Shown here: positions 1 to 63,537 of the stretch, piece by piece | How the letters are laid out: the number at the start of each line of letters is the position of its first letter | Position numbering within the stretch: the first letter of the stretch is position 1 | Assembly (NCBI GenBank): GCA_025057575.1 | Contig: JANXBO010000011.1 | Location: 1-63,537 of the forward strand | Source: Candidatus Caldisaccharidevorator malaysiensis | GTDB lineage: Bacteria > Armatimonadota > Fervidibacteria > Fervidibacterales > Fervidibacteraceae | Direction: 5' to 3' | DNA length: 63,537 bases | The notes under the pieces: model-generated | Databases searched by the model: none | Told to the model about the DNA's origin: nothing | What the model saw: the letters and a program-made list of their open reading frames with translations, nothing else | Program-made: the position numbers and the translations under genes

Positions 1-54
1 CAGGAGACCGTCGGTCCGTTCGGACGTGGTCTCCCTTCCAAAGGAGGAGAAGCA

Positions 55-1107
55 ATGGAGCCCTTGCGGGTCGCCTTAATTGGAGCCGGCGGGATCGCCC
101 AGGCGCATCTGGAGGCTTACCAGAAAGTCCCTGAGGCAACGGTCGTTGCCGTGGTAGACATTGTGGAGGAGAGGGCAAGACGAACAGCGGAGCGCTGGAA
201 CATCCCCAAATGGTTTACGGACTACCGACAGGCATTGAAAGAGAACGAGGTGGAGGCGGTGGACATTTGCACGCCTCACAATGTTCACGCACCGCCTGCC
301 CTTGAGGCGCTCAAGTCGGGTCGGTCGGTGTTGGTGGAAAAACCGATGACGGCTCGCCTTGCCGATGCGGTGCAAATGGTCCGTCTGGCGAGGCAAAAAA
401 ATTTGACACTTTTTTGCGGAATTGCCAGCCGATGGTCGCCGTATGTTCAACAAGTTAAGGCATTTCTGCAGGAAAAACCTTTGGGGGACCTCTACTATGC
501 CGAAATGGTCGTCCACCGCCGGAGAGGCATCCCCGGACCGACCTTTACCAGAAAAGACACTGCCGGTGGGGGTGCGGTTTTGGACATCGGCGTCTACGCA
601 GTAGACACCCTTCTGTTCTATTTGGGTTTCCCCAAACCGTTGACCTGCACCGCAACGATCGGTGGCTACTTAGGAACGAATCCAGAAGCCGTGGTCAAAA
701 ACGGCTGGTTCTGGAATACTGAACAGTTTGAGGTAGAAGACTTCGGGGTTGCCTTTTTACAGTTTGAAGGCGGCATCAGTGCGACGGTCAAGATCACCTG
801 GGCAGCGCACATAGACAGTATGGGGCAGTCCTTTCTGTTGGGGACCAAGGGGGGTCTGTGCCTCAGCCATCCGCCTGTCTGGTATCACGACTATGGGGGT
901 TATATGGTGCAGACGACCTTGCCGCCTATAGAGAGTCACGATACCTTTGCTGAAGAGATTCGTCACTTTGTCCGCGCTGTGCGCACCGGCGAGCCCCCTC
1001 CCGTTCAGCCAGAAGAAGCCTTGATGGTCCAGAGCATTCTGGAAGCCATCTATCAGTCGGCACAAAAGAGGCGTCAGGTGGTCGTGAAGTGGCCGATTCC
1101 AATTTAA
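55..1107 (+). CDS. Gfo/Idh/MocA family NAD(P)-dependent oxidoreductase
   Basis: A 350-residue cytoplasmic dehydrogenase of the Gfo/Idh/MocA superfamily. Such enzymes oxidise or reduce sugars, inositols or related polyols with NAD(P). An N-terminal Rossmann fold carries the nucleotide-binding loop G-A-G-G-I-A (about residues 10-15), and the E-K-P motif with its probable catalytic lysine is at residues 95-97. The C-terminal domain contains G-G-G-A-V-L-D-I-G. AAAGGAGGAG lies just upstream of the ATG. It is the first of three paralogous oxidoreductases in the window. The substrate cannot be read from sequence. The next gene starts about 80 bp downstream on the same strand. Family assignment is firm; specificity is unknown. 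Confidence 0.93.
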   Translation: MEPLRVALIGAGGIAQAHLEAYQKVPEATVVAVVDIVEERARRTAERWNIPKWFTDYRQALKENEVEAVDICTPHNVHAPPALEALKSGRSVLVEKPMTARLADAVQMVRLARQKNLTLFCGIASRWSPYVQQVKAFLQEKPLGDLYYAEMVVHRRRGIPGPTFTRKDTAGGGAVLDIGVYAVDTLLFYLGFPKPLTCTATIGGYLGTNPEAVVKNGWFWNTEQFEVEDFGVAFLQFEGGISATVKITWAAHIDSMGQSFLLGTKGGLCLSHPPVWYHDYGGYMVQTTLPPIESHDTFAEEIRHFVRAVRTGEPPPVQPEEALMVQSILEAIYQSAQKRRQVVVKWPIPI

Positions 1108-1185
1108 AAGGTTCGGTGATTCTCTCTCCAATTGCGGCACAATAGCGGTGACAGTTGCCGTAACGAAAAGAGAGGTCGGAGTGCA

Positions 1186-2175
1186 ATGAAAGTTGTTCTT
1201 TTCGGGGGGACGGGTTTTATCGGGCGGAATTTGGTGCGGCATCTCATCAACCGCTATGGAGCGGACCTGCAGTTGACGGTTGTCACCAGGAGGAAGGGTG
1301 CCGTTGGAGAGATCCATCCAGTTGCCCGACCATTTGTTTGGGATGCCTCCCAGCAAAGTCCTCCGGTGAAGGTCCTCAACGGCTGCGATGTGGTCATCAA
1401 TTTGGCGGGCGAGATTGTCGCCCAGCGGTGGACCAGAAAAGTTAAGGAACTCATTAGAGACTCCCGGGTCTTAACGACGCGAAACATCGTGGAGTCCATT
1501 GGGCAAGCATCGGTCAAGCCCCGGGTGTTGGTCAATGCGTCGGCGACAGGCTATTACGGATCGCGGGGCGATGAGGAACTATCAGAAGCGTCCGGTCCAG
1601 GCGATGACTTTTTGAGCAGGGTCTGCGTCGGTTGGGAAGAGGAAGCCCTGAGAGCGCGGGAGATGGGCGTGCGGGTCGTTCTTGCCCGGTTTGGTCTGGT
1701 GCTGGGTTATGACGGGGGAGCAATGGAGAGGATTTTGCCCTTTTTTGAATGGGGCATCGGCGGTATTCTGGGCAACGGTCGGCAATGGTGGTCTTGGATT
1801 CACATTCGGGATACCGTTGGAGCCATCACCCATTGCATAGAGGACGAGAGGATCAGCGGTGCCGTGAACATTGTGGGTCCGCAACCAGTCCGCAACCGGA
1901 CCTTCACTAAGGTTCTCGCCAGCGTCGTCGGAAAGCCCGCTCTCTTTCCCGTGCCCGCCTTCGCTTTAAGACTTCTATACGGAGAGATGTCCACGATTCT
2001 TCTGTCAAGCCAAAAGGTAATCCCCAGTGTCTTAAAGGATACCGGCTTTTCTTACCAACATCCAGACCTTAGTGAGGCGTTAGCCCATATCCGCTACTGG
2101 CGCCGCCAATGGGAACAAGGAAAGCCTCTGGAGGACTCTATCAGCAAAGGATTGCCGATTATGGCACAAGATTGA
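1186..2175 (+). CDS. TIGR01777-type NAD-dependent epimerase/dehydratase
   Basis: A 329-residue extended short-chain dehydrogenase-like protein of the TIGR01777 (YfcH/SulA-like) family. It has the G-G-T-G-F-I-G nucleotide-binding loop at the N-terminus, N-A-S-A-T-G-Y-Y-G with the S/Y active-site region near residue 125, and the family-typical W-S-W-I-H-I-R-D stretch. I chose the ATG at 1186 because it begins directly at the Rossmann beta strand and is preceded by AGAGGTCGGAG; an upstream in-frame start at 1132 would add 18 unrelated residues. The physiological substrate of this family is not established. It ends with TGA, showing that UGA is a normal stop in this genome. Confidence 0.9.
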   Translation: MKVVLFGGTGFIGRNLVRHLINRYGADLQLTVVTRRKGAVGEIHPVARPFVWDASQQSPPVKVLNGCDVVINLAGEIVAQRWTRKVKELIRDSRVLTTRNIVESIGQASVKPRVLVNASATGYYGSRGDEELSEASGPGDDFLSRVCVGWEEEALRAREMGVRVVLARFGLVLGYDGGAMERILPFFEWGIGGILGNGRQWWSWIHIRDTVGAITHCIEDERISGAVNIVGPQPVRNRTFTKVLASVVGKPALFPVPAFALRLLYGEMSTILLSSQKVIPSVLKDTGFSYQHPDLSEALAHIRYWRRQWEQGKPLEDSISKGLPIMAQD

Positions 2176-2217
2176 CGATTTTTGCGTTAAAAAATTTCGG
2201 AAAGGAGGGTTGGATGG

Positions 2218-2622
2218 CTGCGGGCTAAAAAGATTCTCGTCGTTGACGACGACGAAGCCATCATTGAACTTCTTAGGTTTCTTTTTGAAGAAGACGGTTT
2301 AGTTGTGCAAGCCGCCCGTAACGGGCGGGAAGCCCTCCGGAGCCTGGGTAGCGAACTGCCCGATCTGGTCATTCTGGATCTGCGCCTGCCGGGATTAAGT
2401 GGACTGGAAATTCTTAGAGAAATCCGAGAGGACGAAAAGTGGCAGGACCTCCCGGTCATCATTCTCACCGTAGATAGTTCCCCTCAAACGATGCTGGAAG
2501 GATGGAAGTTGGGGGTTTATGCCTATTTCGTTAAGCCCTTTGATCCCGACGAGGTCATTCACGTGGCGCGCCGGGTTCTTTCTCTTCCTCGTTCTCAACC
2601 AGAGGCGTCTCGGACTGCCTGA
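2218..2622 (+). CDS. Single-domain response regulator (receiver), apparent CTG start
   Basis: A stand-alone CheY-like receiver of about 134 residues with no output domain. The acidic pocket D-D-D is at residues 10-12, the phospho-acceptor is D54 in L-V-I-L-D-L-R-L-P-G, and the conserved lysine lies in Y-F-V-K-P-F. The reading frame has a stop at 2188-2190, and the only plausible initiator ahead of the first beta strand is CTG at 2218, nine bases after a strong AAAGGAGGG. ATG at 2214 is out of frame by one base and hits TAA after four codons, so either CTG initiation or a one-base error in the GGG run at 2222-2224 must be assumed. No partner kinase is adjacent. Confidence 0.85.
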   Translation: MRAKKILVVDDDEAIIELLRFLFEEDGLVVQAARNGREALRSLGSELPDLVILDLRLPGLSGLEILREIREDEKWQDLPVIILTVDSSPQTMLEGWKLGVYAYFVKPFDPDEVIHVARRVLSLPRSQPEASRTA

Positions 2623-2637
2623 TTAAGGATTTTACCG

Positions 2638-3264
2638 GTGCGGTGGTCTGTTCGTCAGGTGGCAATAAAAGAACGCCTTTTCGGTGCCGTCGTCGCACGG
2701 CTGGTCTCCAAGGACTTCGTTGCGATTGCTGATGAAACCCCTGGTCCCAAGCGACTGTCCTTTGATGCGTGGATAGTGAGGTTGGGACGGCGGCTTCTTA
2801 GCCAGTTTCTGATGGACCACGGTTTTGTGGTTGAGAAGAGGGCAAGTAGTGATGTCTGCCTCGAGGGGCTTTTGACCTTTCGGCAAAGGGTTTTTGCCTT
2901 GACCGCTCCATCCCCGAAGGGGAGGTTAGAGGACCTGATCCAATTCGTTTCGGCTCTGGGTCCTCTCTGCGATCCGGACGGTCACCTTCGGGAAAATCCA
3001 GCTGACTTCTATCCGCAGGCGGTCTTCACGACCACCTTAGGGCATTTGAAACAGGTCTTTGAGCGAGAGGCAGGGATAGCGACAGCAATCCTTTTAGGAG
3101 CCGGCGCACTGCCCACTTTTCTTAAAGACGGCAAGCCAACGAAAGTCGGACAGCGGTTTTATCTATCCATCGCCACTGAACACCTTATCCCCGCATTAGA
3201 ACTCCCGCCACTGCTGAAGGAACTAATGGTCACGATGAAAGGACTAACCCCTAAGCCGCCTTGA
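2638..3264 (+). CDS. Hypothetical protein, 208 residues
   Basis: I do not recognise this protein. It starts with GTG at 2638, 15 bases after the response regulator stop, with AAGGA upstream, so the two are probably co-transcribed. It appears soluble, with no signal peptide or membrane segment. It is mixed alpha/beta, with a D-H-G-F-V-V-E-K-R stretch near residue 60 and a glycine-rich L-L-G-A-G-A-L-P turn near residue 160. The stop codon overlaps a consensus TTGACA hexamer at 3261-3266 that may serve the downstream leader. Coding status rests on the long frame and operon spacing. Confidence 0.65.
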   Translation: MRWSVRQVAIKERLFGAVVARLVSKDFVAIADETPGPKRLSFDAWIVRLGRRLLSQFLMDHGFVVEKRASSDVCLEGLLTFRQRVFALTAPSPKGRLEDLIQFVSALGPLCDPDGHLRENPADFYPQAVFTTTLGHLKQVFEREAGIATAILLGAGALPTFLKDGKPTKVGQRFYLSIATEHLIPALELPPLLKELMVTMKGLTPKPP

Positions 3265-3289
3265 CAAACCTCGTTTGCCAACCTAAAAA
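3261..3289 (+). promoter_or_regulatory. Predicted sigma70-type promoter for the rimO leader
   Basis: TTGACA at 3261-3266, a 17-bp spacer and TAAAAA at 3284-3289. The first hexamer matches consensus; the second is weaker. It lies at the very end of the preceding hypothetical gene and would start transcription near 3296, giving a leader of about 100 nt before rimO. Confidence 0.5.
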
Positions 3290-3360
3290 CTTATCGGCAA
3301 TTTCCCTCTTGTGTCAAAATAGGGGATGAAGGAACTGCCGTTCCAGTTCCCTTCTTTAAT

Positions 3361-3389
3361 CCTGCCCCTTATGAGAGGGCGGGTTTTTT
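3361..3389 (+). terminator. Intrinsic terminator or attenuator immediately upstream of rimO
   Basis: CCTGCCC (3361-3367) pairs with GGGCGGG (3377-3383; one G-U pair) and is followed by six T at 3384-3389. The T-run ends only 12 bases before the rimO ATG, leaving no room for another promoter. It may terminate the upstream operon or act as an attenuator. A second hairpin (GGAACTG/CAGTTCC, 3331-3351) precedes it. Confidence 0.7.
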
Positions 3390-3401
3390 CAGGTGCTCGT
3401 T

Positions 3402-4739
3402 ATGGGGAAGGGCATTCGTTGTTGTCTGGTTTCCTTGGGCTGTCCGAAAAACTTGGTGGACACGGAAACGGTGATCGCTCGCCTTTTGCGCTGGGGTTTT
3501 GACATAACGGTCCATCCCCAGAAAGCCGATGTGATCATCGTGAACACCTGCGGTTTTTTACGGGCTGCCGTTGCCGAATCGGTTAAGGAGTTAAAGAAAC
3601 TGTCCCAGTGGCGGCGTTCGGGACGATGCCGTGCCCTATTAGCCATCGGGTGCCTCGTCTCTCGGTTTCCGGACTTGATCCGGGAGAAAGTGCCAGAGGT
3701 GGATGCCTGCCTCCCTTCCGATCAAATCGGTCAAGTTCCGGCGGTCGTCAGCAACCTTCTGGGAAGGAGACCGGTCCGCCTACCGGCGGAACCTCCCTAC
3801 CCCGAAAGGGTCCTGAGCACCCCGCCTTGGCTCGCCTATTTGAAAATCGCTGAAGGGTGCGATCGGTCGTGCAGTTTCTGCACGATCCCCAAAATCCGAG
3901 GACCTCAAAAGAGTCGGTCTTTAGATGATCTATATAAAGAGGCGTGTGAGTTGGTCGCTGCAGGGGTCCGAGAACTGATCCTCATCGCTCAAGATACGAC
4001 CCTATATGGCACGGACCTTTACGGGCGCCCGGACCTCTCTCAACTGGTCAAAAAACTGGAGTTTATTCCTCTTTTGAAATGGTTCCGGATTCTCTACGCT
4101 TACCCGACAGGAGTCACGGATGAGGTCATTGAGGCGCTGGCGTCATCAACCCGATTCGCTCGTTACATAGATATTCCTTTCCAGCATAGTCACCGAGACA
4201 TTCTGGCGGCGATGAGAAGAGGGGGAGACGGAGAACGATACCTGCGGTTGATAGAACGGCTCCGCCAAGGGATGCCGGACATCGCTTTACGGACGACCTT
4301 CATCGTCGGCTTCCCAGGGGAGACGGAGCACCATTTTGAAGACTTGCTGAATTTTGTGCAAGAGGCGCAAATAGATCACATCGGCGTTTTTCTTTTCTCG
4401 GCAGAGGAAGGGACCAGTGCGGCATCCCTGCCGAATCCTGTCCCATTGAAGGTCGCCAAGGAAAGACGGGACCGACTGATGACGCTGCAACAACAGATTT
4501 CTCTGCAAAAGAACCAACGGAGAGTCGGTCAGGTGGTGGAGGCAGTGTTGGAAGGCAGAAAAGGGCACCATCAATGGTCCGCCCGATCCTGGTTTCAGGC
4601 ACCCGACATTGACGGGCACCTGATCGTCACGGCGAATGGCGCTTGCACCAACGGGTTTCAGCTAGCGCTCGGTCGTTTCGTTTCTGTTGAGATTGTTAAA
4701 GCAAAGCCATACGACCTGGAGGCTCGCCTCTTATCCTGA
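3402..4739 (+). CDS. rimO: Ribosomal protein S12 methylthiotransferase RimO
   Basis: A radical-SAM enzyme that methylthiolates the conserved aspartate of ribosomal protein S12, using two 4Fe-4S clusters. The UPF0004 domain has cysteines at C14 (L-G-C-P-K-N), C50 (N-T-C-G-F) and C84. The radical-SAM triad C153-x3-C157-x2-C160 is in E-G-C-D-R-S-C-S-F-C, and the C-terminus ends in a TRAM-like RNA-binding domain. The C-P-K-N-L-V-D signature favours RimO over MiaB. I prefer ATG 3402, with AGGTG six bases upstream, over in-frame GTG 3393, which has no ribosome-binding site. Expression may depend on read-through of the adjacent terminator. The next gene follows after 12 bp. Confidence 0.94.
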   Translation: MGKGIRCCLVSLGCPKNLVDTETVIARLLRWGFDITVHPQKADVIIVNTCGFLRAAVAESVKELKKLSQWRRSGRCRALLAIGCLVSRFPDLIREKVPEVDACLPSDQIGQVPAVVSNLLGRRPVRLPAEPPYPERVLSTPPWLAYLKIAEGCDRSCSFCTIPKIRGPQKSRSLDDLYKEACELVAAGVRELILIAQDTTLYGTDLYGRPDLSQLVKKLEFIPLLKWFRILYAYPTGVTDEVIEALASSTRFARYIDIPFQHSHRDILAAMRRGGDGERYLRLIERLRQGMPDIALRTTFIVGFPGETEHHFEDLLNFVQEAQIDHIGVFLFSAEEGTSAASLPNPVPLKVAKERRDRLMTLQQQISLQKNQRRVGQVVEAVLEGRKGHHQWSARSWFQAPDIDGHLIVTANGACTNGFQLALGRFVSVEIVKAKPYDLEARLLS

Positions 4740-4751
4740 GGGAATAAGGAA

Positions 4752-6638
4752 ATGCAAGACAGGACCACAGAGGACCAAAGGCTGGTCGCTATTCAATCCC
4801 TTCGCCAAGAGCGGGCAAGGCTGTTGATCCTTGATTATGCCGTCCGCCGCCTTTTGTCGTCGGATCAGCCCTTAAGGGCTGCCCACTTTACGCAAATTGA
4901 TGGTGCCCACCTGTTTCTTGGGCTGGTTAAGGAAACGCTTTACTCGGAGACCCTGAGATCCTGCGACTGTTTGCACAACATCGGTCGGTATTGGGACCTC
5001 CGCTGGCGGAAGGAAGCCCCGCACAAACCCTTTGGAGGGTTGATTTTGGACATTTTGAAAGTGCTGGGCAGACCCGTTACCGCAGACGAGTTGGCTGCTC
5101 TTGTGACCCCCTCTCGTCCCGAGCAGGCGGAAGACCTTGCCGATGCGATTGAGCAGTTTTTGGAAAGACGGGTCGGCGAGAGCGTCTTTCGGACCGAGGA
5201 GGACCGCTACGGTCGGCTGGATTGGATTCCGGACATCATCGGTCGCTCCTTAGACGATGCCGTTCAAGTGGAGTTTTGGGGAAGGGAATTTTTTGGTCAC
5301 TGGCTGACCGACCAGGTTTTCTCGCTCGTTTCTTCTTCCGATCAGCCGCTGACGGCGTCCGCTCTTGTGACGACCGCTGGCTTCCCTTTGTCTCACAGAG
5401 AACTTCTTTTTGCCCTCTGGGTTCCCCAGAGGCACCTAACCGACCTGGTGCCCCTTTTGGAATCCGCCTTAAAGGAGGAGAAGATCAGAGTTCTTGCTTT
5501 GGGTTATTGGATCACTTCGGAATTGGAGGAGGTCTTAAAGGCAGAATTAGTCGCCCAATCAGAATCTTTGCGAATCGCTTATCGCCAAAAAGGTCGTCGG
5601 CGGGATAAAAGAGGGACAAAGCTTCTGACTTTGCAACCCACTTTTACCTTGACTGAAGGGGACAAAAGGGAACTGATAGAATGGCTTAAGAGACAGCCCC
5701 AGCCAGCGACTTTGGACCAGATTTTAGAGCAAGTTTTGGAAATTGTTCCGGGAGATCCCGAATACGATGGGGGGCGCCAGGCGCTGGAAACAGAACTTCG
5801 TTCGGACGATCTGTTTGCCTTCCTCGGTGATTCTTACTGGTGCCTCAAGGAGGCGATTCCTCAAGAGGTCCAACAGGTCCCCCCTTCTCTGATCCCCGAG
5901 ACACCCCAGAAACCCAGGGAACTTAAAGGACTTTTTGATCTGAACCTCCCGTTGGAGGCTTTGGACGAGGACCTGCGGCAGATGATGGTATCACCCCGCT
6001 ACGAGGATGTGGGCGAGCGGTTCGCCCCGACACCCGCAACCCCCACTCGCGTTCGTCGGATTGAGATGGCGGTCACCTATCCTCATCTCCAAGAAGGCAC
6101 CTGGGTCATTCCTTCCGACGAGATAGCCTTCTTTGACGAGTCAGCAAAGATCCAGTTCGCTGTCGTTCAGGACCCAAACGGACAAAGCCTTCCTCTTTGG
6201 ATCAACCTCCGAGAAGGGCTGATCTTCGGCTTGAAAGATTGGTTTCAGGATCAGAAGATAGAAGTGGGTTCCGTTCTGCGGCTGGATCGTTCCAAAGACG
6301 GATGGCTCACGATCCGAAAGGTCCGTCGGGACCCCTATCTGTTCCGTCCCAAGGAGCGGTGCAACGAACTGGTCCAGTTCGCCCGCCATCCGTCCGCCCG
6401 CCAAACACCCGTCGTCGTTCTCCTTCAGGCGGTCCTGTCTCAGTATCCGTCCGGTCTCCACTTTTTGACCATTTGGTCCGAACTGAATATCATCCGCAGA
6501 ATCAGCAAGTTGACCATTGCCTCGCTCCTCTGCGCTTATCCGATGTTCTCCCGCCTTCCCGAAAAGAGCAGTCATTGGGTCCTTGATCTGACAAAAGTCA
6601 CAGCCGGCATTCGCCCCGAAATCGCCCGATACCTTTAG
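4752..6638 (+). CDS. Large protein with tandem winged-helix-like repeats, function unknown
   Basis: A 628-residue soluble protein I cannot name. Several segments look like repeated winged-helix units: residues about 30-51 (L-L-S-S-D-Q-P-L-R-A-A-H), 97-118 (I-L-K-V-L-G-R-P-V-T-A-D-E-L), 189-209 (L-V-S-S-S-D-Q-P-L-T-A-S-A-L), 307-329 and about 545-610. Units tend to end in a wing-like pattern with Y-W or H-W, such as G-D-S-Y-W-C-L. This resembles HARE-HTH / RNA-polymerase-delta-like domains, a comparison from memory. A proline-rich linker lies near 370-390. It is 12 bp downstream of rimO with the same orientation, so they probably share a transcript. A DNA- or RNA-binding role is inference. Confidence 0.75.
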   Translation: MQDRTTEDQRLVAIQSLRQERARLLILDYAVRRLLSSDQPLRAAHFTQIDGAHLFLGLVKETLYSETLRSCDCLHNIGRYWDLRWRKEAPHKPFGGLILDILKVLGRPVTADELAALVTPSRPEQAEDLADAIEQFLERRVGESVFRTEEDRYGRLDWIPDIIGRSLDDAVQVEFWGREFFGHWLTDQVFSLVSSSDQPLTASALVTTAGFPLSHRELLFALWVPQRHLTDLVPLLESALKEEKIRVLALGYWITSELEEVLKAELVAQSESLRIAYRQKGRRRDKRGTKLLTLQPTFTLTEGDKRELIEWLKRQPQPATLDQILEQVLEIVPGDPEYDGGRQALETELRSDDLFAFLGDSYWCLKEAIPQEVQQVPPSLIPETPQKPRELKGLFDLNLPLEALDEDLRQMMVSPRYEDVGERFAPTPATPTRVRRIEMAVTYPHLQEGTWVIPSDEIAFFDESAKIQFAVVQDPNGQSLPLWINLREGLIFGLKDWFQDQKIEVGSVLRLDRSKDGWLTIRKVRRDPYLFRPKERCNELVQFARHPSARQTPVVVLLQAVLSQYPSGLHFLTIWSELNIIRRISKLTIASLLCAYPMFSRLPEKSSHWVLDLTKVTAGIRPEIARYL

Positions 6639-6640
6639 AC

Positions 6641-6796
6641 CTATCGCCCCTCTCGGTGGACCGTATGCTTTCGGCAACGGCGGCAATATTTCCTTAACTC
6701 TAATCTCTTCTGCGGTCCACCTTGCTCCCGCTTTTTTGTTGTCGTGTAATTGCGGGACTTGCATTCACTGCATTCCAGCCGGATAACCGTTCGCAC
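6641..6796 (-). CDS. rpmG: 50S ribosomal protein L33
   Basis: A 51-residue ribosomal protein recognised by [18 protein letters not shown] and the C-terminal C-R-R-C pair. The two C-x-x-C pairs make it the zinc-binding form. It starts with GTG at 6796; upstream in the same frame a stop codon follows within a few triplets, so GTG is the only candidate, and AAGGATGAG precedes it. It sits tail-to-tail with the winged-helix gene, the stops only three bases apart. The usual secE-nusG neighbours are absent. Confidence 0.95.
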
Positions 6797-6895
6797 ATCG
6801 TCTCATCCTTTCCTTTTCCCAGTAATTTTACAGTTGAAGGAGCCTACCTTCCACGAAACCTCAGAATTTAGTCCCCCTAAGGGGTTAGCAGCCAG

Positions 6896-7864
6896 TCAGG
6901 AGGATGGGCGTTGTGAAGATGTTGATGTCATCTCTTTTTGTAGGACTTTGCCGGCTTGCTCCCCCAACTCCTGCGCCTGTTGGACCCTTTGTTGGAAATC
7001 GCCGTTGAGATGGCATTCCAATTCAGCAAAGGAAAAATGGGTGCCGTCGGGGCGGGCAATGACGGCGCGCAGCCGGAGTCGGTCGTTTGTGGCGGTTCCG
7101 CAGGCGCCCAAAGGCGTCCGGCACCCCGCCTGCAGATACTGCACCACAGACCTCTCAGCGATGACTTCCAGACGGACGAGCGGTTCATCCAAAGTGCTGA
7201 GGAGGGCGAATGCCTCCTCATCATCTCGCCGAGCCTCCACCGCCAGAGCCCCCTGACCCGGAGCCGGACAACAGACTTCTATTGGCAAAAACGCACTAAT
7301 GCGGTCCCTCAGACCGAGCCTTACAAGTCCGGCACCTGCCAGCACTAACCCATCATACTGCCCTTGGTCCAGTTTTTTGAGGCGGGTGTCTATGTTGCCT
7401 CTGACTGGGGTGAAGGTCCAACTGGGGAAATACCGAAGCAATTGGACTTGACGGCGAGGGGAGGAGGTCCCGATCCGTGCCCCTGCTCCCATCCCTAGCC
7501 CGACTTGCTCCCACGATGCTCCTGAAGGTGCTCCTTGAGGAGCCACGAGGGTATCTCTCTTTTCAATCCGGTTACAGACTGCAGCGAGAATCAGACCCTC
7601 TGGCAGTTCAGTGGGTAGGTCTTTCAGACTGTGAACGGCGAAGTCTATTTCCCCTGCCAGCAGCGCTTCCTCTATTTCCTTAACGAAAAACCCCTTCCCG
7701 GTTACTTGCTGGAGGGGACGGTCGTCAAATCGGTCCCCCGTCGTCCGGATAATGACTTTTTCGGATCGGAAGTTGGGGAACCGTTCAGAGAGTTGCGACA
7801 GCACCCAATCGGTCTGGCACTGGGCGAGGATGCTTCCCCTTGTGCCCACTCTCCAAATTCTCAT
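6896..7864 (-). CDS. hemC: Hydroxymethylbilane synthase (porphobilinogen deaminase)
   Basis: A 322-residue cytoplasmic enzyme condensing four porphobilinogens into hydroxymethylbilane in tetrapyrrole synthesis. Family markers are G-T-R-G-S at residues 7-11, H-S-L-K-D-L-P with the catalytic aspartate D82, T-S-S-P-R-R-Q at 133-139 and the dipyrromethane-carrying C248 in A-G-C-R-T-P-L-G. The ATG at 7864 shares its A with the TGA stop of the upstream DUF4380 gene, suggesting translational coupling; longer in-frame starts would add 52 residues unlike the family. A second haem gene, protoporphyrinogen oxidase, lies 13 kb away in another operon. Confidence 0.95.
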   Translation of the reverse strand: MRIWRVGTRGSILAQCQTDWVLSQLSERFPNFRSEKVIIRTTGDRFDDRPLQQVTGKGFFVKEIEEALLAGEIDFAVHSLKDLPTELPEGLILAAVCNRIEKRDTLVAPQGAPSGASWEQVGLGMGAGARIGTSSPRRQVQLLRYFPSWTFTPVRGNIDTRLKKLDQGQYDGLVLAGAGLVRLGLRDRISAFLPIEVCCPAPGQGALAVEARRDDEEAFALLSTLDEPLVRLEVIAERSVVQYLQAGCRTPLGACGTATNDRLRLRAVIARPDGTHFSFAELECHLNGDFQQRVQQAQELGEQAGKVLQKEMTSTSSQRPSS

Positions 7865-8895
7865 CACTTCACCGGCTTCGTCTTGTCCAAGTAAGGTTTC
7901 AAAGCAGCGAGAATTTCCTGCTCGGTTCTCCCCAAGTCGTCTACTTCCGTAAACAGCCACCACTCCATCGGGAAAACATATTCCTTTCCGGGAGCGATCG
8001 TGACCAAGGGGCTGAGGCATTCCACCTCAATAAACTCTTCGCAAGAATAGACCTCCACCGTGCACCCGCCGTCCGGATAGACGGCGCCCTTTTGATAAGG
8101 GAATCTTTGGATGAACAGCATTCGGTCCGCTGGGTGGTAGTAGGCAGTCCAACCTTGTTTGGTGTCCACGCCTAACTTGCCCTCGTCGTTGTGGCGCCGA
8201 AACCGACCGATTAGCCGCTCCCGAGGCGGCACCTTTGCCTGATCAACGACAATCAACTTGTTAAAGAAAGTGAAGCGGGGATCCGTCGGATTACCGTAAC
8301 TCCAAAGAATGATCTTCCTTGTCTCCGCCAAAGCATCCAGGTCGCCCACATCAAGGGGAACGATCGCCCTGCCACCCGGCTTTAACACAGGGAGGCTCCA
8401 AGCAGAATAGGTAACCGCTTTCTTAGACACATTCCTTAGCCGAACGGTGACCCGAACTCTTGGTTGGTCTTTGAAGAGCGCAATATCAACAACCTTCTGA
8501 ATCCCGCTATCGGGCTCCTTTGGTCCGATCAACCGAACGAAGTTGGGATGAAATTGGACTTGGCAGGGGACATTATCGGGGAACCAGGTGACCAGAGAGA
8601 CCTTGGGGTCAATTTCGGGCGCCAGCCAAGGTCGCCAGCCTCCCCGCAGGCGAAACTCCTTTTCTCCCGATTTGCCCAGTTCGTCCCTGCGGACGTGAAA
8701 GATGTTTTTACCGCCGACGGGACGAAAGTCAATGATCCGAGGACCGACCGCACTGACGGCATAAACCTCTATTAGACCGTTGGTCAGTTTAATCGTGTTC
8801 TTCCATCCGGCATAGTCAACCTTCTGCGCCCGGACTTGGCAAAACCCAACAGTCGCCAATCCCAACAGGACCACAGCCAGCCATCCCCGAAGCAT
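7864..8895 (-). CDS. Secreted DUF4380-like protein (galactose mutarotase-like fold)
   Basis: A 343-residue exported protein with a signal peptide (residues 1-23: charged L-R, hydrophobic L-A-V-V-L-L-G-L, cleavage near V-R-A-Q). The body contains V-G-P-R-I-I-D-F-R-P, G-G-W-R-P-W-L-A-P and R-N-V-S-K-K-A-V-T-Y-S-A-W-S-L-P, which match my recollection of DUF4380 proteins with a beta-sandwich related to galactose mutarotase. Such proteins are common in sugar-degrading Planctomycetes and Armatimonadetes. A direct role is unknown; binding or epimerising a carbohydrate outside the membrane is inference. It overlaps hemC by one base, an odd pairing of functions. Confidence 0.8.
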   Translation of the reverse strand: MLRGWLAVVLLGLATVGFCQVRAQKVDYAGWKNTIKLTNGLIEVYAVSAVGPRIIDFRPVGGKNIFHVRRDELGKSGEKEFRLRGGWRPWLAPEIDPKVSLVTWFPDNVPCQVQFHPNFVRLIGPKEPDSGIQKVVDIALFKDQPRVRVTVRLRNVSKKAVTYSAWSLPVLKPGGRAIVPLDVGDLDALAETRKIILWSYGNPTDPRFTFFNKLIVVDQAKVPPRERLIGRFRRHNDEGKLGVDTKQGWTAYYHPADRMLFIQRFPYQKGAVYPDGGCTVEVYSCEEFIEVECLSPLVTIAPGKEYVFPMEWWLFTEVDDLGRTEQEILAALKPYLDKTKPVK

Positions 8896-8980
8896 GTGCC
8901 CTCACCTCTCTCGTTAATCTGTCAATATTTTGACTGAGACGATCAGTCAGAGAAGACGCGGAGGCATTGGGTGACGACGA

Positions 8981-10057
8981 ATGGCTGAGGTCAAGGCTTT
9001 GGAATGGACCGGAGCAACCCTTCGCCTGCTGGACCAGAGAGTCCTGCCGGACAAGGTGGAGTGGGTCACCTGCCATTCGGCGGATGAAGTTGCTGAGGGG
9101 ATCAGAAACCTGGTGATTCGGGGCGCACCCGCTATCGGCATCGCCGCTGCTTTCGGAATGGTCTTGGCAGCCAGAAAGGCTTTTGAAAAGGGCACCGACC
9201 TGGCAGAAGCATTGACAACGGCAGCGAGCATTCTCATCGGTTCCCGACCGACCGCCGTGAATCTCTCGTGGGCTGTTAAGAGGATGCTTCAGGTCTTCAA
9301 TGGCTTGGTGGATCGGGTTAGTCAGGAAACGATTTCTCGCCTTGAGGCAGAAGCCCTGCAAATCTGGGAAGAGGACTTGCAGGCGAATCGGACGATGGGT
9401 CAACTGGGTGCGGAACTGGTGCCGAAAGGCGCCCGTATCTTGACCCATTGCAACACCGGTTCGCTGGCGACGGGCGGTCACGGGACCGCTTTGGGCGTCA
9501 TCAAAAGCGCTTATCGGCAAGGAAAAGTCCAACTTGTCTGGGTGGACGAGACCCGACCGGTCCTCCAAGGCGCCCGCTTGACGATGTGGGAATGCCTTCA
9601 GGAGGGCATACCCGCCCGGCTGATCGCTGACGGGGCTGCTGCCTACCTGATGCAAAAGGGTTTGGTGGACTTAGTGATCGTCGGAGCGGACCGGATCACT
9701 GCCAATGGCGATGTGGCGAACAAGATCGGCACTTATATGCTTGCCGTGGCTGCCGCTTATCACCAAATCCCCTTTTATGTGGCTGCCCCGGCGTCTACCT
9801 TGGACATAAGCCTTCCTTCCGGTGATCACATTCCGATTGAAGAGCGAAGCCCCGATGAAGTTTTAGGATGGAAAGGGGTCAAAGTGGCTCCCGAAGGGGC
9901 ATCTGCCTTCAATTTGGCATTTGATGTGACACCCAATCATCTGGTTTCCGCCATTATTACGGAGAGAGGAATTGCCCGCCCGCCCTACACTCAATCCCTG
10001 CCAGGTCTTTTTAAGTCCCCACAACAGGTCTCTGTTGGCAACCAGCGCAGAGGCTAA
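8981..10057 (+). CDS. mtnA: S-methyl-5-thioribose-1-phosphate isomerase
   Basis: A 358-residue enzyme of the methionine salvage pathway that isomerises methylthioribose-1-phosphate to methylthioribulose-1-phosphate. Diagnostic stretches are R-G-A-P-A-I-G-I (48-55), R-P-T-A-V-N-L-S-W (89-97), the catalytic C157 in T-H-C-N-T-G-S-L-A-T-G and catalytic D237 in V-G-A-D-R-I-T-A-N-G-D. This distinguishes it from eIF2B subunits. It starts at ATG 8981; a GGAGG is present but 16 bases away. No other mtn genes are nearby. It is divergent from the DUF4380 gene over an 85-bp intergenic region. Confidence 0.95.
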   Translation: MAEVKALEWTGATLRLLDQRVLPDKVEWVTCHSADEVAEGIRNLVIRGAPAIGIAAAFGMVLAARKAFEKGTDLAEALTTAASILIGSRPTAVNLSWAVKRMLQVFNGLVDRVSQETISRLEAEALQIWEEDLQANRTMGQLGAELVPKGARILTHCNTGSLATGGHGTALGVIKSAYRQGKVQLVWVDETRPVLQGARLTMWECLQEGIPARLIADGAAAYLMQKGLVDLVIVGADRITANGDVANKIGTYMLAVAAAYHQIPFYVAAPASTLDISLPSGDHIPIEERSPDEVLGWKGVKVAPEGASAFNLAFDVTPNHLVSAIITERGIARPPYTQSLPGLFKSPQQVSVGNQRRG

Positions 10058-10206
10058 AAGAACCCGCATCAGTCCTTCAAAGGTTTTTTTGCCTTCAGGT
10101 TAACCGGTGAAACTCAAAAGCCTTTTCGCTAGCCTTAGATGAAGTAGTTCTCCCCGACACCCGCAATTGGGGACCTGCCATAGTTAGACGAAAGGGGTGT
10201 AAGGAA

Positions 10207-11373
10207 ATGACGGATAAACCCGTGGGCATCGGGGTTATTGGGTTCGGTCTGATGGGACGAGTCCACACTTATGCCTGGCGGTCCATTCCTCTCTTTTACG
10301 ACGGTCAGCCCTGCCCCATTGAACTGGTGGCGGTCTGCGATGTGGACGAACGGGCAGCGAAAAAGGGAATGGAGCAAGGAGGGTTCTCTTTTTGGACGAC
10401 GGACTTTCGGGAGGTCGTGCACCATCCCAAGGTGGACCTGGTGGACATCTGCGTGCCCAACAGGGACCACGCACCGATCATTCGGGAAGCCTTGGCAGCC
10501 AAAAAACACATCTATTGTGAAAAACCCCTCGCCCTCAACTACGAGGAAGCAAAAGCATTGGTCAAGGAAGCGAGTGCGGTGTCTGCAGAAGGGATCAAGT
10601 TTCAGTTGGTCAGCGAATACCGATTCTTTCCGGCGATGCTCAAGGCGAAAGAACTGATGACCAACAACTTTGTCGGGCGGTTGTTCCACTTTCGGGGCTG
10701 CTACCTTCACTCCGGCTATGTGGATCCCAACAGACCTTTGGAATGGCGGCTTAGAAAGGAGATCATCGGCGGTGGGGTTTTGGTGGACCTGGGACCCCAC
10801 CTTCTGGATCTGATGCTCTACTTGCTGGAAGGGGTGGATCGTCCGATTGCCGTTTCCGGCGCTGTTGAGACCTTTATCAAGGAAAGACCTCTTCCCGAGG
10901 ACAGGACGAGGAAAGCCCCTGTGGAAGTGGACGATGCTGCCTGGGCATTGATCCGTTTTGAAAGTGGTGCTGTGGGGACAGTGGAGTTTTCCCGGGTGGC
11001 AACAGGAACGGAAGATGAGTTGCGACTGGAAGTCCACGGCGATCGGGGGGCTCTGGGATTCAACCTGATGGAACCGAACTGGCTTTGGACCTTTGACCGG
11101 ACTCTCCCCGCCAATCGGTGGGGTTACCAGAAACTTTCTACCGTTCAAAAGTATCCTGCTCCCGCTTCCTACCCGTCCCCTAAGTTCACTCTCGGATGGA
11201 CCCGCTCCCACATTCACGCCCAGTTTTCCTTCCTGAAGGCGATCGTAGACGATACCCCTCCCAAACCTGACTTTACCGATGGACTGAAGGTTCACGAACT
11301 AATGGAAGCCATTTATCGGTCAGCAGCCTCCGGTCAATGGGTCTCTTTGCCTTTGGACGGAAGACCCAGGTGA
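10207..11373 (+). CDS. Gfo/Idh/MocA family oxidoreductase
   Basis: A 388-residue oxidoreductase of the same superfamily as the genes at 55 and 44333 but only distantly similar to them. The Rossmann loop G-F-G-L-M-G-R-V-H is near residues 12-20, the E-K-P-L motif near residue 107, and the C-terminal domain has G-G-G-V-L-V-D-L-G-P-H-L-L-D. AAGGA directly precedes the ATG at 10207. The gene is followed after 16 bp by mraY. The substrate is unknown. The 149-bp gap upstream of it shows no RNA motif I recognise. Confidence 0.93.
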   Translation: MTDKPVGIGVIGFGLMGRVHTYAWRSIPLFYDGQPCPIELVAVCDVDERAAKKGMEQGGFSFWTTDFREVVHHPKVDLVDICVPNRDHAPIIREALAAKKHIYCEKPLALNYEEAKALVKEASAVSAEGIKFQLVSEYRFFPAMLKAKELMTNNFVGRLFHFRGCYLHSGYVDPNRPLEWRLRKEIIGGGVLVDLGPHLLDLMLYLLEGVDRPIAVSGAVETFIKERPLPEDRTRKAPVEVDDAAWALIRFESGAVGTVEFSRVATGTEDELRLEVHGDRGALGFNLMEPNWLWTFDRTLPANRWGYQKLSTVQKYPAPASYPSPKFTLGWTRSHIHAQFSFLKAIVDDTPPKPDFTDGLKVHELMEAIYRSAASGQWVSLPLDGRPR

Positions 11374-11389
11374 AGAGCAGGTCAATAGG

Positions 11390-12328
11390 ATGACGAAGGG
11401 GTTGCTGGCAGGCATCATTGCTTTTGCGGTGACGGCTTTTGTAACGGGTCTTTTGATCCCCTACCTGAAAAGAATTCGGGGATCATCGGTCCGAGAGGAC
11501 GTTCCGGAAAGGCATCAACAGAAAGCGGGGACACCGACTTTAGGAGGTCTCTCGTTCCTGGTCTCCCTGTCGTTGGTTCCTTTAGTTTTCGCAATGACCT
11601 TCAAGACCCTCTGGCTGGCAGCCGCCGTCATCGCTTTCGGGACCCTCGGGTTTGTTGATGACTGGGCAAAACTGAAAAGGCAAAAGGGTTTGAGGACGCC
11701 CTCTAAACTCTGCGCGCAGATCCTATTGACCGTTGTCCTACTCTTAATGGCACAAGTAGCCGGCTGGCAGTTGGAGCCAGCCGGTTTAGGGACAGGACTC
11801 CTCTTCCCTACCCTTTTAATCCTGGCGACGGTCAACGGCGTCAACATCGCCGATGGGCTGGATGGACTGGCGGCAGGGCTGGTGGCGGTCGCGTCCGTTG
11901 CTGCCGCCGTCAGTGCCAACCTTCGGGGCGCAGCCGAATCGCTCATCTTTTCCCTTATCCTGACCGGCACCTGTGGGGGCTTTCTCGTGTGGAACCGGTA
12001 TCCGGCAAAGGTGATGATGGGCGATGTGGGTTCCCTCGCCTTAGGAGCAGGGCTGGCGACGGCAGGTCTGCTTGCGGACGGTGGTCTTTCTCTTCTACTG
12101 GCAGGAACCGTTTTCTGGATAGAGCAGGCGACCGTTGCCCTCCAAGTAGGCTACTTCAAGTGGACTAAGAAACGGTTCGGAGCCGGTCGGCGCCTCTTCC
12201 CGATGACCCCAATCCACCACACTTTTGAACTATGGGGCTGGGACGAACCCAAAATCGTTTACCTGTTCTGGCTGATCGGCATTCTCGGTTCTCTCTTGTC
12301 TATCACAATGGTCGCCGTAACCGTCTAA
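11390..12328 (+). CDS. mraY: Phospho-N-acetylmuramoyl-pentapeptide transferase
   Basis: An integral membrane enzyme of 312 residues that transfers phospho-MurNAc-pentapeptide from UDP to undecaprenyl phosphate, making lipid I for peptidoglycan. MraY hallmarks are H-Q-Q-K-A-G-T-P-T-L-G-G (44-55), V-D-D-W near 88, N-I-A-D-G-L-D-G-L-A near 151-160, M-M-G-D-V-G-S-L-A-L-G and the MraY-specific M-T-P-I-H-H-T-F-E-L-W-G-W. About ten hydrophobic helices are apparent. It is unusual in lying next to an oxidoreductase instead of in a dcw (mur-fts) cluster. A divergent paralogue lies at 23380. Confidence 0.92.
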   Translation: MTKGLLAGIIAFAVTAFVTGLLIPYLKRIRGSSVREDVPERHQQKAGTPTLGGLSFLVSLSLVPLVFAMTFKTLWLAAAVIAFGTLGFVDDWAKLKRQKGLRTPSKLCAQILLTVVLLLMAQVAGWQLEPAGLGTGLLFPTLLILATVNGVNIADGLDGLAAGLVAVASVAAAVSANLRGAAESLIFSLILTGTCGGFLVWNRYPAKVMMGDVGSLALGAGLATAGLLADGGLSLLLAGTVFWIEQATVALQVGYFKWTKKRFGAGRRLFPMTPIHHTFELWGWDEPKIVYLFWLIGILGSLLSITMVAVTV

Positions 12329-12329
12329 T

Positions 12330-15300
12330 TCAGAGGACTACCGCCGGCTTCGTTTTTCTTGCCCGAGGGGAAGGAGAGGAGCCATCCCCAGCATTGTTAA
12401 GAATCGGCTTGAGGAACCTTCCCGTATAACTGGACGGATGGTTCACAACCTGTTCGGGGGGTCCCTCAGTAACGATCCAACCACCCTCTTCGCCACCCTC
12501 CGGTCCCAGGTCTATAATCCAATCCGCCGTCTTGATGACTTCCAAGTTGTGCTCTATGACGATGACCGTGTTGCCCATATCCACCAAGCGGTGTAGGACG
12601 TTAAGGAGCCGCTCCACATCGTAGAAATGAAGCCCGACGGTGGGTTCATCCAGAATGTAAAGGGTTTTGCCCGTGCTCCTTCGGCACAGTTCGCTGGCTA
12701 ATTTCACCCTCTGCGCTTCGCCACCGCTCAAAGTCGTCGCCGGCTGTCCCAGCCGGATGTAACCCAGACCGACATCGTTCAGAGTTTGGAGAATCCGCAC
12801 AATGGGCGGAATGGCGGAGAAGAAGGAGAGCGCTTGTTCCACGGTCATATTTAGGACATCGGCAATGGTTGCCTCTTTATACCTGATTTGAAGGGTCTCT
12901 TTGTTATACCGAAGTCCTTTGCACGCCTCACAGGGGACAAAGACATCGGGCAAAAAGTGCATCTCCACCTTGATGTAGCCCTCCCCCTGGCACGCCTCGC
13001 ACCGCCCCCCCTTGACATTGAAACTGAAACGACCGGGGGCGTAGCCTCGGGCTCTGGCGTCCCGAGTGGCGGAGAAAAGTTCCCTAATGTGGGTGAAAAC
13101 GCCCGTGTAAGTTGCGGGGTTGCTCCTTGGGGTCCTGCCAATCGGTGACTGGTCAATGTTGATGACCTTGTCAATGAATTCGCGCACAGGGCGCTTCTCC
13201 CCTGTCTTTTCGTCGGCAACGAAGATCTCGTCGTAAGGACCTGGTCGGACCGTCGCTGAATGGAGCATCTGAGCCAGAGCGTTATAGAGAATGTCCACGA
13301 CCAAACTGCTCTTTCCAGACCCGGAAACTCCGGTGCAGGAGATGAAGAGACCGAGCGGAAAGTGGACGGTGATGTTCTTGAGGTTATGCAGCCGGGCTCC
13401 CGTCACCGTCAGCCAAGCCCCTTTTGTTTTTCTCCGAACGGTTGGCACGGGGATTTGCCGGCGACGAGCCAAATAGTCACCGGTAATGGACTGCTGGCAC
13501 GACATCACCTCTTCCACTGTTCCCGCTACCACAACTTGTCCCCCGTGCTCGCCGGCGCCAGGACCCAAGTCCACGACGAAGTCGGCACTTTTAATCGTTT
13601 CCTCGTCGTGCTCCACGACGATGACCGTGTTGCCCAGATCCCTCATTCTCTTCAAGGTCTCAATCAAGCGCCGGTTGTCACGGGGATGGAGCCCGATAGA
13701 AGGCTCGTCCAGGATGTAGAGGACACCCGTCAGCCCCGACCCGATCTGGGTCGCCAGCCGAATCCTTTGAGCTTCCCCTCCCGCCAGAGTGGACGCTTGG
13801 CGGTCAAGGGTTAGGTAGCCCAGCCCCACATCCACGAGAAACTGAAGCCGGTTGCGAATCTCTTTGAGAATCTGATGGGCAATGGTCTGCTCCTTTGCCG
13901 TCAGCCGAAGGTGACTGATCCACCGAAAAGCCTCATCAACGGACAGGTTACAAACTTGAGCAATGTTCCAGCGCCACACCTTTTCCCCAGACTCCCACTC
14001 TTGAGGATCATCCGCGGGGAAGGGCAGGGGCGAAAGAGGCGGAAAGGTCGCTCGGATGGTCACCGCCAGACTCTCCGGCTTTAAGCGCGTTCCTTGGCAG
14101 CGGGAGCAGGGCTTCATTGCGGTGAAGGGTCTCAACACCTCTCGCCATTCGTCTCCGTTTTCCTGATAGTCTTTCTTCAAGATAGGGATGATGCCCTCAA
14201 AGGTCGTCGTGATCGTCCGGAACCGTCCGTGTCGGTTCACATATTGGACAGTGACGGGGCGGTCGGTGCCGTAAAGAAGGGCATTGAGTTGATTTTTGTC
14301 CAGTTCCCGAATAGGAGTCGTAAGGGTAAAACCGTAGGTGTCGGCGACCGCCTTCAGAACTGCCCTTTTGTAGTTACTGGTATAGAGTTTCCACGGAACG
14401 ATAGCGCCGTCGGCGATGGACAGATTGGGATTGGGGATGATCAGGTCAGGGTCAAACTCCGCTTTGTAGCCCAGACCATCGCATTCGGAGCAAGCCCCAT
14501 ACGGGCTGTTGAAACTGAAGTTCCGAGGCTGAAGTTCGGGAATGTTGGTCCCACAGTCGGGGCAGGCAAAGTGCTCGCTGAAGACCAGTTCCCCATCAAA
14601 AGAAGGTGCGCCAGGTCGCCCCGCAAGAGACTTCATCAGGCGTTGAACGCTTTTGTCCCCTAGAGCGTCCAAAACCTGAACGATCACGGTCCCCTTGCCC
14701 GCCCGCAGTGCTGTCTCTACCGAATCGTTCAACCGGCTCCGAATGTCCGACCGGATCACCAACCGGTCAATCACAATCTCAATCCAGTGCTGGCGATAAC
14801 GGTCCAGTTGAACCTGTAGGGCTTCCTCTATCGTTAACACTTTTCCATCCAGACGAACGCGGGCAAAACCCTGCCGGCGGATCTCTTCCAAGAGATGACC
14901 GTAAGTTCCCTTCCGACCACGAACGACGGGAGCAAGGATGTGCACCCTGGTCCCCTCGGGTAGCGACAAAACCTGATCCACGATCTTTTCAGGCGTTTGC
15001 TGGACGATGGGGCGACCGCAGGAGGGGCAGTGGGGCGTCCCCACACGGGCAAAGAGGAGGCGCAAGTAGTCGTAAATCTCCGTCACCGTCGCCACCGTTG
15101 AACGGGGATTGTGATGCATCCCTTTCTGGTCAATGCTGATGGCGGGCGAGAGACCTTCAATGAAGTCCACATCGGGCTTCTCCAGACGCCCTAAGAATTG
15201 CCGAGCATACGCCGACAACGACTCCACATAGCGCCTCTGCCCTTCGGCATAAAGGGTGTCAAAAGCAAGGGAACTTTTTCCGGATCCCGATATTCCCGTA

Positions 15301-15392
15301 ATAACAATCAACTTCTCCTTAGGGAGAAGGACATCAATGTTTTTTAAGTTGTGCTGACGAGCACCCCGTATGTGAATGAAGCGCTCCGACAA
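12330..15392 (-). CDS. uvrA: Excinuclease ABC subunit A
   Basis: The 1020-residue damage-recognition ATPase of nucleotide excision repair. It has two ABC modules: Walker [10 protein letters not shown] near residue 33 and G-V-S-G-S-G-K-S-S near 670, with two signature L-S/A-G-G-E-A-Q-R motifs. Zinc-binding modules are C-P-D-C/C-S-E-C and [14 protein letters not shown]. It is somewhat longer than the usual 940-950 residues, partly from an insert in the first module rich in P and W (about residues 455-485). The start appears to be TTG at 15392 with GGTGA upstream. It converges with mraY, one base apart. Confidence 0.97.
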
Positions 15393-15455
15393 GGATCGTC
15401 ACCGCCATTATTTTAGACCGAAGGTAAGTCCTGTCTTGGAAAGGTGGTCTTAAGG

Positions 15456-16364
15456 ATGGTTCAAGTGGGCTGTTGCTGGCTGTATGCCATCAGTCGCTAC
15501 GGTTATCCTCCTTCCCTCTCCGACACTTTTCAAGCGCTAAAGGATATGGCGCGACTGGGATTTCGGTTTGCGGAACTGGAGGGGGTGGGAGAGGACAACC
15601 TAAAAGTCGTCTACCAAAACCGTCATCCGATAAAAAACCTTGCCGATGACCTGGGCATCCGCATCGTCAATTTTTGCCCTGTTCTTCCTCAAGTTGTTTC
15701 CCTTAACGATCAAGAACGACGGAACGCCTTCTCCCTTTTTGACCTTGCCTGCGAATGTGCCGTCTTTTTTGGCTGCCGCACGATCCAGACTGATTCCTTC
15801 ACTCCACCTTTAACCTTTCAGGGAGCCCGACCCTACGAGCAATCCATTGATTTCAATGTGGATTTCCGACCGGTCGTGCCCGAAGGTTTTCATTGGAGCG
15901 ACCAGTGGACGGTCTTGGTGGAATCCTTCACTGTTTTGGCGGAGAAGGCGCAGCGCAACGGATTGCGGTTCTGCTTAGAGCCAAGGGTCGGGGAGATGAT
16001 CAGTAACACCGACGCCGCCCTCCGTCTCTTTGACCATGCTGGTCATCCCAACTTGGGATTTGTGCTGGACACCGCCCACCTCCACGCTCAAAAGGAACTT
16101 CTGCCCCTTTCCGTTGAAAAACTGGGCTCTCGGATCTTTTATGTTCATCTTTCGGACAATGACGGAAGGACCAATGAACATTTGGGGTTGGGCAGAGGGA
16201 CCATTGACTTTCGGGCAATTTTGAACGGTCTCAAAAAACATCAGTTTGCTGGAATGGTCGGTCTGGACCTGGGCAAAATTCCCGACCTGGACGCTGAAAT
16301 GGTCCGGTCCAAAGAGTTCCTGGTCCGCCTTCTTGAGGAACTGGAAATCCCTTACGAGGTCTGA
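15456..16364 (+). CDS. Sugar phosphate isomerase/epimerase-like TIM-barrel protein
   Basis: A 302-residue protein of the xylose-isomerase-like TIM barrel / AP-endonuclease-2 family. Metal-ligand-like acidic and histidine residues occur in F-C-L-E-P-R (near 170), F-V-L-D-T-A-H-L-H (near 200), V-H-L-S-D-N-D-G (near 228) and G-L-D-L-G-K at the C-terminal strand. Such enzymes isomerise or epimerise free sugars, inositols or keto-acids and often work with Gfo/Idh/MocA oxidoreductases, several of which are in this window. I chose ATG 15456 over GTG 15444 because GGAAAGG has proper spacing to the former. It converges on the NAD(P)HX repair gene with a three-base gap. Confidence 0.88.
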   Translation: MVQVGCCWLYAISRYGYPPSLSDTFQALKDMARLGFRFAELEGVGEDNLKVVYQNRHPIKNLADDLGIRIVNFCPVLPQVVSLNDQERRNAFSLFDLACECAVFFGCRTIQTDSFTPPLTFQGARPYEQSIDFNVDFRPVVPEGFHWSDQWTVLVESFTVLAEKAQRNGLRFCLEPRVGEMISNTDAALRLFDHAGHPNLGFVLDTAHLHAQKELLPLSVEKLGSRIFYVHLSDNDGRTNEHLGLGRGTIDFRAILNGLKKHQFAGMVGLDLGKIPDLDAEMVRSKEFLVRLLEELEIPYEV

Positions 16365-16367
16365 CGG

Positions 16368-18056
16368 TTATCGGGATGGGGAATTCGGGACCGGCCAGCC
16401 GATTCGTCCTTTCTCTCCCCTACCCCGCCAGATCATTCGGACGAAGGGACTTAACGGACGCAGAGGGATCGGGTGCGCCAGTTCGGGCTCCATTATCGCC
16501 CTGGGTAAGTGGTCAATAATGTCAGAGGCAATAAGCGACCACTCGCCCTTTTCCCAAGTGGCAATGTCCCCTGCCAATCCGTGAAGGAAAACGGCAGCAG
16601 CAACTGCCTGAGTGGCAATGGGAAGAGACAGCGTCGCTCCCGAGTTCAGCATCACTTGCCCCAAAACAGAGGCAATCATTCCGGTTAAGACATCGCCGCT
16701 CCCTGCCGTCGCCATCCCCGGATTGCCCGTCGGATTGGCCATCACCCTGCCGTCTGGGTCCGCGACAAGAGTGCGGGCTCCCTTCAAAACGACGATCGCA
16801 CCATATTGCTCCGATGCTGCAAGAACCGAACCGACCCGATCGGTTTGCACCTTTTGAGGGTCGCTCTTCAGCAAAACAGCCATTTCGCCAGGATGAGGCG
16901 TCAGAACGGTCAGTGCCTTCCTTTTTTTGACGATCCCAGGGTCCTGGGCAACTGCAAAGAGACCATCAGCGTCAATGATGAGGGGTTTGTCCACCTTTTC
17001 GGCAATCTGAAGCACAAGGGACAACGAGCGGGGATGACGAGACAAGCCACAGCCGATTGCGACCACATCGGACCACTCTATACGAGGGGACAATTGGGAG
17101 AGAGCCGAATCAGCGATGGAACCGGTTTCCGTCTCGTCAACGGGCAACGACATCACTTCCAGACTCGCCGCTTCAGCGGCGGTATTCAAACTGGAGGGAA
17201 CAGCCACCATCGCAAGACCCGACCCACAGCGCAAGGCTGCTCTGCCGGCAAGAAAGGCTGCCCCCGTCATCCCAGGGGAACCACCGATGATGAGAACCTT
17301 ACCATAGTCCCCTTTGTGGGTGTTGGGACGGCGAACGGGCAACAGCCCCACCATTGACTCGGCGGTCATCAGAAAGGACCGAACTTCCAGCGCCCCAACC
17401 ACTGTCTCGGGAATGCCCAATCCGCCCAAAAACAGGCTTCCCGAAAGTTCCGATCCAGGATAAAGGACAGTGCCCCATTTGAGGGCACCCAAGGTGATCG
17501 TCGTATGGGCTCGGACCGCTACCCCACATTCCTGACCGGTGTCGGCGTTGAGACCCGAAGGAATGTCAATGGACAAAATCGGTTTCCCACAACTATTGAG
17601 AGCGTCAATCGCCAGTTTCGGTAGCCCTTGAACCGAACCGGTCACCCCCGTGCCGAGGACGGCGTCAACGACCAAATCGGCTTCCCTCAATCCCGCCTCA
17701 ATAAGGGTCCTGTCGCCGTCCGTGCGGATCGGACAAATGGGGATCCCCAAACTTAGGCAGGCTCTGTAGTTAATCGCCGCCTCGTTCCTCAACTCGTCCG
17801 GATTGCCGAGGAGAAACACCTTCACTGAGTGGCGGGCGATTGTTAAGTGACGGGCAAGGGTCAGACCATCGCCCCCATTGTTCCCCTTTCCGGCGACGAC
17901 GGCGATTCGGCTTGGGGAATCCAGTTCAAAGTGCTGAAAGCAAACTTCCGCCGCCCTCAAGGCAGCGTTCTCCATTAAGACAAGGGGCGCGATACCTGCC
18001 GCCTCCGCCAGCCGGTCTAACTGACGGGACTGCTGGGAGGTCAGGATGGGGAGCAA
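16368..18056 (-). CDS. nnr: Bifunctional NAD(P)H-hydrate epimerase / ADP-dependent (S)-NAD(P)H-hydrate dehydratase
   Basis: A 562-residue metabolite-repair enzyme that restores damaged NAD(P)HX. The N-terminal YjeF_N epimerase domain (about 1-215) has V-A-G-K-G-N-N-G-G-D-G-L and D-A-V-L-G-T-G. The C-terminal kinase-like dehydratase domain (about 235-520) has H-K-G-D-Y-G-K-V-L-I-I-G-G-S, L-T-P-H-P-G-E-M and the active-site N-P-G-M-A-T-A-G-S-G-D-V-L-T-G. About 30 C-terminal residues rich in R, P and W extend beyond the family fold. It is the last gene of the SPOR-yajC-nnr run, with a six-base gap after yajC. Confidence 0.94.
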   Translation of the reverse strand: MLPILTSQQSRQLDRLAEAAGIAPLVLMENAALRAAEVCFQHFELDSPSRIAVVAGKGNNGGDGLTLARHLTIARHSVKVFLLGNPDELRNEAAINYRACLSLGIPICPIRTDGDRTLIEAGLREADLVVDAVLGTGVTGSVQGLPKLAIDALNSCGKPILSIDIPSGLNADTGQECGVAVRAHTTITLGALKWGTVLYPGSELSGSLFLGGLGIPETVVGALEVRSFLMTAESMVGLLPVRRPNTHKGDYGKVLIIGGSPGMTGAAFLAGRAALRCGSGLAMVAVPSSLNTAAEAASLEVMSLPVDETETGSIADSALSQLSPRIEWSDVVAIGCGLSRHPRSLSLVLQIAEKVDKPLIIDADGLFAVAQDPGIVKKRKALTVLTPHPGEMAVLLKSDPQKVQTDRVGSVLAASEQYGAIVVLKGARTLVADPDGRVMANPTGNPGMATAGSGDVLTGMIASVLGQVMLNSGATLSLPIATQAVAAAVFLHGLAGDIATWEKGEWSLIASDIIDHLPRAIMEPELAHPIPLRPLSPFVRMIWRGRGEKGRIGWPVPNSPSR

Positions 18057-18062
18057 GAGTCC

Positions 18063-18374
18063 CTATCCGCCCCCCTTCTTCAAAACCGCCTTTAACTTAT
18101 TGGATTCTTCCTTGTCCAGTCGGCGATGGATACCCGACTTTAGAACCTTGACCGTAACCCCGTCGGCAATCCGGAGAGTTACCAGATCTCCGTCTACGCT
18201 CAAAATCCTCCCACAGATGCCACCCGTCGTCGCCACCTCGTCTCCTGCTTTAAGAGAAGCCAGGAACTTCTCCCGCTCCCGCCTCTGTCGCTGTTGGGGA
18301 AGAAGGAGGACCCAAAGGAGAAGCCCCCAGACCGCCAAGATGATAAGGATGGATGTCCACTCTTGCCCAGGCAT
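18063..18374 (-). CDS. yajC: Preprotein translocase accessory subunit YajC
   Basis: A 103-residue single-span membrane protein of the SecDF-YajC translocon. An N-terminal hydrophobic helix (about residues 8-26, rich in I, L, V and W) is followed by P-Q-Q-R-Q-R-R-E-R and then the conserved beta domain with G-D-E-V-A-T-T-G-G-I-C-G-R-I and I-A-D-G-V-T-V-K-V. secD and secF are not adjacent. It is two bases downstream of the SPOR gene, implying co-transcription. Confidence 0.94.
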   Translation of the reverse strand: MPGQEWTSILIILAVWGLLLWVLLLPQQRQRREREKFLASLKAGDEVATTGGICGRILSVDGDLVTLRIADGVTVKVLKSGIHRRLDKEESNKLKAVLKKGGG

Positions 18375-18376
18375 CG

Positions 18377-19102
18377 TTACTCCGAAGTAACTTCTTCCAC
18401 GACGGCTTCAATGCCTTTTTGAGCCAACTCTTTGATGACACTTTCCGCCTCGGCTCTGTTGCTGAAAGCCCCGACATACACCTTGAACCGAGAACCGGAA
18501 GGTCCCGCATCTTCTTTGACAAAAGATTCCAGATTTTTTTGTACTAATAATTCCTGGGCTCGTTCCGCATTGGCGGACGACGAGTAAACGCCGACCCTCA
18601 CCCAGAAGCGCTTCTCCTGAACCGATGGGGGAGGGGGAGGAGGTGGTGGGGTGACCGCTCTTTCCGTAACAGGAGGACTCTCTGTGGTCGGCTCCGGAGG
18701 CGATAGCGGTCTTCGCTCGGGAGGTTGAGGAGGAGTAGGTCTCTCGGCAGGGACACTACCGACGACCGCCGGTCTGGGTGGACGAGCAGGAGGTTGCGTC
18801 GGGCTAACCTCTTCGGTGGGTGACTCCTCAGGTGGACCCTCTGGAGGGGTGGGACGAGGGATTGGCTCCACCGAAACGACCGTCTCTTTTGGCACTCCGT
18901 CAGTATCTTTGCGGTAGATGGCATTGGGCACCGGTCGGGGTGTGGTCTTTAAAACCTCCTCAGCAGGAATCCCTTCCGCAACGGGCTCCGGTCGGGGCGA
19001 CAATATGGGACCTATGACTTGCTTACCGACATAGAACGAGACCAGGACAATAAGAATACCTCCGACAAAGGCAATGCCTGCCTTCAGATAGTCCTCACTC
19101 AC
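18377..19102 (-). CDS. Membrane-anchored SPOR-domain protein
   Basis: A 241-residue protein with one N-terminal membrane helix (A-G-I-A-F-V-G-G-I-L-I-V-L-V). A long extracytoplasmic linker of about 130 residues follows, very rich in proline, threonine and glutamate, then a C-terminal SPOR domain of about 70 residues (F-W-V-R-V-G-V-Y-S-S through V-Y-V-G-A-F-S-N). SPOR domains bind glycan strands denuded of stem peptides, typically at division septa. I prefer GTG 19102, eight bases after GAGG; the frame remains open to 19198 but upstream residues look non-coding. It heads the yajC-nnr operon. Confidence 0.85.
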   Translation of the reverse strand: MSEDYLKAGIAFVGGILIVLVSFYVGKQVIGPILSPRPEPVAEGIPAEEVLKTTPRPVPNAIYRKDTDGVPKETVVSVEPIPRPTPPEGPPEESPTEEVSPTQPPARPPRPAVVGSVPAERPTPPQPPERRPLSPPEPTTESPPVTERAVTPPPPPPPPSVQEKRFWVRVGVYSSSANAERAQELLVQKNLESFVKEDAGPSGSRFKVYVGAFSNRAEAESVIKELAQKGIEAVVEEVTSE

Positions 19103-19190
19103 ACCCGTCACCTCAAAGACAGTCAGGATTCTAACGCAAGTAGAGCCCACTGCTGACATACTTGACAAAGACCAGCGAGGAGGGTCTTCC

Positions 19191-19631
19191 GTGCGCATCT
19201 CAACGAGAATTTGGTATGGTCTTATGGCAATGACCGAATTGGGTCTGAAAGAACCCGGCAGACGCGTTCAAGTGAAAGAAATTTCGGAAGGACAGGGTAT
19301 CCCTGCCCAGTATTTGGAGCAACTGATGATCCCTCTCAAAAGAGCCGGATTAGTCGTTAGTCAAAGAGGAGCCAGAGGTGGTTACAGCCTGTCCCGGTCA
19401 CCCGAACAAATAACACTGTTGGAGATCGTCAACGCTTTGGAAGGGCAGTTTTTGGAGATAGAGCCGGCAGACCCTGTCCTGAAAGAGAGAGCCCAACTCT
19501 CCGCCACGATGGAGGTATGGCGAAGGCTTCAGTCGGCAATGGAACAAGTTCTTTCCTCTCTCACCCTTGCCGAACTCTGCGCTTGGGAAAGAGAGAAACG
19601 CTTGGCTCATCCGAGAATGTTCTTTATCTAA
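19191..19631 (+). CDS. Rrf2 family transcriptional regulator
   Basis: A 146-residue DNA-binding protein. The Rrf2 winged helix is evident in R-I-S-T-R-I-W-Y-G-L-M-A-M, V-K-E-I-S-E-G-Q-G-I-P-A-Q-Y-L-E-Q-L (recognition region, about 28-45) and G-A-R-G-G-Y-S-L-S-R with the D/T-L-L-E-I-V-N-A-L-E-G helix. Only one cysteine is present, in L-C-A-W-E near the C-terminus, so the three-cysteine Fe-S site of IscR/NsrR is missing; its signal must differ. It starts with GTG, with GAGGAGGG upstream. It lies 14 bp before rqcH and is divergent from the SPOR operon. Confidence 0.9.
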   Translation: MRISTRIWYGLMAMTELGLKEPGRRVQVKEISEGQGIPAQYLEQLMIPLKRAGLVVSQRGARGGYSLSRSPEQITLLEIVNALEGQFLEIEPADPVLKERAQLSATMEVWRRLQSAMEQVLSSLTLAELCAWEREKRLAHPRMFFI

Positions 19632-19645
19632 GAGTCTGAAAAGCG

Positions 19646-21394
19646 ATGCAGTTAGATAGCCTCACCCTTTTGGCAATCACCAAAGAGATCAATAGAATGT
19701 TTGGGGGACAACCCGTCACGGCGGTCCGTCAACTGGATTCCACTACCATCGCCATCACCGTTGCCGCCACCACAGGGGGTTGGGGACACATCGTTGTGGG
19801 CATTCACCCGTCTGCCCCCTTTGTCGCCTGGACCAGGGGTCGTCGGGAAGGCCTCAAAGAGCCTGTTCCCTTCGTCAAAAGCCTGCGAGCGTGGCTGGAC
19901 CAGAGCACTTTCAACGAGGCGGTTCAAAAGGATTTTGACCGGCTTGTTTTCCTGCGGTTCGCCAATCAAGAAAAAGCAGAGTCCTTAACCCTTATATGCG
20001 AGATAATGGGTCACCGAAGCAACGTCGTGGCGGTCCACGAGGACACCGGTCTGATAAGAGATGCCTGGAAGAGAATCCCCGCTTCCCTTAACCGAGTGCG
20101 ACAGATTCTTCCCGGCTTGCCCTACCAACCGCCACCCCTTCAGGGCAGAGTGAACCCTTTTTCTTTAAGGTTTGAAGAGGTGCGGGATCGGCTGAGCGCT
20201 CTGACGGTCACCTTGGAGGAAGGATTGAGACAATCCTTCACCGGAATGAGCCCCCATCTCATCGCTCTTCTTCTACACGGGTCCAATCTGAGCCCCTCCA
20301 CGCCCATTTCCTCAATGCAGGAGGAGGATTGGGAACGGCTGTTGGCATCGTGGAACCGGTTGACCATAATTGCCCAATCGTCCTCCTTTCAACCGGTCCG
20401 TTACCCAAATCCGACAGAAAAGGTATCCCTCATTTACCCAATCCCGTTGCCCCAACCGACCACTAGCGGAGAGCCCCTTGCGGAAATGGGACCCACCATC
20501 TTCTCCTTGGCTCAACAAATCATCCAAGAAGCGGCGGAACGGCAAGCGCGGGAAGGGTTGCTCCGATCCTTGCGGCAGCAATGGGACCAACTGACAAAAA
20601 AGATAGCCAAACTGGAACAAGAGCAGCAGATGACTTGTCAATTCGTCCTTTATCGCAAATACGGAGAGGCTCTTTTGTCCCACCTGCACGCCATTCCCAA
20701 AGACGCTCGGCTGGTGGAACTGCCTGATCCGGAAGATCCGACCGCTGTGCTGACCATTCGTATCCAAGAAGGGCTGACTCCCTCTCAGGCAGCGGCAGAG
20801 TATTTTGAGACTTACAAAAGGCTCAAGCGAGCCCATCAAGCGATCCCTCAGGCACTGTCACGATTGGCAAAAGAAAAAAGCCGCCTGGAGACCCTTTTGA
20901 AAGAAGCCGAGCAACTGCAAGGACCGGCATTGGTCAATCTGACGAAGGCGGTTCAACCGCCAGCACCCGCTCCCGCTCCCCGAAAGAAAGAAAAGCCCGT
21001 CCCGTTTTTGAGAAAGAAAGTGGGAGAACGCTACGAAGTGTGGCTAGGTCGCAATCAGGAAGAAAATAGACTGTTGTTAAGGGCGGCAGCACCGCACGAT
21101 CTTTGGTTTCACACGAAGGGGGCACCGGGAGGACACGGTTTGCTGAAACGGGACAAAAAAGATCAGTCTGTTCCCAGCCACATCATTCAAGAAGCCGCCC
21201 GACTGGTCGCGGCTCACAGCAGCCGCCGAACCTCTCAATGGGTAGAAGTAGATTACACAGAGGCTCGGTATGTTCGCCCGATCAAGGGAAAAGTCGGTCA
21301 GGTCTTATACACCCATTTTAAGACTGTCGCCGTTCGCCCTCAAATCAGAGAAAAAAGCCCAACTGATGATGCCGATGAGTCCGAAGAAGGATAA
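19646..21394 (+). CDS. rqcH: NFACT-family ribosome quality control protein RqcH
   Basis: A 582-residue homologue of RqcH/Rqc2, formerly annotated as a fibronectin-binding protein. In other bacteria it binds obstructed 50S subunits and directs alanine tailing of stalled chains. The layout is an NFACT-N domain (about 1-230), helix-hairpin-helix and coiled-coil segments (about 285-430) with many K/E/Q residues, then NFACT-R (about 455-560) with P-H-D-L-W-F-H-T-K-G-A-P-G-G-H-G. It starts at ATG 19646, soon after the Rrf2 gene. Its 3' end overlaps the start of the protoporphyrinogen oxidase gene by about 29 bases. The window also encodes tmRNA, the other rescue route. Confidence 0.92.
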   Translation: MQLDSLTLLAITKEINRMFGGQPVTAVRQLDSTTIAITVAATTGGWGHIVVGIHPSAPFVAWTRGRREGLKEPVPFVKSLRAWLDQSTFNEAVQKDFDRLVFLRFANQEKAESLTLICEIMGHRSNVVAVHEDTGLIRDAWKRIPASLNRVRQILPGLPYQPPPLQGRVNPFSLRFEEVRDRLSALTVTLEEGLRQSFTGMSPHLIALLLHGSNLSPSTPISSMQEEDWERLLASWNRLTIIAQSSSFQPVRYPNPTEKVSLIYPIPLPQPTTSGEPLAEMGPTIFSLAQQIIQEAAERQAREGLLRSLRQQWDQLTKKIAKLEQEQQMTCQFVLYRKYGEALLSHLHAIPKDARLVELPDPEDPTAVLTIRIQEGLTPSQAAAEYFETYKRLKRAHQAIPQALSRLAKEKSRLETLLKEAEQLQGPALVNLTKAVQPPAPAPAPRKKEKPVPFLRKKVGERYEVWLGRNQEENRLLLRAAAPHDLWFHTKGAPGGHGLLKRDKKDQSVPSHIIQEAARLVAAHSSRRTSQWVEVDYTEARYVRPIKGKVGQVLYTHFKTVAVRPQIREKSPTDDADESEEG

Positions 21395-22799
21395 AACCAT
21401 TGTCATCGTTGGAGGAGGACTGTCCGGTCTTTCCGCTGCCTACCATTTGGTAAAAAAAATCCGTGGGAACCACGGGACAGGATCCGTCATTTTGATTGAA
21501 AAGGAAAGGCGGTTCGGCGGCAAAGCCTGGACCATAAAGGAAGACGGCTTTCTCGTAGAGGCAGGTCCGGATTCTTTTATCACGACCAAGCCGTTCGCAT
21601 TAAAACTATGCGAAGAATTGAGATTGTCGGAACGGATCATCGGAACTAATCCACGTGCGAGAAAGGTTTTTATTTTATGGAAGGGACGCTTGAGAGCAGT
21701 GCCCCACGCCTTTCTCTCGTTCCGACCGGATTTATTTTCGGTTCTCAACACGGATCTTCTCTCCTGGAGGGGGAAATGGGCAGCCCTTACCGCACCTTTC
21801 AAACATTACGATGCCCCGCAAGAAGATGTCAGCGTTCGTGATTTTTTTGAGAAACTGTTAGGGAAAGAAGCTACGGAACGAATCGTGCTGCCCCTTGTTA
21901 ATGGAATCTATGGGGCGGCAGGTCAAGAAGTCAGTGTCCGCTGGACCCTTCCGACCCTTTGGAATCTCTTTCGCCAGCCCGGCAAAAAAACCCTTCTGCG
22001 GCTGCTCTCTTCGGCACTGCGCCCGGCCAATCGTTCGGGAAGATCTTTTTTTGTTACCCTTCTTGGGGGCATCGGCGAATTAGTGGATGTTCTCGCCGAG
22101 GAAGTCGCCCCCTATATCACCATCATTTTTGATAGCGCCCAGACACTCATCAGGACAGACGGATCTTACGAACTGACTCTTTCGTCTGGACAAACGATCA
22201 CCGCCGACGGCGTCATTTTGGCAGCCAATGCTTGGGAGGTCGCCGCCTTAATGAAACATTTGGATGGCGACCTTGCCAAGAGCCTTGCTGCTTTACCTTA
22301 CCGGTCTTCCCTAACGATTTCCCTTGCCTTTCACTCGGCACAAATCGCTCAACCTTTGGAGGGCTCGGGCTTTCTCATTCCCGAAGCGGAAGGATCTTTC
22401 CTAAGCGGCTGCACGTTTTCTTCGGTAAAATTTCCCGGTCGCGCACCGGAAGGGTTTCATTTGCTTCGTTGCTTTGTCGCTCTTGGCGATCCATCGGCAA
22501 CAAACGATCAACAAGAGGACCAAATCGTCCGGAAGGCTTTAAATCATCTTGCACCGATCCTCCAAATAAAAGGACAACCGATAAAGTGGTGGCTCTTTCG
22601 TTGGGAAAAAGCCCTCCCCCTTTACCGTGTGGGACACCACCTTTTTCTTGCTGAGGTGGAGGCAAGCCTAACGCGTTTGACTGGTCTGGCTTTTGCCGGC
22701 AATTGGCTAAGAGGAATAGGCATTCCTGACTGCTTAGCATCAGGAAAAGAAGCTGCGGACAAGGTCTGGGGTGACCTCTATCCAAATGACCGGACATAA
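21366..22799 (+). CDS. hemY: Protoporphyrinogen / coproporphyrinogen III oxidase (HemY type)
   Basis: A 477-residue FAD-dependent oxidase of late haem synthesis. The N-terminal FAD-binding loop is [14 protein letters not shown], followed by [11 protein letters not shown], the substrate-domain G-P-D-S-F-I-T-T-K and [12 protein letters not shown]. The C-terminus has [14 protein letters not shown], typical of the family's FAD-contacting end. Oxygen-dependent HemY (coproporphyrinogen or protoporphyrinogen) is the likely activity; sequence alone does not separate the two. The start is placed at the ATG-ATG cluster from 21366, overlapping rqcH; no strong ribosome-binding site is seen. Confidence 0.88.
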
Positions 22800-22825
22800 A
22801 ACAAAACGATGAGGAGGTGGCTCCT

Positions 22826-23383
22826 GTGGGTGTGCGCAATGACCGCTGGATTCGGACGATGGCTTTAGAAAAAGGGATGATTGAGCCCTTTGAGGATTCC
22901 CTTGTTAGAAAAGGTGTGATTAGTTTCGGATTAAGTTCTTATGGATACGATATGCGGGTCGCGGATGAGTTCTTAATTTTTACCAATGTGTGGGGCGCCT
23001 TGGTGGATCCAAAAGCCTTTGACGAAAAAGCCTTCGTTCCTTACAAGGGTGAGTATTGCATCATCCCACCCAACTCTTTTGCTTTGGGAAGAAGCGTGGA
23101 ATACTTTCGCATACCCCGCGACGTGATCGGCATCGTTCTCGGTAAAAGCAGTTATGCGCGCTGCGGTATTATCGTGAACGTGACTCCTCTGGAGCCCGAA
23201 TGGGAGGGTTATGTGACCATTGAGATCTCCAATACCACACCGTTGCCAGCAAAGGTCTATGCCCGTGAAGGCATCGCTCAGGTCATCTTCGTCAGCGCTG
23301 ACGAGATTTGTGAAGTGAGTTATGCCCAACGAGGAGGGAAATATCAAAAGCAGATCGGGATCACACCACCCAAAGTGGAGTGA
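22826..23383 (+). CDS. dcd: dCTP deaminase
   Basis: A 185-residue nucleotide hydrolase that deaminates dCTP to dUTP, or further to dUMP in bifunctional forms. Family motifs are D-R-W-I-R-T-M at the N-terminus, [24 protein letters not shown], and [16 protein letters not shown] with the catalytic glutamate. GTG 22826 is eight bases from GAGGAGG and was chosen over GTG 22817, which abuts it. Its stop overlaps the GTG of the following membrane transferase, so those two are coupled. It plausibly interacts functionally with uracil-DNA glycosylase encoded 6 kb away. Confidence 0.95.
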
Positions 23384-24258
23384 AGGTTGTGACGGGAGGG
23401 CTGGTCCTTGTTATCGCCTTGCTGCTATCGGCAGTAACTTGCCGATTGGTGCTCGGTGTTCTGAAGAACTGGAAGCGAGTGCAGACGCTTAACTACCTTG
23501 GAGAAAGAGTCACTGGCTCTGCTGGGATCGCCATCGTTGCCGGCAGCCTGGTTGGCTGGCTCGTTTTGATAATGAGCCAGAGCTGGCTGGAGACGGACCG
23601 TCTCCTCCTTCTTGCTGTCCGGTCGGCGTTGGGGCAGGACTCGGACAGGCAGATTTGGGTCATTTTTCCTTTGGTCGCTTTTGTGTTTTGTCTGATCGGG
23701 TTGAGCGATGACCTTTGGGGTAACCCGACCGTCCGAGGGCTGAGGGGACACTTGAAAAGTTTCTTTGATGAACGAAAATTGACAACGGGTGCCGTCAAAG
23801 CAGTCCTCGGAAGTCTCCTTGCTTTGGTCGTCTCCTTTTCCTGGCACGGAGTCCGGCTGGAAGGATTGACCGGCGGCTGTCTGATTGCCCTGTCCGCCAA
23901 CTTCATCAATCTTTTGGACAAACGACCGGGTCGGGCGCTGAAGGGGTTTTGGCTCTACAGCCTGTTGGCAACGGTGATGGCTGGTCCTATGGGCGTTATT
24001 GCCCTAAGCCCTTTGATCGCCGCCAGCCTGTCCTACGCTCCGGATGATTTGCATAGGCGAGGGATGCTGGGGGATGCCGGTTCCAATCCCTTAGGTGGCG
24101 CGGTGGGTCTTGTGCCCGCCCTTTTGTCCCCTCTTTCTTTTCAGGTTGCGCTTTGTTTGATCCTAACAGCCATCCACCTCTATGCGGAAACTCGGTCGCT
24201 AACGGAGGATATTAAAAGAAGCCGCATCCTTTCCTGGTTGGACCGGCTGGGGACCTAA
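23380..24258 (+). CDS. Divergent MraY/WecA-like membrane glycosyltransferase 4 family protein
   Basis: A 292-residue polytopic membrane protein with about eight to ten hydrophobic helices. It keeps remnants of the polyprenyl-phosphate N-acetylhexosamine-1-phosphate transferase signature: G-L-S-D-D-L-W-G (about 107-114) for the D-D pair, N-F-I-N-L-L-D-K-R (about 171-179) where MraY has N-x-x-D-G-x-D-G-L, and [12 protein letters not shown] for G-D-V-G-S. The MraY-specific H-H-F-E motif is absent. Function is therefore uncertain: a transferase with another acceptor, or a diverged paralogue of the mraY at 11390. The GTG start overlaps the dcd stop by four bases. Confidence 0.78.
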
Positions 24259-24285
24259 AAACGGTTTTTGGGCGGGCGGTCGCCC

Positions 24286-24313
24286 TTGCCAATGATTCTG
24301 CTAAGATTAAAGA
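24286..24313 (+). promoter_or_regulatory. Possible promoter for the grpE-dnaJ operon
   Basis: TTGCCA at 24286-24291, a 16-bp spacer and TAAAGA at 24308-24313, about 45 bp upstream of grpE. Matches to sigma70 are partial. No CIRCE element (the HrcA operator) is visible in the 98-bp gap, so heat-shock control by HrcA is not supported by this sequence. Confidence 0.35.
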
Positions 24314-24356
24314 ACTGGACAACTGACCATTACCCCTGTCGGAGGGATGGGCGACG

Positions 24357-25055
24357 ATGACCGACGAGGAGAGAACGGAAGAAAAGGGCTCAGTTGAGCC
24401 GGAGGCGGAGGCGAATCAGGCTCCGGTCCTGCACGGCGCCGGTGAGGTCCCGGCTCCCGAGGCATCGGAGCCGTCACCCGACGAGGTCATTGCAGTTTTG
24501 AAGCAGGAACTGGAAAAGGCTCAGCAAACAGCAGCGGAAATGGAGGATCGTTGGAAGAGGGTTTTAGCCGACTTTCAGAACTACCGCAAAAGGGTCTTTC
24601 AGGAAAGAGCGGACGCCTACCAGGAGGGGAAGAAAGAGGCAGTCCTTCAATTGCTCTCGGTCTTGGATGCTCTGGAGCGAGCCGCCGATTCCTTGAAAGA
24701 AGCCACCTCTTTGGACGCTTACCGAGACGGACTGGACTTGATCATTCGTCTCTTCCGTGACTCCCTCAAAAGGTTGGATGTGGAACCCATTCCCGCAGAG
24801 GGAGTTCCCTTTGACGCTTTCCTTCACGAAGCCGTTGACCGGGTGGAAAGAGAGGACTTGGATGAGGGAACGATCGTGGAGCAACTGGGGAAAGGGTACC
24901 GAATGGGGGGAAAGGTGATCCGACCTGCCCTCGTTCGCGTGGCGACCAAGCCACCGGCAGCCCTTGTCTCGGGCACCCCCGAGGAGGGGGGATCGGAAGC
25001 GCCTGAGCCATCACCGACCGAGAAAGAGATGCCTTTTTCCGAAAACTCTGAGTAA
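24357..25055 (+). CDS. grpE: Nucleotide exchange factor GrpE
   Basis: A 232-residue co-chaperone that drives ADP release from DnaK. An acidic, low-complexity N-terminal tail (about 1-45, rich in E, P and A) precedes the dimerising coiled coil (about 45-95) with R-W-K-R-V-L-A-D-F-Q-N-Y-R-K-R. The beta domain follows, with H-E-A-V-D-R-V and Y-R-M-G-G-K-V-I-R-P-A-L-V-R-V. The C-terminal extension is again acidic and proline-rich. GGAGGG precedes ATG 24357. dnaJ follows after 18 bp; dnaK and hrcA are not in the window. Confidence 0.95.
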   Translation: MTDEERTEEKGSVEPEAEANQAPVLHGAGEVPAPEASEPSPDEVIAVLKQELEKAQQTAAEMEDRWKRVLADFQNYRKRVFQERADAYQEGKKEAVLQLLSVLDALERAADSLKEATSLDAYRDGLDLIIRLFRDSLKRLDVEPIPAEGVPFDAFLHEAVDRVEREDLDEGTIVEQLGKGYRMGGKVIRPALVRVATKPPAALVSGTPEEGGSEAPEPSPTEKEMPFSENSE

Positions 25056-25073
25056 GGGATCAGAGGACAATCG

Positions 25074-26204
25074 ATGAGACGCCGATTTCTGGATTACTAT
25101 GAACTTTTGGGCGTTGACCGAAACGCCACCCAGGAGGAAATCAAGCAAGCCTACCGGCGGCTGGTCAAAGAGTGGCATCCCGACCTCAATCCGGAGAGAC
25201 GGAAGGAAGCGGAAGAGAAGTTCAAGCAAATCCAGGAAGCCTACTCGGTCTTAAGCGACCCGGAAAAGAGGCGCCAATACGACCTTTTTGGCACCGTCGG
25301 CGACGTGCCGATGTCGCCTGGCGTCGGTTTTGATCCCTTTTCGGACCTTTGGAGAATGGTGGATGACTTTTTCGGTTATCCTCGGTCCGCCACCCGAACG
25401 ACGCCGCGACCGGAGCGGGGCGAAGATGTGGAGGTGGTCTTAGACATTACCTTGGAAGAAGCCTTCCAGGGTGCGGAAAAAGAGGTGGAAGCCCCCGTCG
25501 TGGTCACCTGTCAGGACTGTGGCGGATCAGGGGCGCGGGGCGGGTTCCGGTCGTGTCCCGACTGCGGTGGCTCCGGTCAACAGGTCAGCACCCGAAGGAC
25601 CCCGGGTGGATTCGTCCGGACCATTTTTACGTGTCGGCGATGCGGCGGCTCGGGAACAACGGCAGCGGAAATCTGCCCCTCCTGTCAAGGCGTGGGTCGG
25701 ACGGAAACCACCAGGACTGTTCGGGTGGTCGTCCCCCCCGGTGCCGAAGACGGAATGCCCCTTAGAATCCCCGGGCAGGGTTGCTCGGGCAAATCCGGTG
25801 GTCCTCCCGGTGACCTTTATGTTTTTTTCCGCATCCAGCCGCACCCCATTTTTAGACGGGATGGTCCCCACCTTCATTTAAACTGGTCCCTCACTTACCC
25901 TCAATTGGTCTTGGGAGACACCGTCAAGGTTCCCAGTTTGGATGGCGAAGTGGAACTGGTCGTGCCCCCCGGAACGGAACCCGGCGCCGTTTTAAAAATC
26001 CCCAAAAGGGGTTTCGTTACCCTTCACGGTGGACGCCGCGGCGATCTGATGGTGCACATTCATCTTGCCGTCCCCAAAACGATTACCGAGGATCAAAGGC
26101 ACCTTCTGCAGGAACTGGCGAAAAGTATGGGGGTCACCTTAGCTGGTCAGTCCAAGAGTAAGTCCCTGACGGAGCGAATACGAGAGAAGTTCCGCCGTTC
26201 TTGA
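25074..26204 (+). CDS. dnaJ: Chaperone DnaJ
   Basis: A 376-residue class I J-protein stimulating the DnaK ATPase. Domains in order are the J domain (about 5-70, with H-P-D in E-W-H-P-D-L), a short linker rich in G, F and P instead of a long G/F region, a zinc-binding domain (about 145-215) with four C-x-x-C-x-G-x-G-like repeats, and C-terminal substrate-binding beta domains with R-G-D-L-M-V-H-I-H. It is the second gene of the grpE-dnaJ pair; argC starts 15 bp downstream and may be on the same transcript. Confidence 0.95.
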
Positions 26205-26219
26205 AATGAGGGTCTTTTA

Positions 26220-27269
26220 GTGTCTGAAAGGATCAAAGTCGCCGTCATCGGCGCAACGGGCTACACGGGCGGAGAATTGGTGCGCCTTCTCCTCCACCAT
26301 CCGATGGTGGACATCACAGCAGTTCTGCGCCTGAGTTCCGAGGAATCCCTATCCCTGGAACAAGCCCATCCCCATTTGACGGGTCTCACGTCTTTGCAAT
26401 GTGTCCCTTACCAACCGGACCATCTCAAGGGTGTCCAGGTAACCTTTTTATGTGTGCCCAACGGGGTAGCGATGGACATCGCCCGCAGTCTCTTGGAGCA
26501 AGGGATCAAGGTCGTGGACCTATCAGCGGATTTTCGGTTTCACGAACCAGAGGTCTACGAAAGGGTCTATCGTCAGCCCCACCGGTCGCCCGAACTTCTG
26601 AGAAAAGCCGTCTACGGTTTGCCGGAACTTCACCGCAACGAGATCGCCAACGCCTCGTTAATCGCCAATCCGGGTTGCTATCCCATCTCGGTTCTGATTG
26701 CGCTGGCACCTCTCGCGAAGCGACGCCTCATTGGACCGGACATTATCGTGGATAGCAAATCAGGGGTGTCGGGCGCCGGCAGGAGCCGACTGGAAGTCGG
26801 CTACCTTTTCACGGAATTATTTGGAGATTTTCGCGCCTATAACCCAGGTAACCACCGTCACACCCCAGAGATGATTCAGGAACTGACCCCACTTTTCCAA
26901 CAGACACCCAAACTGACTTTCACCCCCCACTTGATCCCCATCTCCCGGGGCATTTTGTCAACTATCTACTGCCATCTTAACGAACCCCTTACCGAGGACG
27001 AGATTCGCAATCTTTATCAAACCGACTACGGCGACGAGCCTTTTGTCCACCTCTTGCCACCGGGTCAGTTGCCTCGGGTGAAAGCCATTGCGGGAACGAA
27101 CTTTTGCCATATCTCGTTCGCTCGGGACCGTTTCAGCGAGACTCTGATCATCCTCTCGGCTCTGGACAACCTAACCAAAGGCGCCGCCGGAAATGCCATT
27201 CAATGCTTTAACCTTTTAATGGGGCTGGACGAGCGGATGGGGTTATTGCTGCCGGGGCTGATGCCATAG
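26220..27269 (+). CDS. argC: N-acetyl-gamma-glutamyl-phosphate reductase
   Basis: A 349-residue NADPH-dependent reductase of arginine biosynthesis. G-A-T-G-Y-T-G-G-E-L (11-20) is the nucleotide-binding loop, N-P-G-C-Y-P-I-S places the catalytic C153, and S-K-S-G-V-S-G-A-G-R and G-N-H-R-H-T-P-E are typical of the type-1 enzyme. The start is GTG 26220 with a weak AATGAGGG upstream. It is not clustered with other arg genes. Confidence 0.95.
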   Translation: MSERIKVAVIGATGYTGGELVRLLLHHPMVDITAVLRLSSEESLSLEQAHPHLTGLTSLQCVPYQPDHLKGVQVTFLCVPNGVAMDIARSLLEQGIKVVDLSADFRFHEPEVYERVYRQPHRSPELLRKAVYGLPELHRNEIANASLIANPGCYPISVLIALAPLAKRRLIGPDIIVDSKSGVSGAGRSRLEVGYLFTELFGDFRAYNPGNHRHTPEMIQELTPLFQQTPKLTFTPHLIPISRGILSTIYCHLNEPLTEDEIRNLYQTDYGDEPFVHLLPPGQLPRVKAIAGTNFCHISFARDRFSETLIILSALDNLTKGAAGNAIQCFNLLMGLDERMGLLLPGLMP

Positions 27270-27308
27270 CAACGAGCCTGTTAGGCTTCAAAGCGCCGAT
27301 GATGGACC

Positions 27309-29102
27309 GTGTCCGATGATGGCTGGATGCAATTTCTCTTTTGGCTATTGATCCTTCTGCTGACGGCTTCCACCTTTGCCCGCCTCTCTGTTGCCCGCCA
27401 CCGCATAGCAACTCTCCGGACCCTGACCCTTTTTAGCCTAAGGATTCTTGTCATTGCCCTGTTCGTCATCCTCTTTTCACCTGTCACCGTCTCGGTCCCA
27501 ATATCCCAGAAGGAACAGCCAAGAATAGCCTTGGTCGTGGACGACTCCCTGACCGTTGATCCTCGGGAAAGGTCTCAATCAGTAAAGTCCCTTCTGTCCA
27601 AACTGTCGCCGATGGTTCAGTGGACGATCTGGCGTTTTGGTCGGGAATTGGAACCCGTCAGCCAACCCTCTGATTGGAAGACTTCCGGTCAGCCCGAGTC
27701 TCGGCTTTCGGAAGCATTAAGAGAGGTTTGCCAAAAGGTTCAACCCGACTGGCTGATCCTGCTTTCTGACGGGCAGGACACCAAACCCTTGAAGGATTCG
27801 GTCATCCTGTCCTCGTTGCGGGCTAAGGGAACGAGGCTGCTTTGGTGCCCTTTGAGGCATCGCATTTTGCAGAACTTTTCGGTTAAGGCTTCGCCATCCT
27901 ATCAGTCGGTCTTTTCCGGGGAAACAGCATCCGTAGTGGTCACCGTCCAGAGAACGGGAGGGACCGACCGAACGACCTGTCGCCTCAGTCTTTATGAAGG
28001 GCGCCAGCGCCTGCGCTCCGAGATTCTCGCTTTGGACCGTGGTCAGACCGTTGCGAGAACCTGGACGGTTGCACCAATGAAAAAAGACTGGAACATCGTT
28101 CGGGTTGAGGTGGAAAGTGTTGACGGTTGGAAGGAAGATAACCGAACGGAAGTCGCCATTTGGAAGGCGCCGACGAAACTAAGGGTCCTGTTAGTCGCCT
28201 TCCCACCTTCTTGGGATTTCACCTTTGTCAAGAGGGCTCTGGAGTCGGATACGAATCTGGAAATCGTCAGCCTCGTTGGTCTTTCCGAAGGCAAGTTTTT
28301 TGCGACAGGACCTGAACATCTCATCCCCGTCACCGACGATTGGACGAAGAAGTTTCACTGTCTCGTGGTCTTTACTCGCGGGCTTTCCAACTCATTCCCT
28401 GTTTCTCCGTTGTCCATCGTTGGGTTCCTGAAACGGGGTGGAGGGGTGATTTGGGTTGGTCCTGCAGCCCAAGGTTGGAATGCCCGGCTCTTTGGGCTGC
28501 CGCCACGAATGCAGATAAGTGACCCGATCACCGGCGGATCGGCTGAGGTGGTTCTAGAAGATCCTTTGGGAAGTGCCGTTGGCTCAGTTCCGGATTGGGA
28601 AGAGGGACGCACTATCCAGCCCTTAGACCCGTCGGTCAACATCGCCGCTCGGCACCACGGAAAACCGTTGCTTGTCTGGTGGGAAGAAGGTCCTGGTCGC
28701 CTCGTTTTCTTCCCTGCCTCCGGTGCCTGGCCATCGGTGATGGGGCAAGAGACTCAAAAGGCAAAAGTGTTCTCATCCTTTTGGCAAAAGGTCGTTCGGT
28801 TTGTTTCCAGTCCCGAAAAAGAATGGCAGGGGGAACTCCCGCAACTGGCTACCGGAAGAGAGCTGCCGGACGAGTGGACAACCCCTCCGGACGGACAGCG
28901 GTTGAGACGCCTGGCTGCCGCAACAGGAGGGGCGACGATGCCCGTTGAGCAGATGGTCGCGTTTTTTCAAAAAAATGCTACAACGTCCCCTCAAGTCGCC
29001 GATATCACGATTCCCCTCTCGTCGCTCCCCATTTTATACCTTCTGTTAACAGGACTTTTGTTGTTGGAATGGTGGCTGGTGCGCCGAAGTGGGTTAGGTT
29101 AG
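27309..29102 (+). CDS. Membrane protein with VWA-like domain
   Basis: A 597-residue protein with two N-terminal membrane helices (about 8-25 and 38-58) and one at the C-terminus (about 572-592), resembling the aerotolerance/BatA-like and amidotransferase-like VWA membrane proteins. The segment after the second helix, R-I-A-L-V-V-D-D-S-L-T-V-D, looks like a degenerate VWA metal site: canonical D-x-S-x-S becomes D-D-S-L-T. W-L-I-L-L-S-D-G-Q-D-T follows near residue 158. A carbohydrate-binding-like beta region and a glutamine-amidotransferase-like fold (G-G-G-V-I-W-V-G) come later. Function is unknown. Its end overlaps the convergent glycosylase gene by four bases. Confidence 0.78.
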   Translation: MSDDGWMQFLFWLLILLLTASTFARLSVARHRIATLRTLTLFSLRILVIALFVILFSPVTVSVPISQKEQPRIALVVDDSLTVDPRERSQSVKSLLSKLSPMVQWTIWRFGRELEPVSQPSDWKTSGQPESRLSEALREVCQKVQPDWLILLSDGQDTKPLKDSVILSSLRAKGTRLLWCPLRHRILQNFSVKASPSYQSVFSGETASVVVTVQRTGGTDRTTCRLSLYEGRQRLRSEILALDRGQTVARTWTVAPMKKDWNIVRVEVESVDGWKEDNRTEVAIWKAPTKLRVLLVAFPPSWDFTFVKRALESDTNLEIVSLVGLSEGKFFATGPEHLIPVTDDWTKKFHCLVVFTRGLSNSFPVSPLSIVGFLKRGGGVIWVGPAAQGWNARLFGLPPRMQISDPITGGSAEVVLEDPLGSAVGSVPDWEEGRTIQPLDPSVNIAARHHGKPLLVWWEEGPGRLVFFPASGAWPSVMGQETQKAKVFSSFWQKVVRFVSSPEKEWQGELPQLATGRELPDEWTTPPDGQRLRRLAAATGGATMPVEQMVAFFQKNATTSPQVADITIPLSSLPILYLLLTGLLLLEWWLVRRSGLG

Positions 29103-29851
29103 ACGCTGTCGGGAGCCCTGGAGGAAGCCTTTTGCACGGCTTGACGGACCACTTCCTCCAACATCGCTACCGTGAGGCGACCGGTGTTGGTGTTCTGGCG
29201 GCTGGGATGGTAGGAGGCGATAATCTCCAAGTTCCCCAAACCTCTTGGGTCCGGAACAGAGTAATGAAGACCGTGACCAAAGCGCCATCGGACTATGTGC
29301 GCCTTCCCTTCAAATCCTTGCGATTGGGACAGTTCTTTCAGGGCAGCAAGGACACCTTGAAAGGCTATCTGTCCTAAAGCGACAATGACCCGCACCTGCT
29401 TGAGAATCTTTAGTTCCTCAACGAGGAAAGGACGGCAGTTAACGAGTTCTGAAGGGAGCGGTTTATTTTTGGGAGGGGCGCATCGGCAGACAGCCGTAAG
29501 GAAACAGCCAAAAAGTTTCAGCCCATCTTTGCGATGGTCCGAAGTGGGCTGGTTCGCCAGACCGCACCGATAGAGGGCTTCCATCAGGGTGCGCGCCGAT
29601 CCATCGCCGGTGAACATTCGCCCCGTCCTGTTTCCTCCGTGGGCAGCCGGAGCCAAACCAACGAAGAGAATAGATGCCTGAGGATCGCCAAAGCCCGGAA
29701 CGGGTTTGCCCCAGTAGGTCCAGTTCTCAAACGGCTTGGTTTTCTTCTGAGCGATCTGAGACCGATACGCCACCAGTCGGGGACAAAGCCGGCACCGGAC
29801 AATGCGCACCGTCAGCTGGTGGAGGGCTTTGGTTAGGCTCGTTCGCCCCAT
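29099..29851 (-). CDS. udgB: Family 5 (UDGb-type) uracil-DNA glycosylase
   Basis: A 250-residue base-excision repair enzyme removing uracil and possibly hypoxanthine. N-terminal C-R-L-C-P-R and later cysteines near 120 can bind a 4Fe-4S cluster. Motif 1 is G-L-A-P-A-A-H-G-G-N-R-T-G-R-M-F-T-G-D, with alanine where family 4 has a catalytic acid, which is characteristic of UDGb. Motif 2 is H-P-S-R-Q-N-T-N-T-G. The ATG at 29851 overlaps the nadK 3' end by 19 bases and lacks a clear ribosome-binding site, so coupling to nadK is likely. Confidence 0.92.
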   Translation of the reverse strand: MGRTSLTKALHQLTVRIVRCRLCPRLVAYRSQIAQKKTKPFENWTYWGKPVPGFGDPQASILFVGLAPAAHGGNRTGRMFTGDGSARTLMEALYRCGLANQPTSDHRKDGLKLFGCFLTAVCRCAPPKNKPLPSELVNCRPFLVEELKILKQVRVIVALGQIAFQGVLAALKELSQSQGFEGKAHIVRWRFGHGLHYSVPDPRGLGNLEIIASYHPSRQNTNTGRLTVAMLEEVVRQAVQKASSRAPDSV

Positions 29852-30693
29852 CGAAGTTTCTGGCGCAGACGTTCGTAGAAAGAGGTTTTTTTGCAGCGAA
29901 CGATCCGGGCTTTTTCCAAAGCCACTGCCACCTCAATACGGTCATTGGCGACGATCGGATAACGCAACTGACCATCCAAACTGATTTCCCCATCAACGAT
30001 TCGGCGCTGAGGAAGGAGCGTAATGCTCACCCGAGATTGGTCCGAGAGGACCAAAGGGCGAATGGTCAACGAGTGGGGTGCCAACGGCAACAACAAGAGA
30101 GCCGGCACATCAGGAGCCAGGATGGGTCCACCGAGCGAAAGAGAGTAAGCCGTTGACCCAGTAGGAGTGGCCACAAGGACACCGTCGGAAGGATACCGAC
30201 AAACGAAATGGTCATTCAAACAGACTTCCCACTGCGGCAAAGGTGCTTCCACAGACTTGATGGCTAAGACATCATTAAGCGCCAGACCCTGAAAAAGGAC
30301 CTGTTCCGACCGCCAGACAGAACCCGAGAGAAGGGTTCGCTCTTCTATCCAAAAATCTCCATTGGCGACTGCCGAAAGGGCTTGGGCGGCATCGTCCCTT
30401 TCGGCTTCCGTGAGGAAACCAAACCCTCCCAGCCGAATCCCCAAAACGGGTATGTGATAGGGGGCTGCCATACGGGCTGCAGACAAAACGGAACCGTCAC
30501 CGCCCAGAGCAATGATCAGGTCAATCTGGTCAAGGGGCAAGGGATCGTATCCGGACGACGATCCGAGAAGTTCGGCTGCCTCAGTGGAAAGAAAGACTTC
30601 TCTGCCCAAGCGCTCCAGGTTTTCCGTCAGATCCCGAAGCGCCTCTTCAATTCCGGCTTTGTGTAGGGCTGCGACAACGGCGACCCGCCGCAA
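29833..30693 (-). CDS. nadK: NAD kinase
   Basis: A 286-residue kinase making NADP from NAD. The G-G-D-G-S motif (about residues 64-68) carries the catalytic aspartate; A-L-N-D-V (about 138-142) and T-P-T-G-S-T-A-Y-S-L-S-L-G-G-P are the other conserved NAD-binding stretches. The start is TTG 30693, eight bases downstream of AAGGGGG. It is the middle gene of a TPR-nadK-udg operon, with a gap of only four bases from the TPR stop. Confidence 0.95.
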   Translation of the reverse strand: MRRVAVVAALHKAGIEEALRDLTENLERLGREVFLSTEAAELLGSSSGYDPLPLDQIDLIIALGGDGSVLSAARMAAPYHIPVLGIRLGGFGFLTEAERDDAAQALSAVANGDFWIEERTLLSGSVWRSEQVLFQGLALNDVLAIKSVEAPLPQWEVCLNDHFVCRYPSDGVLVATPTGSTAYSLSLGGPILAPDVPALLLLPLAPHSLTIRPLVLSDQSRVSITLLPQRRIVDGEISLDGQLRYPIVANDRIEVAVALEKARIVRCKKTSFYERLRQKLRWGERA

Positions 30694-30697
30694 ACCC

Positions 30698-32341
30698 TCA
30701 TCCCCCTTTGGTCAACATCTGGCGGGTTACTTCCAAGTTTCTCCGAGCAATCGGATGATCCGGGCTGATCTTTAGGACCCTCTCAAACCAAGAAGCCGCT
30801 TCCTCATAGCGACCCTTCTCAAAGGACACCAAACCCAAGCCCATCAGAGCGTCGATGCTGTTGGCGTTGATCCGAAGCGCCTCCTGATAGGCTTGCTCGG
30901 CACCGGCCCACTTTCTCAAAGAGTAGGCGCAGAAGCCCAAGATAAGGTAAGCGTCCTCGCTCTTTGGTCGGGACCGAAGCACCTGACGACACCACTCCAT
31001 TGCCTTTTCAAAAGCGCCCCTATCCACCATCAAGCGTGCCATCTCTAACAAAACATCAGGGTCCTTGCTCGTTTTCAACAGTTCGGTCAGAAGAGAATGA
31101 GCCTGCTGGCGGGCTTGTTGGGCTTCTTTCTCTTTGGCGAGCCCTTGCTGTGCCTTTCCCAGCAGGCGCCACCCTCGTGCTAAGTTCAAGCGGACCACAT
31201 CGGTAATGTTCCCGGACTTGATTGCGGACAGCCTTTTGACGGCTTCCTCGGCGACGGTCAACGCTTGCTCAAATGCCCGTCTCACCAGCAGTTGAGCCGT
31301 TAAATCCAGTTCCAGAGCCGCTAAATTGACCGAAACAACAGGATCGTCTTTGACTTTTAGGGCGGACCGGAAGGTCTCCATCGCCTTCTGATCTTGCTTG
31401 AGCCCAAGATACGCCCAGCCGAGAATCTGAAGGGCAGAAAAGTTTTGCGGATCCCGCTCCAAAGTCCGCCGCACGACCGCCACGGCGTCCGACCAGCGTC
31501 CTAAGGAGCCATAAGCCAGACCCAGTTGGACCGAGGCATCGGAACCGTTCCCTGAAAGGGCGACTGCCCTCTCCAGTGGTGCCACCGCCTCTTTCCACAA
31601 CCCCAATTTCCCTAAAACCCGTCCCAAAGAAAGATGGTAGTCAGCGACTTGCGGTGCTAAGGCGGCTGCTTGACCGTAGAAAATCGCCGCACGAGACCAT
31701 TGATGGATCCCCTCGTTAGCCCGTCCCGCCAGATACTGGAACTCGGGGTTTGCCCATTGCTGGAGCCCGAGGCTTTTGAGCACATCCAGAGCCTTATCGT
31801 AGTCCTGACTCATCATCACCAGGACCTCGCCCCAAGTCGCCTTAACTTTGTCGGCAGGGAGGGGTCTGCCCAGAGAAAGAAAAGCCCGTTCCGCTGTTTT
31901 GTGCGCCTCCCGAGCCTGCCCGGCGGTCAAATACGCTCTGATCAAGTAAAGATGCCCCTCGCTCAAGTCGGGTTTCACCCGAAGCGCCTTCTCATAACAA
32001 TCAATTGCCTTGGCTAATTCCTTTGAACCCGTCTGATACGCAATGCCCAGATTGACCAGAGCCGTTGCCTGCAGCGCTGGGGCAAGGTTCAGTTGAGTCG
32101 CCTGCTGAAGGGGTCCGATTGCCTCTTTGGCTTCTCCTTTCTCCAACAGAATGGTTCCTATCCAAAGCCAACTTTCGCCGTCTTTTGGATTGGCGCTGAC
32201 AATTTTTCTAAAAAGAGCAAGAGATTCTTCTAAGCGACCCGCCTCGTATAATTGGACAGCTGTTTCAAAGTCACTGGCAAACGCTCCCCAAACGCCAGAG
32301 CACAGTAGGCAAAAGAGCCCAATTGCCGCAATGGAGCGCAT
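30698..32341 (-). CDS. Secreted tetratricopeptide-repeat protein
   Basis: A 547-residue protein with a signal peptide (S-I-A-A-I-G-L-F-C-L-L-C-S-G-V-W-G-A-F-A, cleavage near residue 22). The remainder is almost entirely TPR units: repeated W-L-W-I-G, A-L-V-N-L-G-I-A-Y, A-L-R-V-K-P-D-L and A-Y-L-I-L-G-F patterns at about 34-residue spacing, at least ten units. Such solenoids are protein-interaction scaffolds; the partner is not evident. It is the first gene of the operon with nadK and the glycosylase, but no functional link is known. Confidence 0.9.
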   Translation of the reverse strand: MRSIAAIGLFCLLCSGVWGAFASDFETAVQLYEAGRLEESLALFRKIVSANPKDGESWLWIGTILLEKGEAKEAIGPLQQATQLNLAPALQATALVNLGIAYQTGSKELAKAIDCYEKALRVKPDLSEGHLYLIRAYLTAGQAREAHKTAERAFLSLGRPLPADKVKATWGEVLVMMSQDYDKALDVLKSLGLQQWANPEFQYLAGRANEGIHQWSRAAIFYGQAAALAPQVADYHLSLGRVLGKLGLWKEAVAPLERAVALSGNGSDASVQLGLAYGSLGRWSDAVAVVRRTLERDPQNFSALQILGWAYLGLKQDQKAMETFRSALKVKDDPVVSVNLAALELDLTAQLLVRRAFEQALTVAEEAVKRLSAIKSGNITDVVRLNLARGWRLLGKAQQGLAKEKEAQQARQQAHSLLTELLKTSKDPDVLLEMARLMVDRGAFEKAMEWCRQVLRSRPKSEDAYLILGFCAYSLRKWAGAEQAYQEALRINANSIDALMGLGLVSFEKGRYEEAASWFERVLKISPDHPIARRNLEVTRQMLTKGG

Positions 32342-32444
32342 CGCTTCTCCTCACCTCAATCCCATCACGGGGAGCCCCTGCGGTTAAGCGGGCGCTCAGC
32401 GGTAAGTTTATCACGATAAGACTTTTTAAAGGTTCTTTTTTGGT

Positions 32445-32981
32445 ATGGAAAAGGTCACCATCAGGTTTTTTCAGGCACGTTCATACTTGGAGTCGGTGAG
32501 AGCCGTGACAGACTGGTTCAAAGAACTGGAGGATCGTCTCCCGACGCTGGGTCATCGCAATTGGCTGGCGATCGTGGATATGGCTTTTCCTGACCTGGTC
32601 GCCCCTGGGATCGTCAAGATATGGACCAATGCCGACCTTTTGCGAGTCCTGAGCGACTGTCTGAGGCTGATTCAACGGTTCCCCCATATAAAGCCTATCT
32701 TGTGGCTGGATCGGGAGTTGGACTTTGTTCGGGAGGAAGAGGCTCCCGGCATTTCCCAATACCGAGAAAACCTTAAGGTGACCCTTGAAAAGCTCCCCGT
32801 GAAACAAGAAAATCACGAGGACATCATCAAGAGGTTAGATGAGGCGGGGCGGACCTTTACCGTTGTCCTTCTTAAAACGCGAACGTGCCTGCCCTACTCG
32901 TCTGTCTTTGTGGAATTAGAGTGCGGCTACTGGGACAAAACGAGAGAATCGCACCTAAGGGAAAGGCTGGTGTCACCGTAG
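32445..32981 (+). CDS. RbsD/FucU-like sugar mutarotase family protein (tentative)
   Basis: A 178-residue soluble protein. L-G-H-R-N-W-L-A-I-V-D-M-A-F-P (about 36-50) parallels the L-G-H-G-D-x-I-x-I-x-D-A-x-F-P region of RbsD/FucU pyranase/mutarotase proteins, and the end L-K-T-R-T-C-L-P-Y-S-S-V-F-V-E-L-E-C-G-Y-W resembles their C-terminal conserved strand. The assignment is from memory of the family and moderate. If right, it would interconvert anomeric or ring forms of a sugar, in line with the carbohydrate genes nearby. It starts at ATG 32445 and ends on a strong bidirectional hairpin. Confidence 0.55.
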   Translation: MEKVTIRFFQARSYLESVRAVTDWFKELEDRLPTLGHRNWLAIVDMAFPDLVAPGIVKIWTNADLLRVLSDCLRLIQRFPHIKPILWLDRELDFVREEEAPGISQYRENLKVTLEKLPVKQENHEDIIKRLDEAGRTFTVVLLKTRTCLPYSSVFVELECGYWDKTRESHLRERLVSP

Positions 32982-33011
32982 GGGCGGGCACTAAAGGCAA
33001 GCGCCCGCCCC
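32981..33011. terminator. Bidirectional terminator hairpin
   Basis: GGGGCGGGC (32981-32989) and GCCCGCCCC (33003-33011) form a perfect 9-bp GC stem with a 13-nt loop, between the convergent genes ending at 32981 and 33025. The following bases on the plus strand are pyrimidine-rich (TTCCTTGATCTTCC) but without a long T run. Confidence 0.7.
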
Positions 33012-33024
33012 TTCCTTGATCTTC

Positions 33025-33591
33025 CTAACTTCCCTTAAACAAGTCCTTAATCGCCTGCTTAACCTTGTCAAAGTCCTTCTGGTCTACGTTGATCATTTTG
33101 GCAGAAAGGGTCTTGTTGCGGTAGACGAAGACGATGTTCTTCAGGTCGTCCGAAAGGGCGATCTTAAACAGTTGGAGGTAGGAGTCCCGTCGCTTCTCTG
33201 GAAGGTAGCAGAGAGCGATCGCCTCTATCTTCTTCTCCTGAGCCAGTTTGGCGATCCGGTCCTTGGCGGTCGGATCAACCCATATAACGAAGGCGTAAAT
33301 CTCCTTCTTCTCTTTACGAAGTTCCTTGATCAGTTCCTCTAACTTCGCAACCAGACCGGCTGCGTTCTCCCCAGAATCCTTGTGAATCCAGACCTGGACC
33401 TGGGGAGTCATCCCGTATTTTCACACGGGACAGGTATCGGTCCCCTTATCGGGACCAGCAACGTGAATGGGATTGTAGGCGGGAACAGCGTCCCCGACCT
33501 TCAACCCCGTATCGGGCACCTTCTTCTCCCCCTCCTGCGCCCACAGGAGGACGGCAACAATTGCCGTAATCGGCACGATCAGCCAACGCAT
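33025..33591 (-). CDS. Predicted secreted thioredoxin-like selenoprotein (CxxU), in-frame TGA at 33421-33423
   Basis: One frame of 188 codons plus stop, interrupted by TGA at 33421-33423 (codon 57). Start ATG 33591 follows AAGGAAGG and gives a signal peptide (R-W-L-I-V-P-I-T-A-I-V-A-V-L-L-W-A-Q). The mature N-terminus has G-D-A-V-P-A-Y-N-P, then V-A-G-P-D-K-G-T-D-T-C54-P-V-TGA57-K-Y-G, and continues in frame as P-Q-V-Q-V-W-I-H-K into a thioredoxin-like alpha/beta body ending near D-L-F-K-G-S. Related secreted proteins, from memory, have cysteine at the TGA position, so selenocysteine would give a C-x-x-U redox motif. A SECIS-like hairpin follows the TGA. Ordinary annotation would split it into two ORFs (33421-33669 and 33025-33411). 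Selenocysteine machinery is not in the window; a C-to-TGA mutation is the alternative. Confidence 0.75.
33367..33407 (-). promoter_or_regulatory. Putative bacterial SECIS element
   Basis: In the minus-strand mRNA, CUCCCCAG (33407-33400) pairs perfectly with CUGGGGAG (33374-33367). Inside, UCCA/UGGA form a short upper stem capped by GGUC (33394-33391). The loop begins 26 nt after the UGA, within the spacing typical of bacterial SECIS elements, and GGUC is the apical sequence I recall from the E. coli fdhF element bound by SelB. The lower stem starts 13 nt after the UGA. Confidence 0.65.
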
Positions 33592-33767
33592 CGGCGTCCA
33601 CCTTCCTTTCGGATTTTCGGTTTCGGTATAGTTTGACGCAAGAGTGTCGCTACGGTTATTTTTCTCCAACTCTTATGTTGATCCTGATCAGGCAGCACCC
33701 CTGTGATTTTTAATGTTACATCCCTTTTTGTTTTTTCCGAGCCGATGAGTGCCCGCGCTACAAGCCC

Positions 33768-33796
33768 TTGACGCCAATCTTATCTTATGTTATACT
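33768..33796 (+). promoter_or_regulatory. Sigma70-type promoter for the TauE/SafE operon
   Basis: TTGACG at 33768-33773, exactly 17 bp, TATACT at 33791-33796. The start point would be near 33803, about 26 nt before the ATG of the small membrane gene. It is one of the best promoter matches in the window. Confidence 0.75.
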
Positions 33797-33828
33797 ATTC
33801 TGATAGAAATAGTAGGGAAAGAACGGAA

Positions 33829-34014
33829 ATGAGGGACCTTGTTCTCGTAGGGGTTGGAGCGCTTTTATTGGTCCTTTTCCACCACGACCTGACCGGTCAT
33901 TGGACCAAGGCGTTAGCCGCTATGGCGTTGTTTGCCCTTGTCGGTGCTGGGATGGGAGGGGTCGGGGAACGATTCCTCCTTTGGCTGATCCGGAGATTGG
34001 GGGATAGGTCGTAG
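33829..34014 (+). CDS. Small membrane protein preceding TauE/SafE permease
   Basis: A 61-residue protein with two hydrophobic helices: M-R-D-L-V-L-V-G-V-G-A-L-L-L-V-L-F then A-L-A-A-M-A-L-F-A-L-V-G-A-G-M. It ends with the basic stretch L-I-R-R-L-G-D-R. I do not recognise a family. ATG 33829 follows AGGGAAAG and the predicted promoter; an in-frame start at 33787 would lie upstream of the -10 hexamer and is rejected. Its stop is immediately followed by the ATG of the TauE/SafE gene, so it is translated with it and may be a small accessory subunit. Confidence 0.7.
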   Translation: MRDLVLVGVGALLLVLFHHDLTGHWTKALAAMALFALVGAGMGGVGERFLLWLIRRLGDRS

Positions 34015-34971
34015 ATGGACAACTTTTTTGCTCTCTGGACGCTGGGTTTTTTGGTGGGAGTTGTAGGGGGCTTTTTTGGGATCGGGGGCGCCTCCATTGT
34101 GACCCCTGCCCTTAACCTCTTGGGGTTCCGAATGCCGATCGCCATCGGCACGGACCTGGTCCATATTTTTGGGAAATCGGTTTCGGCGACCCTTAAGCAC
34201 GGTGAGTTAGGTCATCTGGACTGGAAAATCGCCGTCCTGCTGGCTTTGGGAACGATCCCCGGTGTAGAGATCGCCGCTCGACTGGTTTTTTTCTGGAACG
34301 AAAGGGGGATTGTGGATCAGTCTGTCCGCTGGATTCAAATGGTCGTCTTGGGTGCCCTCGCTTTAATGGTCTTGTCGGAGCAAGTTTTTAAACGACACGG
34401 CGGTTTCAGCAACTGGAGAGGATTTTTGGCACGGATTCCGATTCCGCCCTACTTTGACAGCCCAGTGTCCCACCTGTCCCGAGCCTCCGTTTGGGGTTTC
34501 ATCGGACTGGGTCTGTTTACGGGATTTATGGCGGGTATGCTGGGCGGTGGTGGGGGAACAGTCCGAGTCCCGGCGATGATCTACCTTTTGGGGATGCCTG
34601 CCAAAGTGGCAGTCGGCACTGACTTGATTGAACTCCTTTTGTCAGCGGGATATGGGTCCTTTGTCTACATCTCCCAAGGGCAGGTGGACCTGCTTTCGGC
34701 GTTAGTAATGCTGTTTGGCGGTGCCTTTGGCGCCCGACTGGGGGCGATGGCAACTTTCTATAGTCCCTCCCGTCAGTTAAGGGGGCTCTTGGGGATTCTC
34801 CTCGCTGCTTCCTTCTTAGCCGTCACGATGAAACAGTTTCGCTTCGGGGGGACCCTTTTGCCTCTGACGGTCTTAGGTTTGACGGCTTTTGGAATTGCCC
34901 TCTTTGTTCTTTGGATTTTAGTTACAAACCTATGGGTCCCCCGTCGCCTCTCGGTAGAGCAGAGACGATAG
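34015..34971 (+). CDS. TauE/SafE family sulfite/anion exporter-like permease
   Basis: A 318-residue polytopic membrane protein with about eight helices. The first half has G-F-F-G-I-G-G-A-S-I-V-T-P-A-L and T-D-L-V-H-I-F, and the second half repeats this as G-M-L-G-G-G-G-G-T-V-R-V-P-A and T-D-L-I-E-L-L. This internal duplication is the hallmark of the TauE/SafE (DUF81) family, whose members export sulfite, sulfoacetate or other organosulfur anions. ATG directly abuts the stop of the upstream small gene. Substrate is unknown. Its 3' end overlaps the convergent LuxE-like gene by 42 bases. Confidence 0.9.
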   Translation: MDNFFALWTLGFLVGVVGGFFGIGGASIVTPALNLLGFRMPIAIGTDLVHIFGKSVSATLKHGELGHLDWKIAVLLALGTIPGVEIAARLVFFWNERGIVDQSVRWIQMVVLGALALMVLSEQVFKRHGGFSNWRGFLARIPIPPYFDSPVSHLSRASVWGFIGLGLFTGFMAGMLGGGGGTVRVPAMIYLLGMPAKVAVGTDLIELLLSAGYGSFVYISQGQVDLLSALVMLFGGAFGARLGAMATFYSPSRQLRGLLGILLAASFLAVTMKQFRFGGTLLPLTVLGLTAFGIALFVLWILVTNLWVPRRLSVEQRR

Positions 34972-36081
34972 GTCTTCCAAAATCAGACTGCAGCCCCGCA
35001 CTTCGGCACCATCGGCTCGTCCAATGAGGATGAAACCGTCTTCTGCCCGAATCGCCACATCCTCTGTCAAAACGGCAAACGCTGTTTGCCAGTTTGCCAG
35101 GTCGTAGTGAGAGAGCACACCCACCTGTCCAAGGGGCACTTCTTGAAGCGTAACCGGGTCCACAACCCGGCTTCTTGTCCACGGTGGACCCCGATGGACC
35201 CGATCAGAAAGTCCGTCGTCAACGCGCACAGCCTTAGCCAAGTAAGGACTGCCGACGCTACCGTCGTAAAACTGCGAGAAGAGTTCTGCCATCCCGTATT
35301 CATTGATACAGTGATCGGCACGGATGCCCAGGACTCTTTCGTATCGGCTTCTCATCTCCTTAAGGGGATAGGACCGGCGCAGACCCTTGGAACCGCCGGT
35401 GTCCATCAGGCGAGATTCAGGCGGCAGGTGGAATTGAACATTGAGTCGGTCGCAGTCGCTCAAAAAATGAGCAAAACCAATGGTGGTCCCTAAGAGTAGG
35501 ACGGGCTGTTCCTCTTTCTGAGCCTGACGAAGCCAGCCCATCAGTTCGGGCACCAGGAGCCGCCCGTCCCCAACGAACCAAGGATGGCTATCCCGATTAC
35601 GGGCGAAATGGTGGACGATGACCGAAAACATCTCCGCAAGAGACGAGTGAGGCAATTGCACCGGCGAAGGAAACAAAACGGCTATCGGAATCGGCTGATT
35701 TTCGGGAAGCAAGTGGGGAACAAACCATCGTAAGACCGATTGGTGGTATAAAGAAAGATCAAATACAAAATGACGACTTCTTTGGCGGGGTCCCCCACTG
35801 GTGCCGCTGGACAGAAACACCCTTTCCGCGTTACCGACCGGAAAGCAGGAAACATCCAAAACTCGGAACGCCCTCGTCGGCAGCGGAGGAATCTGCTTCC
35901 AATCGGACACATCCTTAGGGGAAACGCCCAGCCGTAAGCAAAGGTCGCGAAAAACGCTATTTCTTTCCCACTGAAAGGCAAAAACATTAAGGGCGAGACG
36001 ATTGAAGGCTTCCTCACCTTGCTCGGCTCGGTCCAGGAAAGAGTAGATTTGCTCCCTGAGGGACGATTCTTCCTGGTCCAT
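34930..36081 (-). CDS. LuxE-like acyl-protein synthetase / AMP-forming ligase
   Basis: A 383-residue protein of the LuxE branch of the AMP-dependent synthetase fold. It has P-P-L-P-T-R-A-F-R, the phosphate loop F-L-S-S-G-T-S-G-G (about 100-108), D-T-G-G-S-K-G in place of the usual A5 region, E-Y-G-M-A-E-L-F-S-Q-F-Y and a C-terminal D-G-F-I-L-I-G-R-A-D-G-A-E-V-R-G-C-S-L. LuxE activates fatty acids for reductase complexes; LuxC/LuxD partners are absent here, and similar orphan genes act on other carboxylates. I chose ATG 36081 with GAGGATGG upstream; the frame remains open to 36156, overlapping the channel gene. Confidence 0.82.
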   Translation of the reverse strand: MDQEESSLREQIYSFLDRAEQGEEAFNRLALNVFAFQWERNSVFRDLCLRLGVSPKDVSDWKQIPPLPTRAFRVLDVSCFPVGNAERVFLSSGTSGGPRQRSRHFVFDLSLYHQSVLRWFVPHLLPENQPIPIAVLFPSPVQLPHSSLAEMFSVIVHHFARNRDSHPWFVGDGRLLVPELMGWLRQAQKEEQPVLLLGTTIGFAHFLSDCDRLNVQFHLPPESRLMDTGGSKGLRRSYPLKEMRSRYERVLGIRADHCINEYGMAELFSQFYDGSVGSPYLAKAVRVDDGLSDRVHRGPPWTRSRVVDPVTLQEVPLGQVGVLSHYDLANWQTAFAVLTEDVAIRAEDGFILIGRADGAEVRGCSLILEDLSSLLYREATGDP

Positions 36082-36103
36082 TGGGGTGCCATCCTCTACC
36101 TGA

Positions 36104-37150
36104 TCAATGATGAACAAGAGCCCTTCGGATCTGTTCCACTTGGCGGACATCTCCAATTAGGATGAGCGTCATCCCTTCTTCAAGGACCGTGTTGGGGGGT
36201 GGGACATAGACGATCTTATTGTCTTTTGTCTGAAGGGCAACAACCAGACAACGGTAACGGGACGGAAGATGGATGTCCGCCAGAGTTCGTCCCTGCAGGG
36301 GAGAATCAGGGGGAATCGTCACCTCCTCCACACGAAAGACGCCATCCCGATCCCTCAGCATTCGGTCCAGGAACGAGACGACGGCAGGGCGCACCATCAC
36401 CGAAACCATCCGCAGACCACCGATGTCACCAGGAAGGATCACCTCGTCGGCACCTGCCCGTTTCATTCGGTCGGCGACACTCGTCTCGTTCGCACGAGCG
36501 ACAATGCGAAGTCGGGGATTCAAGTAGCGGGCGGTCACGACGATGAAGAGGTTTTCGTGATCATCCCCCAATGCAGCGAAAAGCCCGTTTGCCCGTTCAA
36601 TGCCTGCCCTCTTGAGAATCTCCTCGTCGGTAGCATCCCCTTCTACAAAAGGACAAGCCAATTCTCTATAAAGGCTTGCTAACCGCTCGGCGTTGCGGTC
36701 AATGGCGACGACCGGTCTTCTCGTCAAGATCAATTCGCGAACGATGGCTTCGCCCACCCGCCCGACCCCGCAGACGATGTAGTGATCCTTCAGTCGGGCG
36801 ATGTCCATCTCCATCTTCCATCGCTCCCATGCTCCCCTGACAGCCCCCTCCACGATCAGGACAGCCAAACTACTTAGACTGTAAAAGAGTATACCTACCC
36901 CTGTTAGGATCAAAACGGTAGAAAAAAAGCGCCCTGGCTCCGTTGTGGCGACGGGAATCACTTCGCCATAACCGACGGTGCTCAAGGTGATGATTGTCAT
37001 ATAGAAGCAGTCAAAGAGGTTGCTGGGCAGTCCCATTAGATGCCCGAGAAGGTAATAACCGAGGGTGCCAGCAAGAACAAACAAAGACAGAATCGCCCCG
37101 ATGCGGACGACCTGATTCCTAATTTGTCGGATGCTGACTTCCTGTGCCAT
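36104..37150 (-). CDS. Two-helix potassium channel with RCK (TrkA-N/TrkA-C) domains
   Basis: A 348-residue membrane protein of the MthK/Kch type. TM1 is about 16-36, the pore loop carries the selectivity filter T-V-G-Y-G-E at 58-63, and TM2 is about 75-98. A RCK N-domain follows (Rossmann G-V-G-R-V-G near 125, acidic I-D-R-N-A), then a TrkA-C domain (about 250-340, with V-P-P-P-N-T-V-L-E-E-G-M-T-L-I-L-I-G). It conducts potassium under control of a cytoplasmic ligand, commonly calcium or nucleotide in this family. ATG 37150 is preferred; TTG 37195 would lie inside the tRNA-Gly promoter region on the other strand. Confidence 0.92.
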   Translation of the reverse strand: MAQEVSIRQIRNQVVRIGAILSLFVLAGTLGYYLLGHLMGLPSNLFDCFYMTIITLSTVGYGEVIPVATTEPGRFFSTVLILTGVGILFYSLSSLAVLIVEGAVRGAWERWKMEMDIARLKDHYIVCGVGRVGEAIVRELILTRRPVVAIDRNAERLASLYRELACPFVEGDATDEEILKRAGIERANGLFAALGDDHENLFIVVTARYLNPRLRIVARANETSVADRMKRAGADEVILPGDIGGLRMVSVMVRPAVVSFLDRMLRDRDGVFRVEEVTIPPDSPLQGRTLADIHLPSRYRCLVVALQTKDNKIVYVPPPNTVLEEGMTLILIGDVRQVEQIRRALVHH

Positions 37151-37178
37151 CAGGACCGACCAAAAGTCCCTTGCCGTC

Positions 37179-37207
37179 TTGACAACCCTGACCAAACAAG
37201 TTATCTT
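37179..37207 (+). promoter_or_regulatory. Sigma70-type promoter of tRNA-Gly
   Basis: Perfect TTGACA at 37179-37184, 17-bp spacer, TATCTT at 37202-37207, with the start point expected only a few bases before the mature 5' end at 37218. Confidence 0.75.
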
Positions 37208-37217
37208 TAACGATAGT

Positions 37218-37289
37218 GCGGGTGTAGCTCAGGGGAAGAGCGTCTGCTTCCCGAGCAGAAGGTCGCGGGTTCAAATCCCGTCACCCGCT
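37218..37289 (+). tRNA. tRNA-Gly (anticodon CCC)
   Basis: A 72-nt cloverleaf with a perfect 7-bp acceptor stem GCGGGTG/CACCCGC, D-arm GCTC/GAGC, anticodon stem TCTGC/GCAGA with loop TTCCCGA (anticodon CCC), and T-arm with TTCAAAT. The discriminator base is U and CCA is not encoded. It reads GGG glycine codons. Confidence 0.95.
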
Positions 37290-37333
37290 CCCTCAAATTT
37301 AAGGAGAACCGCCCGCTGGCGCAGGAGGATCTT

Positions 37334-38341
37334 TTGGAGGGCAAGATCGTCGGTAGAGAGAGGGGACTGGTCGTTCGCCGGGTGGGTTTTTTCCCTGTGT
37401 TGATCGGTTTGCAAGATGGCAGGCTTTCGGTCGTCTTTCGCGCTGGGGCACCCCACACGGGGGTCGGGGGACGGCTGGACCTCGCTTTTTCCCACGACGG
37501 AGGAAGGACCTGGTCCGAACCTCAGATGGTCGTCTATATGCCGCCAGACAGTCGCAACCCCGCCTTCGGAGAAGCGGCCGACGGTAGCCTCATTGTTGCC
37601 TTTTCCGTCACAGGACCCTATCCCAAAGGAAGGTGGGATAACACCATATCGGGTCGATTCACCCTTTGGTTGACCGTTTCAGAAGATCAGGGAATCTCAT
37701 TTAATCCTCCAACCTCTCTCCCTGTTTCTCCTTTGCGCTACGGGTCTCCCTTTGGAAAGATCATTCACTTGTCGGACGGAGGGCTTTTACTTCCGGTCTA
37801 CCAATGGGACACAATCGGTTCCATGGGAAGTTATCTTTACAAGTCCGATGATGGAAAAAATTGGGAACCTTTTAGCGCTATTGCAAAGGGGCACAACGAA
37901 ACCGCCCTCGCCGTCCTCCCTGATGACCGCCTGCTGGCAGTGATGCGAACCGACGAGGAAGGGCTGTCGGAAGCCTATTCCGAAGATGGTGGGCACACTT
38001 GGACAAAACCTGCCCCTCTCCTTGACAGAGGCTTTCATCCTCCCGATTTAATCAAACTGCCATCAGGGCGGATCCTGTTGACCTTCGGGCGGAGAGTGGA
38101 ACCGTTCGGTGCGGAAGCCGTCTTGGGTGAGCCGCAAAAGGATCGGGTCCATTGGCTCTGGTCCACTCGTTCGCTCATTGCGGACAACTGCGCTAATATG
38201 GATTGCGGCTATCCCAGTTCCTGGGTGACTGCCGACGGCACCATCGTGACGGTTTACTACGGCGTTGGGACAAAGGACGATTCATTGACCGACCCCTTTT
38301 GCGCTTGGGTTCGGTATCGGGAGGAAGACCTCCTTCGCTAA
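37334..38341 (+). CDS. Sialidase-like BNR/Asp-box repeat protein
   Basis: A 335-residue six-bladed beta-propeller protein of the sialidase superfamily. Asp-box motifs are visible: F-S-H-D-G-G-R-T-W (52-60), a weaker K-S-D-D-G-K-N-W near 173 and Y-S-E-D-G-G-H-T-W near 216. The start is TTG 37334, five bases after AGGAGG, and there is no signal peptide, so this copy appears cytoplasmic. Family members are exo-sialidases or related glycoside-acting enzymes; catalytic arginines cannot be assigned with certainty. The gene starts 45 bp after the tRNA and may share its transcript. Confidence 0.85.
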   Translation: MEGKIVGRERGLVVRRVGFFPVLIGLQDGRLSVVFRAGAPHTGVGGRLDLAFSHDGGRTWSEPQMVVYMPPDSRNPAFGEAADGSLIVAFSVTGPYPKGRWDNTISGRFTLWLTVSEDQGISFNPPTSLPVSPLRYGSPFGKIIHLSDGGLLLPVYQWDTIGSMGSYLYKSDDGKNWEPFSAIAKGHNETALAVLPDDRLLAVMRTDEEGLSEAYSEDGGHTWTKPAPLLDRGFHPPDLIKLPSGRILLTFGRRVEPFGAEAVLGEPQKDRVHWLWSTRSLIADNCANMDCGYPSSWVTADGTIVTVYYGVGTKDDSLTDPFCAWVRYREEDLLR

Positions 38342-38425
38342 TCCTCCCAAGGGCATCTTTCAAGGAGAACGAAGGAAATCAAGCATTGTGACCGAATCAA
38401 AGGATTAAAACAGGCTGACTCTTGA

Positions 38426-38516
38426 ATAGTAGCCGATGTCCCCAAACGCTACTATAGCAGAGCATCAAAATTTGAGACAATTTTTTTGCTAATTAAAGAG
38501 CAATAAATTCTCAAAT
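38426..38516 (+). promoter_or_regulatory. Structured thiC leader with two inverted repeats
   Basis: ATAGTAGC (38426-38433)/GCTACTAT (38448-38455) is an 8-bp perfect stem with a 14-nt loop. ATTTGAGA (38470-38477)/TCTCAAAT (38509-38516) is a second 8-bp perfect pair enclosing TTGCT/AGCAA, ending five bases before the thiC ribosome-binding site. Neither carries the conserved CUGAGA or ACCUGA of TPP riboswitches. They may be operators or an unrecognised RNA element. Confidence 0.45.
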
Positions 38517-38533
38517 GTTTGGAGGTTATGATG

Positions 38534-39934
38534 ATGACGCAAAGGCAAGCAGCCGTCAAAGGGGTCATAACCGAAGAAATGCGGCAGGTGGCTGAGGACG
38601 AAGGGGTGGATGTGGACTGGCTCCGGGAGCAAATGTGCCGAGGACGGGTCATCATCCCCCGCAACCTTCACCATCCCCATTACTACCCGATCGGCATCGG
38701 AGAGGGACTGCGGACGAAGGTCAACGCCAATATCGGCACTTCACCCGATCATATTGACCTTCAGGAGGAACTTCTAAAAGTTGAAGTCGCTAACCGCTAT
38801 GGCGCCGACACGATAATGGACCTGAGCACGGGAGGAGATTTGGACTTTATCCGCGAAGAGATCATTCGCCGCTGGTCCAAGCCCATTGGGACGGTGCCCA
38901 TTTACCAGGTTGCCAGTGAACTGCTCGCAGAAGGCAAAACGATTCTGGATATGGATCCCGAGCATCTTTTTGAAGTCATTGACCGGCAGGGGCGCCAGGG
39001 TGTGGACTATATGACCCTTCACTGCGGGGTCACGAGAGAGGCGGTTCGGCTGTTCGTGCAGCAGAGTCGGGCGTGCGGGATGGTCTCTCGGGGAGGCTCC
39101 CTCCTTGCCCACTGGATGGCTCATCACAAAGCCGAGAACCCTCTTTATGCCCAGTTTGACCGCCTTTTGGACATCTGCGTCCGACACGATATCACGATCA
39201 GTTTGGGCGACGGACTGAGACCTGGTGCCATCGCCGATGCCGGGGACGCTGCCCAGTGGTATGAATGCTTTGTTCTGGGCGAGTTAACTCTCCGAGCCTG
39301 GGAAGCAGGCGTCCAAGTCATGATTGAGGGACCCGGTCACGTCCCCCTCCACCACATTGATGCGCATATGAAGATGATGAAGAAACTTTGCTATGGGGCG
39401 CCTTTGTATGTGCTGGGTCCCCTTACCTGTGACATCGGCGCCGGCTACGACCATATCACGGGCGCTATCGGCGGAGCCATTGCCTCGGCGTCGGGTGCCG
39501 ATATGCTCTGCTACATCACCCCTGCTGAACATCTGCGCCTTCCCGATCCGGAAGATGTTCGTCAAGGGATCATTGCCACCCGCATCGCTGCTCATTCCGG
39601 TGACATTGCCAAGGGCATCAAAAGCGCCTGGGAAAGGGACTATCAGATGTCCAAGGCACGCTACCGGTTGGATTGGGAGACGATGTTCTCGTTGGCTTTG
39701 GACCCGGACAAGGCAAGGGAATACCGCCTCAATAGCGAGGACTACACCAAAGGGGTCTGCACGATGTGCGGCGACTTTTGCGCCTATGTCAGTTCAATGA
39801 GCACCGAGCGAAAGGCTCTTCGGTCGCTGGACGAAGAGGAAACCGCTCAACCACCAACCCCCTTCGGTCAAAAACTGAGCCCGCAGGAAGCCCACTTGAG
39901 ACGACTGAGAGAGAAACTGGGGTCCTTGGTGTAG
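38534..39934 (+). CDS. thiC: Phosphomethylpyrimidine synthase ThiC
   Basis: A 466-residue radical-SAM enzyme that converts aminoimidazole ribotide to hydroxymethylpyrimidine phosphate for thiamine. Conserved stretches are V-N-A-N-I-G-T-S-P, M-D-L-S-T-G-G-D, E-G-P-G-H-V-P and the C-terminal cluster motif C-T-M-C-G-D-F-C. It lacks the long N-terminal domain of the roughly 600-residue aerobic form, so it is the short type seen in many anaerobes and deep-branching bacteria. Three consecutive ATG codons follow GGAGG; 38534 has the best spacing. A strong hairpin terminator follows. No other thi genes are nearby. Confidence 0.95.
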   Translation: MTQRQAAVKGVITEEMRQVAEDEGVDVDWLREQMCRGRVIIPRNLHHPHYYPIGIGEGLRTKVNANIGTSPDHIDLQEELLKVEVANRYGADTIMDLSTGGDLDFIREEIIRRWSKPIGTVPIYQVASELLAEGKTILDMDPEHLFEVIDRQGRQGVDYMTLHCGVTREAVRLFVQQSRACGMVSRGGSLLAHWMAHHKAENPLYAQFDRLLDICVRHDITISLGDGLRPGAIADAGDAAQWYECFVLGELTLRAWEAGVQVMIEGPGHVPLHHIDAHMKMMKKLCYGAPLYVLGPLTCDIGAGYDHITGAIGGAIASASGADMLCYITPAEHLRLPDPEDVRQGIIATRIAAHSGDIAKGIKSAWERDYQMSKARYRLDWETMFSLALDPDKAREYRLNSEDYTKGVCTMCGDFCAYVSSMSTERKALRSLDEEETAQPPTPFGQKLSPQEAHLRRLREKLGSLV

Positions 39935-39953
39935 AACAGACGGAAAGGAAGAA

Positions 39954-39981
39954 CCAGGGCGGCGGGGGGACACCGCCCTGG
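39954..39981. terminator. Bidirectional terminator between thiC and the Spy-like gene
   Basis: CCAGGGCGG (39954-39962) and CCGCCCTGG (39973-39981) form a perfect 9-bp stem with a 10-nt loop. The minus-strand continuation is T-rich (TTCTTCCTTTCC); the plus-strand tail is CTTGCTTTA. It lies between two convergent genes. Confidence 0.75.
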
Positions 39982-40013
39982 CTTGCTTTAGGAAGGGAGC
40001 AGCAGTTTGGGGT

Positions 40014-40577
40014 CTAAAGGGATTGACCTTGGGTTCGTCGCCCAGATGGGATCCGTGCTCCGGCTCCGAAACCACCGCCCCGCCGAAAGCCCATTCCACC
40101 ACCAAAGCCGCCGCCCACTGGCTGACCGATGGCGCCAATAGCCAATAGGGCTGCTTCCACCTTCGGACGCTGACTGTAGCGAACGGCTTTGTCCAATTCC
40201 TTGTCCAACTGGGCGAGCCGAGAGAGGGCTGTGGAGAGGGCGCTCCGATACTTCTGAACCGCCGCTCGTGCTGCCTGATCGGTAAAGGCAGAGGCGTCGG
40301 CCGTCAGCAACTGGAAAAGATCCCTTCTTGCCTCGGCAACGGGACGAAGCGCTTCAAAGCGCAACTTGGTCGTCTCCCGAACCTTTTCCAGTTCCTGATC
40401 GGTCAGCCCCGCCCTCTTTAAGCCTTCCTCCATTCTCTGGCGGAACTGCTCAAAGCCGCCCGGGGGACCGCCCGGACCTCCAGGTCCTGGGGGTTGCGGT
40501 GGGGGAGGCTGAGCCCACAAGAGTCCCAAGGCAGCGGCGAGTCCTATGGCTGCCAGCCCGACCTTCCATCGTCGCAT
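40014..40577 (-). CDS. Secreted Spy/CpxP-like helical protein with Pro-rich and Gly-rich ends
   Basis: A 187-residue exported protein with a signal peptide (V-G-L-A-A-I-G-L-A-A-A-L-G-L-L-W-A-Q). A proline/glycine-rich segment of about 20 residues follows, then an alpha-helical core (about 43-140) with L-T-D-Q-E-L-E-K-V and L-A-Q-L-D-K-E-L-D-K-A, as in Spy/CpxP/LTXXQ-type periplasmic chaperones and metal sensors. The tail is glycine-, phenylalanine- and arginine-rich. It is the last gene downstream of the ABC transporter operon, 83 bp after the ATPase. The role is inferred from fold only. Confidence 0.75.
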   Translation of the reverse strand: MRRWKVGLAAIGLAAALGLLWAQPPPPQPPGPGGPGGPPGGFEQFRQRMEEGLKRAGLTDQELEKVRETTKLRFEALRPVAEARRDLFQLLTADASAFTDQAARAAVQKYRSALSTALSRLAQLDKELDKAVRYSQRPKVEAALLAIGAIGQPVGGGFGGGMGFRRGGGFGAGARIPSGRRTQGQSL

Positions 40578-40660
40578 CGTCCAGCACCTCCTGCTGTTTT
40601 GCCGACTTATTCCTTAGACGCTCCTTTAGGGCGCCGGTTTGCAGGAGGTGGGGACGAGAT

Positions 40661-41494
40661 TTACTGAGAATTGCCGCCTTCTTCTATTAGAGCGTCCTCT
40701 ACAGCCAGAGCCGCTTCCACTTGCAACTTGGATCGCTCTTCAATCCGAGCAATGACCCCGTCTCGGATCCAGATGACTCGGTCAGAGACATCGATCATCT
40801 TCAAATCGTGAGTGGCGGAAATCACCGTGACGCCTTTCTCCTCGTTCAGTTCCTTAAGCAGCCCGATGATTTCTTTTCCCGTCTTCAGGTCCAGGTTTCC
40901 GGTCGGCTCGTCGGCAAGAATGATGGACGGATCATTAGCGAAGGCACGGGCAATGGCAACCCGTTGCTGCTGACCGCCCGAAAGTTCGGCTGGCTTGTGA
41001 TGGAGACGGTCCCCTAAGCCGACCCGCCGGAGAAGTTCTATGCCTCTTTCTTTCCGATCGTCCTCAGGAACGCCGGCAAAGATCATCGGCAAGGTCACAT
41101 TTTCCAAGGCAGTCATCACAGGGATCAGATTGAAGGTTTGAAAGATGTAACCGATGGTCCGGCAACGGAGCCAGGCCAACTCGTAGGCATCCAACTGCGC
41201 CAGGTCGACCTCATTGATGTAGACACTCCCTTCCGTCGGCTTGTCCAGACCACCGATCATATTAAAGAGAGTGGACTTACCCGAGCCCGAAGGTCCCATA
41301 ATGGAAATGTATTCGCCCCGTTTGATGTCCAGGTCCACGCCTCTAAGAGCACCAACGAGGACCTTTCCCATTTGGTAGGTCTTGCGTAGGTTGCGGGTGC
41401 GGACGACATACTCGGACACTTGCTCCAAAGCAGGTCCCAAGCGCTCCTGAATTTCCTCTGCCTTCTCTGGGGTCAACCCTTCGGGCATTTGCAC
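40661..41494 (-). CDS. ABC transporter ATP-binding protein (MacB/LolD type)
   Basis: A 277-residue ATPase of the MacB/LolD/FtsE group. An N-terminal extension of about 35 residues precedes the domain; Walker A is G-P-S-G-S-G-K-S-T, then Q-loop F-Q-T-F-N-L-I-P, signature [14 protein letters not shown], Walker [13 protein letters not shown] and the H-loop S-A-T-H-D. GTG 41494, eight bases after GGAGGG, is preferred to ATG 41488. It pairs with the FtsX-like permease just upstream. These systems usually act by mechanotransmission on periplasmic substrates instead of ordinary import. Confidence 0.92.
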
Positions 41495-41534
41495 TTTTGA
41501 AACCCTCCTTTTGAATGAAATTGTCCAATTGCCA

Positions 41535-42200
41535 TCAAATTTCCGTCCGCAAAGCATCCGCCGCCTGAAGACTGGCTGCTCTCCAAGCAGGTATTATGGC
41601 GGCGATTACCGACAGAATCATCCCCAGCGCGACGGATAAAAGGTAGTAAGCCAAAAGTCCATAGCCTCCTCCCTGTCCCGTCCAGCCCCAATCCATTTTA
41701 CCTAAAACGGAAAAGCCCGCCCGAAAAGCACTCCAAGCGCTCATCAAAAGGAGTCCCGCCAATCCTCCTGTGAGGGCGGCAAACAACCCCATCAGACCTG
41801 CCTCAATCAAGAACATTCGGACGATGAAACTATCCAGAGCCCCCAGACACTTCATCGTCCCAATCTCCCGAAATCGCTCCGTTACCGACATCAGCAACGC
41901 ATTGACAATGCCCACGCCGCAGATGAGAAACCCCATCGTCACCAGCCAAGTGTAACGGGCAATGGTGGGCTGGTCCAGTTCCTGACCTGCTGCCTTAGCG
42001 GCTGCGACCATCGTGAAGACGGACATTAGAAAAGCCACAGAAAGGAAAATGGTGCCGGCAGTGATCAGCGACCGCCCTAATCGGATCGTCACATAACGCC
42101 AACTAATGCGGAACGCCTCACTCAACGGCAGTTGAATCTGCTTGCGAATCTCGCCTCGGGTCGGTCCCCGAGACGCCCTTTCTTTGATCGCCTCCGCCAC
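41535..42200 (-). CDS. Compact FtsX-like ABC permease without periplasmic domain
   Basis: A 221-residue four-helix permease. After a basic N-terminus comes TM1 (about 40-65), then almost directly TM2 (about 83-108) and the FtsX signature V-T-E-R-F-R-E-I-G-T-M-K-C-L-G-A. TM3 and TM4 end with A-A-I-I-P-A-W-R-A-A-S-L-Q-A-A-D-A-L-R, also typical of MacB. The 200-residue periplasmic domain of MacB is missing: only about 20 residues separate TM1 and TM2. GTG 42200 lies one base after the PqqD-like stop, indicating coupling. It works with the ATPase downstream. Confidence 0.88.
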   Translation of the reverse strand: MAEAIKERASRGPTRGEIRKQIQLPLSEAFRISWRYVTIRLGRSLITAGTIFLSVAFLMSVFTMVAAAKAAGQELDQPTIARYTWLVTMGFLICGVGIVNALLMSVTERFREIGTMKCLGALDSFIVRMFLIEAGLMGLFAALTGGLAGLLLMSAWSAFRAGFSVLGKMDWGWTGQGGGYGLLAYYLLSVALGMILSVIAAIIPAWRAASLQAADALRTEI

Positions 42201-42201
42201 C

Positions 42202-42570
42202 TCACTCGCCCTCCCGGACCTGAACCAATCCCCGCTTTTTCAGTTGAACCAAAAATTCCAAAAGCGACGCTTCCGCTTCCCGGCGATGCAGTCCGTATTT
42301 TCTAGTCAGATCAGCCGCAATCTCTGAGGCTGTGTGCTGTCCGTCGCATCGCTCCCAAACAAAGGTGCCGATGGTGTCCAGTTCTATTCTTTTCCAAGTT
42401 TCCCGACCGGTAAACCAGCGACCGATCGTTGCGACCAAACCCGACTGGCGGATACAAACGATGGCTCGCTCGCCGCTTCTTTCCCAAAGAACTTGGGGAG
42501 ACCGACACGGCTTCCAGTTTTTCCAGTTGACGATGGTCAAGTCGTTCTGTTCCTTTTGCCCCCGGTTCAT
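42202..42570 (-). CDS. PqqD-like (RRE-type) protein
   Basis: A 122-residue protein whose C-terminal part (about 60-120) matches the PqqD fold: R-I-E-L-D-T-I-G-T-F-V-W-E-R-C-D-G-Q-H-T followed by A-S-E-I-A-A-D-L and E-A-E-A-S-L-L-E-F-L-V-Q-L-K-K-R-G-L-V. In RiPP pathways this domain recognises leader peptides; here the partners are an FtsX-like permease and ATPase, without a radical-SAM or other modifying enzyme. ATG 42570 fits the family; the frame remains open to 42702 but the extra residues look non-coding. It is first in the operon and divergent from rtcB. Confidence 0.8.
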   Translation of the reverse strand: MNRGQKEQNDLTIVNWKNWKPCRSPQVLWERSGERAIVCIRQSGLVATIGRWFTGRETWKRIELDTIGTFVWERCDGQHTASEIAADLTRKYGLHRREAEASLLEFLVQLKKRGLVQVREGE

Positions 42571-42649
42571 CTTTGCGGCGTGACTCCTCTTTTTCGGGTC
42601 ACATCTATCATTGTGGCAACATTTTGCGTCACTGGAGGGAAGGAGGAAG

Positions 42650-42679
42650 GAAGTTGCGACAGAAGAAGTTGCGACAGAA
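42650..42679 (+). repeat. Tandem 15-bp direct repeat in the PqqD/rtcB intergenic region
   Basis: GAAGTTGCGACAGAA occurs twice back to back (42650-42664 and 42665-42679), 40 bp before the rtcB start and 80 bp from the PqqD-like start. It could be a local duplication or a pair of regulator sites for either divergent gene. Confidence 0.85.
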
Positions 42680-42718
42680 TAAGAAAGGGGCAAGATCACC
42701 AAACGGAGGTGTCGCCCG

Positions 42719-44188
42719 ATGACTCAGCGGGCGTGGACGGGCCCGTTGGAGAAACTGGACGACTGCCGATGGCGTATTCCCAGGACCTACAAGAAGGAAA
42801 TGCGAACGGATGCCCTTCTGTTCGCTACCGAAAAAATGTTGGATCAGATCAAGAAAGATATGGCGCTGGAGCAGTTAGCCAATGTGGCAACGCTTCCGGG
42901 GATCGTCGGCTACGCTTTGGCAATGCCCGACATTCACTGGGGCTACGGCTTCCCGATCGGCGGGGTTGCCGCAATGGATGTGGAGACGGGTGTCATTTCC
43001 CCTGGAGGCGTTGGTTATGACATCAACTGCGGGGTTCGTTTGCTCCGAACGGATCTGACCTACGACGAAGTGGAACCCAAACTGGAAACCCTGGTGGACA
43101 CCCTGTTTCATTTCGTTCCCGCTGGCGTCGGCTCCGAGGGGGCAGTTGTCGTTAAGTCTCGCGACGAGTTCTTTCAGGTGCTGACGGAAGGTGCCCGCTG
43201 GGCGGTCCACAGGCGCCACTTTGGTGTTCCTGAGGACCTGGACTGTATGGAGGAATACGGTTGTATTGACGGAGCGGACCCTGGGAAGGTAAGTAAGAGA
43301 GCCATTGAAAGGGGGATGCCCCAGTTGGGGACCCTGGGCAGCGGCAACCACTTTTTAGAAGTTCAGCGGGTGGATCAGATCTATAACGAGCGCCTTGCGA
43401 AAGCCTTGGGCATTGACCAGGTCGGGCAAATCGTGGTGATGATTCATTGTGGTTCTCGGGGATTTGGTCACCAGGTGTGTGACGATTATCTGGAAGTAAT
43501 GGAAGTGGCAGTCCGCAAATACCGCATCTGGCTGCCCGACCGGCAGCTCGCCTGCGCTCCCGTTACCTCACCCGAAGCCCAGGATTATCTGGGGGCAATG
43601 CGCTGCGCCATCAACTATGCGTTCGCCAATCGCCAATGCATCACCGACGGAGTCCGAAGAGCCTTTTCAAAAGTTTTTGGCACCTCTTGGGAAAAACTGG
43701 GCATCCGGACCGTTTACGATGTCGCTCACAACATTGCCAAGACCGAAGAGCACATCGTCAACGGCGAAAAGAAGCGATTGGTCATCCACCGAAAAGGCGC
43801 CACGCGGGCTTTCCCGCCGGGGCATCCGGCGATCCCTGCCAAATACCGGGACATCGGGCAACCCGTTCTTATTCCCGGCAGTATGGGGACAGGGTCCTTT
43901 GTCTTGCTGGGCACCGAGCAGGCAATGAAGGAGGCGTTCGGGAGCACCTGTCACGGAGCAGGGCGAGTGATGAGCCGTGCCGCCGCAAAGCGGTCTGTCC
44001 AAGTTCAGGAACTTTTGGGTCGTCTGAAACGGCAGGGGATCATCGTTCGGGGGACGACAAAGGCCACCGTCGTAGAAGAAACTCCCGAAGCCTACAAAGA
44101 TGTGGATGAGGTCACCCGCTGTGTCCACGACGCCGGCATCTCCATCCGGGTCGCCCGAATGAGACCGATTGGCGTCGTTAAAGGGTAA
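42719..44188 (+). CDS. rtcB: RNA-splicing ligase RtcB
   Basis: A 489-residue Mn/GTP-dependent RNA ligase joining 2',3'-cyclic-phosphate (or 3'-phosphate) and 5'-OH ends, used in RNA repair. Conserved stretches are M-P-D-I-H-W-G-Y-G-F-P-I-G-G, G-Y-D-I-N-C-G-V-R-L-L with the metal cysteine, L-G-S-G-N-H-F-L-E-V, M-I-H-C-G-S-R-G-F-G-H-Q, G-T-G-S-F-V-L and the guanylated histidine in C-H-G-A-G-R-V-M-S-R. Start ATG 42719 follows ACGGAGGTG. No archease or rtcA is adjacent. Confidence 0.96.
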   Translation: MTQRAWTGPLEKLDDCRWRIPRTYKKEMRTDALLFATEKMLDQIKKDMALEQLANVATLPGIVGYALAMPDIHWGYGFPIGGVAAMDVETGVISPGGVGYDINCGVRLLRTDLTYDEVEPKLETLVDTLFHFVPAGVGSEGAVVVKSRDEFFQVLTEGARWAVHRRHFGVPEDLDCMEEYGCIDGADPGKVSKRAIERGMPQLGTLGSGNHFLEVQRVDQIYNERLAKALGIDQVGQIVVMIHCGSRGFGHQVCDDYLEVMEVAVRKYRIWLPDRQLACAPVTSPEAQDYLGAMRCAINYAFANRQCITDGVRRAFSKVFGTSWEKLGIRTVYDVAHNIAKTEEHIVNGEKKRLVIHRKGATRAFPPGHPAIPAKYRDIGQPVLIPGSMGTGSFVLLGTEQAMKEAFGSTCHGAGRVMSRAAAKRSVQVQELLGRLKRQGIIVRGTTKATVVEETPEAYKDVDEVTRCVHDAGISIRVARMRPIGVVKG

Positions 44189-44332
44189 GTAGTGGGCGCC
44201 TTTGTCCTTTGCCTGAGGACTTTAAAGGGTCCCGATAAGGCACGATGGGTCCTTCCGGATCGGACAAGGAGATGTGACACATTTCTTGAGTTGGCAGTGA
44301 GATGATGGAGAGAGAGCAGGGAGGTGGCAGTC

Positions 44333-45409
44333 GTGGAAACGCCCAAGAGGATCGGCGTTGGGATTATTGGCGCTGGTGGGGTCGCCCCCTATCACTGCCA
44401 GATCTACAGCGGCTTTTCCGACATCTGCCAAGTCGTCGCGGTTTGCGACATCGTCGTGGACAGGGCTCGTGCCCTTGCTGAACGATGTGAAAAAGACTTT
44501 GGTTTTTCGAAAGTGGCGGTTTACGAGAAGTTTGAAGACCTTCTTAGTGACGAACGAGTAGATGCCGTCTCCATTTGCACACCGCCTTTCGCTCATACCG
44601 AGCCGATGCTGGCAGCAGCAGAACGCAAAAAGAGCGTCTTTTGCGAAGGTCCTATGGCAGGGACCCTGAAAGAATGCGATCAGATGCTGCAGGCAGCCCA
44701 GCAGGCGGGGATCGTCTTTACGGTCCACTACGGTCATACCCGCTACACACGATCGGCATTGATGGCAAAAAAAGTGCTGGAAGAGGGCGTCATCGGGAAG
44801 GTCTTTTTGGCGACGGTCACCATCACCTGGTATCGGACTCAGGCTTACTTTGACAGTGCGGCGTGGCGGGGCACCTGGTGGGGCGAGCGAGGGGGCGTCC
44901 TTTTCCATCACGGTCGCTATGCCATTGACCTGTTCCTTTGGCTGATGGGTCCAGTTGTGGAACTCCACGCCTACACCGGCACCCTTGTCCACAAGATTGA
45001 AATAGAGGACGTAGGCGTCGTGAATTTGAGATTTGCTAACGGGGCGCTGGGTCAGATTTTGGCGACCCACGCCGCCCATCCTCATCCCCAATTGGGGGAC
45101 CAAAGGATTGCCATTTGGGGTTCCGAGGCGACGATCACAGTCCTACCGAGTTTTGAGGTCGGTTGCGCTGACAAGCAGAAGGCTGAAGAGATCCGACAGG
45201 AACTGGAGCAAAAAACTCCTCCCCTTGAGCCCAGCGGAATGGCTGGTCAAATGAGAGACTTTTTGTTGGCTATCAAGGAAAAAAGAGAACCGGTTATCAG
45301 CGCTGCGTCCACTCGGCACCAGGTGGAAGTAGCCCGTGCCGCCTACAAGTCGGCAACCCTCGGTTTGCCCACTAAGTTGCCCCTTTCGCCCCTGGATCCC
45401 TTCTATTGA
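44333..45409 (+). CDS. Gfo/Idh/MocA family oxidoreductase
   Basis: A 358-residue paralogue of the genes at 55 and 10207. Nucleotide loop G-I-I-G-A-G-G-V-A-P-Y-H is near residue 10, and C-T-P-P-F-A-H-T follows. Where the family has E-K-P, this protein has F-C-E-G-P-M-A-G, so the usual catalytic lysine is replaced by glycine. The C-terminal domain has R-G-G-V-L-F-H-H-G-R-Y-A-I-D. GTG 44333 is eight bases after GGGAGG and preferred to GTG 44324. The lost lysine suggests either an altered reaction or a sugar-binding role. The URO-D-like gene converges on it. Confidence 0.88.
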   Translation: METPKRIGVGIIGAGGVAPYHCQIYSGFSDICQVVAVCDIVVDRARALAERCEKDFGFSKVAVYEKFEDLLSDERVDAVSICTPPFAHTEPMLAAAERKKSVFCEGPMAGTLKECDQMLQAAQQAGIVFTVHYGHTRYTRSALMAKKVLEEGVIGKVFLATVTITWYRTQAYFDSAAWRGTWWGERGGVLFHHGRYAIDLFLWLMGPVVELHAYTGTLVHKIEIEDVGVVNLRFANGALGQILATHAAHPHPQLGDQRIAIWGSEATITVLPSFEVGCADKQKAEEIRQELEQKTPPLEPSGMAGQMRDFLLAIKEKREPVISAASTRHQVEVARAAYKSATLGLPTKLPLSPLDPFY

Positions 45410-45509
45410 TAGGTGTGGACAAGGGAAAGAGGTTTAGTGGCGTCGGCGGACGAATGAATGACGAAGCACCAACTGCCAGTGGACGCCGAAGTAAGTCTTT
45501 AGTGATCCC

Positions 45510-46604
45510 TTAAGGACCAGGGGGTGGAACGAGAATTTGGATGCGCTCCCTGGTCCAATGAGACACCTTTGCCAGGAGGGAGCGGGCTTCCTCTTCGGTC
45601 TGGCACCAGGTTTCCAAGAGCAAGCCCTTGGGGGATAGAGCGCTCAGGAGAGGTTCCACCTCTTGAGGAGGAACCGCCACCTGAACAAGTTTTCCCGCTT
45701 TCTGAATTTTCTGAAGAAGGGGGATCCAGGAGAGCACGGACGCGTAGCGGGCACCAGGGACCCACTGGATGCCGTTGAGTTTGGGAATTTCCAGAAGAAT
45801 GTCCAGATGGCGCAGGCAATCGGGACCGTCCAGGTGAAAGAGAGAGTAGTCCAGCCAGTTGACCTGTGCCAGGATGTCGTCCAGAAAAAAGTCCCGAAAC
45901 ATTGTTGGGGAGATCAGCGCCAATTCGTCAAAAGAGACCGGATACCAACGCCCCGGCGCCCACACATTGAGCCAGGTGGACGAACCGAAAAACCTCTTTT
46001 GGATCCGCTGATGAAAGGCTTCGTAAACGGTGAACCAAAGTTCCGTTAGTTTCTTCATTACCTGTTTAACTTCATCGGGACGATCCACCAAGTCAAGGCA
46101 GAAGTTTTCCCGACCCCTCAGGGCGGCGAGCAAGTCCCCACCGCCGTGAAGGTCCGTGATACCGACAAAAAACTTACCCGCCCCCGCCTCCACGGCCGCT
46201 TCGGTCATTTGCAGGGACAGTTGCCACCAATAGTTGTCCTCGCTGATGGTTAAGGGGGGCGCTTGTGCCCAGTCGTCAATGAGGGGTTTTACCCACGTCG
46301 TCGTGTCGCCAAAAACCAGTTCCGCCCCCAAATAAGCAGCGAAGAGATCGGGTCCTAAATGGCACCAAAAGCAGGGAAACGCCTCACCGCCAAAAAAGGT
46401 TCCCCGAAACCATTCCTCGGCTCTCGCTAATTGCCACTCAATGTTCGTCCATCGGTCCCTAAGGGTGGACGGTTGCTTTAAGCAACGGGGTTGATAATGG
46501 GCTCGGGGTGCCCGCACTTGCAAAGGAACTCGGTCCACTATCTCCTGATGCCACCAAGCGGTCAACCGCACCTGCGCCTTGTCCCAGTCCTCCTTGTAGA
46601 GCAT
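45510..46604 (-). CDS. Uroporphyrinogen decarboxylase-like (URO-D superfamily) protein
   Basis: A 364-residue TIM-barrel protein resembling the divergent URO-D-like proteins common beside sugar genes, not a haem-pathway HemE. Recognisable are the N-terminal helix (K-A-Q-V-R-L-T-A-W-W-H-Q-E-I-V-D-R-V-P), I-T-D-L-H-G-G-G-D-L-L-A-A-L-R-G, D-R-P-D-E-V-K-Q, Y-S-L-F-H-L-D-G-P-D-C-L-R-H-L and I-Q-W-V-P-G-A. The HemE substrate motif is missing. ATG 46604, eight bases after GAGG, is the natural start. Members can be methyltransferases or have unknown roles. It follows metG in the same orientation after 20 bp. Confidence 0.82.
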   Translation of the reverse strand: MLYKEDWDKAQVRLTAWWHQEIVDRVPLQVRAPRAHYQPRCLKQPSTLRDRWTNIEWQLARAEEWFRGTFFGGEAFPCFWCHLGPDLFAAYLGAELVFGDTTTWVKPLIDDWAQAPPLTISEDNYWWQLSLQMTEAAVEAGAGKFFVGITDLHGGGDLLAALRGRENFCLDLVDRPDEVKQVMKKLTELWFTVYEAFHQRIQKRFFGSSTWLNVWAPGRWYPVSFDELALISPTMFRDFFLDDILAQVNWLDYSLFHLDGPDCLRHLDILLEIPKLNGIQWVPGARYASVLSWIPLLQKIQKAGKLVQVAVPPQEVEPLLSALSPKGLLLETWCQTEEEARSLLAKVSHWTRERIQILVPPPGP

Positions 46605-46624
46605 CGCTGTCCTCGTTTGACCGT

Positions 46625-48415
46625 TCACAAAGGCGGCAAGCCCAATCGTGATCGTTCTTGACCGACGAGGGAATGATCCAACTTGGCAAAAAGGGGAGCG
46701 ATCTTTCCCAACCGTTGACCCACCGGAAGATCTTTTACCTCCCAAGGCACCAGATCCCTCGGTGGTTCATAAAGGAGAACGGTATGCCTTCCCTGCCGGT
46801 CTTCGTAATCGTGCCGGCGGACCGACCCTAACAACCCCCCACTGTTTCCGAGCATCTGGTGCAAGCGTTCCGATGTGCGGGGAAGTATTGGGGAAAAAGC
46901 CAACTTCAAAGTATCAATCCAGCAGAGAGCCGCATAGACCACGGCAGACGCCTTCTGTCTGTCGGACCGAATCAAATGCCAGGGTTGCTGTTCGTCCCAG
47001 AACCGATTGAGGATCCGCACCTGATCTTGAATTTCCGATAGTGCCCGACGAAACCGGCACGATTCTATCAACTGGGCAACCTCGGTTAAGAAAACCGCAC
47101 GCTCCGACAAGAAAGACTCCAGGGATGCCGCAGTAAGTCCGGGGTCGGGCACCTGTCCTTCAAAGTTGTTCTGAGTAAAGGAAAGGACCCGGTGGACCAG
47201 ATTCCCCCATTGACCGACCAGTTCGTCATTGTTTTTCCGGACAAAGTCAAACCAAGTGAACTCCGTATCGCCCGTTTCGGGAGCGATGGCAGTGAGGTAA
47301 TACCGGAAAGCGTCGGGTTCATACCGCTCAGCCACCTCGTCCGCCCAAACCGCCCAGTTGCGGCTGGTGGAAAACTTGTCCCCCTCCAAATTGAGAAACT
47401 CATTAGCCGGCACATCATACGGAAGAACAAAAGTGCCCGAATCGCCTTCGTAAAGGACCTCAGCGCCCATCAAAAGAGCCGGCCAGATCAGGGTGTGGAA
47501 CGGAATGTTGTCCTTGCCGATGAAGTAGTAGGACAGGACCGAAGGGTCATACCAGTAGGACTGCCATAGATCCTTCCATTGGGAAGGGGATGGGGCAACG
47601 TGATGGGACCATTCCAAGGTCGCCGAGAGGTAGCCGATGACCGCCTCAAACCAAACATAGAGGACTTTCCCCTGAAAACCTTCTTCGGGAACGGGGATGC
47701 CCCAGTCCAGGTCTCTGGTGATGGGTCGGGGCTGAAGTCCTTGCTCTATGTAGTTCAGCGTGAACCGGTAGACATTGGTCCGCCAGACAGACTCGCGAGA
47801 GCGGACAAACTCCTTCAACCGGTCTTGAAAGGCAGGGAGGTCAAGAAAGTAGTGCAAAGTTTTCCGGACGACGGGGACGGAGCCATCCACTAAACTCCTG
47901 GGATTAATCAATTGGGTCGGTTCCAGAAGAGCGCCACACTGTTCACATTGGTCGCCCCTTGCCCGTTCGTAGCCGCAGCGGGGACAGGTGCCCACGACAT
48001 ACCGGTCGGGAAGAAACCGTTGAGCCGTCGGCGAATACATCTGCTCCTGCTCGCCGGGAACCACAAACCCCTTCTTCCGCAGTCGGCAAAACATTTGCTG
48101 GGAGACCTGATGATGGTTCTCGGTGTCCGTATGAGTGTAAAGGTCAAAACTGATGGCGAACTGGTCCCATACGGATAAAAACAGCCGGTGGTAACGGTGA
48201 AACAACTCCTTAGGGGAAACACCTTCTTTTTCCGCTTGCAGGGCGATCGGGGTGCCGTGAGAGTCCGAACCAGAGACCATTATGATGGAATTGCCCTTCA
48301 TCCGATGGTAGCGGGCAAGAATATCCGCCGGTAAATAGGCACCTGCCAGATGACCCAGATGAAGGCGCCCGTTGGCGTAGGGCCAAGCGACTCCGATAAA
48401 GATTTTCTTGCCCAT
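46625..48415 (-). CDS. metG: Methionyl-tRNA synthetase
   Basis: A 596-residue class I synthetase. H-L-G-H (19-22) is the first signature, K-F-S-T-S stands for K-M-S-K-S, and the knuckle C-P-R-C-G-Y-x9-C-E-Q-C-G binds zinc. The anticodon-binding helical domain follows with W-x-x-x-Q-P-W. It ends after that domain, so the C-terminal EMAP/Trbp dimerisation module found in many bacterial MetRS is absent. ATG 48415. The 212-bp region upstream holds small GC hairpins but no T-box consensus. Confidence 0.96.
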   Translation of the reverse strand: MGKKIFIGVAWPYANGRLHLGHLAGAYLPADILARYHRMKGNSIIMVSGSDSHGTPIALQAEKEGVSPKELFHRYHRLFLSVWDQFAISFDLYTHTDTENHHQVSQQMFCRLRKKGFVVPGEQEQMYSPTAQRFLPDRYVVGTCPRCGYERARGDQCEQCGALLEPTQLINPRSLVDGSVPVVRKTLHYFLDLPAFQDRLKEFVRSRESVWRTNVYRFTLNYIEQGLQPRPITRDLDWGIPVPEEGFQGKVLYVWFEAVIGYLSATLEWSHHVAPSPSQWKDLWQSYWYDPSVLSYYFIGKDNIPFHTLIWPALLMGAEVLYEGDSGTFVLPYDVPANEFLNLEGDKFSTSRNWAVWADEVAERYEPDAFRYYLTAIAPETGDTEFTWFDFVRKNNDELVGQWGNLVHRVLSFTQNNFEGQVPDPGLTAASLESFLSERAVFLTEVAQLIESCRFRRALSEIQDQVRILNRFWDEQQPWHLIRSDRQKASAVVYAALCWIDTLKLAFSPILPRTSERLHQMLGNSGGLLGSVRRHDYEDRQGRHTVLLYEPPRDLVPWEVKDLPVGQRLGKIAPLFAKLDHSLVGQERSRLGLPPL

Positions 48416-48627
48416 CTTTTCTCTCCCGTTTTCACTGGTGGGGTCGTCTGGACCAAGGAATCACATTGGCGAAGACCGCCTAACCTTAGTGTGCTGAGAA
48501 CAATTGTATCCCAATAGGAAGGGGGCGTGGCAAAATCAGGTGGGTCTTGTTGGACCTTACGGGTCCTTGATGAAAGGTTGATGGTCACATCTCCGAAAAG
48601 GTCCCTCAGAGCGGAGGGAAAAGTCCT

Positions 48628-51558
48628 ATGAGAATGGGGAGCCGATGGCTCTGGCTCATTGCTGGGATCGGGGGCGCTCTCTTTCTCCTGATCCGGCTCC
48701 TGTCCCTTTGGGCAGAGGGCATTTGGTATGCCACAGAAGGCTACAGTCAGGTTTTCTTTAAGGTGATCGCCTATCGGGTCTTTATGTTTGTCGTCTTCTT
48801 TTGTTGGTTTTTCTTACTCACCTACGGATTGTTCTTTTGGGCGACCCGAATCGCCCAGAAAGTGCCGATGCCTCTTCGGTCCCGAATTTTTGAAGAGGCG
48901 GAAAAGGCCATTACCGATGCCGCCTTTAACCGTTGGGCACTGGCGGGCGCTCTTCTTGTTTCTTTGGTTGCGGGCGTCATTGCCTCTTCTCGTTGGACTT
49001 ACTTGCTTCTGTTTCTTTATGGAGGTTCCTTTGGGCACCGGGACCCGATCTTCGGTCACGAGGCTGCCTTTTATGTGTTCCGGCTTCCTCTCATCAGGTT
49101 TTGGGTCCTTTCCACCCTTTTTGGTTTGACCTTAGGAACGATCGGGGTGCTCCTTCGCCTGCGGTATGAGCAGTTAATTCGCTTTGAGGACAACCAGGTG
49201 GAAGCACCCCCGTTCGTTGCCCGACCCCTTTTGGTCTTAGCGTCCGTCTTTTTTCTCGTCTTGGGTCTCAGTCAATGGCTTAGCCGTTACGGCGTTCTTT
49301 TTTCCAAGAAGGGAGTCGTCTTCGGGGCGGGGTTTAGCGACCTTTATGGGACGCTGCCCGGTATTTATCTGACCGTTGCGGCGTGCGCAGGGGCGATCGT
49401 TTGGTTTTTGACTCGCCTGCGGGCTCCCGATTTGAAGGTCGTCAAGACCGCCATCACCGCCGTTTTAGTCGTCTGGCTGGTCGGGCGCATCCTGTTTCCT
49501 GCCGCTCTGCAAGGGTTTGTCGTGGCTCCTGACGAATTGAAGAGAGAGAAGCCCTTTCTGACCTACAATATCGGGTCCACTCGGTTCGCCTACTCCCTTG
49601 ACCAAGTTCAAGAAGAGAGCCATCCGGCGGAACCCACTTTCTCTTCGGCTGATTTGGAAGCCCACAAGTCCGCTCTTTTAAGCGCTCGCCTTTGGGATAT
49701 TGAGCAGTTACAAGGTCTTTTTGCTCAGGTGCAAGCCTTCCGCCCTTACTACTCCTTTTCCCTTCCCGATTACGACCGCTATGTCGTGGGCTCATCGGTT
49801 CGGCAAGTTGCGGTTGCAGCAAGGGAGATTTTTCTTCCCCCCGCTCTGCGCCGCTGGGTCAATGAGCGACTGCGCTACACCCACGGTTATGGACTCACAA
49901 TGGTCTCGGTCACCGACTTTACTAGAGAAGGGATGCCTGTTTTTCTCATCAAAGACATTCCTGCCTGGCAGTCACCGGAATTGAAAACAAAAATTCGGCG
50001 TCCCCAAATTTACTTTGGCGAGTATACCGTCTATCGGGAACCGATGCAGAGACCGACTCCTGCCCGACCAACAGCCCCACCCAGTCGCGAAGCGCCTCCT
50101 CAACCGGCAGAGGGAACGCCCCCAACGACGCCGCCGGCAGCAAGAGACACCGGTCAGCGTCCCTCGCCAACTCCCCCTCAGGGACAGCAGCCAATGGAGC
50201 CTGCCTTGACGGTCGCCGACTATGTTCTGGTCCGGACCAGAGAAAAAGAATTTGACTATCCCATCGGCGACGGTTTTCGGGAGACGGTCTATGAGGGCGA
50301 TGGTGGGGTCCCCATCGGTAGTTGGTGGAGAAGAATTCTGTTTGCCGCCCGCCACAGAGATCCGTTGCTCTTACTGACCACCGCCATCCGCCCTGATAGC
50401 CGCCTTCTAATGTATCGTCGGATTTTGGACCGAGTTCAGAAACTGGCTCCCTTTTTCCCCTATCTGGTTCCCGACCCGGACGCCTATCCGGTCATCAGCC
50501 AAGACGGTCGCATTCTTTGGATGATGGACCTTTACACGACCACTGCCGACTTTCCTTACTCTGCACCGGTCCCCGATCCCCGAGGGCGCTTGCGGTTCAA
50601 CTATATCCGCAATGCAGCGAAAGCCGTCATTGACGCCTATACGGGGCGAACCGTTTTTTATTTAATGGATAAGAAAGACCCGATCAGTCAGGCTCTCCTT
50701 CGAGCCTTCCCGGGTCTCTTTAAAGACTTTGACGAAATGCCCTCTGACATCAAAAGCCATATTCGCTATCCTCGGCTCATCTTTTACATTCAGGCGATGC
50801 TGCATGCGTTCTACCATATGACGGATGCCGCCCAGTTTTACAACAAAGAAGATGTGTGGGAGATACCCTTTGAAAACCGAATGGGCGAGTCGCAGCCGAT
50901 GCTCCCTTATTACATCTTGACCCGATCGCCCGGCGAAGGAAAAGATCGCTTCCTTCTCCTTCTTCCGTTCACACCCCTTAGGATGCGCAACTTGGTCGCC
51001 TGGATGGTTGCCCATTGCGACCCCGATCGGTACGGTCAGTTGTTCGTTTATCGGTTCCCCAAAGACCGAACGGTTTTTGGTCCTCAGCAAATTGAAGCCC
51101 GGATCAACGCCGACACGACCATCTCGGCTAAATTGACCCTCTGGAACCAGCAAGGGTCCCGAGCCTTATGGGGCAATCTTTTGATCCTGCCGATCGGTGA
51201 TTCTCTCGTTTATGTCCGTCCCCTTTACCTTCAGTCCGCCGACACGCCTCTTCCCCAACTCAAGCAAGTGGTCGTCGCAACGGGAAATGGCTTGACGATG
51301 AGTGACTCCCTTTTAGAGGCGGCTCTGAGCCTGGCGCGGCTCAGTCCTGACGGTCGGCAAAAGCCAACCCCTCTCGTTGCCCCCGGCGCCCGCAGCGGGG
51401 CAGCGGAATTGGCTCAGCAATTGCGGGCAGCCCTTGACAAATACCAAGCAGCCCGACAGGCAGGAGACTGGCAAACGCTCGGTCGGTATTGGCAAGAAGT
51501 GGAGAGGTTGTCCCGCCTCTTGACGGAAGTCATTTTAAAGGAGAATCAAAGTGATTGA
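48628..51558 (+). CDS. UPF0182 family integral membrane protein
   Basis: A 976-residue protein with about seven hydrophobic helices in the first 300 residues, then a large extracytoplasmic domain. Typical UPF0182 sequence includes F-G-H-R-D-P-I-F-G-H-E-A-A-F-Y-V-F-R-L-P, L-W-D-I-E-Q-L-Q-G-L-F-A-Q-V-Q-A-F-R-P-Y-Y, and Y-P-R-L-I-F-Y-I-Q-A-M-L-H-A-F-Y-H-M. A proline/threonine-rich insert of about 50 residues lies near 475-530. The C-terminus is helical and Ala/Gln-rich. Function of the family is unknown. Its stop overlaps the serS start by eight bases. Confidence 0.93.
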   Translation: MRMGSRWLWLIAGIGGALFLLIRLLSLWAEGIWYATEGYSQVFFKVIAYRVFMFVVFFCWFFLLTYGLFFWATRIAQKVPMPLRSRIFEEAEKAITDAAFNRWALAGALLVSLVAGVIASSRWTYLLLFLYGGSFGHRDPIFGHEAAFYVFRLPLIRFWVLSTLFGLTLGTIGVLLRLRYEQLIRFEDNQVEAPPFVARPLLVLASVFFLVLGLSQWLSRYGVLFSKKGVVFGAGFSDLYGTLPGIYLTVAACAGAIVWFLTRLRAPDLKVVKTAITAVLVVWLVGRILFPAALQGFVVAPDELKREKPFLTYNIGSTRFAYSLDQVQEESHPAEPTFSSADLEAHKSALLSARLWDIEQLQGLFAQVQAFRPYYSFSLPDYDRYVVGSSVRQVAVAAREIFLPPALRRWVNERLRYTHGYGLTMVSVTDFTREGMPVFLIKDIPAWQSPELKTKIRRPQIYFGEYTVYREPMQRPTPARPTAPPSREAPPQPAEGTPPTTPPAARDTGQRPSPTPPQGQQPMEPALTVADYVLVRTREKEFDYPIGDGFRETVYEGDGGVPIGSWWRRILFAARHRDPLLLLTTAIRPDSRLLMYRRILDRVQKLAPFFPYLVPDPDAYPVISQDGRILWMMDLYTTTADFPYSAPVPDPRGRLRFNYIRNAAKAVIDAYTGRTVFYLMDKKDPISQALLRAFPGLFKDFDEMPSDIKSHIRYPRLIFYIQAMLHAFYHMTDAAQFYNKEDVWEIPFENRMGESQPMLPYYILTRSPGEGKDRFLLLLPFTPLRMRNLVAWMVAHCDPDRYGQLFVYRFPKDRTVFGPQQIEARINADTTISAKLTLWNQQGSRALWGNLLILPIGDSLVYVRPLYLQSADTPLPQLKQVVVATGNGLTMSDSLLEAALSLARLSPDGRQKPTPLVAPGARSGAAELAQQLRAALDKYQAARQAGDWQTLGRYWQEVERLSRLLTEVILKENQSD

Positions 51559-52840
51559 TCTGCAACTGATCCGCGAAAAAACAGATTGGGTGAAAGAAAG
51601 GCTTTTGACTCGAGGGGACGATTGGAGCCCTTGGATTGATCGCCTTCTCGCCGTAGATCAGGAGAGGCGGCAGATTCTACGAGTTCTGGAGGACCTTAAG
51701 CATACCCGAAATGTCGTCTCCCGACAGATTGGCGAACTGATTCAAAAAGGACAGGACACCGAAGCACTGAAAGAACAGATGAGGCAGGTCGGGGACGAAA
51801 TCGCTAAGTTGGAACGAAGGGTTCGGGAAGTGGAGTTGGAACGGGAGCGAGTTCTTTTGGAATTGCCCAATATTCCCGATCCGTCGGTTCCTGTCGGTGC
51901 AGACGAGAAGGCTAATGTGGTGGTCGCTCAATACGGGCGACCGAAAACGGCTGATGACTTTAAATTTGAACCGATCCCCCACTGGGACTTAGGACCCAGG
52001 CTGGGCATCCTGGACTTTGAGAGAGGGGTCAAACTGGCAGGGTCCCGCTTCTATGTCCTCTTTGGGGCGGGCGCCCTCTTAGAAAGGGCGCTCATCAATT
52101 GGATGCTGGACCTTCACACCAGAGAACACGGCTACACCGAAGTCTGGCTCCCCGCTATGGTGAAGGAAGCCTGTATGTGGGGAGCCGCTCAACTTCCTTG
52201 GCTGGCTGAGAACATCTATCGAGATGTGGAGGACAATTTCTGGTTTATCGGCACTGCCGAGATACCCCTGACCAACCTTCACCGGGACGAGATCTTACCA
52301 GAAGAGAGCCTCCCGCTGAAATATGTCGCCTACACCCCTTGCTTTCGCCGAGAAAAGTTTTCTGCCGGAAAAGATGTTCGGGGCATTAAGAGAGGTCATC
52401 AGTTTGATAAGGTAGAACTTTACAAGGTCACCACCCCCGAGACCTCTAACCAAGAGTTGGATGCCCTGATAGAAGATGCTCGGGATGTGTTAGTTCGGTT
52501 AGAACTGCCCCATCGAATCGTTCAACTGGCGACAGGTGACTTGGCGTTCCACTCTGCCCGCTCCTACGATATAGAGGTCTGGGCGCCGGGATGTAAGGAA
52601 TGGCTGGAAGTCAGTTCCTGCAGCAACTGCACGGATTTTCAGGCAAGGCGCGTGAACCTGCGGTACCGACCCTCAGGCGGAGGGCGTCCCCGTTTTGCCC
52701 ACACCCTCAACGGCTCTGGGCTAGCTCTCCCCCGAACGGTTATCGCTCTTCTGGAGAACTATCAGGATGAACACGGTCGCGTCTTTATCCCGTCCGTCCT
52801 CCAACCCTATTTGGGCGGGTTGAAAAGAATCCCTTCCTAA
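51551..52840 (+). CDS. serS: Seryl-tRNA synthetase
   Basis: A 429-residue class II synthetase. The N-terminal long-helix arm (about 28-108, rich in E, R, K and L) contacts the long variable arm of tRNA-Ser. The catalytic core has T-A-E-I-P-L-T-N, the motif-2 region P-C-F-R-R-E, H-Q-F-D-K-V-E, E-V-S-S-C-S-N-C-T-D-F-Q-A-R-R and motif 3 G-S-G-L-A-L-P-R-T. The start is GTG 51551 after AAAGGAGAATC, coded within the end of the UPF0182 gene. Confidence 0.97.
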   Translation: MIDLQLIREKTDWVKERLLTRGDDWSPWIDRLLAVDQERRQILRVLEDLKHTRNVVSRQIGELIQKGQDTEALKEQMRQVGDEIAKLERRVREVELERERVLLELPNIPDPSVPVGADEKANVVVAQYGRPKTADDFKFEPIPHWDLGPRLGILDFERGVKLAGSRFYVLFGAGALLERALINWMLDLHTREHGYTEVWLPAMVKEACMWGAAQLPWLAENIYRDVEDNFWFIGTAEIPLTNLHRDEILPEESLPLKYVAYTPCFRREKFSAGKDVRGIKRGHQFDKVELYKVTTPETSNQELDALIEDARDVLVRLELPHRIVQLATGDLAFHSARSYDIEVWAPGCKEWLEVSSCSNCTDFQARRVNLRYRPSGGGRPRFAHTLNGSGLALPRTVIALLENYQDEHGRVFIPSVLQPYLGGLKRIPS

Positions 52841-52862
52841 CTTTGTCCACACCTTACTAAAC

Positions 52863-52908
52863 GGGTCTTGGGAGAGGGCAACCGACTGCCCGGTAACCGA
52901 AAAGACCT
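52863..52908 (+). other. Structured intergenic element between serS and the histidine kinase
   Basis: GGTCTT (52864-52869) and AAGACC (52902-52907) enclose a GGGCA/TGCCC hairpin (52876-52891) with loop ACCGAC, followed by CGGTAACCGA that could pair with the loop as a pseudoknot. No T-run follows, so it is not an ordinary terminator. It does not match a riboswitch I can recall. The 140-bp gap contains nothing else I recognise. Confidence 0.4.
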
Positions 52909-52980
52909 CTTGAATTGTCATATTTAATTAAGCATTGTTACAAATAAGGGCAATGAAAGAGAGGGAGCAGTGGTCCGGCG

Positions 52981-55731
52981 GTGAGGCGGCTGTGGTCCTT
53001 TTGCTTTATCAAATGGCTCGTTGTCGTTACCCTTCTCCCAGTTTCCGGGGAGGAGTTTATTCGCAACGTTAGGTCTGACGCCAACGATGATGGAGTTCCG
53101 GACCGGCTGGGAGCCATCGTCACACTCTCCGGAACGGTGACCTCGCCGCCAGTTTTTTTGAGTCCGCAACAGATCCTCGTTAACTTTCAAGATCCAACCG
53201 GAGGATTGCCGCTCATCTTTCGGCGACCGCTTCCTGATCGCACCCTTCTCAAAGAGGGTCAGCGCTTACAAGTTGTGGGACAACTGAACCAGTTTGCCGG
53301 TGCCTGCCAACTGCTGGTCCAACGGTGGCGTCCTTTGGGTATCGGGAGCCGACCGGTCCCCAAGGAAATTCTTGCGGATCAGGTCAACGGGGAGGACTAT
53401 GAGGGGTTGTTGGTCCGAGTCGTGGGGACCCTCCAAGTGACCAGCGAAGGATTTGTCCTTTCCGACCGTTCTGGCAAAGCCGTTGTCCAAATGCCCCGGC
53501 GGTTTTTTCGTCTTCCTTGGTTTCAATGGTTTTTGGAACCTTTCCTGGGCAGCCCGTCCGTTTCCGTCGTCGGCGTCGTCTGGCAACAGGACTATGACCC
53601 TCCCTTCCGAGAAGACTATGTCCTTCTTCCCCGGCGTCCCTCCGACATTTCCATGGAACGGGAACCCTCTTACATTTTTTTTCTGCTCCTCATCCTCTCC
53701 GCAACGGCAATAGTGATCTTTCTAATCTACGCCAAGAAACGGGTGGAGAAAAGGCTTCAGGAAGTCCGGCAAACAGCAAGACAATTAGATCGGGCTCAGA
53801 AAGAACTGCAGATCAAAAGAGAACTGGACCGGATGACCCACTCAGGGGGGACGGAACAAGAAATCCTTTCCACCACCGCCAAGAAATTGAGGGAGGTTCT
53901 AAAGGCTGCTTTGGTGCGCATCACGGTGGAGGTTTCCGGGAAAAGCCAGACCCTCTTGGACACTGAGGAAGGACGGGATCCCAAAAAACTGTGGTCCGAG
54001 GCCCAAAAAAGATTGCCGGCGGAGGTAATGGAGAGCCCAAAGGGGATGGTGACGGAAGTGGCGTCGGTCGGACGAGTGATAGCCGTGCCCCTGCTGTCAG
54101 GCGACCGAGTGACCGGAAGGATTTTGATGACCTGGAAAGAAAAAGAAAAGGGACCAAGGGACCCAGAAGACTTGCAACTCATTGACGAAATCGGTCGTCA
54201 CCTTCTCTCTTGCTTACAGCAGTCTCGGCTGAGGAAACAGGTAGCCGAACAGCAAAAAACCATGGAGCAGGTCTTCCGGTCATTACCGATCGGGCTGGTC
54301 TTTGTCAGCGCTGATCGGAAAGTGATGTTGTCCAACCCAGCGGGGCAGGAATACCTTCGTCTTTTGGGGGAAGCGAGGGCGGTAGAAAGAGGTGGAGTCC
54401 TCCGGGGACCTCTGGCGCAAATCCTAAAAGAACCACCCCGTGGCAGTCAGCGCAGCCAGCGCCTGGTCCTTGAGGAGCCGAGATACGCGGTTTTTGATGT
54501 TGAACCTCAAGTGATCGGAAATCCCGAAAGCCCCGAGGGGTGGATCTTACTGATCCGCGATGTCACTTGGGAGCAAGAAGTCCAACGACGAATGGAAACC
54601 CAAGAAAGGTTGGCGGCGCTGGGACAATTGGCAGCGGGCATCGCTCACGACTTTAATAATCTTCTGCAAAGTTTGATCGGATCGGGGGAACTTCTGTTAA
54701 TGGAGGCGCCGGCGGATATGCCCGAGTGGGCAACGGAGCAATTGAGAAGCATTCAGCGTCAGGCGGAAAGAACAGCGCGAACCATTCGGCAACTTTTGGA
54801 CTTCGGTCGCCAGACGGTCCCAAGACGACAGCGGTTAGACATCGGTCATTTAATTGACGATACGCTGAGGTTCTTGAAGCGAACGCTGCCGGAGAACATT
54901 GACCTTCAATGGAAGCGACCCGAAATCCCCGTCGTCGTTTATGCCGATCCTGGTCAAATGGAACAGGTTCTTACGAATCTGGTGGTCAACAGCAGGGACG
55001 CAATGCCCGAGGGAGGGACCATCACGGTGGAACTGTCGGTAAGACAGTTCAGCACCGACCAACCGCCCCCCTTTTCCGAGATGGACTTGGGTTTGTGGGC
55101 GGTCCTGTCGGTCTCCGACACCGGCGAGGGTATTCCTCCCGAAATTCTCCCCAGAATCTTTGAGCCTTTTTTCACGACGAAAGAGCCGGGAAGGGGAACG
55201 GGATTAGGGCTGTCCCAGGTCTACGGTATCGTCCGTCAGCACGGTGGTTTCATTGACGTCCAGAGCCGAGTCGGAGAGTTTACCCGATTTCTTATCTACC
55301 TACCCGCATTGGTGGAAGAAGCAGAGCCATTGGAAGAAATCCCCCAGGATGTGCCTAAAGGAAAGGGGGAAAAGATTTTGGTCGTAGAGGATGAAGTCCG
55401 GGTCCTTCAAACCTTGGAACTGATGCTCCGGCGCCTGGGTTACCAAGTGGAGACGGCGGGCAACGGTTTGGAAGCGCTCGCCTACATTGATGGGGGCGGA
55501 CGACCGGACCTGGTTCTGACCGATATGGTGATGCCCCAGATGGGGGGCTTGCGGCTGGTTTCGGAACTGCGCCGGCGTCACTTTCCCGGCAAAGTCATCG
55601 TAATGTCGGGTTATCCCCTTCAAGAAGCCATCCACCGACTTCAGCAGAGCGGGGTTTCTGATTGGATTGCCAAACCCTTCCACTATGCGGATCTGGCTGT
55701 TCTCCTGAGAAAAGTCTTGGACCGACCTTAG
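52981..55731 (+). CDS. Hybrid sensor histidine kinase with extracytoplasmic OB-like sensor
   Basis: A 916-residue membrane sensor. The signal helix is followed by an extracytoplasmic region (about 25-225) with two OB-fold-like units ([19 protein letters not shown]), a membrane helix (about 231-250) and a coiled coil. Then come a GAF-like domain (about 285-410), a PAS-like domain (about 430-530), a HisKA box [12 protein letters not shown] with phosphohistidine near 556, an HATPase with N-S-R-D-A-M-P, D-T-G-E-G-I-P and G-T-G-L-G-L-S, and a C-terminal receiver with phospho-acceptor near 847 in L-T-D-M-V-M-P. The GTG start has GAGAGGGAG upstream. The partner and signal are unknown. Confidence 0.9.
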
Positions 55732-55807
55732 GGCTCTTTCCCTGCGGTTCGGTAGGGGTTTCGGTAACGGGATGGCAAAGTGAAGAGAACAAAATAGAAA
55801 AAAGAAA

Positions 55808-56145
55808 TGGTGGAGGCGGCGGGAATTGAACCCGCGTCCGGAAGGGCTCTGAAATCACGGACTACGAGCGTAGCCGCTATTTGGCTCTCGGCGAGGGGCG
55901 CCCAGCGGCAGGCTCCCTCTCGCCCAGCCCTCCCCAAACCTTACCTGCTGCTGGGAGGGCACCCGTCAGCAGGGCATCCGGCTCTGTGAACCTGGTCCCA
56001 GCGCCGCCGGACCGCGCCAGGCAGGCTGCTGCGTCCCTTACGCAGCCAAGGCGACTGGGTTCGCACTTCTTTTGTTCGGCTATTGCGGTCGCCACCCGGC
56101 TCGCCCGCAATTCCAACTTCCCTCCCGTCGAGACCCTTCGCCCCC
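55808..56145 (-). ncRNA. ssrA: Transfer-messenger RNA (tmRNA)
   Basis: A 338-nt RNA. The 5' end GGGGGCG (56145) pairs with 3' CGCCTCC of the CGCCTCC-A-CCA end at 55808, giving a 7-bp acceptor with the characteristic third G-U pair; CCA is encoded. The 5' region has the conserved T-C-G-A-C, and the T-arm is GCGGGTTCAATTCCCGC. The tag frame ends N-K-R-S-A-N-P-V-A-L-A-A then TAA (56040-56038). The preceding codon in that frame is CCG instead of the usual Ala/Gly resume codon. A T-rich stretch downstream of the 3' end may terminate transcription. Confidence 0.95.
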
Positions 56146-56158
56146 ATTACTTTTTTTT

Positions 56159-56164
56159 ATTATA
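56159..56164 (-). promoter_or_regulatory. -10 element of the ssrA promoter
   Basis: TATAAT on the minus strand with upstream TGTG, resembling an extended -10; the start point would fall a few bases before the mature tmRNA 5' end. No good -35 match is present at 17 bp. Confidence 0.65.
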
Positions 56165-56346
56165 CCACAGCACACGAGCCTTAAGCGAACCTTTAAAAAG
56201 CCCCGGCAACATCCTTGTGTCAAGACAGGCTAAAATTTAAAGTGAGGCACGTGGTGACCACAATGGGTGAGGAACAGAAACCACGGGACATTCTGAGGAG
56301 TGGAAAGGAGCGACAGCGGTTATCTCCTTTTACTGTCTTTGTCTTT

Positions 56347-56352
56347 TATAAT
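56347..56352 (+). promoter_or_regulatory. Possible -10 element for the TPR gene
   Basis: TATAAT at 56347-56352, about 118 bp upstream of the chosen ATG; the -35 region is weak. Between the tmRNA promoter and 56470 (about 300 bp) I see no gene; the open frame here reads into the TPR gene but looks non-coding. Confidence 0.4.
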
Positions 56353-56469
56353 AGTCAACCGACTGCCCACCCCTTGTCCAACCGCAGAGAGGAATCGCTC
56401 CGGCAAACCTCTTTTGGAGGGGACGGTAAGGAAAAGCGGTATTCCGTGGCGAGCATCGGAGAAGGGCGA

Positions 56470-57003
56470 ATGAGCCAACTTCAGGCAAAAAAGGCCTTGG
56501 AGTCTTACCGCCGGGCAGCGCTTTTGAACCCCAAAAAGGCTTGGTATCGGATTCAACTGGGGCGTGCCTACTGGGCTTTGGGTATGGTGGAAGAAGCCAT
56601 TAAAGAGATTGCCAAAGCCTGCGAATTGTCGCCGAGGGACCCGCTGTTTCGGTTGGAGTTAGCCGAAATTCACCTGGCGACCAACCGCTTTGACGAGGCG
56701 GTCCAGCAACTAAAGATCGCCTGCCAGTGGGCGCCCGATGACCCTTTCTATCAAGTCCGATTAGCCGCTGCTTACCTTCTCGTTCGTCGGTTCCGGGATG
56801 CTCTTGATGCCCTTCGGGAAGCCGTTCGTCTTTGTCCCTGGAATGCTTCTTATCATTACCTTCTGAGCCAAGTTTACCAGAAATTGGGTGAGGGGGAAAA
56901 GGCAGCCTTTCACAATCGGTTCCGATGGCGACTGGATGAATATGATCGGCACTTCCTTAAGAGGTTCCACAAAGCCATTAAGGGCGCTCTGGACGAGAAC
57001 TAA
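56470..57003 (+). CDS. TPR-repeat protein
   Basis: A 177-residue soluble protein made of about four tetratricopeptide units: A-L-E-S-Y-R-R-A-A-L-L-N-P, W-A-L-G-M-V-E-E-A-I-K-E-I, F-D-E-A-V-Q-Q-L-K-I-A-C-Q-W-A-P and F-R-D-A-L-D-A-L-R-E-A-V-R-L-C-P. It has no signal peptide. ATG 56470 follows GGAGAAGGG; in-frame ATG 56263 would add a low-complexity tail and lies upstream of a TATAAT box, so it is less likely. It overlaps the convergent YVTN gene by four bases. Its partner is unknown. Confidence 0.82.
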   Translation: MSQLQAKKALESYRRAALLNPKKAWYRIQLGRAYWALGMVEEAIKEIAKACELSPRDPLFRLELAEIHLATNRFDEAVQQLKIACQWAPDDPFYQVRLAAAYLLVRRFRDALDALREAVRLCPWNASYHYLLSQVYQKLGEGEKAAFHNRFRWRLDEYDRHFLKRFHKAIKGALDEN

Positions 57004-58022
57004 GGCTCCGCCTCTACTGCCATCACGCCTTTTCCTACCGGCAGCCGACTGACCTCTTTTCCATCAGGAAGGCGAATCACCGACACAGTCCCCTCGTCCT
57101 GATTGCCAACGATCAACCAGCGCCCGTCCCGCGTCACGCAACCCCGATGGGGACGCTGCCCCACGGCAATAGTCCCGACCGAAACGGCTCTCTCCACGTC
57201 CACGATGGTCACATCGTTGGACCCTGCGTTCAGGATATAAAGGAATCGCCCATTGGGAGTGGGGACTGGCATGCGAGGCTGACGCCCTACAGGGATGGTT
57301 GCGAGAGTTTGTAAGTTGGGCTGAGACAGGATCGTGAGAGTCCCCTCATCAAAGTTGGTGACGGCTAATTTTTGACCGAGGACGCATAAAAGCCAAGGTC
57401 TTTTGCCGACTTTCGTCTGCGCCTCAACTGTTCCCTTAGGAAGTCTGATGGCAAAGACCTCATCGGAGCCCCGGCAGTTCGTAAAGGCATAGGTGCCGTT
57501 CGGGCTGAGGGCGATATCGTAGGGAGCCTTTCCCACCGGCACCGACAGCCGATCGCCGGTATCAGAAAGGACGAAAACCCAATTGCTCCCCTCACAGGCA
57601 ACGACGAGTTGGCGTCCGTCTGGGGTCACGGCAGGAATGCGGGGAACAGAGCCGACGGCAACCTGGTTGACCGGCTTGAGCCGGACGAGGTCAATTTCCG
57701 TCACCGTCCCGTCGCCGGCACACGTCACCCACGCTCTTAAAGAGTCCGGCGACACCGCTACATTGCCCGGTGCCTTTCCCGTCGGGATCCTTGCCAGCAC
57801 CTTTCCGGACCGAACCCCGACGACTAAACAAAAATGAGCCCCCTCATCCGTTACCAGAAAGTAACGACCATCGGGCGTAAAGGCAGCGCGGTGAAGAGGG
57901 GAACCGACTTTAATCTGGTGAACAACCTTTTGCTTCTCGGGGTCTATAACCGTGATGAAGCCCTCGCGACTAGTCACCCAAACCCTTTGGGATTGACCGA
58001 CACCTGCCGCCAGAAAGAACAG
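57000..58022 (-). CDS. YVTN-type beta-propeller repeat protein, start unclear
   Basis: About 340 residues forming a seven-bladed YVTN propeller: repeated G-x-x-P units with V-T-P-D-G-R, A-V-S-P-D-S, A-L-S-P-N-G-T and T-R-D-G-R-W, each followed by I-P-V-G or I-A-V-G strands. A hydrophobic stretch (L-F-F-T-L-F-F-L-A-A-G-V-G) before V-T-S-R-E-G looks like a signal peptide. The only canonical starts in frame are GTG 58100, inside tRNA-Val, and GTG 57977, which removes the signal. I place the start tentatively at CTG 58022. These proteins are usually extracytoplasmic binding proteins; function is unknown. Confidence 0.78.
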   Translation of the reverse strand: MFFLAAGVGQSQRVWVTSREGFITVIDPEKQKVVHQIKVGSPLHRAAFTPDGRYFLVTDEGAHFCLVVGVRSGKVLARIPTGKAPGNVAVSPDSLRAWVTCAGDGTVTEIDLVRLKPVNQVAVGSVPRIPAVTPDGRQLVVACEGSNWVFVLSDTGDRLSVPVGKAPYDIALSPNGTYAFTNCRGSDEVFAIRLPKGTVEAQTKVGKRPWLLCVLGQKLAVTNFDEGTLTILSQPNLQTLATIPVGRQPRMPVPTPNGRFLYILNAGSNDVTIVDVERAVSVGTIAVGQRPHRGCVTRDGRWLIVGNQDEGTVSVIRLPDGKEVSRLPVGKGVMAVEAEP

Positions 58023-58042
58023 AGTAAAAAAGAGCCCCCAAG

Positions 58043-58114
58043 TGGGCGGTGCAGGAATTGAACCTGCGACCTCCTCGTCGTCAACGAGACGCTCTCCCAC
58101 TGAGCTAACCGCCC
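58043..58114 (-). tRNA. tRNA-Val (anticodon GAC)
   Basis: A 72-nt cloverleaf with acceptor GGGCGGT/ACCGCCC, D-arm GCTC/GAGC, anticodon stem TCTCG/CGAGG with loop TTGACGA (anticodon GAC) and T-arm with TTCAATT. The discriminator base is A and CCA is not encoded. A TATAAT -10 lies at 58136-58131, about 16 bp before the 5' end. Confidence 0.95.
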
Positions 58115-58130
58115 TCTTTTCCTATTAACT

Positions 58131-58136
58131 ATTATA
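58131..58136 (-). promoter_or_regulatory. -10 element of tRNA-Val (and probably the propeller gene)
   Basis: TATAAT on the minus strand just downstream of the trxB stop; the -35 region would fall inside the trxB 3' end and is weak. Confidence 0.55.
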
Positions 58137-58140
58137 GGCT

Positions 58141-59118
58141 CTATTTGTCCTTAGGAAAAGGGTGAGAGGCTGCCAACGCCTCATAACCGTGATAGGCCAA
58201 ATCACCCAGCCATCGCTCGCACATTATGGCAGCGGCGCAACCGAAACCAGCAGCGGTGACCGCTTGCCGAAAAGTATGGTCATGGCAGTCACCGGCAGCA
58301 AAAACGCCCGCAACGCTTGTCCTTTGAAAGGGATCCACTTTGACGTAACCGCGTTCGTCCAGTTCCAGTTGTCCTTTGAAGAGACCCGTATTGGGTTCGT
58401 GTCCGATCGCCAGAAAGACCCCATCCACCGGTAGCACGGTTTCATCACCGCTCTTAACATTGCGCAACCTGACCCCGCTGACGGCACCATCCCCCAAAAC
58501 CTCCGTCACGACAGAGTTCCAGATGAACTCAATCTTGGGATTTGCAAAGGCGCGTTCCTGCATTATCTTGCTCGCCCTGAGTTGATCTCTCCGGTGGATG
58601 ACATAAACCTTCCGGGCGTGGTGGGTCAGATAGAGGGATTCCTCCATCGCCGAATCCCCGCCGCCGATCACGCATACGACCTTCTCCCTAAAGAACCAAC
58701 CGTCACAGGTGGCACAAGTGGAGACACCCCTGCCGAAAAATTTGGACTCGCTTTCCAGTCCCAGCCTTCTTGGAGAGGCGCCCGTGGCGACAATAAGGGA
58801 AAGGGTCCTTACCTCTTCTCCCCGACCGGTCCGAACGGTGAAGGGATGATTTTGCAAATGGACCGCCACCACATCGTCGTCCACAATCCGCGCTCCAAAG
58901 CGCTCCGCCTGCTCCCTCATCTTCATCATCAGATCCGGTCCCAATATCCCCTCAGGGAAACCAGGGTAGTTCTCCACATCAGTCGTCGTCATCAACTGAC
59001 CGCCTGGGCTCGTTCCGGCGAACACCAAAGGCTCCAGTCGAGCCCTTGCCCCATAAAGGGCAGCCGTTAAACCCGCTGGTCCTGATCCGATGATGACCAC
59101 TTTTTCCAGTCTTTCCAT
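58141..59118 (-). CDS. trxB: Thioredoxin reductase
   Basis: A 325-residue FAD/NADPH flavoenzyme that reduces thioredoxin. Motifs are the FAD loop G-S-G-P-A-G-L-T-A-A-L-Y (11-22), redox pair C135-A-T-C138-D-G, NADPH loop G-G-G-D-S-A-M-E-E and C-terminal G-V-F-A-A-G-D-C-H-D. ATG 59118 is eight bases after GGAGG; GTG 59133 has no ribosome-binding site. A TATAAT sequence about 55 bp upstream may be its -10 element. It is the natural cytoplasmic source of thiol reducing power but is not adjacent to a thioredoxin gene. Confidence 0.96.
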   Translation of the reverse strand: MERLEKVVIIGSGPAGLTAALYGARARLEPLVFAGTSPGGQLMTTTDVENYPGFPEGILGPDLMMKMREQAERFGARIVDDDVVAVHLQNHPFTVRTGRGEEVRTLSLIVATGASPRRLGLESESKFFGRGVSTCATCDGWFFREKVVCVIGGGDSAMEESLYLTHHARKVYVIHRRDQLRASKIMQERAFANPKIEFIWNSVVTEVLGDGAVSGVRLRNVKSGDETVLPVDGVFLAIGHEPNTGLFKGQLELDERGYVKVDPFQRTSVAGVFAAGDCHDHTFRQAVTAAGFGCAAAIMCERWLGDLAYHGYEALAASHPFPKDK

Positions 59119-59310
59119 ACCCTTTTCCTCCACTAACTTATCTTAAGTTACCTTTGATCCCTCGCCGATTATAGCCGTCTGTGCAATGCTGCAGAGAGAG
59201 GACAATACTTAAATTTAACGAGCCGCATTGTGATTTAGCAAAAGACGATAGCGCAGAGATGCGATAGAGTTGACTCTGCCCAAAAGGGAGCAGCAAGGAG
59301 GCAGGAACCG

Positions 59311-60267
59311 ATGAAGGGGTTAAGAGTCACTTTATTGATCTGCCTGATGGCTTTGATAAGCGGTTGCGCACGGGTTCAGGTTTCCACTGTCGTGGAGCGA
59401 GACGGGACCTGGTCGCGGTCCCTGACCTTCCGAGGGGCTCCCATCCCGTTCCCTCAAGGCGTCTCGGCAGCAGAGGTAACGGGACCGACCTTAAAAAACC
59501 AGTTCCGACTGCCTCAGGGCTCCGGCTGGAAGACGCGCTCGGAGAAAGAAGAGGGAATGGAAATCCTTGTTTTTGAAAGGCGTTGGGAAACAGGTGACAC
59601 CGTTTCCGAAGATTTGGTGATCAAAAACCCGCAAAAAGGCGATAACTCCAAACTCCTGGTCAACGAAGTTCGGGTCGGTCCGGTCAGCAAGACCAGATTC
59701 GCTTACGAGGAAAGACTAAAATGGGTCGGTCCGTCCCCTGTAGACCTGATGCCGGAGAAAGCCATAGTGGACCAAGTTGCCGCTGCCCTGCCCGCACACT
59801 TAGCGACGAAGGACAATATGGACAAGTTGATCAACAGCATCTGGTCCCGATTCCTTCGATCAGTGATGGGACCCGATGACCTTCTGATGGCTTACCTGTT
59901 CGTTCATCCAGACTTTGGAGAGCGACAATTGAGACAACGCCTTTATCCCATTGTTCTTGATGCGTGCCGACAACTATTCAAAGACAAGATTTCAGAAGAG
60001 CATATCCGAAAGGTCGCTCAGATTCTATCGGACATAAAGCCGCAGGCAAAGGCAGGTGCAGCCGTGAAAACAGATCTGATTAAACAGGACTCACAATCCG
60101 ATTTTCCTGTTCTTCTCTTCTTCAGCGTCCGGCTCCCTGGGAAAATCATTGAGACCAACGGTCAAATAGATCCGACAACGGGTGAAGTCTGGTGGGGCTG
60201 TTTTTCTTTGGCAGTAGCCCTTGAGGATCTGAGACTCTTCGCTCTTTCGGAAGTCCCCAGAGAATAG
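59311..60267 (+). CDS. Predicted lipoprotein, function unknown
   Basis: A 318-residue protein with a lipoprotein signal: K-G-L-R then a hydrophobic run ending in L-I-S-G-C19, the lipobox cysteine. The body begins A-R-V-Q-V-S-T-V-V-E-R-D-G-T-W-S-R-S-L-T-F-R-G, beta-rich, and later has a helical central part (V-D-Q-V-A-A-A-L-P-A-H). I do not recognise a named family. ATG 59311 follows AAGGAGG with good spacing. It is transcribed in the same direction as the DUF4091/CBM9 gene 153 bp downstream; that gap holds no motif I recognise. Confidence 0.82.
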   Translation: MKGLRVTLLICLMALISGCARVQVSTVVERDGTWSRSLTFRGAPIPFPQGVSAAEVTGPTLKNQFRLPQGSGWKTRSEKEEGMEILVFERRWETGDTVSEDLVIKNPQKGDNSKLLVNEVRVGPVSKTRFAYEERLKWVGPSPVDLMPEKAIVDQVAAALPAHLATKDNMDKLINSIWSRFLRSVMGPDDLLMAYLFVHPDFGERQLRQRLYPIVLDACRQLFKDKISEEHIRKVAQILSDIKPQAKAGAAVKTDLIKQDSQSDFPVLLFFSVRLPGKIIETNGQIDPTTGEVWWGCFSLAVALEDLRLFALSEVPRE

Positions 60268-60420
60268 GTTCTCTTGCTAGAAACAATTAGAAAACTCAAG
60301 GCATAGGAACTAACCCTCTTGCCCTCTCTCAGTTGGTGCCTTAAAAGCAAACGACGGTGTTTCCTTTTGTAACAGACTTGTCAGTGACCTGGACAAAGGA
60401 TTTAGTGGGGGTGACCAACA

Positions 60421-63400
60421 GTGCGTTGGTTTGGGTGCCTGATGCTTCTCATTGTGGCTGGTGTTTGGGCACAGGAAACGGTGACAGGTCCGGTGCGAAT
60501 CTATGACACAGTCTACGATCGCGTTGACCCCGGTTCCCCTTTCACGGAATTACCAAGAACTGTGGAAGATTGGCTACCGCCAAAAGCGACCGATGCGGAA
60601 CGAAAGGCTGGCTTCATCCTTTTCACCCGCTATGAACCCTTTGACATCAAACCGTGGAGCCGTCCCAAACCCAATGAGCGCTTGACAAAACTTTCCGCCT
60701 TCGCTGCGCGGGGCGAGAAAACCAACCTCTGGTTTGCGATTTTCAGTCTGGAGCCGTTACAAAGTTTTGCCATCCACGTTCAAGGTCATCACGCTCGTCC
60801 AATTAAATCCCGATCGGTTTCCCTTGAAGTCCGCTACGCTCACTTTTGGGCGCAAAGAACCGATTGGCGGGGGCGATCCTACTATATCACTCCTGAACTT
60901 CTTTTGCCGATGAAAGATGGCAAAGCCCTGTTCCCCGCGAAGGGAGGAACTTTGCAGGAGCGCTCCCTTGACATTCCGGCAGGAGAGTGCCGATTGTTTT
61001 GGCTTCAAGTTTCCGTCGCAGAAAACGCTCAGCCTGGGGAACATTTGTTTACGTTAGCGTTGAAGGCAGCCAACAAATCAACACTAAAGTTGCCGGTGAT
61101 GGTTCGTGTCCTGCCCTTCCGGTTGTTCAAACCCCACGACAAGCGATGGCTCCTTTACAGCGACAGTTGGCTTCTCAGCAATTTGTCCGACGAGCGGTTG
61201 CTGGTCGTCCTCAAGGAAGTCGCTGACGCGGGGATTAACGGCTTGACAGAACTGCCCTTTGGCAAACTGGACTTGACACAGTTGAAGGACGGAAAAGCCA
61301 TTTATGAACCAGGACCTCTGTTGCGGTGGCTCCAATTGATGAGACAGGTGGGTTTGCAGGGACCCCACACTATCGGAACTTTCATTGAAGATCAGGCATC
61401 CTCTGCACTGGGCTTGACAGTTCAACTGGACAAAGAATGGGAGGAACCTTTAAAGGATGCGATGAGACTTATTGCCCGAACAGTAACCGATAATCTGCGA
61501 CCCCATCGGTTTGATTGGCTGTTCTACGGCTGGGACGAACCTGGTCCGGAAAATCTCCGCGCTATCCAGCAATACCGATACTGGAGGGAAGGCGGAGCAA
61601 AAACTTATGTGACTTTCTACCAGAGGGGCACTTACGAGGTAGCAGGCAAGTGGATGACCCACCCTTGCTTTAGCGTCGGTTTGGTCAACCGCAAAGAGAC
61701 AGCCGATTGGGCACGCAAGGAGTGTGACAAAAACGGTCAGAAGTTTTTCTGGTATGGCAGTGGCTGTTATCTGGGTCAAGAGGGGCGAATGTTTGCTAAT
61801 CGCTATCTGACAGGGTGGCTCTTCTGGAAGACGGGCGCCGACGGGCAAGTTTCCTGGACCTTCGTTCGTCCCCACGAAGATCCCTTTAATGATTTTGATG
61901 GCGCTGGAGCGAATTCCGTTGAGCCTAAGGACCAATGCACCGTTTACCCTCAACTGGAGAGACCTGTTGATTACGGAAGCATTGTCGGCATCATTCCCAC
62001 AATCCAGTGGGAGGCTATCCGTGAAGGTATCACCGACTACCGATACGCTTACACCCTTAAAACTCTTATTAACCAGACCCGTCAAGTTGCCACCCAACAG
62101 CGTTCACAACGGACCAGTCCGTTAATTCAAGTGACGAAAGAAGCGGAAGAGATCCTGTATCTGATAGAAGAAAGCGTTCCCTGGGGCAATGAGGTCGGAC
62201 CGCGAAATTATGGAAACAGGAACCTACAGCAAGTCCGTTTTTTAATTGCCCGACAGATAGAAAGGTTGATCGCAGCACTGGGACAGAAAAGAGCGGTGCT
62301 TGGGGAAAGGAAACCTCGTGAAGTTCTTGTCAAGATCAGACCGATGCCACCGGAAAGGGTCGCCCTGACGGCTGGTGGTCCCCTACCCGTCATTGGCATC
62401 CCGAAACTGGATCGCCCGCCGACCATTGACGGACAGGTAGAGGTGGGCGAATGGATGGGCGCGGCTGTTACGGAGCCGTTTCGCCATTACCAGACGGGAC
62501 GCCCCATGCCGAAAGAAATAGCGACCAGGGCGATGGTCGGGTTTGACCAGCAAAACCTTTACATCGCCTTCATTTGCCTTGAGCCAAACCCTCAAGGGAT
62601 GAGGAAAGGGCAATGGTCACGGGACAGCGATGCCGTCTGGCAAGATGAGGGTGTTGAAGTCTTTCTCGCCTCCGCACAAACTGCCACCCGATATGCCCAC
62701 CTCGTTGTCAATGCCCTCGGTAGCCGATACGATGAACTTGTCTTTGATGTGGGCTGGAATCCTGACTACCAAGTCGCAACCAGCATCACCGCCGACCGGT
62801 GGACTTGCGAACTCGCCATCCCCTGGTCATCACTGCCATTCACTCAGACCCTATCGTTCCATCCTCCGTCACTGACACTGCGACTCAACTTGTGTCGCAA
62901 TCGCCATCAAGTTGATAAAGGTCTCACCCATTGGGCTTGGTCCCCCACTTTTGCCTGGTATCACACTCCTGAGCGATTTGGCATTGGAATGTTGGAAACG
63001 AGTGATGTCGTGATTACCAACGTTAAAACACCAGGATACTTTGGCGATGATCAGGTTATTCTCACATTCCACAATAGGACCCAACAGATAAGACAAATCC
63101 AGGTAGATGGGGAATGGATTAAAGTGCCTGCAAAAAGCAATGTTCCCGTAGCGTTAAAGGTGAAAGGAGAAGTCGGGGAGCACCGAAGACTGATTCCATT
63201 GCGGGATAATAGAGAGCAAAGGACTTTTGAGGTCACCTATGTTATTCCTGAGCCATTAAACCTTGTTTCGCCGATTATCTTCGCCGATGAAACAAATGAA
63301 GCTGAGTTGCCCATTGTCATCAACCTGGCGCCTAAGTTAATCAGAGGAAGATTTCTTGTTGTTGAAGTGAACGGTAGGCGGACCCGTATTCCACTCAAAT

Positions 63401-63513
63401 CACCGTCGCCACAATTTCGCTGTCGTTTACAAGGAGTCAGTTCAGCGGTCTGGCTATGGCTTGATAAGGCACCCCGATGGAAGGTGAAAGCAAGACTGGT
63501 GCGAGGGAGTTAA
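60421..63513 (+). CDS. Secreted DUF4091 / CBM9-like carbohydrate-active protein
   Basis: A 1030-residue exported protein with a signal peptide (G-C-L-M-L-L-I-V-A-G-V-W-A-Q). The central part (about 270-560) resembles the glycoside-hydrolase-like DUF4091 barrel: D-W-L-F-Y-G-W-D-E-P-G-P with possible catalytic acids, and W-E-A-I-R-E-G-I-T-D-Y-R-Y-A-Y near 526, the usual DUF4091 closing motif. A CBM9-like domain follows (about 665-830: P-P-T-I-D-G-Q-V-E-V-G-E-W, W-Q-D-E-G-V-E-V-F-L). The C-terminus is a beta-sandwich-like tail. The GTG start has GGGGGTGA upstream. It probably acts on polysaccharide; the substrate is unknown. Confidence 0.87.
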   Translation: MRWFGCLMLLIVAGVWAQETVTGPVRIYDTVYDRVDPGSPFTELPRTVEDWLPPKATDAERKAGFILFTRYEPFDIKPWSRPKPNERLTKLSAFAARGEKTNLWFAIFSLEPLQSFAIHVQGHHARPIKSRSVSLEVRYAHFWAQRTDWRGRSYYITPELLLPMKDGKALFPAKGGTLQERSLDIPAGECRLFWLQVSVAENAQPGEHLFTLALKAANKSTLKLPVMVRVLPFRLFKPHDKRWLLYSDSWLLSNLSDERLLVVLKEVADAGINGLTELPFGKLDLTQLKDGKAIYEPGPLLRWLQLMRQVGLQGPHTIGTFIEDQASSALGLTVQLDKEWEEPLKDAMRLIARTVTDNLRPHRFDWLFYGWDEPGPENLRAIQQYRYWREGGAKTYVTFYQRGTYEVAGKWMTHPCFSVGLVNRKETADWARKECDKNGQKFFWYGSGCYLGQEGRMFANRYLTGWLFWKTGADGQVSWTFVRPHEDPFNDFDGAGANSVEPKDQCTVYPQLERPVDYGSIVGIIPTIQWEAIREGITDYRYAYTLKTLINQTRQVATQQRSQRTSPLIQVTKEAEEILYLIEESVPWGNEVGPRNYGNRNLQQVRFLIARQIERLIAALGQKRAVLGERKPREVLVKIRPMPPERVALTAGGPLPVIGIPKLDRPPTIDGQVEVGEWMGAAVTEPFRHYQTGRPMPKEIATRAMVGFDQQNLYIAFICLEPNPQGMRKGQWSRDSDAVWQDEGVEVFLASAQTATRYAHLVVNALGSRYDELVFDVGWNPDYQVATSITADRWTCELAIPWSSLPFTQTLSFHPPSLTLRLNLCRNRHQVDKGLTHWAWSPTFAWYHTPERFGIGMLETSDVVITNVKTPGYFGDDQVILTFHNRTQQIRQIQVDGEWIKVPAKSNVPVALKVKGEVGEHRRLIPLRDNREQRTFEVTYVIPEPLNLVSPIIFADETNEAELPIVINLAPKLIRGRFLVVEVNGRRTRIPLKSPSPQFRCRLQGVSSAVWLWLDKAPRWKVKARLVRGS

Positions 63514-63537
63514 GCCAAACGCAAAATCTAAGAAACA

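Follow-up and report, generated by a model that had tools for sequence, protein, structure and literature searches.

The window, the whole stretch of 63,537 nucleotides that was analysed, carries a predicted selenoprotein gene on its minus strand, at positions 33025..33591. From an ATG at 33591-33589, the frame runs through a single in-frame TGA (33421..33423) to a TAG and yields 188 residues. With the TGA rendered as U, the protein reads MRWLIVPITAIVAVLLWAQ...GPDKGTDTCPVUKYG..., in which translation and the corresponding column in homologues place a putative selenocysteine (Sec) at residue 57, the last of a CPVU motif. Its partner, Cys54, is encoded at 33430..33432 (minus strand), as seen in the translation and the alignment. 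The motif lies downstream of a signal-like N-terminus and upstream of a conserved body. A putative signal peptide occupies residues 1 to ~18 (33538..33591, minus strand, with a guessed cleavage site), where hydropathy averages 2.84 over 11 residues and the structural model has low pLDDT in residues 1-20, and a ribosome-binding-site-like GGAAGG (33601..33606, minus strand) sits nine bases upstream of the ATG. An earlier reading of this DNA from its sequence only had described a frame open through TGA with protein on both sides, which is what the minus-strand translation gives. Its coordinates were correct, but it left the strand unstated, and the plus-strand frame does not give the protein that it described. 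Its remark that annotation would split the gene is borne out by a mechanical ORF list, in which the gene appears as 33421..33669 (82 aa) and 33025..33411 (128 aa), both on the minus strand. TGA is also, as had been claimed, an ordinary stop elsewhere in the window, where it terminates 17 of the 47 ORFs of at least 150 aa that were kept after removal of shadow ORFs.

The flanking long ORFs (32445-32981 and 34015-34971) are on the opposite strand, and the selenoprotein gene therefore looks monocistronic. When the ORFs of at least 150 aa in the 24-44 kb portion of the window were compared with 11.7 kb of G001 and 7.3 kb of G002, no gene neighbours common to the window and these relatives were found; consequently, genomic context points to no function. 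Elsewhere in the window, a tmRNA (55808-56145, minus strand) encodes the tag ANPVALAA.

All four Sec-decoding components that the sequence-only reading had named are present in the source assembly (2.78 Mb in 102 contigs, completeness 90.9%, contamination 2.3%). The selA, selB and selD genes score 560, 408.9 and 384.3 bits, each above its cut-off, and a tRNA-Sec with anticodon TCA (UCA in the RNA) scores 77.7 bits. The selD gene carries an in-frame TGA of its own (SPKGGUACKIG), at what we take to be the usual Sec site of SelD. These genes are all on contigs other than that of the window. It is unlikely that they come from a stray or contaminating contig, because GC content matches (0.54-0.56 in five stretches from the machinery contigs and 0.55 in the window) and because SelB, of the six sequences compared, is closest to those of its own family (56% and 54%, as opposed to 44% within the order and 35-41% for three others). 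Two AhpC/TSA redoxin genes of the same genome, L181 (G000:C14:102977-103345) and L182 (G000:C36:5990-6346), have a TGA at the classical catalytic place, in TSGU and UGPC, respectively. Five of the nine AhpC-TSA matches of the source genome were flagged with one TGA, and further flagged matches occur in G000, G001, and G002, so the bacterial family of the source genome may have a sizeable selenoproteome. Two tRNA-Sec matches per genome were seen in G001, G070, G195, G196, G251, G254, and G271, and the selB match G290:C31:2536-3663 is itself flagged with one in-frame TGA.

In homologues, the place of the TGA is typically taken by a cysteine codon. Across 132 checked loci, the Sec column holds TGC or TGT in 102, TGA in 29, and CGC in 1, which answers in the affirmative the earlier question of whether homologues have Cys at this position, and the TGA is located precisely in this column in 29 of 29 TGA genes. 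Close to the source, the gene is found in two of the three other genomes of its family, the third being 61% complete, and in three of the five genomes of its order, with one TGA in each at the same codon; the order genomes lacking it are G003 (61% complete) and G004 (96% complete). In Armatimonadota, 101 of 291 genomes match, in a total of 125 rows, of which 12 contain one TGA, 1 a TAA, 2 a TAG (both stop-free within the aligned range), and 110 no stop. We retrieved and aligned 90 of these rows, including all 12 with TGA, and found TGA (12, the gene in the window included), TGC/TGT (77), or CGC (1) in the Sec column. C54 and P63 are each conserved in 90/90 of these members, and C/U57 in 89/90. 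Among Planctomycetota, 52 of 392 sampled genomes match (66 rows), with one TGA in 17 rows from 16 genomes. The 42 loci aligned from outside Armatimonadota, namely 35 from Planctomycetota (all 17 TGA rows included) and 7 named ones, divide into 17 TGA and 25 TGC/TGT. Among the named relatives (21 loci), TGA occurs in Armatimonadetes bacterium SKYB58, 0707_bin6, and FIMBRI1, while the other 18, from Armatimonadota, the planctomycete Aeoliella, and Bacteroidota, are Cys forms. The sequence on both sides of the TGA varies mainly at third codon positions: L014 and L015 differ at codon positions 1/2/3 by 15/7/32 over the 56 codons before it and by 44/25/73 over the 130 codons after it.

Several individual loci depart from the common pattern. 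In L092 (G212:C632), CGC (Arg) occupies the Sec/Cys column and CYTR replaces CxxC. In L034 / L115 (Chthonomonadales bacterium MAG_18), a Cys form has an in-frame TAA 76 codons past the motif, which is either gene decay or an error. Some genomes hold more than one copy: G155 has a Cys copy (L020) and a TGA copy (L044), G210 has a TGA copy (L082) and two Cys copies (L086 and L087), and G437 has two TGA copies (L164 and L170).

A tree of 90 Armatimonadota proteins, computed with the Sec column masked, requires seven Sec/Cys changes, at least four of which are forced by well-supported branches. A larger, quickly built tree that includes outside sequences (131 rows, L177 omitted) gives ten changes, at least five of them forced, and rejects a single Sec clade. 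The trees do not distinguish gains from losses; we infer that lineages have repeatedly switched between Sec and Cys. The TGA form is also tied to the decoding machinery. In Armatimonadota, selB is above cut-off in 12/12 TGA genomes vs 49/89 other gene-bearing genomes (Fisher p 0.0015), and tRNA-Sec is present in 11/12 vs 49/89 (p 0.013), the single miss being G062, which is 85% complete. In Planctomycetota, the corresponding selB counts are 13/16 and 5/36 (p 5e-6), although these Fisher values, like the rank p values for mRNA structure below, are optimistic (too small) since related genomes are non-independent. The Planctomycetota TGA genomes without selB above cut-off are G606, G573, and G641, where our guess is that it is missing because the assemblies are incomplete. 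Since about half of the Cys-only Armatimonadota genomes have selB as well, the TGA form requires the Sec machinery, but the machinery can be present without the TGA form.

The mRNA downstream of the TGA differs between the two forms. Scoring fold stability as a z value against synonymous recodings made from each gene's own codons, we obtained, for the stretch 12-54 nt downstream in Armatimonadota, a mean of -2.19 for the 12 TGA genes vs -0.11 for the 78 others (p 1e-4), with p 6e-4 and 3e-5 for the other stretches tried (0-60 and 9-45). Outside Armatimonadota, the 12-54 stretch gives -2.03 (16 of the 17 TGA genes) vs -0.56 (25 Cys genes; p 5e-4). As a group, then, TGA genes are more strongly structured than Cys genes in the mRNA that follows the codon, both inside and outside Armatimonadota. 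The value for the gene in the window is -1.98; 4 of the 12 TGA members (L079, L080, L082, and L084) show at most a slight excess of structure in the 12-54 stretch (z above -0.9), and raw energy in the 9-45 stretch separates TGA from other genes with a p of only 0.06. A candidate bacterial SECIS element (bSECIS) in the mRNA is a stem-loop at 33368..33406 (minus strand), with arms at 33406-33392 and 33383-33368 and an 8-nt loop at 33391-33384. This stem, which two family members share, has 15 pairs and an 8-nt loop 29 nt after the UGA, with 93.3% of cells paired in the three sequences and three pairs altered on both sides; its covariation is matched by 28/500 shuffles, for a stem drawn from the folds of these same three sequences. 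The published bSECIS rules, as coded from section 5 of PMC13188914, fit 6 of the 12 TGA members, the other 6 having no qualifying hairpin. The shared stem has no G at the first two loop positions, and a smaller alternative hairpin in the window gene (GGUC loop, -9.6 kcal/mol) agrees with the rules. Codon shuffles of the window gene contain a qualifying hairpin in 38/60 cases, 34 of them as stable as the gene's own. We therefore rejected the published rule as proof of Sec, shuffles satisfying it about equally often.

Together, the Sec machinery, the Sec/Cys exchange at one codon, the co-occurrence with selB, and the group-level mRNA structure support the selenoprotein first proposed from the sequence, and the gene almost certainly encodes one. 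The same observations bear on other explanations of the TGA. Since one substitution separates TGC/TGT from TGA, a Cys codon might have mutated in a pseudogene or been misread in sequencing, and L034, a Cys homologue, does have a real-looking nonsense codon in its TAA. However, of the four family genomes examined, the three that have the gene share this TGA, 29 genes of two phyla have it invariably at this codon, the reading frame is conserved downstream, and the TGA form is tied to selB; we give decay or error a very small chance.

Tracking of selB by TGA members argues in like manner against decoding of the UGA by a different suppressor tRNA that inserts Cys or Trp. While the Cys found there in homologues would suit such a tRNA, the genome has tRNA-Sec, selA, selB, and selD, and TGA serves it as a normal stop, which makes this reading improbable, if slightly less so than a pseudogene or error. 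A reading as two genes, in which a 56-residue exported peptide is followed by an ORF that begins at ATG 33411, has in its favour that both ORFs figure in the mechanical list. The Cys homologues are nevertheless one continuous protein, and the ATG is absent in L015 (KYGT), L024 (KYGK), and L144 (KYGP), all of which retain K-Y-G. Because this ATG is not conserved, we discarded the two-gene reading, the least probable of all. A single selenoprotein gene remains the preferred explanation.

The selenoprotein is very probably exported, judging from its N-terminus. A crude hydropathy measure finds a hydrophobic N-terminus in 27 of 29 TGA members and 93 of 103 others, in line with the extracytoplasmic location first suggested. 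As for the fold, an AlphaFold2 model built from a 22-row alignment has a pLDDT of 91.6 and a pTM of 0.84, and is poor only in the ~20 N-terminal residues. Its best PDB match by Foldseek is the Bcp1 peroxiredoxin (E 4.5e-8, TM 0.65/0.79), and the matches listed are mostly BCP/PrxQ, Prx5, Prx6, Tpx, and other redoxins. What had been described as a thioredoxin-like body is hence supported as a redoxin/peroxiredoxin-type fold, and the protein is probably a redoxin-type oxidoreductase. Between a peroxidase and a disulfide oxidoreductase, we put the odds at about even.

Redoxins have their catalytic cysteine after the first core strand and before the long helix, and the Sec positions of L181 and L182 agree with this classical site. 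In the model, the order of elements is a strand (42-45), a short helix (55-59), a strand (64-69), a helix (74-93), and the remaining redoxin fold; C54/U57 precede strand 64-69, and helix 74-93 comes after it. The weak Pfam AhpC-TSA match of L167 (E 0.043) agrees with a placement before the strand, since by linear count it puts U near profile position 21/124. Alignment by hhalign to eight redoxins from three genomes of the family has a probability of 82-83% and, in contrast, pairs CPVU with TPGC, using long gaps. The earlier claim that the TGA sits at the expected second cysteine of a C-x-x-C holds for the CxxC of this family itself; that it is the classical thioredoxin position is doubtful, because CxxU in the model precedes the strand leading to the usual catalytic cysteine. 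It may be, at somewhat less than even odds in our estimate, that this redoxin fold lost the classical catalytic cysteine and that Cys-x-x-Sec before the first core strand is a relocated active site.

Pfam, NCBIfam, and PDB sequence searches of the scanned members assigned no family. Weak matches of single members include ResA (NF002854, 0.004), AhpC-TSA (0.01) and Sep15_SelM (0.09); within Pfam, AhpC-TSA (E 0.01) and Redoxin (E 0.075) each appear below threshold in 1 of 22 members, and no AhpC/TSA-Redoxin profile match exceeds its curated cut-off, AhpC-TSA at E 0.01 being the best. None of the members scanned matches a selenoprotein family in the NCBIfam release of June 2026, and none of 32 pattern hits places a relative on a viral contig. 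Among known groups, the AhpC/TSA and Redoxin families (PF00578 and PF08534, including Prx TxxU and Prx-like UxxC) have a fold like that predicted here; however, the Sec redoxins L181 and L182 have U at the classical site, whereas CxxU in the new protein stands before strand 64-69. Table 1 of PMC13188914, a 2026 review, catalogues Prx-SUH (NF045827), Trx7/PDZ (NF041199), SelW-like (PF10262), and AhpD types (NF041238 and NF041047), which are CxxU and redox-type like the new protein; the NCBIfam/Pfam scans gave no match to these models, not all of which the library may hold. The same table has Redoxin UxxC (PF08534) and the VPGUxxT thioredoxin-like NF041383, which belong to the thioredoxin superfamily and contain Sec as here, but with Sec first in the motif or in another motif, in contrast to CxxU. 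In the scans, NF041383 is absent from the NCBIfam results for the members. By the review's count, that table, of May 2026, holds 119 prokaryotic selenoprotein families or subfamilies, and comparison by motif and domain description reveals no evident equivalent in it; the 2022 list in PMC9312934 likewise has no family matching by motif and domain. Among the open-access papers listed in our literature searches, we found none on selenoproteins of Armatimonadota, or related to the motifs CPVU/CYVU/CYRU/CYIU. Since it has no evident counterpart in the 2026 table, the 2022 list, or the June 2026 NCBIfam, we call this a new, apparently uncatalogued selenoprotein family, a planctomycete member of which might be in table S9 of PMC4807772.

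Our explanation, to which as a whole we attach a high probability, is that a single gene encodes an exported 188-residue selenoprotein with Cys54/Sec57 chemistry on a redoxin fold. SelB and the Sec-tRNA(UCA) would decode the UGA, a strongly supported step, with the candidate hairpin shortly after the codon assisting. The signal peptide would direct secretion, which is fairly well supported. Cys54 and Sec57 could then cycle between the selenol/thiol and a reversible selenenylsulfide, and the AhpC/TSA-like fold predicted by the model suggests that the pair acts on thiols/disulfides or peroxides in the periplasm or envelope. Cys versions would perform the same job in relatives.

An important implication is that an apparently new family of exported proteins occurs in Armatimonadota and Planctomycetota, two little-studied environmental groups, in which ordinary ORF calling splits the TGA members into two. 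If the active site has indeed been relocated, this would be a new family of secreted selenoenzymes, spanning two phyla, whose site moved on a common fold. The exchange of Sec and Cys, together with the genomes that have both forms (G155 and G210), would offer a natural test of the benefit of selenium outside the cytoplasm.
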